Assembly: GCA_012523545.1 (NCBI GenBank)
Contig: JAAYIH010000019.1
Location: 1-39,657 of the forward strand
DNA length: 39,657 bases
Direction: 5' to 3'
DNA from: Bacillota bacterium
Lineage (GTDB): Bacteria > Bacillota > Proteinivoracia > UBA4975
Shown here: piece by piece, positions 1 through 39,657 of the stretch
Layout of the letters: each line of letters opens with the position of its first letter
Position numbering within the stretch: the first letter of the stretch is position 1
Translations under genes and position numbers: made by a program
The notes under the pieces: generated by a model
Told to the model about the DNA's origin: nothing
Seen by the model: the letters and a program-made list of their open reading frames with translations, nothing else
The model's database searches: none

Positions 1-730
1 CCGGCTGTTGCTTGACCTCCTGTACAAAAGCGCGAAGGCTGCGGTGGTAATCGGGGTCCGCCAACTGCCTTAAAGAGGGAATGGCGCCTATTCCCAACAC
101 AACCCAGTCCATCTTGTCCCATAATTGCACAACCTCTAAAGAGTGCGGTTCAGTTAAGACTGAGTCGCGGAATTTTTTGCTTGCGACCAAGGCCGGAGCG
201 TATATAAACTTGCTTTTGCCATTGAGGGCGCTGGCCGTTCTGGTAATTATTTCGGTAATTGGAAAGCCCGCTTCCCCTTCGCCCAGCCCCCCGGACAGGG
301 GGAGGACAACCGGCTGTTGCGTGCCTGGCGAAAGATAGCCGACGGTTTCATAGATTGTATACCCTCTCCCCAGCCCCAGGACTGCGTTTTCAGGCAAATT
401 TGCATTTATATAACTGGCTGCAGCCTGGGCAATTTGGGGCACAATAACTTCTTGCCGATCGACTGTAATTGGCGTAACGATTGCATCGGCCAAACCAAAG
501 GACTTGATGAGGGCATTTTGAACATCAGTATTGCGGGCAATGGGGTTTCGTATTTTTATCTCCACAATCCCATTCTTTCGCGCCTGACTTAACAGGCGAG
601 AAACTTTGGGCCTGGATATATTCAGCACCTCGGCAACTTCTTCCTGGGTCATCTCTTTTTGATAACACAATTGTGCAGCTGCGACCATTAAGCTAATCTC
701 GTCCCGGGTTAATGGCTTCATTTGTTTCAT
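1..730 (-). CDS. SorC/DeoR-family sugar-responsive transcriptional regulator (3' end outside window)
   Basis: Probably senses a phosphorylated sugar and controls the neighbouring PTS/catabolic operon. About 243 codons are visible; the C-terminus lies beyond base 1. The start is the ATG at 730, 8 nt after a GGAAGGGGGG stretch; a second ATG at 721 is less well placed. An N-terminal helix-turn-helix (residues about 28-48, VAEVLNISRPKVSRLL) is followed by the sugar-binding domain found in this family, with GLGRGYTIYETV and LPLSGGLGEGEAG as recognisable blocks. It lies downstream of the aldolase but is separated from it by an intrinsic terminator and has its own promoter, so it is probably transcribed alone. 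The family assignment is firm; the inducer is unknown. Confidence 0.85.
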   Translation of the reverse strand, partial: MKQMKPLTRDEISLMVAAAQLCYQKEMTQEEVAEVLNISRPKVSRLLSQARKNGIVEIKIRNPIARNTDVQNALIKSFGLADAIVTPITVDRQEVIVPQIAQAAASYINANLPENAVLGLGRGYTIYETVGYLSPGTQQPVVLPLSGGLGEGEAGFPITEIITRTASALNGKSKFIYAPALVASKKFRDSVLTEPHSLEVVQLWDKMDWVVLGIGAIPSLRQLADPDYHRSLRAFVQEVKQQP

Positions 731-765
731 ACTCAACCCCCCTTCCAATTTTTGTAACTGTCAAT

Positions 766-794
766 ATTATATTTGCAACGGTCAGCACCCGCAA
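766..794 (-). promoter_or_regulatory. Candidate promoter of the SorC-family regulator
   Basis: On the minus strand, a -35-like TTGCGG (794-789) and a perfect -10 TATAAT (771-766) are 17 nt apart, about 35 nt upstream of the regulator start and just beyond the aldolase terminator. Confidence 0.5.
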
Positions 795-796
795 GT

Positions 797-826
797 AAAA
801 GGGGCAGCCGAACCGGCAGTGCCCCT
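797..826 (-). terminator. Intrinsic terminator of the PTS/dehydrogenase/aldolase operon
   Basis: On the minus strand a GGGGCA/TGCCCC stem (nested GCCG/CGGC) is followed directly by TTTT. It lies 15 nt after the aldolase stop codon and separates the operon from the SorC-family gene. Confidence 0.8.
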
Positions 827-840
827 ATTACTGTTATTTT

Positions 841-1623
841 TTACAGCTCTGTTGCTGCCTCCTCAACAGTTGCATCCTCGTGCAGTATCCTGTAAATTGC
901 CCGCGTGATTTTTTCCGGCTCCGGCTGTCTCCACACGTTGCGGCCTATGGCAACCCCGGCGCCGCCAGCTTGAACAGAGTCATAGACTTGTCTGAGCAAA
1001 GCAATGGGATCCTTTGCTTTGCCGCCGCCAAGGATTACTATGGGCGCAAAGGTCCCGCCAACCACTTGTTTAAAGCTCTCTATGTCACCCGTGTATTCAG
1101 TTTTTATGAAATCAGCCCCCAGCTCGGCGCCCATACGGCAGGCCAGGGCAATATTCTCGGGCGTGCGCGAGTCTTCGCCGCCTTCAAAGCCGCGCGGCAG
1201 CATTTCTGCCATCAGGGGCATCCCCCATTTATGACAGTCGCTGGCTAATTTGGAGAGGTAAGGCAGGGTTTCTGCCTCGAATTGAGAACCCGGAAATCCC
1301 ATACACACGACACCATCTGCCCCTAAACGCAAGGCATCTTCCACTGAATATATCAAGCGTATGGGCTTACTGCTCTTTGCCATTTGGGAATACCCTCCGT
1401 CAACCCGGAGGATTAAACCTGCTGAGCCAATAGATTTGCTAAACTTGCTGGCAATGCCGAAGGTAGTCATGATAACGTCAGCACCTCCGGCTATAACCCG
1501 TTCAATTTTTTCGGCCGGATTTGCCAGTTCGGGCAGGACATTCATCCCGGAGCCATGATCCATGGCAACAATCAGGGTGCGGCCATTCTTGCGAAAAATG
1601 TTATTTAAGCGCTTGGTTTTCAT
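841..1623 (-). CDS. Class I aldolase of the DhnA/FbaB/LacD type
   Basis: Probably cleaves a ketose (bis)phosphate made by the upstream PTS and dehydrogenase into triose-phosphate products in the cytoplasm. The protein is 260 aa, normal for this TIM-barrel family. An early MDHG motif (residues 21-24) marks the substrate pocket. The Schiff-base lysine is probably K174 in DFIKTEYTGD. A phosphate-binding glycine cluster (ILGGGKAKD, 197-205, and GAGVAIGRNVW, 221-231) closes the barrel. The start ATG at 1623 follows a GGAGG at proper distance. It is last in the operon, 19 nt after the dehydrogenase stop. The family also includes 2-amino-3,7-dideoxy-heptulosonate synthase and LsrF; the sugar operon context favours a catabolic aldolase. 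Confidence 0.85.
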   Translation of the reverse strand: MKTKRLNNIFRKNGRTLIVAMDHGSGMNVLPELANPAEKIERVIAGGADVIMTTFGIASKFSKSIGSAGLILRVDGGYSQMAKSSKPIRLIYSVEDALRLGADGVVCMGFPGSQFEAETLPYLSKLASDCHKWGMPLMAEMLPRGFEGGEDSRTPENIALACRMGAELGADFIKTEYTGDIESFKQVVGGTFAPIVILGGGKAKDPIALLRQVYDSVQAGGAGVAIGRNVWRQPEPEKITRAIYRILHEDATVEEAATEL

Positions 1624-1642
1624 TGTTTGCCTCCTTCCCAGA

Positions 1643-2683
1643 TTACATGCTAAGGACTATCCGGAAATTTGTGGAACTGCTCGCCTTCTCAAGGGCTTCT
1701 TTTGCCTTTTCCAGGGGGTAAATCTCTTCAATCAGTTCTGCAGTGCTTATAACTCCGCCGGATATAAGCGCTGCTGCATCCCACATGTCGCGCAGATTTT
1801 TGCCCTTGACTCCAGTCAGGACCACACCAGTGTCGTGGATAAAGTTGGGATCAACGTCCAGGGGCTCGCTGGGATGCGCAGAAGCGAAGTACAGCACGCG
1901 GCCGCAAATATCCACCATCTTTATGGCGTCGGCATTGGCATGTTTGTTTCCGATGGCAATAATTACTGCATCAGCCTTTCGGCCGCCGTTTAGTTCCCTT
2001 ATGCTGGATTCAACGTCTTGGCTGCCGGGGTCAATGACGGCATCGGCCCCCATTGCCAAGGCCTTTTTCCTGCGTGCCTCATCCAGTTCGCTGACAATAA
2101 CCCTGGCGCCACAACTTTTTGCCGCCAGAACGTTGAGCATGCCCATGGTACCTGCCCCAATGACGACGACGGTCTCACCCAGTTTAAGCCCGATTTTCTT
2201 GATGCCCTGGAGCACACAGGCCAAAGGCTCTGTCAAAGCAGTCTGCGCAAAGGGGAGGTCATTGGCTGTTTTAAATGCGCGTTTGGACTCAACAATTGCA
2301 TATTCCGCCATACCAAACAGCCCGACAACATCTTCAATCTTTCGGAAGCTTCCTTTCCGCACACAGTGTTCTTCCAAACCGCGACTGCAGTACACGCATT
2401 CTCCGCAAAAGGTGGGAGCCCCCAAAGCAACATGGTCGCCCACCTGCAGGTCAGTTTGACAATCCGGGCCGATCTTTTCAATAACCCCGGATACTTCATG
2501 CCCCCAACAACCGGGTGCAGGAAATTTTTTTATGCCTGTAAAGATACGCTGTTCGAGGGTGCAAAGGGCTACCGCGTGCTGGCGAACCAATACCTCGCCG
2601 GGTCCGGGCTCCGGCACCGGCAGTTCTCTGATTTCCACCTGGAAGGGAGCTGTAATTACTGCTGCTTTCATTTTTTTGATCAT
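1643..2683 (-). CDS. Zinc-dependent medium-chain dehydrogenase, polyol/sugar-phosphate dehydrogenase-like
   Basis: Probably oxidises an (imported, phosphorylated) sugar alcohol to a ketose, or the reverse, with NAD(H). 346 aa, typical length. The GroES-like domain carries catalytic-zinc ligands C41, H62-E63 (GHE) and E152 (TEPLAC), and the structural zinc cysteines C93, C96, C99 and C107. The Rossmann motif VIGAGTMG is at 174-181, and an acidic residue at the end of the next strand (E199) suggests NAD rather than NADP. The ATG at 2683 has an AGGAGGAGGG site upstream; the family-typical MKAAV start is four residues further in. It resembles sorbitol, galactitol-1-phosphate and sorbose-1-phosphate oxidoreductases; the exact substrate cannot be read from sequence. 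Confidence 0.85.
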   Translation of the reverse strand: MIKKMKAAVITAPFQVEIRELPVPEPGPGEVLVRQHAVALCTLEQRIFTGIKKFPAPGCWGHEVSGVIEKIGPDCQTDLQVGDHVALGAPTFCGECVYCSRGLEEHCVRKGSFRKIEDVVGLFGMAEYAIVESKRAFKTANDLPFAQTALTEPLACVLQGIKKIGLKLGETVVVIGAGTMGMLNVLAAKSCGARVIVSELDEARRKKALAMGADAVIDPGSQDVESSIRELNGGRKADAVIIAIGNKHANADAIKMVDICGRVLYFASAHPSEPLDVDPNFIHDTGVVLTGVKGKNLRDMWDAAALISGGVISTAELIEEIYPLEKAKEALEKASSSTNFRIVLSM

Positions 2684-2761
2684 GTATTAAACCCTCCTCC
2701 TTTATCACAAAAGTGCTGCGTTTCACAAGCACTCCTGATTTCCGGCCAACTTTAGGGGAGC

Positions 2762-2794
2762 GGACAGGCGAAGCGGGTAAGCCTCCGCCTGTCC
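2762..2794. repeat. Intergenic hairpin between PTS IIC-IID and dehydrogenase genes
   Basis: A perfect 9-bp inverted repeat (GGACAGGCG 2762-2770 / CGCCTGTCC 2786-2794) with a 15-nt loop. No T run follows on either strand, so it is more likely an mRNA processing or stabilising hairpin within the operon than a terminator. Confidence 0.55.
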
Positions 2795-2824
2795 CCTGAT
2801 CTATTAAATAGCGAAGATTATACT

Positions 2825-4474
2825 TTAACTCAGGAGCACGCCGAAGTGGGTGCCCAGGATAGCGATGACCATCAACCCGATGATAAGCCAGATGGGCTTG
2901 ACGCCTTTGCGGAGCAGCCAGTAGGCCAGGAAGAACAGGCCCAGTGCAGGCAACCCGGGCATAATACTGTCCAGAATCTCCTGCAGGTTTATTACCTGTT
3001 CTCCGGTGGTATATGTTATGCCAAGGTTCACTTTTACCAAATTAGCCACCATGGTGCCCACCAAAATCAGTCCGACATATTTGGCGCCTTCAGCCACAGT
3101 GTCGACTACACCGCGCATACGGTTAAGGGCATCAACACCCAAGTTATAACCCAAACCGACAAGGTAGTAGACGCTGGCCGCAAAAAGGGCAATCAGGCCG
3201 AAAACTGAGAAGAACCAACCAAAGGAGTTGCCATCCAGAACCATGTTCGTGCCTATGGCCAGGATAATGGGAACCAGCGTAGCGTGATAAAGCGAGTCGC
3301 CGATGCCGGCAACCGGTCCCATTGTCGCGACCTTTAGAGCCTGAATGGCATTGCCGTCTATGGCTTCATTATTTTCGGCGCGTTGTGCTTCCATTGCCGC
3401 GACCATGCCGGGGATCACACCTCCGGCGTAAACGTTGGTATTCCAGAAAGCAATATTCCTGGTCATTGCCTCGGCACGCTCTTCATCTGTCTTGTAGCGC
3501 CGTAAGAAAGGAACCAACTGATAGGCAAAGCCCCACCCGCCAAGCACTTCAAATGAGGCGTTGTAATACCACGTGAAGTTTCGCCAGGCCAAAGAGATTC
3601 TGTCCCCGAAGGAAAGGGGAATTTTACTGACTCCTTCACCGGCTGCAACCATTGCGGGCTCAAGAGAATTTTGTCCGCCTCTGGTTTTCATGTAGAAGAA
3701 GACTAAGGCTATTACAACCAGCGCAGTAGCCATTGGGGTCAGTTGAGTAACCGTTCCAATGGCATAACCGGCTGCAAAAAGAAGGATCATTGGACCGGGG
3801 TTCATGGTGTAAACCAACAAGGCAAAGCCGGCAACGGGAAGAATGCCTTGCATGGTACCAAATCCCCCGGATAACCAGGCGGGAATCGCGTTGAGAACCT
3901 TACCGACAAGCGGAACCCCAAAGTATACGCCCAAAAAGGCCGGTATGGCATTAATCAATGTAATATTTATAGGCTGGAGAATAGCGTGCCAGAGTTCCAG
4001 TTTCTTGAGATTGCCTGTTTTTGCTGCCTGCCGGGCAAAACGCTCGTAGAAGAATGACATAATTGATATGTTGGACAGAAACAGCATCAAGGAAAAGACA
4101 GCAATTGGCACTGCCATTCCCAAAACTGCGCCATGCTCAACGCCGAGTTTGCTGGCAAATATAACTGCCATTATGGTGGCAACCATGGGGCGAGGGGGCA
4201 CAGCTGCGCCGACTATGAAAACACCGAAAAACACTAACTGAATGAGCGCCCCGACCTTGATTCCGGTGGCAAAATCACCTATAAACAGACCTGTTAAGCC
4301 GCCAATTGCCAAGGGATGATCAGAGATAAAACGCCAGATGTGCAATAAACCGATGATTATACCGTGAGCTGGAGAATCTTTTTGTCTGATCGCGGCAATA
4401 AGTTGTAAGGGCCATGCGGTTACGAGAAACCAGCCCCCAGCTAAAAAAGCAGCGATTAAAGCAGTTCCTAACAT
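2825..4474 (-). CDS. Mannose-family PTS permease, fused IIC and IID components
   Basis: Membrane channel that imports and helps phosphorylate a sugar together with IIA and IIB. 549 aa, about the sum of a normal IIC (260-270) and IID (260-290). Residues 1-265 are IIC: several hydrophobic helices and the AVPPRPMVATIMA region. A short hydrophilic linker (266-287) leads to IID (288-549), with SFEVLGGWGFAYQLVPFLRR (307-326) and the IID signature GPVAGIGDSL (386-395), ending in C-terminal membrane helices. IIC and IID are normally separate genes, so the fusion is unusual, although I see no stop or frameshift to doubt it. The start ATG at 4474 follows a GAGGAGG; the gene begins 18 nt after the IIB stop. 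Confidence 0.9.
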   Translation of the reverse strand: MLGTALIAAFLAGGWFLVTAWPLQLIAAIRQKDSPAHGIIIGLLHIWRFISDHPLAIGGLTGLFIGDFATGIKVGALIQLVFFGVFIVGAAVPPRPMVATIMAVIFASKLGVEHGAVLGMAVPIAVFSLMLFLSNISIMSFFYERFARQAAKTGNLKKLELWHAILQPINITLINAIPAFLGVYFGVPLVGKVLNAIPAWLSGGFGTMQGILPVAGFALLVYTMNPGPMILLFAAGYAIGTVTQLTPMATALVVIALVFFYMKTRGGQNSLEPAMVAAGEGVSKIPLSFGDRISLAWRNFTWYYNASFEVLGGWGFAYQLVPFLRRYKTDEERAEAMTRNIAFWNTNVYAGGVIPGMVAAMEAQRAENNEAIDGNAIQALKVATMGPVAGIGDSLYHATLVPIILAIGTNMVLDGNSFGWFFSVFGLIALFAASVYYLVGLGYNLGVDALNRMRGVVDTVAEGAKYVGLILVGTMVANLVKVNLGITYTTGEQVINLQEILDSIMPGLPALGLFFLAYWLLRKGVKPIWLIIGLMVIAILGTHFGVLLS

Positions 4475-4492
4475 AAGATTGCCTCCTCTTTA

Positions 4493-4978
4493 TTAAAGGT
4501 GCCGGGCAATATCTATTGGTCGGTCCTGCGGTATTACCCGTATCTCACATTTGACTCCCATTTGCTGAAGCAAAGCGAAGTCTTCACGGTCTTTTTTTGT
4601 CAACATTACCGATTTGGTAATCCTCACGGCCTCCTCTCCTCTGCCCATCGAGCCCATATTCCCGATGACCACATGAGTGAAATCTACGCCGCCTTCTCTT
4701 AAAGCCAAAACCTCATCGGGCGCAACGCAGATAACAAAGGCCCTGCAATTTTCACCTGCCAGAGGACCGGTGAGCTTCTCAATGGCTTCAGCAATGGACA
4801 AGACCTCAGTCTTGATGTTTTTGGGGGCGGTAAGTTCCACAACACTTTTCCGGACCTTATCCTGGACGACTCTGTCACTGGCGATAATAATCATGTTCGC
4901 GTTGGTCTGAGCAATCCAGTTCGTTGTAATTTGTCCATGGATCAGGCGGTCGTCAATTCTTATCAGTGCGATAGCCAA
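4493..4978 (-). CDS. Mannose-family PTS IIB component
   Basis: Cytoplasmic phosphocarrier that takes phosphate from IIA onto a histidine and passes it to the sugar. The motif RIDDRLIHGQ lies at the N-terminus; its His (about residue 14 from the chosen start) is the phosphorylation site. Conserved blocks VIGNMGSMG and ITKSVMLTKKD follow. I chose the TTG at 4978 as start because GGAGG (4990-4986) is then 7 nt away and the protein begins six residues before RIDDR as in homologues, giving 161 aa. The ATG at 4984 is only 1 nt from the GGAGG, and the upstream TTG at 4991-4993 has no site. It lies between IIA and IIC-IID in the operon. Confidence 0.88.
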   Translation of the reverse strand: MAIALIRIDDRLIHGQITTNWIAQTNANMIIIASDRVVQDKVRKSVVELTAPKNIKTEVLSIAEAIEKLTGPLAGENCRAFVICVAPDEVLALREGGVDFTHVVIGNMGSMGRGEEAVRITKSVMLTKKDREDFALLQQMGVKCEIRVIPQDRPIDIARHL

Positions 4979-5035
4979 AGCCATACCTCCCAAGTCGTAA
5001 TCCAGATACCCATAATGTACGCTGCCTCTTTCCCG

Positions 5036-5428
5036 CTAACAGATTTTTACCTGCTGTATCCCCCCCTTACCTGTTTCAACGAGTTTATTGGCTATCGAAA
5101 TCGGTCCTTCACCGCTACCCCGCAAAGTAACCGCTTCCAGGAGCATCCCCAGGTTAATGCCTGTCAAACATACGGAATTGGTCTCGGCAGTCAGCGCCAA
5201 GGCAACATTACAGGGTGTGCCGCCGAACAGGTCGACACAAATCAGGACCCCTTCCCCTGAATCAACACTGGCAATGGCTGCAGCCATTTTTTCCATGAGT
5301 TCACTGGGACCCATCTCGGGTTCCAAGTTTAAATACGCCATTTGCTCCTGGGGGCCAAGAATTAACTCTATCGCTTCACCAAAACCCCTGGCGAGGTCAC
5401 CATGAGCCGCAATGACTATTTCGATTAT
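5036..5428 (-). CDS. Mannose-family PTS IIA component with apparent ATA start codon
   Basis: First phosphocarrier of the PTS: receives phosphate from HPr. 130 aa, as expected for a free IIA-Man. The active-site His lies in IVIAAHGDLARGF, at residue 9 if translation begins at 5428, matching H10 of E. coli ManX. A second conserved block, CVDLFGGTPCNVA, is mid-protein. No ATG, GTG or TTG occurs in frame between the upstream TGA and the active site. The only codon with correct position and spacing is ATA (5428-5426), 9 nt after GGGAGG (5443-5438). The first conventional in-frame ATG (5341) would remove the catalytic His. Either a rare ATA start or a point mutation/sequencing error of ATG is implied. 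Confidence 0.8.
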   Translation of the reverse strand: MIEIVIAAHGDLARGFGEAIELILGPQEQMAYLNLEPEMGPSELMEKMAAAIASVDSGEGVLICVDLFGGTPCNVALALTAETNSVCLTGINLGMLLEAVTLRGSGEGPISIANKLVETGKGGIQQVKIC

Positions 5429-5443
5429 GGTACGACACCTCCC

Positions 5444-5459
5444 TTGAACATTTGTTCAA
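5444..5459. promoter_or_regulatory. Perfect palindrome before the PTS operon, candidate SorC/DeoR-type operator
   Basis: TTGAACA and TGTTCAA arms (7 bp each) are separated by 2 bp, immediately upstream of the IIA ribosome binding site. The ATTGAACAAA half closely resembles the ATTGAAC...TTCAA operator I recall for B. subtilis DeoR, a SorC-family member. As this operon ends next to a SorC-family gene, the palindrome is a reasonable binding site. Inference only. Confidence 0.5.
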
Positions 5460-5511
5460 TACAAAATTTCAGATACCCCCCTATTCGACAACCGCCTCCA
5501 AAATTCCTGCA

Positions 5512-5531
5512 TGCAAAAAACATTTTTTGCA
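5512..5531. repeat. A/T-rich perfect palindrome in the PTS upstream region
   Basis: TGCAAAAAA (5512-5520) and TTTTTTGCA (5523-5531) form 9-bp arms with a 2-bp centre, about 85-100 nt upstream of the IIA start. It lacks the central CG of a CcpA cre site. The 5429-5751 gap also holds the operator-like palindrome and the terminator of the HD-domain gene; I see no further gene and no convincing promoter for the PTS operon in it. Confidence 0.4.
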
Positions 5532-5604
5532 CTTTTGCTCAGTAATTTTGTGCACAGCTTGGCATCCCAGGGACAATTTCTGGTTTTTGTTACCCTGCCA
5601 CCGC

Positions 5605-5637
5605 AAAAAAAAACGCACCGTTTCTACAGACGGTGCG
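5605..5637 (-). terminator. Strong intrinsic terminator
   Basis: On the minus strand the stem CGCACCGT/ACGGTGCG (loop CTGTAGAA) is followed by nine T residues. It ends transcription from the HD-domain gene, whose stop lies about 115 nt upstream, and insulates the PTS operon. Confidence 0.9.
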
Positions 5638-5751
5638 CATGCCACCGGCATCAATGCCGAACTCACGCAAACCTTGAGTTGCTGATATATCTTTCTTACA
5701 GGCAGCCTGGATTCCGGGAATTCCGAAGCAATCGCTTAATTTTTGTCCGGA

Positions 5752-6414
5752 TTAATCCTCCATGGCCGCCAACAGCTTGTCCCGTATGCCAGCAGTCTCC
5801 GCCAGTTCCCTGTCAGCCCAGCGCCTGGCAATTTCAGTGTTGAGGGAATCGCGAATCCCCCTGTGCAGTTCCCAATCCATGCCCTGCAAGAATGCCGCGC
5901 AGTCTACAATCCCGGCGCCCGTTGTCACTTCGCCGACTAAGTAATGAAGCACCCCGGCAAAACTGAGCTTGCTCAGCTTGTCGGCGTCCCAGAGCAGGGC
6001 GGCCAGGGGTTCTTCCAGGATATGGTCCTTGACCAGCCCCACGTGCTGGGCTATGGCCTGCCTGACCTGTTGGGTAAGATCCCGGGGGAAGGCAATGGAT
6101 TCCAGAAAGGCGGCCGCTTCTTCGGCGCCAACATGTCCGTGGTCCTGCTCCCGTTCCTGGTTGGCTTCTTCCTCCAGGCCGGGCACCCGGCACTTGCCCA
6201 GGTCGTGGAGCCAGGCGGCAATGCGCGCCAGGGCAGGCTCCACCCCCAGCTTTTCTGCCAACCGGCCGGCAATGGCCGCCGTCGTACGAGTGTGTTCATA
6301 CCGGTAATCAAAGGTGATGGGCCGGTTCAGGACCTTTTCCAGTTCCTGCACGTGCTCCCGGCACCGGCGCCGTGCGTATTCCCGGGCCTGCCTTTCAAAT
6401 TCCCACAAATCCAT
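5752..6414 (-). CDS. HD-domain phosphohydrolase
   Basis: Metal-dependent phosphohydrolase of the HD superfamily; the substrate is unknown. 220 aa from the ATG at 6414, chosen because AAGGAGGA lies 6 nt upstream; an in-frame ATG at 6447 has no ribosome binding site. Metal ligands in the classical order: H41 (YEHTRT), H70-D71 (WLHDLGK), H92/H94 (DHGHVGA), H124 (IAQHVG) and D143/D145 (LWDADKL). This resembles the YedJ/YpgQ-like HD proteins thought to act on nucleotides or sugar phosphates. It is transcribed alone, divergently from the RocB-like peptidase, from a good promoter overlapping that gene's ribosome binding site. Confidence 0.85.
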   Translation of the reverse strand: MDLWEFERQAREYARRRCREHVQELEKVLNRPITFDYRYEHTRTTAAIAGRLAEKLGVEPALARIAAWLHDLGKCRVPGLEEEANQEREQDHGHVGAEEAAAFLESIAFPRDLTQQVRQAIAQHVGLVKDHILEEPLAALLWDADKLSKLSFAGVLHYLVGEVTTGAGIVDCAAFLQGMDWELHRGIRDSLNTEIARRWADRELAETAGIRDKLLAAMED

Positions 6415-6460
6415 ACAGCATCCTCCTTTCCCGGGAAATATGACCAATTGCCTGCTGTGC

Positions 6461-6481
6461 GCTATAATTTAGTATTATAGC
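6461..6481. promoter_or_regulatory. Inverted repeat in divergent promoter region
   Basis: GCTATAAT (6461-6468) and ATTATAGC (6474-6481) form a perfect 8-bp inverted repeat with a 5-nt spacer. The right arm contains the TATAAT -10 of the HD gene, and the left arm offers a TATAAT on the plus strand for the peptidase. It could be two mirror-image -10 boxes or a repressor site. Confidence 0.45.
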
Positions 6482-6502
6482 CCGACTCTATGCCTAGGAC
6501 AA
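6474..6502 (-). promoter_or_regulatory. Promoter of the HD-domain gene
   Basis: Minus strand TTGTCC (6502-6497), 17-nt spacer, perfect TATAAT (6479-6474). Transcription would start near 6467, giving a leader of about 50 nt before the ATG at 6414. Confidence 0.65.
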
Positions 6503-6514
6503 GGAGGCGGAACG

Positions 6515-8128
6515 ATGCCAACAGGTCACAGCGCCTGGGAGTTGCTGTTGCAGCTGACGCCCTTGCAAAGCGTTTCCCAAAGCCCCGGCGAAGGGAAAAT
6601 CGCCCGCTTTATCCATGCCCGCCTGGCACAACACTCCTATTTTCAGGCCCACCCCCGCCGGCTGCGCCTGCTTCCCCTGCCCGCTGCCCACGGCCCGGCG
6701 GTGGTGGCGGCCCTGGTGCAGGGCCGGAACAGCAAGACGGTAATTTTGCTCAACCACCACGACGTCGTGGCAGTCGACGACTATGGAACGCTCAAGGACC
6801 TGGCCTTTGCTCCCGTCCGGCTGACCCGGAGCCTCGACCCGGCCTGCCTGCCCCCCGCAGCCCGCCGGGACCTGGAGAGCGGCCACTGGGTCTTTGGCCG
6901 GGGCGTAGCCGACATGCTCTACGGACTGGCCCTGCAGGCTGTAATGACGGAAAAATATGCCGGTAATCCCCGCTCCCTCAACGGCAGCATCCTCTTCCTC
7001 TCGGTTCCCGATGAAGAAAACAATTCCCTGGGCATGCGCCATGCCGTCACCGTGCTGAGGGAGTTTCAAGAGGAGTTTGGCCTGGATTATGTCGCCGCCC
7101 TCAACTGCGAACCCCACGGCTTCGACGGCGACGGGCATGCCGTCGAGACGGGCAGTGACGGCAAGCTCCTCCCCCTTATTTGCTGTTTCGGCCGGGAGAC
7201 CCACGCCGGCGCCCTCTATGGCGGGCTCAATGCCCACCTGCTCCTGGCCGAAGTGACGCGCATATTGGAGTTGAACCCCGGCTTCAGCGACAGTTGCGCC
7301 GGCGCCGTAACCCCTCCCCCCACGGTGCTGGGCGCCGGGGACCTGAAAGGCGGATACGATGTCACCACCCCGGCAGCGGCCTGGGCTTATTTCAACGTCT
7401 TTACCCTGGCAGCAACGCCGGCGGAAATCCTGGCCAAACTGGTGCGCCTGGCGGAACAGGCCGTGCAAAACGCCATGGAGCGCCTGCGCATCTCGGCCCG
7501 GGCCTGGGAAAGGATGGCCGGCCGCAAAGTTGAACTGCCGCCCTGGCAACCCCGGGTCATGACCTTTGCCCAGCTGTGGCAGGAATGCCTCGCCGCCCAT
7601 GGCGGGGAACTGGAACAGTTGATTGACCGGGAGGCCGCAAGGCTCGTGGCCCAAGGGGCCGGCTTGCAGCGCCTCACCGCCGAACTGATTGCCGCTGCAC
7701 ACAGCCGCTGTCCCGACCAGGGTCCCAAAATCGTCATTGCCCTGGCCCCGCCCTGGTATCCCCCGGTGCGCAACCGCCGGGAGACAGCCAAAGAAAAGCG
7801 GGTCATGGCAGCGGTGGAAGCCCTTATAAGTTACGCCCGGGACCTGGGCATCAGCCTGGCCCACGCCGAATTCCACCGGGGCGTCTCCGACCTCAGCTAC
7901 TGCGCCCTCCAGGATGCCGCGGCGGCGGGCGCCGTCCGGGAAAACTGCCCGGCCTGGGGCCGGGGCTACCACCTGCCTCTGGAGGATATGGCCCGCCTGG
8001 ATATCCCGGTCCTCAACCTGGGCCCCTGGGGCCGGGATGTCCACCAAAAAACCGAACGCATCTATTACCCCTTCGCCACCCAGGTCCTGCCCAACTTGCT
8101 GGAGCGGCTGGTGGAAAAGCTGTTATAG
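6515..8128 (+). CDS. M20-family peptidase, RocB-like
   Basis: Zinc-dependent amidohydrolase/peptidase acting in the cytoplasm on an amino-acid-derived substrate. In Bacillus, RocB belongs to the arginine utilisation genes, but its reaction is not established. 537 aa, close to the roughly 560 aa of RocB and longer than typical M20 exopeptidases. Metal and catalytic motifs: NHHDVV (H81, D83), GRGVADM (D133), PDEENNS (E167-E168), a histidine in RETHAGALYGG and a C-terminal WGRDVHQKTERI. The ATG at 6515 follows AAGGAGG by 7 nt. It appears monocistronic; no other arginine genes are nearby, so the link to arginine is only by homology. Confidence 0.85.
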   Translation: MPTGHSAWELLLQLTPLQSVSQSPGEGKIARFIHARLAQHSYFQAHPRRLRLLPLPAAHGPAVVAALVQGRNSKTVILLNHHDVVAVDDYGTLKDLAFAPVRLTRSLDPACLPPAARRDLESGHWVFGRGVADMLYGLALQAVMTEKYAGNPRSLNGSILFLSVPDEENNSLGMRHAVTVLREFQEEFGLDYVAALNCEPHGFDGDGHAVETGSDGKLLPLICCFGRETHAGALYGGLNAHLLLAEVTRILELNPGFSDSCAGAVTPPPTVLGAGDLKGGYDVTTPAAAWAYFNVFTLAATPAEILAKLVRLAEQAVQNAMERLRISARAWERMAGRKVELPPWQPRVMTFAQLWQECLAAHGGELEQLIDREAARLVAQGAGLQRLTAELIAAAHSRCPDQGPKIVIALAPPWYPPVRNRRETAKEKRVMAAVEALISYARDLGISLAHAEFHRGVSDLSYCALQDAAAAGAVRENCPAWGRGYHLPLEDMARLDIPVLNLGPWGRDVHQKTERIYYPFATQVLPNLLERLVEKLL

Positions 8129-8129
8129 C

Positions 8130-8200
8130 GGAACGGTTCTAACCTGCGATTACTTCATGGCAACCGGACCAAAAGAGCCGTCTCTATCCTAACCAGTTCC
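8130..8200. repeat. Loose inverted repeat between peptidase and ECF sigma genes
   Basis: GGAACGGTT (8130-8138) pairs with AACCAGTTCC (8191-8200) apart from one bulge, over a loop of about 52 nt. It may be part of a leader or terminator, or two similar half-sites for a regulator such as the ECF sigma factor. No T run follows. Confidence 0.25.
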
Positions 8201-8245
8201 GGATTGGATTTGTCTATATGGGTGAAGAGCGAGGTGGGTGAGACT

Positions 8246-8944
8246 GTGGAGGATCTGGTACTGAGAGCCCAGCAGGGCGATAAAGAGGCCTTTGCCCAAT
8301 TGGTTCAGGAGGAGCGTAGCCTGGTCCTGCGCCTGGCCGCCGGCTACTTGGGTTGGCGGGATGCCGAAGACGCCGCCCAGATAATCTGGACGGCGGTGTG
8401 GCGCAAAATTTGGCAGGTTGAGGATCCCAAGTCCTTTGGGGCCTGGCTGCGCACCCTGGTCCTGCACCAGTGCCTGAACCTGCGCAAGGCCAGGGCTCGG
8501 CGCCGGGATCGGGAGGTTCAGCTCTCCCGGGAGGCCTGGCAGAGCTTGGCGGAATGCGTCGGCAGCGGCGCATCTGCCCTGGATGAGCTCTTGGAAAACG
8601 GGGAAGTCCGCCACCTGATTGCCCGGGAGCTGGAACTGCTGCCGGGGGAGTATGGCCTGCTCCTGGAACTCTATTACCTGAAGGACCTCAGCTACAGGGA
8701 AATTTCCGCCCTGACAGGCCTGAAGGCCGGCGCTCTAAAGTGGCGGCTGCACCAGGGACGCAAGCTCCTCAAGGCCAAACTCACTCCCCACCTGGTCCTG
8801 CAGACGAAAGGAGGTGGATTCAGTGGCAAACCTGGAGGTTGGCAAGATGTACAATATCCTCAGGGAAGTCAGGCGTCTGGCCGCCAACGCATCCCTGACC
8901 GGGGCCCTGGAAAAGGGAACCCCGACCTTGGTTGCCGCCTATAA
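8246..8944 (+). CDS. ECF-family RNA polymerase sigma factor
   Basis: Directs RNA polymerase to a small regulon. 232 aa from the GTG at 8246, preceded by GAGGTG 9 nt upstream; an in-frame TTG at 8204 would add 14 residues. Region 2 spans VLRLAAGYLGWRDAEDAAQ and the following WTAVWRKIWQVEDPKSFGAWLRTLV segment. Region 4 is LLPGEYGLLLELYYLKDL then SYREISALTGLKAGALKWRL, a typical helix-turn-helix. The core ends near KLLKAKLTPH. The last 45 or so residues are Gly/Gln/Pro-rich and are read from DNA that also encodes the next protein in another frame, a 122-nt overlap, so this tail may be functionally unimportant. No membrane anti-sigma factor follows. Confidence 0.85.
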   Translation: MEDLVLRAQQGDKEAFAQLVQEERSLVLRLAAGYLGWRDAEDAAQIIWTAVWRKIWQVEDPKSFGAWLRTLVLHQCLNLRKARARRRDREVQLSREAWQSLAECVGSGASALDELLENGEVRHLIARELELLPGEYGLLLELYYLKDLSYREISALTGLKAGALKWRLHQGRKLLKAKLTPHLVLQTKGGGFSGKPGGWQDVQYPQGSQASGRQRIPDRGPGKGNPDLGCRL

Positions 8945-9173
8945 TAAGTGCCTGACTGCCTTGAAAGAGCAGGGTGATGAAACGGCAGCGCAGCTCTTTC
9001 CGGAGCTTGCCCCCAACGCCGGCGTCGACGACGTGGGGGTGGCGGCTGCCCTGCTGGCCAGTTATTTGAAGCCGGAAAGGCGACTTCATGAGCACGATAT
9101 CATGGCCTTTAACGAGGATCATTATGGCTATCGCCATGAAGACGATGAAGATGAAGATGAGGACCACGATTAA
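8823..9173 (+). CDS. Hypothetical protein with acidic C-terminal tail, partner of the ECF sigma gene
   Basis: I do not recognise this family. 116 aa from the GTG at 8823, chosen because AAAGGAGG lies 8 nt upstream; another in-frame GTG at 8814 overlaps that site. The body is soluble and probably helical (YNILREVRRLAANASL, NKCLTALKEQGDETAAQLF), with no membrane segment. The C-terminus is very acidic and His-rich (HEDDEDEDEDHD), which could bind metal or mimic nucleic acid. It starts inside the sigma-factor gene and ends at an intrinsic terminator, so the two are co-transcribed and possibly translationally coupled. A regulatory role toward the sigma factor is a guess from position only. Confidence 0.75.
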   Translation: MANLEVGKMYNILREVRRLAANASLTGALEKGTPTLVAAYNKCLTALKEQGDETAAQLFPELAPNAGVDDVGVAAALLASYLKPERRLHEHDIMAFNEDHYGYRHEDDEDEDEDHD

Positions 9174-9196
9174 ACCGGGCGCTTGCCCGGTTTTTT
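9174..9196 (+). terminator. Intrinsic terminator after the ECF sigma operon
   Basis: ACCGGGC, GCTT loop, GCCCGGT, then TTTTT, directly after the TAA at 9171-9173. It also lies beyond the stop of the convergent hydrolase gene and may serve it weakly. Confidence 0.88.
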
Positions 9197-10028
9197 ATAT
9201 ATGCCCTTGCAGCCAGTCCAGAAGGTCGGTCAGAACCTGCTTGCGGTCGGATTCCAGCTCGTTGTAGACCTCGTGTTTGAGGCCCTGGTAAAACCTGAAG
9301 GTTTTGTCCAGGGAGGCAAGGCTCTCGTACAGCTCCTGTTGGCGGATAAAGGACTCGTCCTCGCTGCCGCACTGGATGAGGACGGGGATGTCCACCTCCT
9401 GAATGCCCCGGACGCCGGCGGCCAGGGCAACGTTCATTTCCCGGGCCAGGCGGAAGCTGAGCCGGTTGTGCACCAGGGGATCGGCCTTGTACGCCGCCAC
9501 CGTTGCGGCGTCCCGGCTGATGAATTCCGGGGGCAGGGGGAACTTGATGGCGGCCCGGGGCAGCACAGCGCTCAGCAGAGCCGTGACGGCGGTCAGCGCC
9601 TTGTTCTCGGCCAGGGGTGAAGCGGCTCCGGTTCCCGACAGGATGCAACCGGACAGCCCGGCACTGTACTTGCGCACATAATTCATGGCGATGATGCTGC
9701 CCATGGAGTGGCCCAGAACGAAGCGGGGAACCGCCCCCGCGGCGGGCTCCACCACCTGCTCACAGAAGCAGCGCACGTCTTCGACGTAATCGGAAAAGGA
9801 ATTGACGTACCCCCGCCGGCCGGGACTGCGCCCGTGACCCCGGTGGTCCGGCGCCCAAATCCCTATGCCCTGAGGGACCAAAGCGTCGACGACGTTGCTG
9901 TAGCGGCCGCTGTGCTCGCCGAAACCGTGGATAATCAGCAGCGCGGCGCGCGTATTTTCCGGCACCCAGGCCTGCCAAAACAGTTCCAATCCGTCCCGTC
10001 CGCGAAATTTGCCCTGCTTGTTTTGCAT
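9195..10028 (-). CDS. Alpha/beta hydrolase, monoacylglycerol lipase/lysophospholipase-like
   Basis: Serine hydrolase probably acting on monoacylglycerol or lysophospholipid. 277 aa from the ATG at 10028, which follows AAAGGAGGT by 7 nt; an upstream in-frame ATG at 10088 has no site. The oxyanion region is IIHGFGEHSGRY, followed by the family signature DHRGHGRS. The nucleophile is S108 in GHSMG, with the acid probably in CGSEDES and the base His in GLKHEVYNE. No signal peptide, so cytoplasmic. It is monocistronic and convergent with the ECF operon. Family assignment is secure; the substrate is inferred from the Hydrolase_4/PldB family. Confidence 0.85.
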   Translation of the reverse strand: MQNKQGKFRGRDGLELFWQAWVPENTRAALLIIHGFGEHSGRYSNVVDALVPQGIGIWAPDHRGHGRSPGRRGYVNSFSDYVEDVRCFCEQVVEPAAGAVPRFVLGHSMGSIIAMNYVRKYSAGLSGCILSGTGAASPLAENKALTAVTALLSAVLPRAAIKFPLPPEFISRDAATVAAYKADPLVHNRLSFRLAREMNVALAAGVRGIQEVDIPVLIQCGSEDESFIRQQELYESLASLDKTFRFYQGLKHEVYNELESDRKQVLTDLLDWLQGHI

Positions 10029-10133
10029 GGTATTGACCTCCTTTGCGCACACTTGTTTTCTCCGGGACCGGCACAGATGTCTGGACAATATTTCGACGCC
10101 GGCCGTGCACTTCCCTGTCGGCAGGGCTTGTCC

Positions 10134-10162
10134 TTGCCAAAGAGCCCGCTTTCCGATAATAT
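10134..10162 (+). promoter_or_regulatory. Promoter of the first ABC exporter operon
   Basis: TTGCCA (10134-10139), 17-nt spacer, TAATAT (10157-10162), about 30 nt upstream of the ATPase start at 10193. Confidence 0.5.
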
Positions 10163-10192
10163 TGACATATCAACGCCAAAGGAGGTTAGGCC

Positions 10193-11125
10193 ATGCCTGA
10201 AACGATGCTGGAAGTCCGCAACCTCAGCAGGTATTACAACAGCTTTCCGGCAGTCGACGACATCAGCTTTGCAGTCCATAAGCACGAAATCATGGGTTTT
10301 CTTGGCCCCAACGGCGCCGGCAAGACCACTGCCATCCGGGTCATTCTGGGCATATTGCCCCCCAGTTCCGGCACGGTGCAGTTCTTCTGGGACGGCGCCC
10401 CCGGCGCCCGGGCCAAGCAGCGCATCGGCTACTTGCCCGAAGAACGCGGCCTTTACGATGACGCCAAGGTGCTGGATTCTCTGATTTACCTGGCCGCTCT
10501 CAAGGGCGTGTCCCCGGCCCAGGCCAGGGAGAGGGCTTTGCGCTGGCTGGAGACCATGGATCTCGGCGCCTATGCCCACCACAAACTGGAAAAGCTGTCC
10601 AAGGGTATGCAGCAAAAGGTCCAGTTTATTGCCACCGTCCTGCACCAGCCGGAGCTGGTGGTGCTGGACGAACCCTTTTCCGGCCTTGACCCCATAAACC
10701 AGGACCTTTTTAAAAATTTAATCCTGGAACTGCGCAATCAGGGCAGCACCGTGCTCCTCTCGGCCCATCAGATGAACGTGGTGCAGGAGCTCTGCGACCG
10801 AATCTTTCTCATTAACAAAGGCAAGCCGGTGCTTTACGGCACGCTGGAGGAAATCCGGGACCAGCACCCCGAAAACATCGTGGAAATCCGGTATGCCGAG
10901 GAAAAAGGTCTGCTGGAATACCTGCGCTCCCTGGAGCATGTACGGGAGCTGCACAGCAACGGCAATGCCGTGCAACTGAAACTAAACACCGCCGTCGACC
11001 CCAACTCCTTCCTGGAACAGGCAGGCCGCCTCTGCACCGTCAAGAGCATTAAAATTGAGAAGCCCAGTCTCCATGAGATTTTCATCCATGCCGTAGGGGG
11101 AGGAAATGCCAATGAAGCGAGCTAA
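10193..11125 (+). CDS. ABC transporter ATP-binding protein, NatA/DrrA-like
   Basis: ATPase of an ABC-2 type exporter, paired with the following permease. 310 aa. Walker A GPNGAGKTT (38-46), signature LSKGM (135-139), Walker B LVVLDEP (155-161), and a switch His in LSAHQMN. The C-terminal 85 residues form the extra domain (DUF4162-type) common in this subfamily, which includes sodium and drug exporters. The ATG at 10193 follows AAAGGAGG. The 3' end overlaps the permease start by 14 nt, indicating translational coupling. The transported substrate cannot be deduced. Confidence 0.9.
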   Translation: MPETMLEVRNLSRYYNSFPAVDDISFAVHKHEIMGFLGPNGAGKTTAIRVILGILPPSSGTVQFFWDGAPGARAKQRIGYLPEERGLYDDAKVLDSLIYLAALKGVSPAQARERALRWLETMDLGAYAHHKLEKLSKGMQQKVQFIATVLHQPELVVLDEPFSGLDPINQDLFKNLILELRNQGSTVLLSAHQMNVVQELCDRIFLINKGKPVLYGTLEEIRDQHPENIVEIRYAEEKGLLEYLRSLEHVRELHSNGNAVQLKLNTAVDPNSFLEQAGRLCTVKSIKIEKPSLHEIFIHAVGGGNANEAS

Positions 11126-12317
11126 TGTGGCGTCGGTATTCAAGTGGGAGTTTCGCAAACACATCCGCAGCCCCCTCTTCCTCATCTTTACCTTCCTCGT
11201 CCCGGCCATCATGGCCATCACCGGCTTCCTGCCCGGCTTCATCATTGAAAGAATGAGCGTGGCGGAAAAAGCTTTGTGGGTGTTGGACGAGACGGGGCAA
11301 ATGGTCGAGATTCTGGACGCCGCCCTGGAAGACACCAAGTTCAAGGCCGAGTTTGTGGAAGGGGACGTGGAAGACTTAACAGCCCAGGTGAGTGAAGGGG
11401 CCGCCGACGGCCTCCTCCACATCGTCCCCGCATCCCTGGAAACCGGGGAAATGAACCTGTATGTCAGGGACATCCGGGACTTCAGCCGCAGCGAGCTGGA
11501 ACAGCTGCTGCAGCCGGCCTTTACCCAGTACCGCCTTGGGGTTACCGGCATCAGTCCCCAGGAGTTCACCTTCATCCTCGCCCCCATCTCAGTGCGGATG
11601 TCCTCGGTAAGCGGCGAGGAGGAAAACGTGCTTTCCTTCATCATCCCCTTCTTTGCCGGCATGATCCTGTTTGTTTCGGTGCTCTTCTCGGGGCAAATCC
11701 TGATGCAGAGCGTCATTAAAGAAAAGCGCAACAGGATTGTGGAGATACTGCTTTCCTCCCTGTCGGCGCTGGAACTGCTGGCCGGCAAAATCCTGGCCTT
11801 CGGAGCGCTGGCCCTGTTGCAGATCGCCATCTGGATCGGCGTCGGCGCTACGGTGGCGTCGAGATTTGTCGACCTCAGCGCCATTGGCCTGGACTATACC
11901 CAACTCCTGTACGCCCTGCCCTACTTCTTCCTGGGCTACCTGCTCCTGGCCACCCTTTTCGCCGCCGTCGCCGCCACCATGAAGGACGCCGAATCCGGCA
12001 GCCAGGCCCACGGCCTGGTCATCATGATTCCTATGCTGCCGCTGTTCCTCTCGGCGCCCATCATGATGGCCCCCAACGGGGTCTTTGCCCGCGTGCTGAG
12101 TTTCATCCCCGTCTTTACGCCCGCCGCCATGCTGATGCGTCTCGGCGCTGCTTCCATCCCCCTCTGGGAGGTTGTCGCCACTTCCCTCATTCTCCTGGTG
12201 GCCACAGTTTTCTTCCTGAAGCTCGGCGCCCGCGTTTATCAGGGCAGCCTGCTGAAATTTGACAGCGCCGCTTCCATTAAAGAAATCCTGGGCATGCTTA
12301 CCAAAGAACAGCTGTAA
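11112..12317 (+). CDS. ABC-2 type permease, NatB-like
   Basis: Membrane half of the exporter. 401 aa from the ATG at 11112, 8 nt after GGAGG; an in-frame ATG at 11106 is too close to that site. One N-terminal membrane helix (LFLIFTFLVPAIMAITGFL) is followed by an extracytoplasmic domain of about 130 residues, then five or six helices in the C-terminal half (FIIPFFAGMILFVSVLF onward). This is the ABC2_membrane_3/NatB topology. The cytoplasmic motif MQSVIKEKRNRIVEILLSSL is conserved in the family. Overlaps the ATPase gene and ends at a terminator. Confidence 0.88.
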   Translation: MKRANVASVFKWEFRKHIRSPLFLIFTFLVPAIMAITGFLPGFIIERMSVAEKALWVLDETGQMVEILDAALEDTKFKAEFVEGDVEDLTAQVSEGAADGLLHIVPASLETGEMNLYVRDIRDFSRSELEQLLQPAFTQYRLGVTGISPQEFTFILAPISVRMSSVSGEEENVLSFIIPFFAGMILFVSVLFSGQILMQSVIKEKRNRIVEILLSSLSALELLAGKILAFGALALLQIAIWIGVGATVASRFVDLSAIGLDYTQLLYALPYFFLGYLLLATLFAAVAATMKDAESGSQAHGLVIMIPMLPLFLSAPIMMAPNGVFARVLSFIPVFTPAAMLMRLGAASIPLWEVVATSLILLVATVFFLKLGARVYQGSLLKFDSAASIKEILGMLTKEQL

Positions 12318-12324
12318 AAGAAAA

Positions 12325-12350
12325 ACAGACCGGGCTTGCGCCCGGTCTGT
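12325..12350. terminator. Bidirectional terminator between permease and spore coat genes
   Basis: Perfect 11-bp stem ACAGACCGGGC/GCCCGGTCTGT with a TTGC loop. On the minus strand it is followed by TTTTTCTTTT, making it a strong terminator for the coat gene; on the plus strand only TTATT follows. Confidence 0.88.
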
Positions 12351-12838
12351 TATTGGGGCTGGTACCAGCCCTTTTCCTTCATGTAGTTGAAAATGCCCTC
12401 GCCATGGCCCTGTTCTTCCTTCTGGATGTGGTTGAGGACAGAACGGACATTGGCGTCCTGGAACTCAAAAATAGCCGTGTCGTAAGTTCCGGATACGTAT
12501 TTTTCCGTCATCAGCATGTCGTTGCACATGGCCTGGTCATCCTGGCCGCCCTGGGTCAGGCCAAAGGCCTGCATGGGCCGGCTCATCATCGGACTGCCGG
12601 GCTGGCTCTGGCTCCCTTGCTGCTGCTGGTTTTGCACGTTGGGAACCTGGCCTTGCAGGATCTGGTTTATGGTGTTGTAGTGGTTCTGCTCCTGCCGGGC
12701 ATAGGTGTCAAACATCTGCCTCAATTGCGGATCGCTGGCTTTCTGGGCATAGCTGGTGTATTTCTGGATGCAGATTTCCTCGTGGCTCAGCTGATCCTGC
12801 AACAACATCCTTTCCTTCTGGCTTAACTGCAACGGCAC
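12350..12838 (-). CDS. Spore coat protein, CotF family
   Basis: Ferritin-like helical-bundle protein of the spore coat. 162 aa with a GTG start at 12838 preceded by GGAGGTGGATTAA. The N-terminal half (LQDQLSHEEICIQKYTSYA) and the C-terminal half (MCNDMLMTEKYVSGTYDTAI, EEQGHGEGIFNYMKEKGWY) are the two helical units typical of CotF. They are joined by a Gln-rich linker (residues about 70-90, NQQQQGSQSQPG). This is direct evidence for a spore-forming host. Expression in the mother cell is expected from the family; I did not identify the promoter. Confidence 0.9.
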   Translation of the reverse strand: MPLQLSQKERMLLQDQLSHEEICIQKYTSYAQKASDPQLRQMFDTYARQEQNHYNTINQILQGQVPNVQNQQQQGSQSQPGSPMMSRPMQAFGLTQGGQDDQAMCNDMLMTEKYVSGTYDTAIFEFQDANVRSVLNHIQKEEQGHGEGIFNYMKEKGWYQPQ

Positions 12839-12905
12839 TTAATCCACCTCCTGCCCTTAGTATCCGGACCGGCATAAATTTTATGCAGGCCTCCGGGGCA
12901 GGCAG

Positions 12906-13763
12906 TTACCTGGGCCGGCCGCAGAAGAAAAGGGCGATACAACCCTGGCCGGTGTGGGCGCCGATGACAGGGCCGATTTCGCCCACCACCACTTCGGCAG
13001 CCCGGAATCTTTCCTTGAGCAATTGAGCCATCAGGGCGCCGGTTTCGGGGTCGTGGGCGTGGGAAACCCCCATGACCTGGCCCTCCAGCCCGGCGCCCTG
13101 CTTTTCCACCTCAGCAACCAGCTGAGCCAGTGCCTTTTTGCGGGTACGCACTTTGGTCAAGGGCACTATTTTACCGCGCGCATCCAGCTGCAACACCGGT
13201 TTAATGCCCAGCAACGTGCCCAATCCCCCCTGTACGGCGCTGAGCCTGCCGCCTTTGACCAGGTTCTCCAAGGTGTTGATAGTAAATACCGAGCGCAGGC
13301 GCCCAATCCTGTCCCGGAGCCGGGCAACAATTTCCTGGAGGCCATGGCCCCGGGCGGCCAGATTGGCGGCCTCCAGCACCAGCAGGCCCTGCCCCACGGA
13401 AGCAGCCAGTGTATCCACCACTGCCACCTTGTCCTGTTCCGCCAGCATGCTCCGTGCCGTAACAGCGCTGTGGTACGTACCGCTGAGCCCCGAGGACAGG
13501 GTGAGGCACAGCACTTCCTTGCCCTGGGCCAGCAGCCGGCGGAACAGATCCAGGTATGTTCCGGGCGCAGGCTGGGATGTGCGGGGCAGACTCTTTTCGG
13601 TCTGCAACCGCCGGTAAAATTCGGCAGCGGACATGTCTTCACCGTCACGCCAGGTCTGTCCCTGCCAGTGGACATATAAAGGCACTACGATAATTCCGCG
13701 CTCCGTGCACATCGCCCGGGGGAGATCGCAGGCACTGTCCGTTACCACCGCAATTTCAGGCAT
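12906..13763 (-). CDS. DegV family fatty-acid-binding protein
   Basis: Member of the DegV/FakB family, which binds fatty acids and in Firmicutes can present them to a fatty acid kinase for phosphorylation. 285 aa, normal length. Conserved blocks: VVTDSACDLP at the N-terminus, RTSQPAPGTYLDLF, LTLSSGLSGTYHSA and GRLSAVQGGLGTLLGIKPVL. ATG at 13763 with GGAAGGGTGG upstream. It starts 38 nt after the ferredoxin stop and is probably co-transcribed with it. No fatty acid kinase gene is nearby. Confidence 0.9.
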   Translation of the reverse strand: MPEIAVVTDSACDLPRAMCTERGIIVVPLYVHWQGQTWRDGEDMSAAEFYRRLQTEKSLPRTSQPAPGTYLDLFRRLLAQGKEVLCLTLSSGLSGTYHSAVTARSMLAEQDKVAVVDTLAASVGQGLLVLEAANLAARGHGLQEIVARLRDRIGRLRSVFTINTLENLVKGGRLSAVQGGLGTLLGIKPVLQLDARGKIVPLTKVRTRKKALAQLVAEVEKQGAGLEGQVMGVSHAHDPETGALMAQLLKERFRAAEVVVGEIGPVIGAHTGQGCIALFFCGRPR

Positions 13764-13801
13764 CGTACCACCCTTCCCTTGACGCCAAAAGTTCCGGGAA
13801 C

Positions 13802-13999
13802 CTACTCCTTATCCTTGATGGCTTCTGTTGGACAGGATTCCTGGGCTTCCCGGGCTTCCTCTTCCAAATCCTCGGGAATGGGGTCCACTGTCACTTCCGC
13901 TTTTTCGTCATCGTTCCAGTCAAATACGTCGGGACAAATGCCTATGCATGCTCCGCAGCTGATGCAAAGATCCTGATCGACATACAATCTGACAGCCAT
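13802..13999 (-). CDS. Small 4Fe-4S ferredoxin
   Basis: Soluble electron carrier, 65 aa. Cys ligands CISCGAC (C12, C15, C18) and a distant CPTEAI (C56) form one cluster, as in monocluster ferredoxins; an additional Cys (C22) sits in GICPDVF but the second CxxCxxC set is missing. Between them is a very acidic segment (DDEKAEVTVDPIPEDLEEEA), typical for partner docking. ATG at 13999 after TTGGAGG. Upstream of degV in the same direction. Confidence 0.92.
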   Translation of the reverse strand: MAVRLYVDQDLCISCGACIGICPDVFDWNDDEKAEVTVDPIPEDLEEEAREAQESCPTEAIKDKE

Positions 14000-14189
14000 T
14001 ATAACACCTCCAAATAATGTCTATGCAGTTAATATTGCCGGAGAACAACGCTTTATTCCCGGCTGCCTGCACAGGTACATTGTAAAGGCATTTCCAGTAA
14101 AATGGAAGAGGCTGAAGAAAAAGTTTTCCGAAAAACAAAGGCCCGCGGCAGGGCCTTTATGGTAGAATACAGACGAGGGGGTGAAAGCA

Positions 14190-15443
14190 ATGATGAAAGC
14201 TGTGCCGGAAAAGGCTGTCGCCGTCGCCCTGTGGCAACGGGGAGGCAGCGCCGAAGAGGAAATGAGCCTGGCCGAGTTGCACAACCTGGCCCGGGCGGCC
14301 GGAGTGCAAGTGGTCAGGAGTTTTACCCAGATCCGGCCGCAAGCTGACAAACGTTACTATATCGGACCGGGCAAGGCGCAGGAAATCGGCGCCTATGCAG
14401 AAGAGAATAACATCGCCACAGTGATCTTCGACAGCGAGCTCTCTCCCTCCCAGGTCAACAACCTGGAACGGCTGATACCGGCCAAGATTATCGACCGCAG
14501 CGAGCTGATTCTGGACATCTTTGCCCAACGGGCAACCAGCAAAGAAGGCAAGCTGCAGGTAGAGCTGGCCCAGCTTAAATACCAGCTCCCCAAGCTGATG
14601 GGCAAAGGCAGGGATCTCTCCCGCCTGGCCGGGGGCATCGGGACCCGCGGGCCCGGCGAAACCAAGCTGGAAATGGACCGGCGCAGGATCCGTCAGCGCA
14701 TAGACCTCCTGGAAAGGCAAATTCGCCGGCTGGAACGGCACCGGTCCTTGCTGCGCAAGCAGCGGGAAAAGCGCGATGTTTTTCAGGCCGCCCTGGTGGG
14801 TTACACCAACAGCGGCAAATCTACCCTCCTCAACCAACTGACCGGCGCCGACGCCCTGGCCGCCGATGCCCTGTTCGTCACCCTGGATCCCCTGGCCCGG
14901 AAAATGCCCGCCGCCCGGATCCCCATTGTCATCAGCGATACCGTTGGCTTCATCAGCGGCCTGCCCCACCACCTCATCGCCGCCTTCAAGGCGACATTGG
15001 AAGAGGTCAGCGCCGCCGACCTCCTGCTCCACGTCATCGACGCCTCCGACCCCAATGTGGAGCGGCAGGTGCAGGAGGTGGACAAAGTGTTGGCGCAACT
15101 GGGTTGTGCCGACAAAGAGCGGATAATAGTCGCCAACAAAATCGATTTGGTTGCGCCCCAGGCAGTGCAGAACCTGGCCAATAAGTTCAGGGGCATGACA
15201 ATGGTGCCCGTTTCTGCCCTGCATGGCGCCAACATCGACAAGCTGGCCGAAGAAATCCAGAGACACATGGAACCCATGGTCCGGTTTCGGGCGCTGTTGC
15301 CCCGAAAAATATTCGGCCGGCTGAATGCCGCCTATGCCGGCAACCTCATTCCCCTGGAATTCGGCGAAGATTATGTGCGGGTGGAAGGGGAATTGCCGGG
15401 CAGCGTCGCCGCCACCCTGGCCAAATACTATGTAAAAGAATAA
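14190..15443 (+). CDS. hflX: Ribosome-associated GTPase HflX
   Basis: GTPase that binds the 50S subunit and can split or rescue stalled ribosomes. 417 aa from the ATG at 14190, 9 nt after GAGGGG; a GTG at 14181 is in frame but lacks space for a site. The N-terminal HflX domain contains YYIGPGKAQEI and IFDSELSPSQVNNLE, followed by the glycine-rich GGIGTRGPGETKLE and a coiled-coil arm (RIRQRIDLLERQIRRLE). The G domain has GYTNSGKST (G1), SDTVGFI (G3), ANKID (G4) and PVSALHG (G5). Apparently monocistronic, ending at a hairpin terminator. Confidence 0.95.
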   Translation: MMKAVPEKAVAVALWQRGGSAEEEMSLAELHNLARAAGVQVVRSFTQIRPQADKRYYIGPGKAQEIGAYAEENNIATVIFDSELSPSQVNNLERLIPAKIIDRSELILDIFAQRATSKEGKLQVELAQLKYQLPKLMGKGRDLSRLAGGIGTRGPGETKLEMDRRRIRQRIDLLERQIRRLERHRSLLRKQREKRDVFQAALVGYTNSGKSTLLNQLTGADALAADALFVTLDPLARKMPAARIPIVISDTVGFISGLPHHLIAAFKATLEEVSAADLLLHVIDASDPNVERQVQEVDKVLAQLGCADKERIIVANKIDLVAPQAVQNLANKFRGMTMVPVSALHGANIDKLAEEIQRHMEPMVRFRALLPRKIFGRLNAAYAGNLIPLEFGEDYVRVEGELPGSVAATLAKYYVKE

Positions 15444-15446
15444 AAA

Positions 15447-15467
15447 GCGGGAGCCTTGTGCTCCCGC
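15447..15467. terminator. Bidirectional terminator between hflX and the lipid kinase gene
   Basis: Stem GCGGGAGC (15447-15454) / GCTCCCGC (15460-15467). The minus strand is followed by TTTTTA, so it mainly terminates the convergent diacylglycerol-kinase-like gene; on the plus strand the T run is absent. Confidence 0.75.
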
Positions 15468-15480
15468 ATGCATTACCTGA

Positions 15481-16371
15481 TTAAGAAGTAACGTGGCGCG
15501 CCCCCAACAGGCGAATGCGCCGGGGCAAAACCTGGATGTGCACAGGCAAAGCGGGTCCCCGCTCGCCGTCGATGTCGGTGACCATGTCCGTCGGGCCGTA
15601 AACTTCCAAATTGCGAACCTTGGCATAGAGGACATCGGGGTGCCTCTGGTGCTCGCCCCGGAGGGCGCCCAGAAAAATAGCCGCCATTTCGGATATGGAA
15701 CACTCGCGCACGGCGATAAGGTCCAGGTACCCGTCACCGAGGTGGGCCATGGGCGCCAAATTCCTGAAGCCGCCGGCGCTGGTGCTGTTCAGGACCACCA
15801 GCAACAGGCAGGAAAAGCGCTCTTGGATATCCCCCCGCAGCGTTACGGGAAAGGGGGCAATCCTGGGCAACTGCCCCACGCTGTGCAGGTAGTAGGCCAG
15901 CATGCCCAGATGGTCTTTGTAAGTGCGTTCCACTTCGTGGGACGCCTTTATTATTTGCCCGGCGCTGAAGACGTTGATAAAACACCGGTCTCCTATCTTG
16001 CCGACATCCACGAGGCCAATGTTGTCAGACTCGATATACTCCAACAGGGCTTGGGAATCGGTGGTGAGGCCAATCGAATCGGCGAAATCATTGGACGTGC
16101 CGTAGGGCAGCACTCCCATGGGCAAATCCAGCTCGTGCTGCACCATGGCGTCGACCACCAACTGCACCGTACCGTCCCCGCCGCAGGCCACCACGACTGC
16201 GTCTTCCTGCAGGCCGCGCAAAATCCGGCCGGCATCTTCCCTGTTGCCGCTGAGCCGGTAAAAGCTGAGCCGGAAATCCCTCTTCTGAGCTTGCTCGATA
16301 AAACTGTCGACCCGGGAAATAAAGCGCCCCCGTCGGGCCTTGGGATTATATACCACCCGCATTTCCCGCAT
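15481..16371 (-). CDS. Diacylglycerol/lipid kinase family protein, YegS/BmrU/DgkB-like
   Basis: Probably phosphorylates diacylglycerol or a related lipid at the membrane surface. 296 aa from the ATG at 16371, which follows AGGGAGGT by 8 nt; the reading frame is open a further 51 codons upstream but without a site. The N-terminal VVYNPKARRG and ACGGDGTVQLV motifs bind nucleotide. GVLPYGTSNDFADSIGL is the family's substrate-loop block, and GFRNLAPMAHLGDGYLDL lies in the C-terminal domain. Monocistronic by spacing (gap of 171 nt to the upstream apbE stop). Confidence 0.9.
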   Translation of the reverse strand: MREMRVVYNPKARRGRFISRVDSFIEQAQKRDFRLSFYRLSGNREDAGRILRGLQEDAVVVACGGDGTVQLVVDAMVQHELDLPMGVLPYGTSNDFADSIGLTTDSQALLEYIESDNIGLVDVGKIGDRCFINVFSAGQIIKASHEVERTYKDHLGMLAYYLHSVGQLPRIAPFPVTLRGDIQERFSCLLLVVLNSTSAGGFRNLAPMAHLGDGYLDLIAVRECSISEMAAIFLGALRGEHQRHPDVLYAKVRNLEVYGPTDMVTDIDGERGPALPVHIQVLPRRIRLLGARHVTS

Positions 16372-16542
16372 CAGCGACACCTCCCTCGGCAATTTCTCCT
16401 GCACCGTCCAGGCTGTTGACCGGACCGGGGCCACTTTTCCGCAATACAATTTCACCTTGCTCTCCGGCAATTCCTGCCGGAACCGGCGCAACCGGATAAA
16501 GCAAGGGGAGCCCGCGTCCCCCATGCAGTTTGCCCTGCTCCG

Positions 16543-17628
16543 CTACTCTTCCTTCCCGTCGGCTCCGTGGCTGCGCAACATTTTCTTTAAGCCATCGGTG
16601 ATCCGCACTTCGCCGTCGGGCATCACCCAGAGGGCTTCCACCCCGTCCAGAGCATCGGCCAGTTGCCGGCTCTCGGCATAGGGTAACAGGAACAGTTCGG
16701 TGGAAAGCAAATCGGCTAACCCGGAATCGCGGGTAACCACCGTTACTGCCCGGAAATGGGGCGCCGGCATCAGGGTGTCGGGATCGATTAAGTGATGGTA
16801 GCGGACTCCGTCGACGTAATAATAACGCTGATAGTCACCGCTGGTCACCACCGAGGCATCGTTGACAAACACCATGTCCAGGTTTCTGTCTTCTGCAAAC
16901 AGCGATTTCGCCGGATCAATGATGCCAATACCCCACTGTTCCCGGACGCCGTCCCGGGGCTTGCCCACCGTGCGGATGTTGCCGCCGGCGCTGATGGCCC
17001 CCGACCGCATGCCGGCCGCGTACAGTTCCCTGGCCACCACTTCGGTGGCATAACCCTTGGCAACGGCCCCCACGTCCAGACGCATGCCCGGTTCGGCCAG
17101 AAAAACAGTGCTGTTTTCAACATCGATAATAACCTTGTCGATATCCGCTCGCCGGGCGGCCTCCTGCAAAAGCTCCATGGGCGGCAGGGCGGCGTTATCG
17201 GGGTCGTACACGCCGTCGGTGCGGTAGTCGTGCCAGATCTGCAAAACCGGCCCCAGGGCAATGTTGGTCTTGCGGCCTGCCCTGGCCCAGTCGACGCCCA
17301 GGGCAACCAGATCCAGCACTTCCTTATCCACTTTGACGGGAGCAATTCCCGCCATGTCGTTGATGGTCTTTATGTTGTTTAAGCCAGGGTAGGTATTGTA
17401 GATGTCATAATAGCGGTGCAACTCCCGGAAGCGGGTCCGGGCCAGTTCAAAATACTCCCGAAACTCCTCTTCCGTCTCGGTATACGCAAACAGCGTAATC
17501 ACGGTGTCAAATGCATCCAGGATGGAGTCGGAATACAGCTGGAACTTGAGTTTGGGCTGGGTATTGCTGCATGCTGCCGCAGTCAGACACAGCAGAGCCA
17601 GGAGCATTGCGGCAATCAGTTTGCGCAC
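16543..17628 (-). CDS. apbE: FAD:protein FMN transferase (ApbE), lipoprotein
   Basis: Attaches FMN from FAD to a threonine of extracytoplasmic flavoproteins. 361 aa. Signal peptide MRKLIAAMLLALLCLTAAAC with lipobox LTAAAC (Cys20), so it is membrane-anchored outside the cytoplasm. Family blocks: LDAFDTVITLFAY, the GAVAKGYATEVVA segment, GAISAGGNIRTVG, HHLIDPDTLMPAP and the Mg-binding ADLLSTELFLL. GTG start at 17628 with a modest AAGGAT site. It lies 93 nt downstream of, and in the same direction as, the FMN-binding-like lipoprotein, its probable substrate, with a hairpin terminator between them. Confidence 0.93.
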   Translation of the reverse strand: MRKLIAAMLLALLCLTAAACSNTQPKLKFQLYSDSILDAFDTVITLFAYTETEEEFREYFELARTRFRELHRYYDIYNTYPGLNNIKTINDMAGIAPVKVDKEVLDLVALGVDWARAGRKTNIALGPVLQIWHDYRTDGVYDPDNAALPPMELLQEAARRADIDKVIIDVENSTVFLAEPGMRLDVGAVAKGYATEVVARELYAAGMRSGAISAGGNIRTVGKPRDGVREQWGIGIIDPAKSLFAEDRNLDMVFVNDASVVTSGDYQRYYYVDGVRYHHLIDPDTLMPAPHFRAVTVVTRDSGLADLLSTELFLLPYAESRQLADALDGVEALWVMPDGEVRITDGLKKMLRSHGADGKEE

Positions 17629-17676
17629 TGACCATCATCCTTGCCTGATAAGATTAAAGATATCATAACAAAATAA

Positions 17677-17705
17677 TGGGGCCGCCTCAAGATGAGACTG
17701 CCCCA
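17677..17705 (-). terminator. Hairpin terminator between FMN-binding-like lipoprotein and apbE
   Basis: Minus strand TGGGGC...GCCCCA with an inner CTCA/TGAG stem, followed by TTATTTTG. It would limit read-through so that the lipoprotein can be made in excess over ApbE. Confidence 0.65.
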
Positions 17706-17721
17706 ATAAATTCCAGGCGCC

Positions 17722-18753
17722 TTACCTGGCGTTTTCGTGGGATTGCTTGAAGGCCGCCAGGTAGGACTCAACGGTGATGGTGACAGAAGACTCAAGCTCG
17801 GGTACATCGGGTACATGGGTGTGGTTTTCGTCCCGCTGCTTGACCTTCATGCCGGTCACTTCGTTGACGGTCTTGCCAATCATCCACTCTTCCAGGGCGG
17901 CGATTTGCTCAAACCACTCTTTGTCGATCTCGGAGACCCTCTTCATGTTGTAGTCGTATTTTCTTTCCTTCTTGGTCTGCACTTCGGCATTCCTGTCGGC
18001 AACTACTTTGCCCTCGGCGTCGTAGGGAATCCGAATCTGAGCGGTGTCGATGCTGACAGCGGCCACTTTGCCTTCGGCGTTAAAGACGGTGCCGACAAAG
18101 GTGGTGTCGATTTGCGCCTGGGCAGTGGCGGTATCGCTGGCATCCCGGGAGCTGGCGATGGAGATGTCGAAGCCAAGGCCCATCTTGTCGTAGCCCGTGA
18201 ATTCTACAGCATTCTTCCAGGCCTTTTCCACAGCAGCCAGGTAATCTTCAACGGTGATGGTGACGGAAGACTCAAGCTCGGGCACGTCGGGCACATGGGT
18301 GTGGTTTTCGTCCCGCTGCTTGACCTTCATGTTGAGCACTTCGTCAACGGTCTTGCCGACCATCCACTCTTCCAGGGCGGCGATTTGCTCAAACCACTCT
18401 TTGTCGATTTCGGAGACTCTCTTCATGTTGTAGTCGTACTTCTTCTCCTTCTTGGTGAGCAGTTCAGCATCGCGGTTGGTGACGGCCATGTTCTCGTCGA
18501 AGTTTACCTGCACTTGAGCAGTGTCGATGCTGACAGCGACGATCTTGCCGTCCTTGTCAAATACTACGGCGGCGACAGTGGTATCGCCCTGAGCTCTTGC
18601 GGTGGCGTTTTCAGATGCATCCCTGGAGCTGGCAATGGAGTTGACGGCGCCTACGCCAAACTTGTAAACGGGTTCGGCTTTGCGGCAGCCGGCCACTGCA
18701 AATACGGCCACAAGCATGCACAGTGATAATACAAGAGCTATTCCTTTTTTCAT
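17722..18753 (-). CDS. Lipoprotein with two tandem FMN-binding-like domains
   Basis: Probable extracytoplasmic flavoprotein substrate of ApbE. 343 aa from the ATG at 18753 (AGGAGG 8 nt upstream). Signal peptide with lipobox AVAGC, Cys23. The mature part consists of two copies with a 160-residue (480-bp) period, about 32-191 and 192-343. Each has SIASSRDAS, a VFdxxGKivAVSIDTAQ strand pair, YDYNMKRVSEIDKEWFEQIA and a C-terminal PDVPELESSVTITV block. SSVT (T165, T325) sits where FMN-binding domains carry the flavinylated SGAT threonine, followed by the same YLAA helix pattern. Long DNA stretches are almost identical, indicating recent duplication. The two-domain lipoprotein plan recalls Listeria PplA of extracellular electron transfer; flavinylation here is inferred. 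Confidence 0.75.
   Translation of the reverse strand: MKKGIALVLSLCMLVAVFAVAGCRKAEPVYKFGVGAVNSIASSRDASENATARAQGDTTVAAVVFDKDGKIVAVSIDTAQVQVNFDENMAVTNRDAELLTKKEKKYDYNMKRVSEIDKEWFEQIAALEEWMVGKTVDEVLNMKVKQRDENHTHVPDVPELESSVTITVEDYLAAVEKAWKNAVEFTGYDKMGLGFDISIASSRDASDTATAQAQIDTTFVGTVFNAEGKVAAVSIDTAQIRIPYDAEGKVVADRNAEVQTKKERKYDYNMKRVSEIDKEWFEQIAALEEWMIGKTVNEVTGMKVKQRDENHTHVPDVPELESSVTITVESYLAAFKQSHENAR
17881..18417. repeat. Near-identical 480-bp-spaced direct repeats inside the lipoprotein gene
   Basis: The segment around 17881-17937 recurs at 18361-18417 with only a few differences, as does the preceding GGTTTTCGTCCCGCTGCTTG block (17822 and 18302). The constant offset of 480 bp equals the 160-residue protein repeat. 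Such repeats allow recombination to expand or contract the gene. Confidence 0.85.
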
Positions 18754-18968
18754 CAACTAACCCTCCTGGTAAGATTAGTGTTTTTATGCACATACTTATA
18801 CTAACATTACGTGAAAACAATTACAATACCCTTTTAGCTTAATTCTGCCCCTTAGCGCCAATTTGCATGCCCGGGGCGGCTCCCCTCGGCCCCAGCGGCA
18901 TCTTTGCCATATATTCCAAGGGCAAATCCGCCGCGATTGGGTGATACTAAGCCCGAGGAGGTGCAGCC

Positions 18969-19148
18969 ATGGCCGGAAAACGCCATTACAAAGACGCTTT
19001 GTCCCGCAACCGCAGCATGGAAGAGATTGCCCGGGACCTGGGGCTGAGCCCGGGCAGGCGGCGGGACAAGACCAGGCGAATGATATATAAAGTCCGCAAC
19101 GCCGGGCAGGGACAGGTAAAGATCCGGGAAAGAAATCGAGACAATTAG
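18969..19148 (+). CDS. Small basic protein, unknown function
   Basis: 59 aa, rich in Arg and Lys, from the ATG at 18969 with a strong GAGGAGG site 8 nt upstream. The middle (SMEEIARDLGLSPGRRRDK) looks like a short helix-turn-helix such as those in sigma region 4, followed by a basic helix, so nucleic-acid binding is plausible. It has its own terminator overlapping the stop codon. I do not recognise a named family. The 215-nt gap before it, shared with the divergent lipoprotein gene, shows no convincing promoter for either. Confidence 0.7.
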   Translation: MAGKRHYKDALSRNRSMEEIARDLGLSPGRRRDKTRRMIYKVRNAGQGQVKIRERNRDN

Positions 19149-19172
19149 ATGGCTTTACGCCATCTTTTCTTT
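19147..19172 (+). terminator. Intrinsic terminator of the small basic protein gene
   Basis: Stem AGATGGC (19147-19153) / GCCATCT (19159-19165) followed by TTTCTTT; the stem begins inside the TAG stop codon. Confidence 0.85.
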
Positions 19173-19226
19173 CCCAATAATCGGGCGGCAAGTGACAATA
19201 AACACAAAAATATCCCCTTCAGGCAT

Positions 19227-19255
19227 TTACATTAGCAGTGCTTCAAAGATATAAT
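19227..19255 (+). promoter_or_regulatory. Promoter of the MazG-like gene
   Basis: TTACAT (19227-19232), 17-nt spacer, perfect TATAAT (19250-19255), about 50 nt before the start codon. Confidence 0.65.
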
Positions 19256-19304
19256 ATAGTTACCAACTTGCCGCCGCCAGGCAGGCATGCCAGGAGGTAG
19301 ACAA

Positions 19305-19766
19305 ATGCGCTTGGCTCACCTTCAGCAGCAGATTGCCGAACTGCGCAGCACAAAGAACCTTGCTTGGGATTCGGACTCATTCAGCAAACACGTGGTTATG
19401 CTTCACGGCAGTATTGCTCGGGCGGCCGGCCACTGCCTTTCCGGGCAGCCCGACAAGTGCGCTTCGGAACTGGCCGACTTCGTCATTCGCCTTGTCGACT
19501 TTCCCGCCATGTTTCCCAACTGGGGAGATATCTGGGGTGCCCAACAGCTGGAAGATTTCAAGACTGATACCATCAAAGGCGACCTGTGGGACCTTTTTCA
19601 TAGATTGCATCAACTGGCTTCGGGGCTTATGGGCGGGCGCAGCGACATCATCCTCCTGTATAAAATGCTGCAGATTGCCCGGGCCGCTGCCCAAATCCAG
19701 GGCATCGACCTGCCCAGGGCCATCAAAGAGCAAATGGACCGTTTCTGGCAAACTGTCTGTTCCTGA
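19305..19766 (+). CDS. Helical protein resembling the MazG-like NTP pyrophosphohydrolase fold
   Basis: 153 aa from the ATG at 19305, 7 nt after AGGAGG; an in-frame ATG at 19287 precedes that site and is not used. It is all-helical. The start (LAHLQQQIAELRSTKN) and the helix CASELADFVIRLVDFPAMFP resemble MazG/dUTPase-like pyrophosphohydrolases, in which a paired ExxE and ELADxxIxxxD bind magnesium. Here the first acidic helix is replaced by HGSIARAAGHCL, so metal binding may be incomplete and activity is doubtful. Monocistronic, between its own promoter and terminator. Confidence 0.55.
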   Translation: MRLAHLQQQIAELRSTKNLAWDSDSFSKHVVMLHGSIARAAGHCLSGQPDKCASELADFVIRLVDFPAMFPNWGDIWGAQQLEDFKTDTIKGDLWDLFHRLHQLASGLMGGRSDIILLYKMLQIARAAAQIQGIDLPRAIKEQMDRFWQTVCS

Positions 19767-19789
19767 CGTCCGCCGGGACGTTTTTTTTT
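19766..19789 (+). terminator. Intrinsic terminator of the MazG-like gene
   Basis: ACGTCC, GCCG loop, GGACGT, then nine T residues, directly after the stop codon. Confidence 0.92.
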
Positions 19790-19793
19790 GCCG

Positions 19794-19822
19794 TTGACAG
19801 CAGGATAATTTTTAGCTATACT
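19794..19822 (+). promoter_or_regulatory. Strong sigma-A-type promoter of the YtrA/ABC operon
   Basis: Perfect -35 TTGACA (19794-19799), 17-nt spacer, -10 TATACT (19817-19822). Transcription would begin near 19829, just before a palindromic operator. Confidence 0.85.
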
Positions 19823-19830
19823 GATTCCAG

Positions 19831-19860
19831 GTGTACTACTATACTAATACAGTGATACAC
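19831..19860. promoter_or_regulatory. Imperfect 30-bp palindrome, likely operator of the YtrA-like regulator
   Basis: Left arm GTGTACTACTATAC and the reverse complement of the right arm GTGTATCACTGTAT agree at 10 of 14 positions around a 2-bp centre. It overlaps the predicted transcription start and lies 5 nt before the GntR-family start codon. Its GTGTA...TACAC ends fit the kind of palindrome bound by YtrA-subfamily repressors, suggesting autorepression of the whole operon. Confidence 0.65.
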
Positions 19861-19865
19861 TGGGG

Positions 19866-20276
19866 GTGTTCGGACTGCGGTTCTTTGTCGATCCCCGCTC
19901 GGCATTGCCCATTTATCAGCAACTGGTGAATCAAATCAAGGCCGCAGCAGCAGGGGGTCTGTATCCTCCCGGTCAGCAGTTGCCATCGGTACGAGAGCTG
20001 GCCGGCCAACTGGCCATTAACCCCAATACCGTCGCCAAGGCGTTCCGCATTTTGGAAGAACAGGGCGTAATTGAGCGGCGCCGGGGATTGGGCACCTTTA
20101 TCGCCCAAAAACCAGCTGTCGCCAAAGACTTGACCTCCCTCCGCATCAAGCTGCAGGAGTTGCTGGTGGAAGCTTATCATTTGGGCGTCGGTCCGCAAGA
20201 GCTGCGGCAAATGTTTGAAACTGCGCTGAACAACTGGAACAAGGGAAAGGAGGAGCAGCGTGGAAAAGGCAATTGA
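19866..20276 (+). CDS. GntR-family transcriptional regulator, YtrA subfamily
   Basis: Short GntR protein (136 aa): a winged helix (residues about 12-75, PIYQQLVNQIK...LPSVRELAGQLAINPNTVAKAF...IERRRGLGTFI) followed by only about 55 residues of helical dimerisation tail, which defines the YtrA group. These usually repress ABC transporters encoded downstream and respond to cell-envelope antibiotics or stress. The start is probably the GTG at 19866, but the ribosome binding site is poor (GGGG directly before it), so translation may be weak or the transcript nearly leaderless. The gene overlaps the next ATPase start by 17 nt. Confidence 0.88.
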   Translation: MFGLRFFVDPRSALPIYQQLVNQIKAAAAGGLYPPGQQLPSVRELAGQLAINPNTVAKAFRILEEQGVIERRRGLGTFIAQKPAVAKDLTSLRIKLQELLVEAYHLGVGPQELRQMFETALNNWNKGKEEQRGKGN

Positions 20277-21159
20277 AATCCGGGGTGTGGAAAAGCGCTT
20301 TGGCCAGCGCCTGGTGCTCCGGGATGTCAGTTTTGCAGTGCCCCGGGGTTCTGTTTTCGGTTTTGTCGGCCCCAACGGAGCAGGCAAGACCACTGCCATC
20401 CGCATCATATTGGGCTTGCTGCGCCCCGACTCCGGCAGCGTCAGTGTGCTGGGCCTGGACAGTCAGCAGCAGCCCATCGCCCTGCGCCGGCTGGTAGGCT
20501 ACGTCGCCGAAGAGAGCAACTTCTACCCCTGGATGCGGATTGACGAGCTCATGGGCTTTCATGCTTCCTTCTATCCTCGCTGGGATGAAGCCAGAGCCCG
20601 GGAACTGTTGGAAACCTTTAACCTTCACCCCCGGACCAGGGTGCGGGAACTGTCCAAGGGCATGCGCACCCAGCTGGTGCTGACCCTGGCCCTGGCCCAC
20701 CGCCCGGAGCTGCTCGTCCTGGATGAACCCACCAGCGGGCTGGACCCGGTGTGGCGGCGCCGGTTTCTCCAGGCCCTGGCCAGGGAAGCGACCGCTTCCG
20801 GCGCCACGGTGTTTTTCTCCACCCACATCCTCTCCGACGTCGAACGCATTGCCGACTGGATTGCCATCATCCATCAGGGGTCGCTGCGGGTGGTGCGTCC
20901 CCTGGACGATTTGAAATACAATCAGCGGGTCATTCGCGTCGTCTTTCAGGGCAGTCCCCCCGCAGACCTGCTGGCAGCGCCGGGGATTAAGGCCGTTGAG
21001 CGGGACGGTCAGGGTTACCTGATTACTGTGGAAGACAACTTCGATGCCATCTACCAGTCGTTGCAGAAAGCCCCCCACTTCGTCCTGGAACAAGTGGAAC
21101 AGGATCTGGAGAATATTTTCCTGGACTACACCGGGGAGAAAGGAGACGGCAATGCTTAA
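20260..21159 (+). CDS. ABC transporter ATP-binding protein (YtrB-like)
   Basis: ATPase of an exporter or envelope-stress ABC system; cytoplasmic, pairs with the permease at 21152. 299 aa, GTG start at 20260 after AAAGGAGG. Walker A GPNGAGKTT (37-45), signature ELSKGMRTQL, Walker B LLVLDEPTSGLDP, switch His in FSTHILSD. C-terminal domain of about 85 aa. Controlled with the YtrA-like gene from the promoter at 19794. Overlaps both neighbours. Confidence 0.9.
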   Translation: MEKAIEIRGVEKRFGQRLVLRDVSFAVPRGSVFGFVGPNGAGKTTAIRIILGLLRPDSGSVSVLGLDSQQQPIALRRLVGYVAEESNFYPWMRIDELMGFHASFYPRWDEARARELLETFNLHPRTRVRELSKGMRTQLVLTLALAHRPELLVLDEPTSGLDPVWRRRFLQALAREATASGATVFFSTHILSDVERIADWIAIIHQGSLRVVRPLDDLKYNQRVIRVVFQGSPPADLLAAPGIKAVERDGQGYLITVEDNFDAIYQSLQKAPHFVLEQVEQDLENIFLDYTGEKGDGNA

Positions 21160-21913
21160 GCTCATCGGCAAAGAATTGCGGGAACAGCGCTGGACCATCG
21201 TCATCGGCGTCGCCCTCTTCAGCGCCGTTGGCATATTAACCGCCCTGAGCTACGGGATGCTCATCCGACACGGCGAAAACGTGGCCCAATTTCTCCCTCC
21301 CGGCCTGGCGGAACAATTTGCCATCCTCCTGGAGGATTACACATACTATGTCTGGAGCCAGTGGCACCCCAAAAATCTCCTGCAGATGGGCGTCATCCTG
21401 GCCCTGATCCTGTCGGCGCCGGCCATCGCCGGCGAAGTAAACCGGGGCACCATCAAGTACCTCAACAGCCTGCCCATAAGCCCGGGCGCCATCATCCTGG
21501 GCAAGGCGGCGGCGGGAAGCGCCGTGTTGACAGCGACAGTGTGGATATCCACCATGGCGTTGCTGATAGCCGGCAGCGCCGCTTATCCCGGGCTGAACTG
21601 GGCCAGGCTGCTGGCGGCCACTGCGCTGACCAATGTCGGTCTGCTGGCGGTATACGCCCTGGGGCTGGTGTTTTCCGCCCTGGGCAGCGACCCGGTCAAA
21701 GCCGGAGTGCTGGCCGCCGCCGTGTTGCTGGTGTGGTCGGCAGCGGGGTTGCATGCCGGAACCGCCTTTTTATCCCCTTTCTGGCATATGAAGGGCGCCG
21801 GCTTGTTTGCCGGGGAAGGTTCCTTTCCCTGGGGCTCCCTGCTGCTCCTGGCGGCACTGGCCGCCGCCGCTTTCCTGGCCGCCGGCCGCATCCTGGCCCG
21901 GCGGCAACTATAA
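21152..21913 (+). CDS. ABC-2 type permease
   Basis: Membrane partner of the preceding ATPase. 253 aa from the ATG at 21152, after GGAGA. Six predicted helices: WTIVIGVALFSAVGILTAL, LLQMGVILALILSAPAIA, the segment AVLTATVWISTMALLIAG, LLAATALTNVGLLAVYALG, VLAAAVLLVWSAAGLHAG and a C-terminal one. The cytoplasmic EVNRGTIKYLNSLPIS between helices 2 and 3 is the conserved coupling motif of this family (E..RGT...L). Overlaps the ATPase gene by 8 nt. Confidence 0.88.
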   Translation: MLKLIGKELREQRWTIVIGVALFSAVGILTALSYGMLIRHGENVAQFLPPGLAEQFAILLEDYTYYVWSQWHPKNLLQMGVILALILSAPAIAGEVNRGTIKYLNSLPISPGAIILGKAAAGSAVLTATVWISTMALLIAGSAAYPGLNWARLLAATALTNVGLLAVYALGLVFSALGSDPVKAGVLAAAVLLVWSAAGLHAGTAFLSPFWHMKGAGLFAGEGSFPWGSLLLLAALAAAAFLAAGRILARRQL

Positions 21914-21934
21914 AATGTCAAGGAGGTATTGCCA

Positions 21935-22237
21935 ATGTTGCTGACCACTTCGGATTTGCACACTGATTACCAAGTCCTGGGCCTGGTCCAGGGGTCCAAG
22001 GTCAAGGCCGTGCACCTGGGCAAGGACATCCTGGCGGCGTTGCGCCGGCTGGTGGGCGGCGAAGTGACCGAGTACACCAAGATGATCCGCGACGCCCGCC
22101 AGGCCGCAGTGGAGGAAATGATCGCCGAGGCCGAAAAACTGGGGGCAAATGCCATCATTTGCATCCGTTACTCCACCTCGTCGGTGGGCCAGGGCATGGC
22201 CGAGATGGTCGCCTACGGAACGGCGGTAAAAATTTAG
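21935..22237 (+). CDS. YbjQ/DUF74 family protein (putative heavy-metal-binding domain)
   Basis: 100 aa from the ATG at 21935, 8 nt after AAGGAGG. The whole protein matches the YbjQ (UPF0145/DUF74) family: TDYQVLGLVQGS near the start, the helix RDARQAAVEEMIAEAEKLGANAI, and the final strand VAYGTAVKI. The family forms pentamers and is called heavy-metal-binding by homology only; no conserved Cys cluster is seen here. Its position inside the ABC operon suggests a role in the envelope-stress response. Confidence 0.88.
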   Translation: MLLTTSDLHTDYQVLGLVQGSKVKAVHLGKDILAALRRLVGGEVTEYTKMIRDARQAAVEEMIAEAEKLGANAIICIRYSTSSVGQGMAEMVAYGTAVKI

Positions 22238-22249
22238 GGGGCGCCGAAC

Positions 22250-22447
22250 ATGGAAGAGTTTTTCCGGGAAAACTGGCCCCTCTTCATTCCCGTCGTCCTC
22301 ATCAACTACGCCCTGGTGGCCGCCGCCCTGGTCAACCTGTTCCGGCGGCAAATCAGCCCGGGCAAAAAATGGCTGTGGGCGGCCGTCATCGTGTTTATCC
22401 AGTACCTGGGCCCGCTGTGCTACTTCATTTTCGGAAGAAAGGAGTAA
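22250..22447 (+). CDS. Small membrane protein with PLDc_N-type domain
   Basis: 65 aa, two membrane helices: LFIPVVLINYALVAAALVNL and WLWAAVIVFIQYLGPLCYFI, ending in FGRKE. This pattern (NLFRR...KWLWAAVIVF...GPLCYFIFGRKE) is that of the short PLDc_N domain otherwise found at the N-terminus of cardiolipin synthases and often encoded alone beside ABC genes. ATG at 22250 with a GGGGG site. Lies 4 nt before the next ATPase and may be an accessory subunit of that transporter. Confidence 0.85.
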   Translation: MEEFFRENWPLFIPVVLINYALVAAALVNLFRRQISPGKKWLWAAVIVFIQYLGPLCYFIFGRKE

Positions 22448-22451
22448 TGCC

Positions 22452-23372
22452 GTGGACCTGGCCATCAAGACCAACTGCCTCAGCAAAAATTTCGGCTCCG
22501 TCCAGGCAGTGGACTGCCTTAACCTCCAGGTCCCCGCAGGCTCGGTGTTTGGCTTCCTGGGGCCCAACGGCGCCGGCAAAACCACTACCATAAAAATGCT
22601 GCTGGGCCTGACCAGGCCCAGTGCCGGCGCCATTGAGCTCCTGGGGCAACCGGCAACTTCGGGTCAGTACCTGGCCCGGGTGGGCTACCTGCCCGACGTG
22701 CCCAATTTTTACAACTGGATGCGGGGCGAAGAATTCCTGACCTTCGTCGGCCAGTTGTATTCCATTCCCCCGCGGGAACTGAAAAAACGGGTGGCGGAAA
22801 TGCTGGAGCTCACCGGCCTTCGCGGTGTCACCACCAAGATTGGAGGCTATTCCCGGGGCATGAAGCAGCGCCTGGGCCTGGCCCAGGCCCTCATCAACGA
22901 ACCGGAGCTGGTCTTCCTCGACGAACCCACTTCGGCCCTGGACCCCATCGGGCGCAAGGAAGTGCTGGAGACCATCGGCATCATTTCCCAACGCTGCACT
23001 GTTTTCTTCTCCACTCACATTCTCGCAGACGTGGAGAGGGTCTGTGACAGGGTGGGCATACTGCGCCAGGGCCGGCTCATCCTGGACGAATCCCTGGCGG
23101 AACTGCATAAGCGCTTCGGACAGCAAGTGTTGCGGCTGGAAGTAACCGGCCCAGCCCGGGATCTGGCCGCCGAACTCCAGCGCCTGCCCTGGGTCAGCGC
23201 GGTGCAGCAAGAAAACGGCGCCCTCCTCGTTGCCGCCGCCGACATCGACAGCGCCTGCGTCGAAATTCCCCGCCTGTTGGCCGCCCGCAACCTGGGCCTG
23301 CGCAGGCTGGAACCCAAGGCGCTGAGCCTGGAAGATATCTTTGTGAGGCTGGTGAACGACGATGAAAAATAG
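22452..23372 (+). CDS. ABC transporter ATP-binding protein
   Basis: Second ATPase of the operon, 306 aa, GTG start at 22452 after AAAGGAG. Walker A GPNGAGKTT, signature YSRGMKQRLG, Walker B LVFLDEPTSALDP, switch His FSTHILAD, then a C-terminal regulatory domain of about 85 aa. Related to but clearly different from the ATPase at 20260 (Gln- rather than Arg-rich linker, different C-terminal domain). Overlaps the permease start at 23362, so these two form a unit. Confidence 0.9.
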   Translation: MDLAIKTNCLSKNFGSVQAVDCLNLQVPAGSVFGFLGPNGAGKTTTIKMLLGLTRPSAGAIELLGQPATSGQYLARVGYLPDVPNFYNWMRGEEFLTFVGQLYSIPPRELKKRVAEMLELTGLRGVTTKIGGYSRGMKQRLGLAQALINEPELVFLDEPTSALDPIGRKEVLETIGIISQRCTVFFSTHILADVERVCDRVGILRQGRLILDESLAELHKRFGQQVLRLEVTGPARDLAAELQRLPWVSAVQQENGALLVAAADIDSACVEIPRLLAARNLGLRRLEPKALSLEDIFVRLVNDDEK

Positions 23373-24123
23373 CCTGCGCTTTTTGGGCAAGGAACTCCGG
23401 GAAATCCTGCGCACATATAAAATCTACACCATTCCGGGAATCTTCCTGCTCTTCGGCTTTGCCAGCCCCATTCTGACCAAACTGCTGCCCGACCTTATGG
23501 AAAATCTGGCCGGGGAAATAAACATCATTTTGCCGGAAATGACCTGGCGCGACTCCTACACCCAGCTTTTTAAAAACCTCACCCAAATTGGCATTCTCAC
23601 CGTCATCCTCACCGCCATGGGCACGGTAGCCGAGGAAAGGAACCGGGGGGTGGCCCACCTCATCCTCACCAAACCGGTCTCCAGGACGGGCTACATCCTG
23701 GCCAAATACATCGCCCACTTGCTCCTGGTCGGCGTCAGCGCCATCGCCGCGTTTATGGCCACCTGGGTATACACCCGCATCCTCTTTACCGGAACCCGGT
23801 TCACCCCGGGGCTGACGGCAACCGGTTTATACATCCTCTACGCCGCGGTAATCCTGGCCATAACGGTGCTGGCCAGTTCCCTGACCCGGTCGGCCATCGC
23901 CGCCGGCGGCCTGGCCACGGCAGGGCTCTTTGTCCTGGGACTGTTGCCCCTCTTCAGTTCCGGCCTGAGCAAGTATTCCCCCGGCGCCCTCACCGGGTAC
24001 ATCAACGAAGTAGTCGCCGGCACCGTTCCCGCAGAACTGTGGGGAGCGGCGGCGACGGCGGTGCTGAGCGCCGCAGCTTTGCTCGCCCTGGCGGCGCTGA
24101 GCTTCCGCCGTCAAGAGCTGTAA
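23362..24123 (+). CDS. ABC-2 type permease
   Basis: Membrane partner of the ATPase at 22452. 253 aa. N-terminal cytoplasmic LGKELREILRTYKIYTIP, then helices at IFLLFGFASPILTKLL, LTQIGILTVILTAMGTVA, the stretch IAHLLLVGVSAIAAFMATWV, ILYAAVILAITVLASSL, GGLATAGLFVLGLLPLF and a C-terminal helix. Coupling motif EERNRGVAHLILTKPVSR follows the second helix. ATG start at 23362 within the ATPase gene; likely translationally coupled. Confidence 0.88.
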   Translation: MKNSLRFLGKELREILRTYKIYTIPGIFLLFGFASPILTKLLPDLMENLAGEINIILPEMTWRDSYTQLFKNLTQIGILTVILTAMGTVAEERNRGVAHLILTKPVSRTGYILAKYIAHLLLVGVSAIAAFMATWVYTRILFTGTRFTPGLTATGLYILYAAVILAITVLASSLTRSAIAAGGLATAGLFVLGLLPLFSSGLSKYSPGALTGYINEVVAGTVPAELWGAAATAVLSAAALLALAALSFRRQEL

Positions 24124-24147
24124 CATTAAAACCAGGGAGGTTACTCC

Positions 24148-25761
24148 ATGCGCAAGTACGACCCGCTTTACTATCCGTACCCGTCCCGGCGCACCGTCTG
24201 CTACGCCCGCAACGGCATGGTGGCCACGTCCCAGCCGCTGGCCGCCCAGGCCGGCCTGGAAATATTGCAAAAGGGCGGCAACGCCGTGGATGCAGCCGTT
24301 GCGGCTGCCGCCTGCCTGACAGTGGTGGAACCCACCTCCAACGGCATCGGCGGCGACGCCTTTGCCCTGATCTGGTCCGGGGGCAAGCTCCACGGCTTAA
24401 ACGCCAGCGGCCCCGCGCCCCGGGCCATCTCCATCGACAAGCTGAAAAAAGCGGGCATTGAAGAAATCCCCCGCTTCGGTTTCATCCCCGTCACCGTTCC
24501 CGGGGCGCCGGGAGCCTGGGCTGAATGCAACCGCCGCTTTGGCCAGTTGCCCCTGGAAGAAGTCCTGGACCCAGCCATCCGGTACGCCCGGGAAGGCTAC
24601 CCCCTCTCCCCGGTGCTGGCCAAGTACTGGGAAAGGGCGTTCACCATCTACGCCAAGGCCCTCAGTGGCCCTGAATTCCAGCCCTGGTTTGAAACCTTCG
24701 CCCCCGGCGGGCGCGCGCCGCGGGCGGGTGAAATATGGCGCTCCGAGGACCATGCCCGCACCCTGGAAGAGATTGCCGCCACCAAGGCGGAATCCTTCTA
24801 CCGCGGCCATCTGGCAGAACAAATCGACCAGTTTTCCCGCCGGCACGGCGGGTACATCCGGGCCGAGGATTTGGCCGCCTTTCGCCCCCGATGGGTGGAA
24901 CCCATCAGCGTCCGCTACCGGGGTTACGACGTCTGGGAAATTCCCCCCAACGGCCAGGGCCTGGTGGCCCTCATGGCCCTGAACATCCTGCGCAACTTTG
25001 AGTTCTCCGTCCGGGACTGCGAGCTGACATTCCACCGCCAGATTGAAGCCATCAAGCTGGCCTTTGCCGACGGGCAAAAGTACATCACCGACCCCGACTG
25101 TATGCGCGTCGCACCGGAACAACTGCTGTCAGAAGAGTACGGCCGGCAACGCAGCCAGCTCATCGGCGCTGCCGCAATCCAGCCCCAGCCCGGCATCCCG
25201 CCCCGGGGCGGCACCGTCTACCTGGCCGCCGCCGACGGACAGGGCAACATGGTCTCCTTCATCCAGAGCAACTACATGGGCTTTGGCTCGGGTCTGGTTG
25301 TGCCCGGCACCGGCATTGCCCTGCAGAACCGGGGGCACAATTTTTCCCTGGATCCCAGCCACGACAACGCCCTGGCACCGGGCAAGCGTACCTACCACAC
25401 CATCATCCCCGGCTTCCTGACCAGGGACGGCCGTCCGGTGGGTCCCTTCGGCGTCATGGGCGGGTTCATGCAGCCCCAGGGACACCTCCAGGTGGTAATG
25501 AACTGCGTCGACTTCGGCCTCAATCCCCAGGCCGCCCTGGACGCCCCCCGCTGGCAGTGGACAGAAGGCAAGACCGTCCTGGTGGAACACGGCTTCCCCA
25601 GCTCCATTGCCGACCAGCTGGCCCGCCGTGGCCACGACGTTAAAGTTGCCCTGGACAGCGGCAGCTTTGGACGCGGCCAGATTATCTGGCGGGATCCCGA
25701 AACCGGGGTCCTGGCAGGAGCCACCGAAGGCCGCACCGACGGTTACGTCGCCTGCTGGTAA
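24148..25761 (+). CDS. Gamma-glutamyltransferase family protein
   Basis: N-terminal-nucleophile enzyme that hydrolyses or transfers gamma-glutamyl groups. 537 aa, normal. The large-subunit part starts with NGMVATSQPLAAQAGLEILQ and GNAVDAAVAAAACLTVVEP, followed by GIGGDAF. The self-cleavage site and nucleophile is probably T356 in PPRGGTVYLAAADG, aligning with T391 of the E. coli enzyme; the GFGSG block (SNYMGFGSGLVVP) completes the site. There is no signal peptide, so this copy appears cytoplasmic, unlike E. coli Ggt. ATG after GGGAGG. It follows the ABC operon by 24 nt without a terminator, so it may be co-transcribed, and ends at its own terminator. Other substrates in the family include cephalosporin and glutathione-like amides. 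Confidence 0.9.
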   Translation: MRKYDPLYYPYPSRRTVCYARNGMVATSQPLAAQAGLEILQKGGNAVDAAVAAAACLTVVEPTSNGIGGDAFALIWSGGKLHGLNASGPAPRAISIDKLKKAGIEEIPRFGFIPVTVPGAPGAWAECNRRFGQLPLEEVLDPAIRYAREGYPLSPVLAKYWERAFTIYAKALSGPEFQPWFETFAPGGRAPRAGEIWRSEDHARTLEEIAATKAESFYRGHLAEQIDQFSRRHGGYIRAEDLAAFRPRWVEPISVRYRGYDVWEIPPNGQGLVALMALNILRNFEFSVRDCELTFHRQIEAIKLAFADGQKYITDPDCMRVAPEQLLSEEYGRQRSQLIGAAAIQPQPGIPPRGGTVYLAAADGQGNMVSFIQSNYMGFGSGLVVPGTGIALQNRGHNFSLDPSHDNALAPGKRTYHTIIPGFLTRDGRPVGPFGVMGGFMQPQGHLQVVMNCVDFGLNPQAALDAPRWQWTEGKTVLVEHGFPSSIADQLARRGHDVKVALDSGSFGRGQIIWRDPETGVLAGATEGRTDGYVACW

Positions 25762-25771
25762 CCGGCATGAC

Positions 25772-25801
25772 AAAAACCAGGCCATCCGGCCTGGTTTTTT
25801 G
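25772..25801 (+). terminator. Strong intrinsic terminator after the gamma-glutamyltransferase gene
   Basis: AAAAACCAGGCC / GGCCTGGTTTTT, 12-bp stem with an ATCC loop and a run of six T residues. Confidence 0.93.
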
Positions 25802-25876
25802 CTTAGGAGGGTATTTTTGCTCTGGTGTTTTCGCACTGGCAGTAAAAGCCCTGCGCCGACGGTACTGTTTGCCTGC

Positions 25877-27055
25877 TTACAGACCCAGGGCGCCGACGGC
25901 GGCCTGCAACCGTTCCATGGCGGTTTCCAGGGTCGACCGGGGGCAACCGATGTTGAGGCGGGCAAAGCCGGCGCCTTCTTCGCCGAAGGTGTAACCCTGA
26001 TTGAGCCACAACCCGGCTTTGTGCAGCAAAAAGTGTTCCAGCTCCTCGGCAGTCATGCCCAGGGCTCTGAAATCCAGCCACAGCAGGAACAGCCCCTGGG
26101 GCCTGGCCATTTGGATGCGGGGCAGGTTCTCAGCCAGGAAGCGCCGGACATATTCCTTGTTTTCGGCGATATAGGCCATGACCGCATCCATCCAGGTGTC
26201 GCCGTGGGTGTATGCAGCCTGGCAGGCAGCCAACCCGATGGCATTGACCTTGCTGATCCCCCAGCACCGGGCGGTTTCCGCAAACTTTTGCCGCAGGTCG
26301 GGGTCGGCAATGATGATGTTGGAAGTCTGCAGGCCGGCCAGGTTAAAGGACTTGCTGGGAGCGGTGCAGACAATGGCGCGCTCCCACCAGGCCGGATCCG
26401 GCTGGGTAAAGGGATAGTGGCGGACGCCGGGGTAGACCAGATCCTGGTGGATTTCATCGGAAACCACCAGCACGTCATAGGCCCGGCAGATTTCCGCCAT
26501 TTGCTTCAATTCGGCAGGGCTCCACACCCTGCCCACGGGATTGTGGGGGCTGCAGAGCAGAAAGAGCCTGACCCCGTTGCCGGCAATCTTCTCCTCAAAA
26601 TCCCGAAAATCTATTTTGTATTCACCGTCGACCAGCACCAGCGGGTTCTTGACCAGCTTGCGCCCGTGGCCGGTAACGGCGTTGGCAAAGGGCGGGTACA
26701 CCGGCGGCTGAATCATTACGGCATCCCCCGGCCGGGTAAAGGCCTGTATGGCCAGGCTCAAGGCCGGAACGACACCGGGGATGGTGAGGATCCAGTCCTT
26801 TTCGATGGGCCAGTTAAACCGCCGCTCCATCCAGCCCTGGATGCTGGCATAGTACTCCGCCGACGGCAGAGGATACCCGTAGACGGCGTGCTCGGTTCTG
26901 CGGCGAATGGCTTCATTAACCTGGGGCATTATTTCAAAGTCCATATCCGCCACCCATAGGGGGAGGGCGTCGCAGGGCACGCCAAGCACTTCGTGCCCGT
27001 CCCATTTGGCCGAACAAGTTCCTCTCCTGTCGACGACTTTGTCAAAACAGCTCAA
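25877..27055 (-). CDS. MalY/PatB-type PLP-dependent aminotransferase (cystathionine beta-lyase-like)
   Basis: Fold-type I PLP enzyme; the family cleaves cystathionine or cysteine C-S bonds and some members also act as regulators. 392 aa. Hallmarks: LPLWVADMDF near the N-terminus, SPHNPVGRVW, the D200 of VVSDEIHQDLV, and PLP lysine K235 in APSKSFNLAGLQ. C-terminal ARLNIGCPRSTLETAMERL binds the substrate carboxylate. TTG start at 27055, 7 nt after GGAGG. Monocistronic and convergent with the gamma-glutamyltransferase gene; both could work in sulfur amino acid or glutathione breakdown, an inference from context only. Confidence 0.9.
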   Translation of the reverse strand: MSCFDKVVDRRGTCSAKWDGHEVLGVPCDALPLWVADMDFEIMPQVNEAIRRRTEHAVYGYPLPSAEYYASIQGWMERRFNWPIEKDWILTIPGVVPALSLAIQAFTRPGDAVMIQPPVYPPFANAVTGHGRKLVKNPLVLVDGEYKIDFRDFEEKIAGNGVRLFLLCSPHNPVGRVWSPAELKQMAEICRAYDVLVVSDEIHQDLVYPGVRHYPFTQPDPAWWERAIVCTAPSKSFNLAGLQTSNIIIADPDLRQKFAETARCWGISKVNAIGLAACQAAYTHGDTWMDAVMAYIAENKEYVRRFLAENLPRIQMARPQGLFLLWLDFRALGMTAEELEHFLLHKAGLWLNQGYTFGEEGAGFARLNIGCPRSTLETAMERLQAAVGALGL

Positions 27056-27142
27056 AAAACCGCCTCCTATACTGTATTGAATGCCATGTCGGATTAATTA
27101 AGTTATTCTCCCTGCCGCTCCTGCTTTCCTGCCAATAAAAAA

Positions 27143-27164
27143 AACCAGGTCAAAAGGCCTGGTT
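27143..27164 (-). terminator. Intrinsic terminator overlapping the VanY-like stop codon
   Basis: Minus strand AACCAGG/CCTGGTT stem, then a run of T residues (27142-27135). The TGA of the upstream gene (27152-27150) lies in the loop. Confidence 0.85.
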
Positions 27165-28460
27165 CTTTTTGATCAGGAACTCCACCAGCGTCAGGCCCGA
27201 TTCCTTCCATTCCCGGGCCAGCTCGACGCCGATATACCGGTAATGCCAGGGCTCAAAAATATAGCCCGTTATCTCTTCGCTGCCCTTGGGATAGCTGAGG
27301 GCAAAGCCAAACTTATGGGCATTGTTATACAGCCATTGCCCCTGGGGGGTGTGGAAAAAGGCTTCTGTAAGGCCTGTGCTGGTTCCGCCGAAGTCCACCG
27401 TCGTCCCCAGCTGGTGCTCCGACTGGCCCGGCCGGGCACTGTAGCGCTCGGCCTCGAATATACCGTCCTCTTTTGCATAGCGGTAAAACAAATTGGTTTG
27501 CTTTTGGTAATCGCGGTAAGCGGAAACCACATACAACTTGACACCGTCAGCCAGGGCCGCCCGGTACATCTTGTCCAAAGCCTCCGCCGCCTCCCGGCGC
27601 AGGCGCGCTTTGCCGCTGCTGTAATCAGCAGGCAAGTACACCAAATCATCGGGCGCGTACTGGCCAATGGTGGTCTGTTTGCTGGCCACGGCCATGAGGC
27701 TGTCGCCGTCGACATGGACCAGTTGGGGGCGAAAACGGGCCATCAGCCGCCGCCCGCCCTTCCAGGCAAAGGACAACACCGCTTCCGTCTCTATTTCCTG
27801 CTCGGTGTCCATGTCCACCCAGCCAAAGAACTCATAGCCCTCCCGGGGCACTGCCTTCAGGGTTACCCGCGCCGGCTCCAGGCTCCAGGTTTCCACAACC
27901 TCGCCGTCCCCCTCTACCTCCAGGTCAACGCGGTATTCTTCGGGCACAAACACCGCCCGGAGGTTGCGCGGGGCCTGGGCAGCAAAGGAATACACCGCCT
28001 CTGCGCTGACAAATTCCCCGTCTTCCTCCCAGTAGGCGAACCGATACCCCGGTTCGGGCTGGGCGGTAAAAACCACTACTTCCCCGCGGACAACCTGCTG
28101 CGCCGAAACGGCAACCGAACCCCGCCCCCGGGCCAGGGCTTCCATGGCGTAAAGGTCAAGAGGGCGAAACTGGGCCTTCAGCTCGATTTTTCCGGCCACG
28201 GTAAAAGTATACTCCGGAGTTTCACTCACTGTTTCTCCGCGCACAGTCCAGCCGACAAACTCCCAGCCTGCTTGCGGCCGGGCAGCTACAGTAATTTTGG
28301 CGCCGGGAAAATACCAGCCTGCTCCCGTCAGGGTTCCCCCTGCGCCGGGATCGGCTACGAGAGATACGGTGCCGGCCCATTTAATAGCCAGCAAGCCCGC
28401 CAGGAGCATGAGCAGGAAAAAGAGCCTGAAACCCCGCCGCTTGCGTCTGCGTTTTGCCAA
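27150..28460 (-). CDS. Membrane-anchored D-Ala-D-Ala carboxypeptidase (VanY/M15B) with InlB-like repeats
   Basis: Trims peptidoglycan stem peptides outside the cytoplasm. 436 aa from the TTG at 28460, preceded by GGGAGGGAC; the frame is open 40 codons further upstream but without a site. A basic stretch (KRRRKRRGF) and one helix (FRLFFLLMLLAGLLAIKWAG) anchor the protein. Residues about 30-250 hold three InlB B-repeat-like units, each with GxGxV...PG..VTLxAxPxxGYEFxGW...Axf. The C-terminal peptidase has zinc and active-site motifs SAYRDYQKQTNLF, SEHQLGTTVDF and FEPWHYRYIG. The repeats probably span or bind the wall. Confidence 0.88.
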   Translation of the reverse strand: MAKRRRKRRGFRLFFLLMLLAGLLAIKWAGTVSLVADPGAGGTLTGAGWYFPGAKITVAARPQAGWEFVGWTVRGETVSETPEYTFTVAGKIELKAQFRPLDLYAMEALARGRGSVAVSAQQVVRGEVVVFTAQPEPGYRFAYWEEDGEFVSAEAVYSFAAQAPRNLRAVFVPEEYRVDLEVEGDGEVVETWSLEPARVTLKAVPREGYEFFGWVDMDTEQEIETEAVLSFAWKGGRRLMARFRPQLVHVDGDSLMAVASKQTTIGQYAPDDLVYLPADYSSGKARLRREAAEALDKMYRAALADGVKLYVVSAYRDYQKQTNLFYRYAKEDGIFEAERYSARPGQSEHQLGTTVDFGGTSTGLTEAFFHTPQGQWLYNNAHKFGFALSYPKGSEEITGYIFEPWHYRYIGVELAREWKESGLTLVEFLIKKNQAF

Positions 28461-28578
28461 GTAAAGTCCCTCCCCTGCTGGCGTCTGTATATGAAAATTG
28501 TACAACCTGCCCGCACCAAAAAGCAACGGCAAAAAGTGCAAAAGCTGATTTTGCACTGGTTTTCGGCGCCGCCGGGAC

Positions 28579-28601
28579 AAAAAAAGAGGGCATCAGCCCT
28601 C
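28579..28601 (-). terminator. Intrinsic terminator overlapping the DUF438-protein stop codon
   Basis: Minus strand GAGGGC, TGAT loop, GCCCTC, followed by seven T residues. The TGA stop codon (28595-28593) forms part of the loop. Confidence 0.9.
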
Positions 28602-29828
28602 GGAATAAATGCGCTTTTCCCCTTCCAGCCGGCGGATGCCGGTGATGTCCTGGGTCACTTCCACGGTGCCCAGGTATGTTCCGTCCCCGTCGCGGACGGC
28701 AAAATAGCGGATGTAAATCATTTTGCCCTGCATATTTATCCAGAAGTCGGCGCTGTCCCGCCGCCCGGCTTTGAAATCGGCCAGAATTTTTTCCACCACT
28801 TTAACGCTGGACTGGGGATGGCAGAATTGCACCTTGCGGCCGATGATGGCGGGAGAGCGCTGGAAGATGCGCTCCTTGCCCCGGGTGAAGAATTTGACCT
28901 GGTCCGCGGCGTCGACAAAGGTTATGTCAAAGGGCAGGGTGTTGAGCATGCGTTCGATTTCCTTTTGCGTGAGTACGCCGTGGTCCAGGCGGATCTGGCC
29001 CGGCACATCCGCGGCTTCCTCCTTAATATCCTGGCCCGCAGCCCGCGGCCGCCACTGTTTTTGCGGCGTAATCAGGGTATAACCTATCTCGTCGCTCTGC
29101 CGGTAAATTTCGGCCCAGTCCTGTTCCGACAACAGCTGCAGGGCGGTGGGGAACATGATGTTCTCCTCTTTGTAAATCAGCTCCTTGATGGTGTGGAACA
29201 GGGGCTGAACCACTTCCCGGATGGTGCGCTGCACTTCAGCGCCGCCAACGGGCTCAGCCTCGTCCAGGAAGGCCTGGACTTTCTTGAGTTCACGCCGGAT
29301 GTCGTCGTGGATGCCCCACATGACGCTGGAAGGACCGGTAATGCCCCGCTTCTCCAGGTAGGGGAAGAGGACGTTTTCCTTGCGGCTGAAGCGGGTCTCG
29401 ATTGCCCTGAGCTGCGCGTGCATGTCCCGCCACTGCTGCCACAGCGCGCCGATGTCCTCCCCTTCCCCGGCCCGGGCAATTTCTTCGAGAATGGGCTGGG
29501 TGTTGGCAATGACATTTTCCACGGCGCGGTTTTCCCGGATAAAGGTATGTACGGGATGGCCGGGAATGGTTTCGGGCTTGACATTCTCATCGAGGGATTC
29601 CCGAAAGACCTGGACATGCACGTCGCAGAGGCGCTTGACCTCTTCCACCGGCATGCCTTCCTCGATGAGCTTTTGCTCCATTGCCGACAGTTCGGCAGCG
29701 CTGATGCCGTCCATCAGCTGCTTGAACTGCGCTTTGACCTCCTCGACGCTGCCGCCCTCATGAAGCCTGCGGATCAGTTCCTTCAGAATGCGCTGGCGCT
29801 CTTCGCGGTTGTTGATAAGTTCGCTCAC
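28593..29828 (-). CDS. DUF438 / hemerythrin / PAS multidomain protein
   Basis: Probable cytoplasmic oxygen, NO or redox sensor. 411 aa from the GTG at 29828, 8 nt after AGGGAG. The N-terminal DUF438 domain (residues 1-75) has ILKELIRRLHEGGSVEEVKA and LCDVHVQVF. A hemerythrin-like HHE domain (about 85-230) carries iron-ligand candidates in GHPVHTFIRENR, RDMHAQL, WGIHDDIRREL, FHTIKELIYKEENIMFPTA. A linker leads to a C-terminal PAS domain (290-405) with ITFVDAADQVKFFTRGKERI, SSVKVVEKILADF and FAVRDGDGTYLGTVEVTQDI. This architecture is widespread in anaerobic Firmicutes. There is no output domain, so it may signal through protein contacts. Confidence 0.9.
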   Translation of the reverse strand: MSELINNREERQRILKELIRRLHEGGSVEEVKAQFKQLMDGISAAELSAMEQKLIEEGMPVEEVKRLCDVHVQVFRESLDENVKPETIPGHPVHTFIRENRAVENVIANTQPILEEIARAGEGEDIGALWQQWRDMHAQLRAIETRFSRKENVLFPYLEKRGITGPSSVMWGIHDDIRRELKKVQAFLDEAEPVGGAEVQRTIREVVQPLFHTIKELIYKEENIMFPTALQLLSEQDWAEIYRQSDEIGYTLITPQKQWRPRAAGQDIKEEAADVPGQIRLDHGVLTQKEIERMLNTLPFDITFVDAADQVKFFTRGKERIFQRSPAIIGRKVQFCHPQSSVKVVEKILADFKAGRRDSADFWINMQGKMIYIRYFAVRDGDGTYLGTVEVTQDITGIRRLEGEKRIYSEG

Positions 29829-30034
29829 TGTACACACTCCCTTCTGCACGTTGCCTGTGCCGGCAACAATTTTCCTCCTTTAGTATAGCATAGCCCAAAA
29901 GAAAAAAACCTATTATTTTTGTCAGGTTTTGTTTAAGGCAGGAATCGGAGGGCGCCGGCACGAAAATATACTTGACCGCAACCTGAGTCCGGCTCTCCGG
30001 CAGCGGTTCAATTCTACAATCAGGAGGGATGGCC

Positions 30035-30562
30035 ATGCCCTTTGGCGGAATGCACTCTTCTTTATTTACCCGGGAACTGTCCCTGCCGGAATTTTTTGCC
30101 CTGAGCTGGGAGCTGTTTAAAAAAATCTATCCTGTTTTGACGCTCGTCGGCATCATCCTGCTCTTTCCCATATTTTTGCTGGGGGAGCTTTACCCTGAAC
30201 TGCCCGCCGCCGTCAGCGCACTGATCACCCTTACAGAAGCTGTCGCCACGGCGGTGTTTACCCTGGGAGCCTACTGCGCTGTCCACAACGCCCTGCACCA
30301 GCAGGAAACGACCCTCGGCGAAGCTTTTGCCTTCGGGATGGCGCGCCTGGGCAAAGCTTTGTGGACCCTGGCCCTGTATGTGCTCATCGTCGCCTTCCTC
30401 TCCATCTTTTTCCTCGTGCCGGGGGTCATCTGGGGCGTATACTATAATTTCGCCCTTTTTGTGGTGGCCCAGGACGGAATTTGGGGTTATCCTGCCCTGA
30501 AAAAGAGCAAGGCCGTTATAATACAAGTAAACACATTTTCCTTTATTTTTTGCCTGCCTTAG
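30035..30562 (+). pseudogene. N-terminal part of a membrane protein gene interrupted by inserted phage DNA
   Basis: Begins at the ATG 30035 (AGGAGG 7 nt upstream; an ATG at 30029 is too close). Host-derived codons run to 30521; the last 13 codons (IQVNTFSFIFCLP, TAG at 30560-30562) are read from inserted DNA. It encodes an N-terminal FALSWELFKKIYPVL segment, then helices VLTLVGIILLFPIFLL, ITLTEAVATAVFTLGAYC and TLALYVLIVAFLSIFFLVPG. The ending YPALKKSKAVI is normally followed by RGRWWRVF, which is found at 33380. Joining 30035-30521 to 33380-33603 restores 236 codons without error. The family resembles DUF975-like or glycerophosphodiester-phosphodiesterase-membrane-domain proteins; function unknown. 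Confidence 0.88.
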
Positions 30563-30618
30563 TAAGGTTTAGTTGGGGTTAGTAAGGGATGGTGATGAAT
30601 AGCCTGGATTGGTTAAGT

Positions 30619-30648
30619 TTGACAGATTATTTCCGCCATCAATATGAT
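30619..30648 (+). promoter_or_regulatory. Promoter of the inserted HTH/glycerophosphotransferase operon
   Basis: Perfect TTGACA (30619-30624), 18-nt spacer, TATGAT (30643-30648). Its position shows that translation of the HTH gene starts downstream, at the GTG 30685. Confidence 0.7.
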
Positions 30649-30684
30649 TCTGGTAGAACAAGCCCAAGAAGGGGGGAAAGTGAG

Positions 30685-30903
30685 GTGGAAACGGAAAAGA
30701 GGCAGAAAATCAAGCTGCTAACTCCTGAAGAAGCCGCGAAGCGGCTGGCGGTCTCCCCAGAGACCGTCAAAAAGTGGCTTCGGATGGGCAAGCTCAACGG
30801 GGTAAAGGTGTCGGTACTATGGAGGGTTCGCGAAGAGGATTTGGAATATTTCATCCAGATCCGGACTGCTCCGATTTTGCAACCTGGGGGAGACAGAAAA
30901 TGA
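30685..30903 (+). CDS. Excisionase-like helix-turn-helix protein
   Basis: 72 aa from the GTG at 30685, 8 nt after AAGGGGGG; the frame is open back to 30589, but the promoter lies inside that extension. A single MerR/Xis-type winged helix: LLTPEEAAKRLAVSPETVKK, WLRMGKLNGVKV, WRVREEDLEYFI. Such proteins act as recombination directionality factors or small regulators. Here it is translationally coupled (ATGA overlap) to a teichoic-acid-type transferase, so regulation of that gene is equally possible. No cognate integrase is seen in the insertion. Confidence 0.8.
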   Translation: METEKRQKIKLLTPEEAAKRLAVSPETVKKWLRMGKLNGVKVSVLWRVREEDLEYFIQIRTAPILQPGGDRK

Positions 30904-32222
30904 AAAAAATAGTAAAAAATATGCTGAAAAACAAGATGATTAAATCTTTGCTTAGACCGTCTTTTTTAAGGAATGGCACTAAAATGGGAAGATGGATATA
31001 CAGAGAACTCACCCCGCGCCTGGCTCGCCTCATGCAGAACTTATTTCGGGTGAAGAAGGGAAAGGTTGTTTCCTTTGGCTCAGGAAATGTCAGTCCAATC
31101 CAATACAAGCTGCTAAAGCAGGAACTCCGCAAATACAAAGGGCTTAGTGTTCGCAGGTATGACAACTTTTACGGCAGAAGTATCATATCGCGGCTGATCA
31201 AAATCCCCTATGATGCGGCCACCAGTGAAGTAATTATCGTTGAAGATGTCAACAGGCTGTTGAAGTATTTAAAAAGAAATGGAGATCAATTGATTATTCA
31301 GATGTGGCATGCCTTAGGCGCTTTTAAGAAATTTGCACTGGGTAATGCGGAAAACCTGATACGTATTGAAAATGAGGATTTGGAGGAATTAAAAGCTGTT
31401 CATACATATGATTACGTCCTCGATCCCGGCCTCAAGTTCCGGGAGAAATACTTGGAATCCTTTGCACCGGGGTGCAAAATCCTGAAGGGTGTTTTCAATC
31501 CACGGATCGATTTGCTTTTTGATGAAGAGCATATCGCCAAAAAAACAGAACGTCTGTATGAAAAATACCCGGAGTTGCGGAATAAGCGGATTTTGCTGTA
31601 TACACCGACGTATCGAGGGTATTCCGACCGGTCGGATGCCCAACATTTCATGAACTTTGATGAGCTCCTGAGCCGGTTGGATGATCGTTTTATGCTGGTA
31701 CTGAAGAAGCATACTATCATGAAAAAATCCAGCTACAATCCGCCCAGCGAACAATATGCTCACAAATTCCTGGATTTAAGTAATGAGAATGTCAATAATC
31801 TGATGCTCATTTCCGATCTGCTGATTAACGATTATTCATCCACATTCTTTGAATTTGCATTGCTCGGCAAACCGGTGGTCTTTCTGGCGAAAGACCTGGA
31901 TCAGTACTTGGATGACCGCGGTTTCTATTATGATTACAAGGAGTTTGTGCCGGGTCCCATTTGTTCGTCAGAGGCTGAGCTATACGAAGCGATCATGGCC
32001 TATATTGATAATCCTGCAAGAGTGAAGGAATTTGTCGCCGAGTATTTCGGAGAGGTTCCGACGGATAACGCCAAGCGATTTGCGGAGTTTATCGTGGGAT
32101 TTATCAACCGCGACGGTGTGGAACGCGTCAAACCGAAAAGCGTTCCTACAGAGATCTCTGAGCTGGAGGTTCCTCAGCCTCGAAAAGAAGAACACAAAAT
32201 GGTTGAAAAAGAACTGGCTTAA
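30900..32222 (+). CDS. CDP-glycerol glycerophosphotransferase family protein
   Basis: Probably transfers glycerol phosphate (or a related group) from a CDP-activated donor to a cell-surface polymer, as TagB/TagF do in teichoic acid synthesis. 440 aa from the ATG at 30900, overlapping the HTH stop by 4 nt. Family motifs: IIQMWHALGAFKKF (catalytic His region), LLYTPTYRG, and the donor-binding LISDLLINDYSSTFFEFALL with GKPVVFL. The N-terminus is basic and amphipathic (KKIVKNMLKNKMIKSLLR), suited to membrane-surface binding; no helix spans the membrane. Codon use is more AT-rich than in the flanking genes, indicating transfer. In a phage it could alter the host surface to block superinfection. 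Confidence 0.88.
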   Translation: MKKIVKNMLKNKMIKSLLRPSFLRNGTKMGRWIYRELTPRLARLMQNLFRVKKGKVVSFGSGNVSPIQYKLLKQELRKYKGLSVRRYDNFYGRSIISRLIKIPYDAATSEVIIVEDVNRLLKYLKRNGDQLIIQMWHALGAFKKFALGNAENLIRIENEDLEELKAVHTYDYVLDPGLKFREKYLESFAPGCKILKGVFNPRIDLLFDEEHIAKKTERLYEKYPELRNKRILLYTPTYRGYSDRSDAQHFMNFDELLSRLDDRFMLVLKKHTIMKKSSYNPPSEQYAHKFLDLSNENVNNLMLISDLLINDYSSTFFEFALLGKPVVFLAKDLDQYLDDRGFYYDYKEFVPGPICSSEAELYEAIMAYIDNPARVKEFVAEYFGEVPTDNAKRFAEFIVGFINRDGVERVKPKSVPTEISELEVPQPRKEEHKMVEKELA

Positions 32223-32227
32223 AGATG

Positions 32228-32247
32228 CCGGCCCCGCGCCGGTTTTT
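32228..32247 (+). terminator. Terminator after the glycerophosphotransferase gene
   Basis: CCGGC/GCCGG stem with a CCCGC loop and TTTTT, 6 nt after the stop codon. Confidence 0.75.
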
Positions 32248-32254
32248 GTTCAAA

Positions 32255-32293
32255 AAATGACCGGGCAGGAGTAATCCCGCCCGGCTTTGTTTT
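32255..32293. terminator. Second, bidirectional terminator between convergent inserted genes
   Basis: CCGGGC (32261-32266) pairs with GCCCGG (32279-32284), with an inner GGA/TCC. The plus strand continues CTTTGTTTT and the minus strand TCATTTTTTG, so it can serve both the transferase and the amidase genes. Confidence 0.75.
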
Positions 32294-32295
32294 GC

Positions 32296-32984
32296 TCATT
32301 TCTTCAACCAGATATAAGAATCCAAGCCCGTCTTTTCTTTGATGAGCTTAGCCCTTTCCTCGGCGTTCTTTTTGTCCTCGAATGCGCCTACTTGGACGAC
32401 CCACGCGCCGCCCTTCGGCTCGGGTTTCGGCGCAGGTTTAGATTTCTTCCGGAGACCAAAAGCCTTGGCGATGCCTTCCGCATGGAGGCGGCCCAGTTTT
32501 TGCGGAAATCCGGGTCCTTCAATTGGTTCAGATCGCTGGAGTCAATGAACCCGTTCTCCGTCAAAAGGGCAGGCATCCGGGTTTCGCGGAGGACATGAAA
32601 GTTGGCCCGCTTCTGTCCGCGATCCGGCCAGCCGTCGCCAGCGGCAATGACCGAATGAATCCGGTCTTGGGCCACCTTCGTGAAGTTGGAGACACCACCA
32701 TTGTAGATGTAGCTTTCAAAACCGCGCCCGCCGCCTGCGTTGATATGGATAGAGAGGTAATAGTCGGCTCCCCATCTGTTTGCCTCATGGGTGCGGGCCG
32801 ACAAACTGACGGTGGTATCCTTCGTCCGGCTCATCTTCACCTCGACGCCTTCATACTCTTCGAGTAAAACCCGGCGGCATTCCAAGCCAATGTCAAGGGT
32901 GAAGTCTTTTTCCTGATAATTACCATTCACCGCTCCGGGGTCACTACCTCCGTGACCGGGATCAAGAAAGATTTTGACCGCCAT
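32296..32984 (-). pseudogene. N-acetylmuramoyl-L-alanine amidase (Amidase_3) with SPOR domain, frameshifted
   Basis: Phage-type endolysin. ATG at 32984 after GGAGAGGAG. The Amidase_3 domain is intact: FLDPGHGGSDPGA (zinc His and Glu follow), HEANRWGADYYLSIHIN and ETRMPALLTENGFIDS. Near 32483 a single base appears to be missing: the original frame continues as an unrelated Arg-rich tail to 32388. The neighbouring frame instead reads AEGIAKAFGL, a Pro/Lys linker, and a good SPOR domain (WVVQVGAFEDKKNAEERAKL) ending at 32296. Restoring one base gives 229 aa. The truncated product (198 aa) might still be active as it keeps the catalytic domain. Confidence 0.85.
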
Positions 32985-33373
32985 TTTTCTCCTCTCCTTT
33001 CTGACGCAGTTGATTTACAGCCTGACGGACAATCGGGTGGATCTTCACGCCCAATCGCCCGCAGTTTTCGATGACTGACACGCCTTCCGTGAAGAAAAAG
33101 GCGATTGCTACACCATCGCGAACAGCGACGGCTTGTTTTGCATCGGGTAAAGCATTGAGGGCCATCCAGTAGATCGCCGATACAACAATAAACGTCCCGG
33201 CTTTCCGGACGATCCCCCAAAAACCTACGTTGCTGTTGAGCTTGCCTTCCTTTGCGGCGGCAAGGAACCCCGTCACATAGTCAAAGGCCATCATCAAGGC
33301 CAAGGCCGTAAGAGAAAGGTCCCAACCACCAAACAAAAAGGAGGCGATCCCGCCTCCAATCCCAGCAAACGGC
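32962..33373 (-). pseudogene. Phage holin (Holin_4/toxin secretion type), 5' end missing
   Basis: Membrane pore protein that lets the amidase reach the wall. The readable part starts at the insertion junction (KPFAGIGGG) and continues through helices IASFLFGGW, ALALMMAFDYVTGFLAAA, the segment AGTFIVVSAIYWMALNAL and VAIAFFFTEGVSVIENCG, ending NGGQNLS. FDYVTG and EGVSVIENCGRLG are hallmark motifs. No ATG, GTG or TTG start precedes the first helix inside the insertion; about ten N-terminal residues are lost beyond the junction. Overlaps the amidase start by 23 nt, as usual in lysis cassettes. Confidence 0.82.
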
Positions 33374-33379
33374 TTATAA

Positions 33380-33603
33380 GGGGCCGCTGGTGGCGGGTAT
33401 TCTCCTTCACAGCCTTTGCCTTTGTGGTTTCGGCGGGCCTCATCGTCGCGGCGGCTTTCCTCTTTTCGGCCCTGCACCCGACCCCGGCCCTCATGCTGGT
33501 CGTCGACCTCATCGGGCTGGTTTTCCTGTCCTTCTTTACCGTCGCTCGTATTGTGCTCTATGTCAACCTGCGCGCAACACCCCGGCATCCTGAAGAGAAT
33601 TAA
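33380..33603 (+). pseudogene. C-terminal part of the interrupted membrane protein gene
   Basis: Continues the frame of 30035-30521: with the A of 30521, codons read RGRWWRVFSFTAFAF, then helices VVSAGLIVAAAFLFSAL and LVVDLIGLVFLSFFTVARIV, ending PRHPEEN and TAA at 33601-33603. It has no start codon or ribosome binding site of its own. Confidence 0.88.
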
Positions 33604-33621
33604 AAGCCCCTTAGCGGGCTT
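33604..33621. terminator. Short hairpin after the interrupted gene
   Basis: AAGCCC (33604-33609) and GGGCTT (33616-33621), directly after the stop codon. Only GAAAAAT follows on the plus strand; the minus strand has TTTTAA. A weak terminator at best. Confidence 0.4.
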
Positions 33622-33686
33622 GAAAAATGCAGCGCAATCTGGCACAATATATATACCTACAGGGGGTATAGACGGAGGTGTGCGCC

Positions 33687-33866
33687 ATGCCCATTTACGG
33701 CTTTCAGTGCAAGAAATGCGGGGAAAAATTTACCCTGCTCCTCAGCATTTCTCAAAAAAGCAATGCCGCCTGTCCCCGCTGCCAGTCCAAAGACCTGAAG
33801 GAAGATTTCAGCGGGTACGGTTCGGCAAGCCTAAGCCGGTCCAACCCGCCGGCCCAGTTTACCTGA
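33687..33866 (+). CDS. FmdB-type zinc ribbon protein
   Basis: 59 aa from the ATG at 33687, 8 nt after GGAGG. Starts MPIYGFQCKKCGEKF and has a second CPRCQSKDL, giving the CxxC...CxxC zinc ribbon of the FmdB/YfiH-like putative regulatory family. The C-terminus (YGSASLSRSNPPAQFT) is low complexity as in relatives. Its role is unknown. A single small gene between the interrupted gene and the proS leader. Confidence 0.88.
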   Translation: MPIYGFQCKKCGEKFTLLLSISQKSNAACPRCQSKDLKEDFSGYGSASLSRSNPPAQFT

Positions 33867-33902
33867 GGCGGGTCCTGTTAGGCAGCCGGTGGCTGTCCCG
33901 CC

Positions 33903-33932
33903 TTGACACAATCCCGCCTGTCATGGTAATCT
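33903..33932 (+). promoter_or_regulatory. Promoter of T-box/proS
   Basis: TTGACA (33903-33908), 18-nt spacer, TAATCT (33927-33932); start of transcription near 33939, at the head of the T-box leader. Confidence 0.65.
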
Positions 33933-33938
33933 ACTGGC

Positions 33939-34161
33939 AAACACGGTGATGACGGGGCCACGGTTATGGCGGACGGCTCAGAGAGAAAGCGGCCGGTGCG
34001 AGCTTTCCCGCTCCCCTTGACCACCCACCCCCGAACTGCCGGCGAGGAGCCGGCCGGACCAGCCCGTTACAGCGGAAACGAGGTCTCCGGCAGCGGAGGC
34101 GAAGTAAGGTGGTACCACGAAGCAGCCCTTCGTCCTTATGTGAGGGCTGCTTTTTACATTG
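33939..34161 (+). ncRNA. T-box leader (tRNA-sensing riboswitch) of proS
   Basis: The leader binds uncharged tRNA-Pro and then allows transcription into proS. The conserved T-box AAGGTGGTACCACG is at 34106-34119. It is followed by a terminator hairpin (AGCAGCCCT at 34121-34129 with AGGGCTGCT at 34143-34151, then TTTTT). Pairing of the T-box with upstream sequence gives the alternative antiterminator. Stem I elements include CAGAGAGAAAGC near 33980 and GGTGCGAG near 33995. A proline CCN specifier probably lies in the GACCACCCACCCC stretch (about 34019-34031), but I could not fix the exact codon. Confidence 0.88.
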
Positions 34162-34188
34162 TTATCCATTTTGAAGGAGGGTTTTGAG

Positions 34189-35658
34189 ATGAGCAGTGCC
34201 GACAAGGAATTCGTCAAAGAGATTGCCAGAAGGGATGAGGACCCGTCCCAATGGTATGTCGACGTCATCCGCAAGGCCGAGCTGGCCGACTACACCCCTG
34301 TGCGGGGCTGCATGGCCATCCGCCCTTACGGCTACGCTATTTGGGAGCTGATGCAGGCCGGCCTCGACCGGCGCATTAAGGAGACGGGACACCAAAACGC
34401 CTACTTCCCCGTCTTCATACCCGAGAGCCTGCTGCAAAAAGAAGCCGACCACGTGGAGGGCTTTGCCCCCGAGGTGGCCTGGGTCACCCATGGCGGAAAT
34501 GAAGAGCTGACAGAACGCCTGGTGGTGCGGCCCACCTCCGAGGCCATCATCTGCGCCATGTATGCCAAATGGATTCAGTCGTACCGGGACCTGCCGGTGC
34601 TCATCAACCAGTGGGCCAACGTGGTGCGCTGGGAAAAGGTAACCCGCCCCTTTTTGCGTACCACCGAATTCCTCTGGCAGGAGGGGCACACCGCCCACCG
34701 CACCAGTGAAGAAGCCCAGGAAGAAGTGATGCGCATGCTGGAGGTGTACAGGGATTTTGTCGAAAACGACATGGCCATCCCCGTCGTCCCCGGCCGCAAG
34801 ACCGAGCGGGAAAAATTCGCCGGCGCCCATGCCACTTACAGCATCGAAGCCCTGATGCAGGATGGCAAGGCCCTGCAGGCCGGCACCTCCCACAACCTGG
34901 CCCAGCACTTCGCCCGGGTGTTCGACATTACTTTCCTGGACGAAGACGGACAGCTGAAATACGTGTACCAGACCTCCTGGGGGGTGACCACCAGGCTGGT
35001 GGGAGCGCTGATTTTGGTCCACGGCGACGACCGCGGCCTCAAGCTGCCGCCCAGGATTGCCCCCATCCAGGTTGTCATCGTTCCCATTGCGCCCAAGAAA
35101 GCCAGGGAAACTGTGCTGGCCAAAGCCTCTGAGCTCGAAGCCAGGCTCAGGAACGCCGGATTCAGGGTGCACCTGGATGACCGGGAAGAATATTCCCCCG
35201 GCTACAAGTACAACCACTGGGAGCTGCGGGGCGTCCCCCTGCGCCTGGAAATCGGGCCCCGGGACATCGAAAACAACCAGGTGGTGCTGGTCAGGCGGGA
35301 CAACGGAGAAAAGCTCTTTGCGGGCATCGACGGCCTTGAGGAGGCATTGCCCGGGGTGCTGGACGCCATTCAGCGCGACATGCTGGCGGCGGCCAGAAAG
35401 TTCCTGGACGAAAACAGCCGCCCCGCCGCCGACATGGCCGAGATGGAAAAAATCATCACCGAAAAGCGGGGTTTTGTCTACGCCTGGTGGTGCGGCGACG
35501 AGGCCTGCGAACTGGAAGTCAAGGAGCGCATGAGCGCCACCATCCGCAACATCCCCCTGGACCAACAGGCAGCCAGGCAAAAGGCCCCCGCCGCAGCCAA
35601 ATGCGTGCATTGCGGCAAGCCGGCTGCAGAGGTGGCCGTCTTCGCCAGGGCCTACTGA
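34189..35658 (+). CDS. proS: Prolyl-tRNA synthetase, archaeal/eukaryal (short) type
   Basis: Charges tRNA-Pro. 489 aa from the ATG at 34189 with AAGGAGGG upstream. It lacks the large INS insertion of the bacterial ProRS type. Class II motifs: motif 1 around RGCMAIRPYGYAIWELMQ, motif 2 VVRWEKVTRPFLRTTEFLWQ, motif 3 in ILVHGDDRGLKLPPRIAP. Anticodon-binding domain after residue 280 and a C-terminal domain with WCGDEACE and CVHCGKPA, whose cysteines form a zinc site, ending with the conserved aromatic tail ARAY. Controlled by the T-box leader. The paired terminator follows. Confidence 0.95.
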   Translation: MSSADKEFVKEIARRDEDPSQWYVDVIRKAELADYTPVRGCMAIRPYGYAIWELMQAGLDRRIKETGHQNAYFPVFIPESLLQKEADHVEGFAPEVAWVTHGGNEELTERLVVRPTSEAIICAMYAKWIQSYRDLPVLINQWANVVRWEKVTRPFLRTTEFLWQEGHTAHRTSEEAQEEVMRMLEVYRDFVENDMAIPVVPGRKTEREKFAGAHATYSIEALMQDGKALQAGTSHNLAQHFARVFDITFLDEDGQLKYVYQTSWGVTTRLVGALILVHGDDRGLKLPPRIAPIQVVIVPIAPKKARETVLAKASELEARLRNAGFRVHLDDREEYSPGYKYNHWELRGVPLRLEIGPRDIENNQVVLVRRDNGEKLFAGIDGLEEALPGVLDAIQRDMLAAARKFLDENSRPAADMAEMEKIITEKRGFVYAWWCGDEACELEVKERMSATIRNIPLDQQAARQKAPAAAKCVHCGKPAAEVAVFARAY

Positions 35659-35677
35659 CCCGGAACTGAAAACTGAA

Positions 35678-35717
35678 ACTCCCCCGGTGCCCACCGGCGT
35701 CCGGGGGAGTATATTTT
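35678..35717. terminator. Bidirectional terminator between proS and glnS
   Basis: ACTCCCCCGG (35678-35687) and CCGGGGGAGT (35701-35710), 10 bp perfect, followed by ATATTTT on the plus strand and TTCAGTTTTC on the minus strand. Confidence 0.85.
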
Positions 35718-35727
35718 GGCAATGGTT

Positions 35728-37422
35728 TTACAGGTTTTGTTTGGCCCAGGTATCCCGCAGGCCCACTATCCTGTTGAAGATCAGGTTGTCCTTGCCGGAA
35801 TCCTGATCGAGACAGAAGTAGCCCTTGCGCAGGAACTGGTAGCGGCTGCCCGGCTCCGCCCCGGCCAGCTCCGGTTCGACGATGCAACCGGTGAGGACGG
35901 TGAGAGAATGGGGATTAATATTGGCGGTAAAGTCCTGGCCCTCCTCCACTTCCTCGGGGTTCTCCTTGAGAAAGAGGTTTTCATACAGGCGGACGGTGGC
36001 CGGCACGCCGTACCGGGCCGATACCCAGTGGATTACTCCTCTCACCTTTTTGCCGCTGGTGTCCTGGCCGCTCCTGCTGAGGGGATCGTAGGTGCAGCGC
36101 AGTTCCACCGCCTTGCCGGAAGCATCCTTGATTACTTGCTGGCACTGAATTATATAGGCGCCCTTGAGGCGGACCTCCCGGCCGGGAGCCAGGCGGTGAT
36201 ATCCCTTGGGCGGGTTCTCCATGAAGTCTTCCTGTTCAATGTATATTTCCCGGGTAAAGGGCACTTCGCGGCTGCCGGCCGCTTCATCGCCGGGCAAGTT
36301 TTCCAGCGGCAGCCACTCCACCTTGTCCTCCGGCCAATTGGTGATGACCACCTTGAGGGGCTCCAAAACAGCCATAACCCGCCGGGCCGTTTTGTTCAGG
36401 TCCTCCCGGATACAGTGTTCCAGCAGGGCCAGATCTACAACGCTGTCAGAACGGGCTACGCCGATGCGCTGGCAGAAATCCCGGATGGCGGCGGGGGTGA
36501 CGCCCCGGCGCCGGAGGGCGGCAATGGTGGGCAGGCGCGGGTCGTCCCAGCCCTGGACATAGCCCTCCTCCACCAGCTGGCGCAGCTTGCGCTTGCTCAT
36601 CACGGTGTAGGTGAGGTTCAGGCGGGCAAACTCATATTGCCGGGACCGGGCTTTGACGGCTTCCGGCATCAGTTCCAGGGCGTTTTCCACCACCCAGTCG
36701 TACAGGGGGCGGTGGTCGGCATATTCAATAGAACACAGGGAATGGGTAATGCCCTCTATGGCATCGGAAAAAGGATGGTCGAAGTCGTACATGGGATAAA
36801 TGCACCACTTGTCCCCGGTGCGGTGATGGCTGACATGCAAGATGCGGTACAGGACGGGGTCCCGCATATTCAAATTGCCCGACGCCATGTCGATTTTGGC
36901 CCGCAGCACCCGGGATCCCTCGGGGAATTCTCCTTTGCGCATGCGCTCAAACAAGTCGAGGTTCTCCTCGACGGAGCGGTTGCGGTAAGGGCTTTCCCGG
37001 CCGGGTTCGGTCAGGGTGCCCCGGTATTCGCGGATTTCATCGGGGCTGAGATCGCAGACGTAAGCCCTCCCGGCTTTGATGAGGCGGCGGGCAAACTCGT
37101 ACTTGAGCTCGAAATAATCGGAACTGAAAAAGAGGCGGTCTTCCCAATCCACGCCCAGCCAGCGAAGGTCCTCGAGAATGGAATCGACAAACTCCTGCTC
37201 TTCTTTGGCCGGGTTGGTATCGTCAAAGCGCACGTTGAATTTGCCCCCGTAATCCCGGGCGATGGAATAGTTTAGCCAAATCGCCTTGGCATGCCCTATG
37301 TGCAGGTAGCCGTTGGGCTCCGGCGGGAAACGGGTGTGGACGGTGTCCACTGTGCCTTCCTGCAGGTCTCTATTGATTATGGCCAGGATAAAATTGCTCT
37401 TTTCCGCCATGGTTTCCGACAT
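35728..37422 (-). CDS. glnS: Glutaminyl-tRNA synthetase
   Basis: Charges tRNA-Gln directly. 564 aa, normal for bacterial GlnRS. Class I motifs HIGH at 41-44 (GYLHIGHAK) and VMSKR at 274-278 in place of [17 protein letters not shown] and [14 protein letters not shown] are specific for GlnRS rather than GluRS (the latter would have SPTG.LHIG). Two beta-barrel anticodon domains fill the C-terminal third ([18 protein letters not shown]-type GVIHWVSA). ATG at 37422 after AAGGGGAG. Many Firmicutes lack GlnRS and use amidation of Glu-tRNA-Gln, so presence is a lineage marker. Confidence 0.95.
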
Positions 37423-37485
37423 GTCGATCTCCCCTTCGCGTCTTTATCTATTTATTATATTAAAACCGGGCCTGGCTGTAAAATC

Positions 37486-37522
37486 CCCGTTGCAGTGGGC
37501 TAAAACGGGCTTAAGCAACGGG
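37486..37522. repeat. Inverted repeat upstream of a possible tiny ORF
   Basis: CCCGTTGC (37486-37493) and GCAACGGG (37515-37522), perfect 8-bp arms. The right arm abuts GGGAGGAATGGTATG, which looks like a ribosome binding site with two possible ATG codons (37527, 37532). The following frames are short (37532 to 37696 reads MHSGEERDFWAGGHP onward) and run through a terminator-like hairpin, so a real gene here is doubtful. Otherwise nothing is seen in 37423-37666. Confidence 0.3.
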
Positions 37523-37637
37523 AGGAATGGTATGCATTCGGGTGAAGAAAGAGACTTTTGGGCCGGTGGCCATCCAGCGCCGGTTTCCCCGCTGGCATCA
37601 GGCCTGTCTCCAGGCCGCCCGGAACCCGGTTCGACAA

Positions 37638-37660
37638 GGGCCAACCACAGCGGTTGGCCC
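37638..37660 (+). terminator. Hairpin after the F420-ligase-like gene
   Basis: GGGCCAACC (37638-37646), ACAGC loop, GGTTGGCCC (37652-37660). The plus strand continues ATTTTATT, so it works best as a plus-strand terminator; for the minus-strand gene ending at 37667 it would be a hairpin without T run. Confidence 0.55.
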
Positions 37661-37666
37661 ATTTTA

Positions 37667-38842
37667 TTATGCAAAAAAACCTTTGACCAGGATTAGAGGG
37701 GTGCCGGCATCGGCTGAACCGCTGACCAGGTCGGCCAGGCTGGCGATGACGTCTGCCAGGCGCCGGGGCGTAGTGCCCTCGGCCTCGACCTGGCTTGGGC
37801 TGGAGACAGTTACTTTCTGTTGCAGCAGCTGTTCAATCTCGGCCGGGCTCCGGCCCTCCTGGTGGTATAGATCGGCCAGATATTTGTACTTGACGCCCAC
37901 CCGCATGGCATTGGCAAAGCCCTGGGTGGCGCCGAAGACGGGCTGGGGATCGGCCAGCTCGTAAATTTGCGTGGACGGGTCTTTGTACGCCCCGTCGCCG
38001 TAAACTATGACCTCCACCTTTTTGCCGGTGCGCGCCGCCACTTCCCGCTGGACATCCCGGGCAAAGGCGGCGGCGTTCCGGGGCGGCAGCTTGAGGCGCC
38101 CGCCCGCAGACATGTTGCTGCCCAGCAGCCCCCATTCCGACCAGGCCTGCCGGTGCGGCGACGAACAGAGCTGGGAAAGGGTGAGCAGCGGCACCTTGCC
38201 GGTCAGGGCGCTTTTGGTCTTTTCCCGGGCGTGTATGTCCGCGACAATTACCCCCTGGGGATTCAGGCTGAGGATGTACAGGGGGTCGTTGCTCAGGTGA
38301 ATGGCGGCTTTGGCGCCCTGGTTTTCAATGATTTCCCGGTAAAACTGGATGTAGTCCACATCGGTGATGGGATGTCTGAAACTGTAACCCTCCAGTTCCG
38401 CGGGGGTTATGGGGTCGGTATACACCTTGCCCAACCTGCTGGCGAAGGTTTCGGAAATGATCTGGTTGCCGACCTCGTCCCGGGGCCAGGAGAATTGCAC
38501 CACTACCTCGCCGCGGGGCACAGCGGCAGCGATGGCCTCCAAAATCACTGCAAAGCGGTTGCGGCTGGCAATGGGAAAGAGGACGCCTATCCTCGCCTCG
38601 GGCCCGATTTGCCAGTGCCGGCGGATTTCGGCGGCGATTTCTTCCACAGTGACATAGTTGTTTTGCGCCCTGGCCAGTACAGACTCGGTAACGCACAACA
38701 CATCGCCGTCATCCAGCAGCTGGTCGCGGTGGCATTTTTCCACCACCTCAATAATCATCCCCAGCAGGTCCGAGCCGGGAACGACTACGCCCATCTTGAG
38801 TCCAAAAGCCGCGGGGCCAACATATCCGGGTAATTTTGCCAT
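37667..38842 (-). CDS. Coenzyme F420-0:L-glutamate ligase (CofE)-like protein
   Basis: 391 aa from the ATG at 38842, 6 nt after GAGGTG; an ATG and a GTG further upstream overlap that site. The N-terminal half resembles the F420 ligase fold: VVVPGSDLLGMIIEVVEKC, LLDDGDVLCVTESVLARAQ, and later KKVEVIVYGDGAYKDP (compare VVISDTFG-type metal site in CofE). In archaea CofE adds gamma-linked glutamate to F420-0; in Firmicutes without F420 these proteins have no proven function and may add glutamate to another cofactor such as folate or a tetrahydropterin. No other F420 gene is in the window. Monocistronic, divergent from argS. Confidence 0.7.
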   Translation of the reverse strand: MAKLPGYVGPAAFGLKMGVVVPGSDLLGMIIEVVEKCHRDQLLDDGDVLCVTESVLARAQNNYVTVEEIAAEIRRHWQIGPEARIGVLFPIASRNRFAVILEAIAAAVPRGEVVVQFSWPRDEVGNQIISETFASRLGKVYTDPITPAELEGYSFRHPITDVDYIQFYREIIENQGAKAAIHLSNDPLYILSLNPQGVIVADIHAREKTKSALTGKVPLLTLSQLCSSPHRQAWSEWGLLGSNMSAGGRLKLPPRNAAAFARDVQREVAARTGKKVEVIVYGDGAYKDPSTQIYELADPQPVFGATQGFANAMRVGVKYKYLADLYHQEGRSPAEIEQLLQQKVTVSSPSQVEAEGTTPRRLADVIASLADLVSGSADAGTPLILVKGFFA

Positions 38843-38943
38843 ACCCATCACCTCTGGTTACATTTTTACCCCGATGATTTTACCATACCCAAACATAAAT
38901 TACCAACCGGCGTCCTGCCCAAGCCGGACTTTGCCCCGAGAAC

Positions 38944-38972
38944 TTGCACAATGAACCGGGAGCATATACACT
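38944..38972 (+). promoter_or_regulatory. Promoter of argS
   Basis: TTGCAC (38944-38949), 17-nt spacer, TACACT (38967-38972), giving a short leader before the ATG at 39008. No T-box is present in this leader. Confidence 0.6.
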
Positions 38973-39007
38973 ATTACAAAGAACTTTGCTCTGTGAGGGA
39001 GGTCCTT

Positions 39008-39657
39008 ATGCACACGCTGGACAAAATAAAGGAAACCCTGAAACAGGAAATATACGCCGCCGCAATCAGGGCCGGTTTAATCGAGCCGGAGCTGATGCCG
39101 GCTGTGGAACTGGAAACCCCCCGCCACAAGGAACACGGGGATTTTGCCACCAACATCGCCATGCAGCTGGCCAAACCTGCCCGCAAGCCTCCCCGGCAAA
39201 TTGCCGAGGCAATAGCCGCCAATCTGGACACGGCCAAAGCCCAGGTCAGCGCGGTGGAAGTTGCCGGACCTGGTTTTATTAATTTCCGCCTGGACAGGAG
39301 CTGTCTTTACCCCGTCATCGCCGAAGTGCTGCGGGCAGGGAGCGAGTACGGCCGCTCGGAGTACGGCCGGGGCCGGCGGGTCAACATTGAGTTTGTATCG
39401 GCCAACCCCACCGGAGACCTGCACATCGGACATGCCCGCAACGCCGCAGTGGGCGACAGCCTGAGCCGCATAATGGCCGCGGCGGGATACGACGTGCACC
39501 GGGAATACTATATCAACGACGCCGGCAACCAAATCCACAACCTGGCCTTGTCCCTGGAGGCCCGGTACCTGCAAGCCCTGGGCCAGCAATGCCCCCTGCC
39601 CGAAGACGGGTACCACGGCTCCGACATCGCCGCAATGGGCAGCAAGCTGGCTGCCGA
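39008..39657 (+). CDS. argS: Arginyl-tRNA synthetase (3' end outside window)
   Basis: Charges tRNA-Arg. 216 codons are visible and the frame is open at the right edge. ATG at 39008 after GGGAGG. The N-terminal additional (Add-1) domain contains HKEHGDFATNIAMQLAK and GPGFINFRL. The class I catalytic domain begins with VNIEFVSANPTGDLHIGHAR, whose HIGH motif is clear, followed by YYINDAGNQIHNLALSLEAR. No KMSKS region is within the window; ArgRS often lacks a canonical one. Confidence 0.96.
   Translation, partial: MHTLDKIKETLKQEIYAAAIRAGLIEPELMPAVELETPRHKEHGDFATNIAMQLAKPARKPPRQIAEAIAANLDTAKAQVSAVEVAGPGFINFRLDRSCLYPVIAEVLRAGSEYGRSEYGRGRRVNIEFVSANPTGDLHIGHARNAAVGDSLSRIMAAAGYDVHREYYINDAGNQIHNLALSLEARYLQALGQQCPLPEDGYHGSDIAAMGSKLAA

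What the first reader, a model, noticed from the sequence alone, without database searches (positions are those of the whole stretch)
16543..18753. Recently duplicated FMN-binding-like lipoprotein next to ApbE
The lipoprotein has two 160-residue copies, each ending with SSVT where FMN-binding domains carry the flavinylated SGAT threonine, and the ApbE lipoprotein that performs such flavinylation lies directly downstream. Together they form a minimal extracytoplasmic flavin system, similar in plan to PplA/ApbE of Gram-positive extracellular electron transfer but without the NADH dehydrogenase and quinone genes nearby. The altered acceptor motif (SSVT for SGAT) is noteworthy.
Basis: partly seen in the sequence, partly recalled or inferred. 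Interest (0 to 1): 0.62.

Follow-up and report, generated by a model that had tools for sequence, protein, structure and literature searches.

The report
Twin-flavin lipoprotein with dedicated ApbE partner
This bacterium encodes a surface-anchored protein with two similar flavin-binding domains, next to the enzyme (ApbE) that probably attaches the flavins; the pair belongs to a recently described kind of extracellular electron carrier, but its flavin-attachment signature is unusual (SSVT instead of SGAT).

Summary
In detail: a lipoprotein (17722-18753, minus strand) with two ~150-residue repeats, each with an SSVT motif, followed directly by an ApbE lipoprotein gene (16543-17628). FMN-binding kinship is supported although Pfam FMN_bind does not hit the window protein. 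A profile of the repeats matches the solved structure 2KZX, whose SGAT falls on SSVT and which itself matches PF04205. Distant homologues carry canonical DVTSGAT/DVTTGAT at that place. Length, pairing and insertion positions match the published FMN-bind2 domain (Huang et al. 2024). Two corrections. The duplication is not recent: 47 homologues share both repeats, and only the C-terminal halves look homogenised. SSVT is not a local oddity: among 98 repeats the acceptor is Thr in 95 and Ser in 3, with Val before it in 95. New here: the lipoprotein-linked ApbEs form one clade (100/100) apart from the EetB-linked ApbEs sampled, and occur in 38 of 40 lipoprotein genomes (399 searched). A terminator-like hairpin separates the two genes in 28 of 34 pairs. 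EetB, a FmnB-like ApbE and an Rnf complex with a five-FMN RnfG lie elsewhere in the genome. Most likely a two-flavin surface electron carrier; flavinylation at SSVT is inferred, not shown.

The parts
17722..18753 (-). lipoprotein gene with two FMN-bind2-like domains (343 aa from ATG)
   Evidence: ORF; RBS AGGAGG; repeats; AlphaFold pLDDT 90.9, pTM 0.86
18208..18663 (-). first FMN-bind2-like repeat (residues 31-182 from ATG)
   Evidence: repeat HMM; single-domain AlphaFold pLDDT 95.1
17728..18186 (-). second FMN-bind2-like repeat (residues 190-342 from ATG)
   Evidence: repeat HMM
18259..18261 (-). codon of Thr165, predicted FMN acceptor of repeat 1 (ELESSVT)
   Evidence: column is 95 Thr and 3 Ser of 98
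17779..17781 (-). codon of Thr325, predicted FMN acceptor of repeat 2 (ELESSVT)
17662..17706 (-). terminator-like hairpin (GGGGCAGTCTCA...TGAGGCGGCCCC then T-rich) between lipoprotein and apbE
   Evidence: fold (z -2.1); such a hairpin is present in 28 of 34 homologous intergenic regions against 18 of 680 shuffles
16543..17628 (-). apbE, FAD:protein FMN transferase lipoprotein, lipoprotein-linked subtype
   Evidence: PF02424 E 2.2e-60; PDB ApbE matches with TSGDYQR, HHLIDP, ADLLST regions kept; clade

Best explanation
The lipoprotein is a membrane-anchored, extracytosolic electron carrier built of two FMN-bind2-type domains. The lipoprotein ApbE encoded downstream takes FAD outside the membrane and transfers FMN to the threonine of each [E/D]-L-x-S-x-V-T motif (Thr165, Thr325). 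The two domains, packed as a pair, would hold two covalent flavins and relay electrons from a membrane donor to an extracellular acceptor. In this genome the likeliest donor is the Rnf complex with its five-FMN RnfG, and the FAD probably comes through the EetB transporter encoded in the same cluster as the FmnB-like second ApbE. A terminator-like hairpin between the genes would let the substrate be made in excess of its modifying enzyme. Shown by computation: homology, the motif position, conservation of gene pair and acceptor residue, the ApbE clade. Inferred: flavinylation, donor, acceptor, FAD supply, expression ratio.
For: Profile of the repeats hits 2KZX at E 4.5e-4 along the domain with SGAT aligned to SSVT, and the matched part of 2KZX hits PF04205 above its cut-off. 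Single-domain homologue L023 hits PF04205 at E 0.007, below its cut-off. Distant homologues L118-L120 score E 1e-14 to 1e-18 against the repeat profile and carry DVTTGAT/DVTSGAT there; L120 lies in a NusG_II, ApbE, EetB, FmnA-like locus. Two homologues carry a canonical FMN_bind domain at the N terminus. Motif tally. apbE is immediately downstream in 38 of 53 decidable loci and behind a second lipoprotein-like gene in 3 more. ApbE subtype and lipoprotein co-occur: 38 genomes with both, 2 lipoprotein only, 6 ApbE only, of 399. The ApbE clade has 100/100 support. The published ~160-aa paired FMN-bind2 description fits (PMC11334425). Val for Ala in the motif kept about 50% flavinylation in a tested protein, and Thr was essential (PMC12052999).
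Against: The window protein itself does not reach PF04205. Foldseek found no significant solved structure; its best single-domain hits were IscU-like with TM below 0.5. The motif lacks both Gly and Ala of SGAT, and Ser, Thr or Leu at the Gly position has not been tested in any paper I read. No electron donor or acceptor gene is adjacent.
Confidence: 0.8

Rival explanations
1. The pair is the direct counterpart (orthologue) of Listeria PplA/FmnB, acting as the surface carrier of a flavin-based EET (FLEET) system whose other genes are scattered in this genome.
For: Same gene plan, a lipoprotein with two flavin sites and an ApbE; EetB, a NusG_II-like gene and a FmnB-like ApbE are present in the genome; a distant homologue sits in an ApbE-EetB-FmnA-like locus.
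Against: The window ApbE scores higher against Treponema ApbE (135 bits) than against Listeria FmnB (113 bits), whereas the C37 ApbE scores best against FmnB (186 bits). The two ApbE groups are separate clades. PplA sites are 122 residues apart (T143, T265, PMC8906456) against 160 here. The PplA sequence was not at hand.
Confidence: 0.12
2. The domains keep the FMN-bind fold but have lost covalent flavinylation; they bind flavin loosely or only act as a structural partner, and the nearby ApbE modifies another protein.
For: Gly and Ala of the SGAT motif are replaced almost throughout the family. In G147 and G356 the same ApbE subtype sits beside an FAD_binding_2 (fumarate-reductase-like) lipoprotein instead.
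Against: Thr or Ser is kept in all 98 repeats, an acidic residue six before it in all 98, and Ser or Thr three before it in 92. Linkage and co-occurrence with the ApbE subtype are very strong. Val for Ala is partly tolerated by a known ApbE.
Confidence: 0.06
3. The protein arose by a recent tandem duplication in this lineage.
For: The two copies are 71% identical, and one stretch is nearly identical in DNA.
Against: 47 homologues from many families have both repeats. N-terminal halves are nearest to the same-position repeat of another protein in 88 of 94 cases. Only C-terminal halves resemble their own partner (35 of 94), which looks like homogenisation within the gene.
Confidence: 0.02

Closest known systems
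FMN-bind2 domain proteins (Huang, Meheust, Barquera and Light 2024, mSystems, PMC11334425)
   Same: About 160-aa domains, found in pairs, with insertions between beta1 and beta2 and between beta3 and alpha1; found by BLAST rather than by Pfam in that work; an Erysipelotrichaceae two-domain protein was their example, and an Erysipelotrichaceae homologue (L020) belongs to this family.
PplA/FmnB of Listeria extracellular electron transfer
   Same: Surface lipoprotein with two ApbE-modified threonines and an ApbE encoded in the same cluster.
   Different: No Ndh2, EetA, EetB or quinone genes adjacent here; the ApbE is of another subtype; site spacing 160 instead of 122.
FMN_bind (PF04205; NqrC, RnfG, 3O6U, 2KZX)
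   Same: Distant homology by profile, with the acceptor threonine just before the last helix.
   Different: Longer domain, no hit over the Pfam cut-off, altered motif.
Multi-FMN proteins of Gram-positive bacteria (Meheust 2021, PMC8238504)
   Same: More than one predicted FMN site in an extracytosolic protein.
   Different: Those were found by PF04205; this family would be missed by that search.

Membership tests
FMN-bind2 domain | domain of about 160 aa | tested here: met
   repeat period 159-160 residues, domain about 153 aa
FMN-bind2 domain | even number of domains, packed as a pair | tested here: met
   two domains in the window protein and 46 other homologues; four homologues or fragments show one; full-length model pTM 0.86. 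The packing itself was not inspected because coordinates are not given.
FMN-bind2 domain | insertions between beta1/beta2 and beta3/alpha1 relative to FMN-bind1 | tested here: inconclusive
   strands 3-17, 26-38, 43-58 and first helix 74-81, compared by eye with PF04205 sequences, agree; no superposition was possible
FMN-bind2 domain | direct sequence similarity to the published Erysipelotrichaceae protein | not tested
   its sequence is not in the paper text; an Erysipelotrichaceae homologue exists (L020)
ApbE substrate (general) | D-x-x-[S/T]-G-A-[S/T] motif | tested here: not met
   [E/D]-L-x-S-x-V-T instead; acceptor Thr 95 and Ser 3 of 98, acidic residue at -6 in 98 of 98, Gly at -2 in 1 of 98, Ala at -1 in 2 of 98
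ApbE substrate (general) | covalent FMN on the threonine | not testable with these tools
   needs mass spectrometry or in-gel fluorescence
FMN_bind PF04205 | score over the curated cut-off of 22 bits | tested here: not met
   no hit for the window protein; 17.5 bits for homologue L023
FMN_bind PF04205 | homology by profile | tested here: met
   repeat profile to 2KZX E 4.5e-4, matched part of 2KZX to PF04205 E 1.8e-7; hhalign score 19.9 against at most 17.2 in 100 column shuffles
FMN_bind PF04205 | fold match to a solved FMN_bind structure | tested here: inconclusive
   no match with E <= 0.001; best rows IscU-like, TM below 0.5; only 50 rows shown
Listeria-type FLEET (PplA system) | locus with ndh2, eetA, eetB, fmnA, dmkA/B, pplA, fmnB | tested here: not met
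   none beside the window pair; EetB with a NusG_II-like gene and FmnB-like ApbE on contig C37; Ndh2 not resolved among Pyr_redox_2 proteins
ApbE (PF02424) | family score and catalytic regions | tested here: met
   204.9 bits; TSGDYQR, HHLIDP and ADLLST aligned with solved ApbEs

The most novel reading that the evidence does not exclude
A distinct ApbE lineage has co-evolved with a twin-domain lipoprotein family to recognise [E/D]-L-x-S-x-V-T instead of D-x-x-S-G-A-T, so that two ApbEs in one cell (this one and the FmnB-like one) flavinylate different substrates with separate motif specificity.
Probability: 0.35. Interest if true: 0.55.

Novelty: new variant of a known kind. Interest (0 to 1): 0.42.

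Why it matters
Surveys of protein flavinylation count substrates by PF04205 or the SGAT motif; this family, found in about one in ten sampled genomes of the phylum, escapes both. If SSVT is modified, the recognition rule of ApbE is broader than described, or is split between ApbE lineages, which would matter for flavin-tagging and for finding extracellular electron transfer in anaerobes. The gene pair is compact and easy to test in E. coli.

Tried and rejected
Recent duplication was rejected. Chance Pfam hits of the window protein (DUF7064, HicB-like, Allantoicase and others) were all below cut-off, inconsistent between homologues and dropped. The IscU-like Foldseek hits were not followed: TM below 0.5, rmsd 7-10. 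The many weak hits (E 1e-3 to 1e-11) of the phylum scan that cover only the first 50-100 model positions were set aside as probable signal-peptide matches. The full-length Foldseek search was uninformative, probably because of the two-domain query. PplA could not be compared by sequence: no tool held it, and a plasmid tblastn with a related query found only Acetoanaerobium noterae. The ApbE tree contrasts lipoprotein-linked ApbEs from many families with EetB-linked ApbEs from one class only, so 'dedicated lineage' is relative to that sample.

Full report
Observation. On the minus strand, 17722-18753 encodes a 343-residue lipoprotein (ATG at 18753 after AGGAGG; lipobox AVAGC) with two repeats that are 71% identical over 153 residues. 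Each repeat has ELESSVTITV, with the threonines at residues 165 and 325. 94 bp further, 16543-17628 encodes an ApbE lipoprotein (PF02424, E 2.2e-60).

Is it an FMN-binding domain? Pfam FMN_bind does not hit the window protein. Four routes connect it. First, a profile of 37 repeats finds 2KZX in the PDB at E 4.5e-4, aligned across most of the domain with ISGATIKV on tssvtitv, and the matched part of 2KZX hits PF04205 at 32 bits. Second, the single-domain homologue L023 hits PF04205 at E 0.007, below the cut-off. Third, distant homologues L118, L119 and L120 match the repeat profile at E 1e-14 to 1e-18 and have DVTTGAT or DVTSGAT near the C terminus. The automatic alignment of L120 places SGAT on SSVT; in L118 and L119 that segment scores weakly and rests on position. 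Fourth, hhalign of the repeats against local FMN_bind domains aligns the motif and last helix with score 19.9, while 100 column-shuffled controls reached at most 17.2. L012 and L018 carry an extra, canonical FMN_bind domain in the same chain.

Structure. AlphaFold is confident for the whole protein (pLDDT 90.9, pTM 0.86) and for one domain (pLDDT 95.1): three long strands, helices, and the motif just before the last helix. Foldseek against the PDB gave no hit with E at or below 0.001; the best rows for the single domain were IscU-like with poor TM. The fold assignment therefore rests on sequence and topology. The description of FMN-bind2 by Huang et al. 2024 (about 160 aa; two or four copies; insertions between beta1/beta2 and beta3/alpha1; pairing through the sheet face; example from an Erysipelotrichaceae bacterium; PMC11334425) fits in the points I could check, and an Erysipelotrichaceae homologue is in the family.

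The motif. Over 98 repeats: position -6 Glu 75 or Asp 23; -5 Leu 94; -3 Ser 90, Ala 6 or Thr 2; -2 Ser 55, Thr 16, Leu 16, Gly 1; -1 Val 95, Ala 2; acceptor Thr 95, Ser 3. So [E/D]-L-x-S-x-V-T is the family rule. According to the ApbE review, in a tested fumarate reductase Ala to Val and Gly to Ala left about 50% flavinylation, Asp to Ala had minor effects, and Thr to Ala abolished it (PMC12052999). SSVT is thus plausible but untested.

Age of the duplication. 47 homologues have both repeats. In the N-terminal half the nearest relative of a repeat is the same-position repeat of another protein in 88 of 94 cases; in the C-terminal half the own partner is nearest in 35 of 94. Within-protein identity rises from 0.52 (N half) to 0.74 (C half), beyond the between-protein values. 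The duplication is old, and the half with the motif looks homogenised, most simply by gene conversion (inference; parallel constraint is an alternative).

The partner. Of 57 distinct homologues (bridging ones included), apbE follows immediately on the same strand in 38, follows a second lipoprotein-like gene in 3, is absent nearby in 12, and 4 run into a contig end. Several unlinked cases have the same ApbE subtype elsewhere in the genome. In 399 genomes of the phylum, 40 have the lipoprotein (E below 1e-20) and 44 have the ApbE subtype (E below 1e-60); 38 have both. Fisher's p is 2.5e-44, not corrected for kinship. In a maximum-likelihood tree the lipoprotein-linked ApbEs are one side of a 100/100 branch and the EetB-linked ApbEs are on the other. 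By phmmer against the PDB the window ApbE is nearest to Treponema ApbE, the C37 ApbE to Listeria FmnB. In G147 and G356 the subtype sits next to an FAD_binding_2 lipoprotein instead, so it may have other substrates.

The hairpin. Between lipoprotein and apbE lies GGGGCAGTCTCA-TCT-TGAGGCGGCCCC followed by a T-rich stretch. A detector for hairpin plus T-rich tail fires in 28 of 34 homologous intergenic regions and in 18 of 680 dinucleotide shuffles. Partial termination would give more substrate than enzyme (inference). A putative terminator downstream of pplA was also drawn in Listeria (PMC4379056).

Rest of the genome. Contig C37 has rnfC, rnfD, a five-FMN_bind RnfG-like protein, further Rnf genes, an Mrp-type antiporter-like block (by inspection), the FmnB-like apbE, a NusG_II-like gene (by inspection) and eetB. 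Membrane-anchored Ndh2 was not resolved among the Pyr_redox_2 proteins. A donor role for Rnf/RnfG is inference from co-presence.

Conclusion. Most likely a two-flavin surface lipoprotein of the FMN-bind2 kind with its own ApbE: ordinary in kind, unusual in acceptor motif, and missed by Pfam-based surveys.

Noticed in passing
17662-17706: Terminator-like hairpin between lipoprotein and apbE, conserved as a feature (not in sequence) in most homologous gene pairs.
   Followed up: yes
L115 (G000:C37:64000-83500): Rnf cluster whose RnfG-like protein has five FMN_bind domains, followed by a Mrp-type antiporter-like block, a FmnB-like apbE, a NusG_II-like gene and eetB.
   Followed up: partly
L117:4234-4605 (G000:C31): Small 123-aa protein with about half of an FMN_bind domain and canonical DVISGAT, next to a flavodoxin-like gene.
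   Followed up: no
L131:4290-5771 and L134:4291-5763: The same ApbE subtype sits beside an FAD_binding_2 (fumarate-reductase-like) lipoprotein in genomes where the twin-domain lipoprotein was not found.
   Followed up: partly
L118:6299-7282, L119:6312-7298: Distant relatives combine a LysM cell-wall domain with one domain of this family and a canonical TGAT motif.
   Followed up: partly
L121:4024-5076: A neighbouring gene fuses a canonical FMN_bind domain (VSGAT) to a diverged domain of this family with VAKAT in the motif place.
   Followed up: no
17722-18753: The C-terminal halves of the two repeats look homogenised within each protein across the family, as by gene conversion.
   Followed up: yes

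What the first reader, a model, noticed from the sequence alone, without database searches (positions are those of the whole stretch)
30516..33379. Membrane-protein gene split exactly at TTATAA by a 2.86-kb phage-derived insert
The gene at 30035 runs in frame to 30521, and the same frame resumes at 33380 as RGRWWRVF, giving an uninterrupted 236-codon gene if one TTATAA and the DNA between the two copies are removed. Both ends carry TTATAA. This defines a precise insertion, possibly by site-specific recombination with a 6-bp overlap or by a transposition event duplicating 6 bp. Precise excision would restore the gene, so it could be a reversible switch, although no recombinase is encoded inside.
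Basis: partly seen in the sequence, partly recalled or inferred. Interest (0 to 1): 0.78.

Follow-up and report, generated by a model that had tools for sequence, protein, structure and literature searches.

The report
Prophage scrap splitting a membrane-protein gene
A leftover 2.9-kb piece of a bacterial virus sits inside a membrane-protein gene and breaks it cleanly at a 6-letter sequence; the clean cut is real, but the piece looks like the broken end of an old prophage rather than a working on/off switch.

Summary
TTATAA lies at 30516-30521 and 33374-33379; removing one copy plus the DNA between (2,858 bp) gives one 236/238-codon membrane-protein gene. Four good uninterrupted homologues from the same phylum align across the join without a gap, and the join falls inside their best conserved motif (SKxLVKGxWWRVF). 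So the gene really was whole and the empty site is exactly predictable. The insert holds an excisionase-family DNA-binding protein next to three 10-bp tandem repeats near the left junction, a TagF/TarL-like CDP-glycerol transferase, and a convergent phage holin-endolysin pair. The right junction cuts the holin after its first few codons, so its start is missing; the endolysin has a frameshift. The insert has no integrase, transposase or terminal inverted repeats, and the rest of the MAG holds no serine recombinase, no second holin, and only XerC/D-type tyrosine recombinases. The layout matches the lysis / lysogenic-conversion / att end of a temperate phage. Best reading: a prophage that integrated at a TTATAA core, then lost everything between a second TTATAA in holin and its other att site, leaving a stable scar. 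A reversible switch is not supported. An assembly chimera cannot be excluded.

The parts
30035..30521 (+). 5' part of a multi-pass membrane-protein gene (162 codons before the break; alternative ATG at 30029)
   Evidence: joined frame and full-length homologues G127, G284, G179, G369; no Pfam family
33380..33603 (+). 3' part of the same gene, starting RGRWWRVF (first A of the AGG codon is in TTATAA), stop TAA 33601-33603
30516..30521 (.). left TTATAA copy, probable att core / crossover
33374..33379 (.). right TTATAA copy, shared by holin codons (..T TAT AA.) and the host gene (GTT ATA AGG)
30559..30588 (+). three head-to-tail 10-bp repeats TTAGTAAGGT TTAGTTGGGG TTAGTAAGGG, candidate binding sites of the excisionase-like protein
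   Evidence: read directly from the sequence; function inferred
30619..30648 (+). sigma-70-like promoter TTGACA-18-TATGAT (11 of 12) inside the insert
   Evidence: a consensus match; total count of such sites is at chance level
30685..30903 (+). excisionase-family (TIGR01764/HTH_17) small DNA-binding protein, GTG start 8 nt after AGAAGGGGGG (longer ATG frame from 30589)
   Evidence: TIGR01764 41.8 bits over cut-off 28.8; HTH_17 43.6 bits; phrog_66 excisionase
30900..32222 (+). CDP-glycerol:poly(glycerophosphate) transferase, TagF/TarL-like, intact, ATGA overlap with the preceding gene, GC 43%
   Evidence: PF04464 E=1e-50; TarL 8va1 E=5e-34; only copy in the MAG
32223..32290 (.). two back-to-back terminator-like hairpins between the convergent pairs
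32293..32984 (-). phage endolysin, Amidase_3 domain, with a frameshift near 32475-32485 that puts its SPOR-like tail out of frame
   Evidence: PF01520 E=3e-40, phrog_435, frames; best phage match BalMu-1 endolysin 52%
32965..33379 (-). phage holin (PF05105) lacking its start codon; native start expected 1-8 codons beyond the junction
   Evidence: only PF05105 hit in the MAG

Best explanation
A temperate phage integrated into this membrane-protein gene by site-specific recombination with TTATAA as, or inside, the core. The left end of the insert is the real prophage end: att core, excisionase-binding repeats, excisionase-like gene, a lysogenic-conversion gene (CDP-glycerol transferase), then the lysis genes facing it. 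Later the prophage lost everything from the 5' end of holin through the structural, replication and integrase genes to its other att site. The loss ran between a second TTATAA in holin and the TTATAA of that att site, most simply as an integrase-promoted deletion using holin as an attL-like pseudo-site. What remains is a stable 2.86-kb scar that keeps the host gene broken. Shown: exact gene split, both repeats, phage identity of the lysis pair, missing holin start, absence of phage recombinases from the MAG. Inferred: that TTATAA is the att core, the deletion, and the integrase's role.
For: Gene halves are one gene. Excisionase-family protein over its curated cut-off, with BldC-like matches (BldC-type proteins bind head-to-tail direct repeats; own knowledge), next to three 10-bp tandem repeats by the left junction. 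Order lysis genes - cargo - att is the known lysogenic-conversion position (PMC6237837; PMC7010278). Holin homologues start within 1-8 codons beyond the junction, so the insert's right end is inside a phage gene. In-register likeness of the 30 bp before each TTATAA, host against holin: 15 of 30, reached by 0.4-0.6% of window 30-mers, fits a pseudo-att site. No serine recombinase, no second holin, only XerC/D in the MAG. Insert GC 43-54% against 56-60% in the flanks.
Against: No relative phage or intact prophage of this kind was found, so the att core and native holin start are not seen directly. A deletion ending exactly at an att core is special unless an integrase made it. The CDP-glycerol transferase has no close phage relative: the two best 'phage' hits lie among cellular-looking genes. 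The 15/30 likeness is one test among several looked at. Closing the insert into a circle gives a plausible holin start (TTG TAT TAT AAG, 'MYYK'; homologue 'RYYK'), which favours the two ends once being neighbours.
Confidence: 0.5

Rival explanations
1. Assembly or library chimera: the real prophage, or unrelated phage DNA from the same sample, was joined to the host gene by error at the 6-bp match.
For: The window is a whole 39.7-kb contig of a 55-contig MAG; the right junction lies inside a phage gene with only 6 bp of shared sequence; the frameshift in the endolysin may be a base error.
Against: Two separate joins to the same host point would both have to be wrong, or one real att junction plus one error; 6 bp is far below usual assembly overlaps; the host gene resumes without loss of a base.
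Confidence: 0.2
2. Both ends are normal attL and attR. The phage or mini-element has its attP (TTATAA) inside the 5' end of holin, so integration cuts holin from its start; the insert is either the whole element or a prophage with an internal deletion between the two terminators.
For: Needs no second coincidence at TTATAA. A circle gives holin reading TTG TAT TAT AAG CCG with AAAGGA upstream, and YYK matches the G038 holin at the same distance from LFGGW. attP inside a coding gene is known for phage repressors (PMC4557955).
Against: Lysis genes normally follow tail genes; here holin would lie first after att and face inward. No integrase. No circular copy in the MAG and no matching phage. The start codon match may be chance (roughly 1 in 12 for the Tyr codon, given the fixed T; own estimate).
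Confidence: 0.12
3. A short linear or circular piece of phage DNA was inserted by microhomology-mediated end joining or template switching, with no site-specific recombinase involved.
For: Short microhomology at both junctions, end inside a phage gene, no recombinase, no terminal inverted repeats.
Against: The same 6-bp word at both ends and zero loss of host bases fit site-specific recombination better; the left end carries an excisionase gene and repeats, as a true prophage end would.
Confidence: 0.13
4. Reversible switch or transposon with 6-bp target duplication.
For: Exact direct repeats and exact gene restoration.
Against: Truncated holin at the end, no inverted repeats, no transposase, no integrase in insert or (beyond XerC/D) in the MAG; junction not dif-like: 15/28 and 12/28 against a best of 19/28 elsewhere in the window.
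Confidence: 0.05

Closest known systems
Defective ('grounded') prophage remnants
   Same: Phage genes left in a chromosome after loss of the integrase and structural genes, still breaking the host gene; lysis gene decaying
   Different: Extreme reduction to 2.86 kb with both host junctions exact at a 6-bp repeat
Lysogenic-conversion (moron) region between lysis genes and att in Firmicutes prophages (S. thermophilus phi20617, S. aureus PVL phages)
   Same: Extra gene placed between endolysin and the prophage end
   Different: Cargo is a TagF/TarL-like CDP-glycerol transferase preceded by an excisionase-like gene; no close phage relative found
Integration-dependent switches with attP inside a gene (mycobacteriophage BPs repressor)
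   Same: If rival 2 holds, integration would cut a phage gene at attP
   Different: Here the cut gene would be holin, and no integrase or intact phage is at hand

Membership tests
Prophage remnant | Genes of clear phage origin | tested here: met
   Holin PF05105 and endolysin PF01520/phrog_435, phrog_199
Prophage remnant | Host sequence intact on both sides of a direct repeat (attL/attR) | tested here: met
   TTATAA at both ends; host gene continuous in homologues
Prophage remnant | Loss of integrase, packaging and structural genes | tested here: met
   None in insert; no serine recombinase, only XerC/D type, only TerL-like hit is PhoH-like by eye
Prophage remnant | Match to an intact relative with the same att site (supporting, not required) | tested here: inconclusive
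   No relative of the insert in viral, phage or held genome collections at useful similarity
Insertion sequence / transposon with target duplication | Transposase | tested here: not met
   No transposase frame in insert
Insertion sequence / transposon with target duplication | Terminal inverted repeats | tested here: not met
   Ends TACAAGTAAACA... and ...CAAACGGC are not inverted repeats
Xer-dependent integrative element (IMEX) | dif-like arms around a 6-bp centre | tested here: not met
   Junctions score 15/28 and 12/28 against the Firmicutes dif consensus (consensus from memory), below chance sites in the window at 19/28
Excisable switch element (phase-variable or skin-like) | Recombinase able to excise, and an excised form | tested here: not met
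   No recombinase in insert; single copy and no circle in the MAG; reads not available
Integration-dependent phage switch | attP inside a phage gene, shown in the free phage | not testable with these tools
   No free phage relative found

The most novel reading that the evidence does not exclude
The two ends are true att ends: the phage's attP lies in the first codons of its own holin, so that integration removes the holin start and keeps lysis off until excision rebuilds the gene. The host gene and the holin would then be broken and restored together.
Probability: 0.08. Interest if true: 0.65.

Novelty: new member of a known kind. Interest (0 to 1): 0.27.

Why it matters
It is a clean scar of prophage loss: one gene broken at a known base, with the empty site predictable. 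It also keeps what looks like an intact, foreign cell-surface-polymer gene that the MAG has nowhere else, which could be a retained lysogenic-conversion gene. If the attP-in-holin reading were true it would be a new way to lock lysis during lysogeny.

Tried and rejected
Transposon with TSD: no inverted repeats or transposase. Xer/dif integration: junctions not dif-like. A second copy, circle or fuller prophage elsewhere in the MAG: none. TerL-like hit on C37: by eye a PhoH-like protein; C47 recombinase lies beside a phosphopentomutase-like gene, as XerD does in Bacillus (own knowledge); C24 is XerC/D by NCBIfam. Mu-like phage end: best endolysin match is Mu-like BalMu-1, but the gene order differs and no TG..CA ends are seen. 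Viral-contig hits to a holin-junction pattern were chance. Genome scan for the left half of the gene found nothing; the CDP-glycerol scan found only 31-33% relatives in gut Firmicutes MAGs. The excisionase-like gene's relatives in the two genomes looked at were not beside integrase or holin.

Full report
Observation. TTATAA occurs at 30516-30521 and 33374-33379. Joining 30029-30521 to 33380-33603 gives one frame of 238 aa, or 236 from ATG 30035, which has the better-spaced AGGAGG. Neither half has a Pfam family over its cut-off and the joined protein matches none, but a search of 399 genomes of the phylum with the joined protein found uninterrupted homologues covering both halves: G127 E=1.7e-22, G284 7.2e-17, G179 3.4e-16, G369 8.6e-9. 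In the alignment the join sits in the best conserved stretch, YSKxLVKGxWWRVF, with no gap. A shared stretch of 6 bp or more at two random breakpoints in this window occurs in 0.23% of draws.

What is inside. From left to right: three 10-bp head-to-tail repeats at 30559-30588; a TTGACA-18-TATGAT promoter match (such matches are at chance number overall); a 72-aa protein of the excisionase family, TIGR01764 over its cut-off, HTH_17, also like excisionase phrog_66; an intact CDP-glycerol transferase, PF04464, nearest solved TarL and TagF, overlapping the first gene by ATGA; two terminator-like hairpins; and, facing them, an endolysin with an Amidase_3 domain and a holin. The endolysin's SPOR-like tail is out of frame. 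GC is 43% in the transferase, 54% in the lysis pair, 56-60% in the host gene.

The right end is broken. Holin homologues in three phages and in the related genomes begin 1-8 codons beyond the point where this holin meets the host gene. In the contig no start codon lies near. So the insert's right end is inside a phage gene, and TTATAA there is at once holin sequence (TAT AAG) and host sequence (GTT ATA AGG).

No helper in the MAG. The MAG is 1.73 Mb, 55 contigs, 96% complete, and the window is all of contig C3. It has no serine recombinase, one PF05105 holin, this one, one PF04464 gene, this one, and two tyrosine recombinases. One is XerC/D by NCBIfam; the other lies beside a phosphopentomutase-like gene as Bacillus XerD does (gene order from own knowledge). 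The single terminase-like hit looks like PhoH.

How it most likely arose. In temperate phages of Firmicutes cargo genes sit between the endolysin and the att site (PMC6237837; PMC7010278). Read from the right, the insert has exactly this order: holin, endolysin, cargo, excisionase-like gene, att. The left junction is therefore probably a real prophage end and the right junction a deletion joining holin to the other att site. The 30 bp before TTATAA in the host and in holin agree at 15 of 30 positions in register, reached by only 0.4-0.6% of 30-mers in the window; the other arms agree at only 4 of 30. An integrase could have taken holin for an attL-like pseudo-site. Secondary attachment sites of Int are known (PMC6379469). 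This step is inference; a RecA-independent deletion at 6 bp is possible too.

Rivals. An assembly chimera cannot be excluded without reads. A second rival is that both junctions are normal and attP lies in holin: a circle made from the insert reads TTG TAT TAT AAG CCG TTT into holin, with AAAGGA upstream, and the G038 holin reads RYYK at the same distance from LFGGW. attP inside a gene is known for the repressor of phage BPs (PMC4557955). Against it: holin would be first after att and not behind tail genes, and no phage with such a joint was found. Transposition, Xer-dependent integration and a reversible switch are not supported.

Verdict. The thing itself is a prophage scrap in a broken gene, an ordinary kind of object with an unusually clean join and one possibly retained surface-polymer gene.

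Noticed in passing
30900-32222: The CDP-glycerol transferase is intact and is the only PF04464 gene in the MAG, so it may act on the host surface without a native teichoic acid pathway, or be silent.
   Followed up: partly
30559-30588: Three 10-bp head-to-tail repeats just upstream of the excisionase-like gene, spaced one helical turn apart.
   Followed up: partly
33343-33381: Read in the host frame, the antisense of the holin start gives ...PSKRLIRGRWW, closer to the family motif SKxLVKG than the host's own KSKAVI; this likeness is part of the 15/30 match and may be chance.
   Followed up: partly
L078 and L079 (MT835633.1, MT837284.1): Two records labelled 'Bacteriophage sp.' look like cellular DNA where ORFs were read (cell-wall, spore and glycosyltransferase-type genes by eye).
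   Followed up: no
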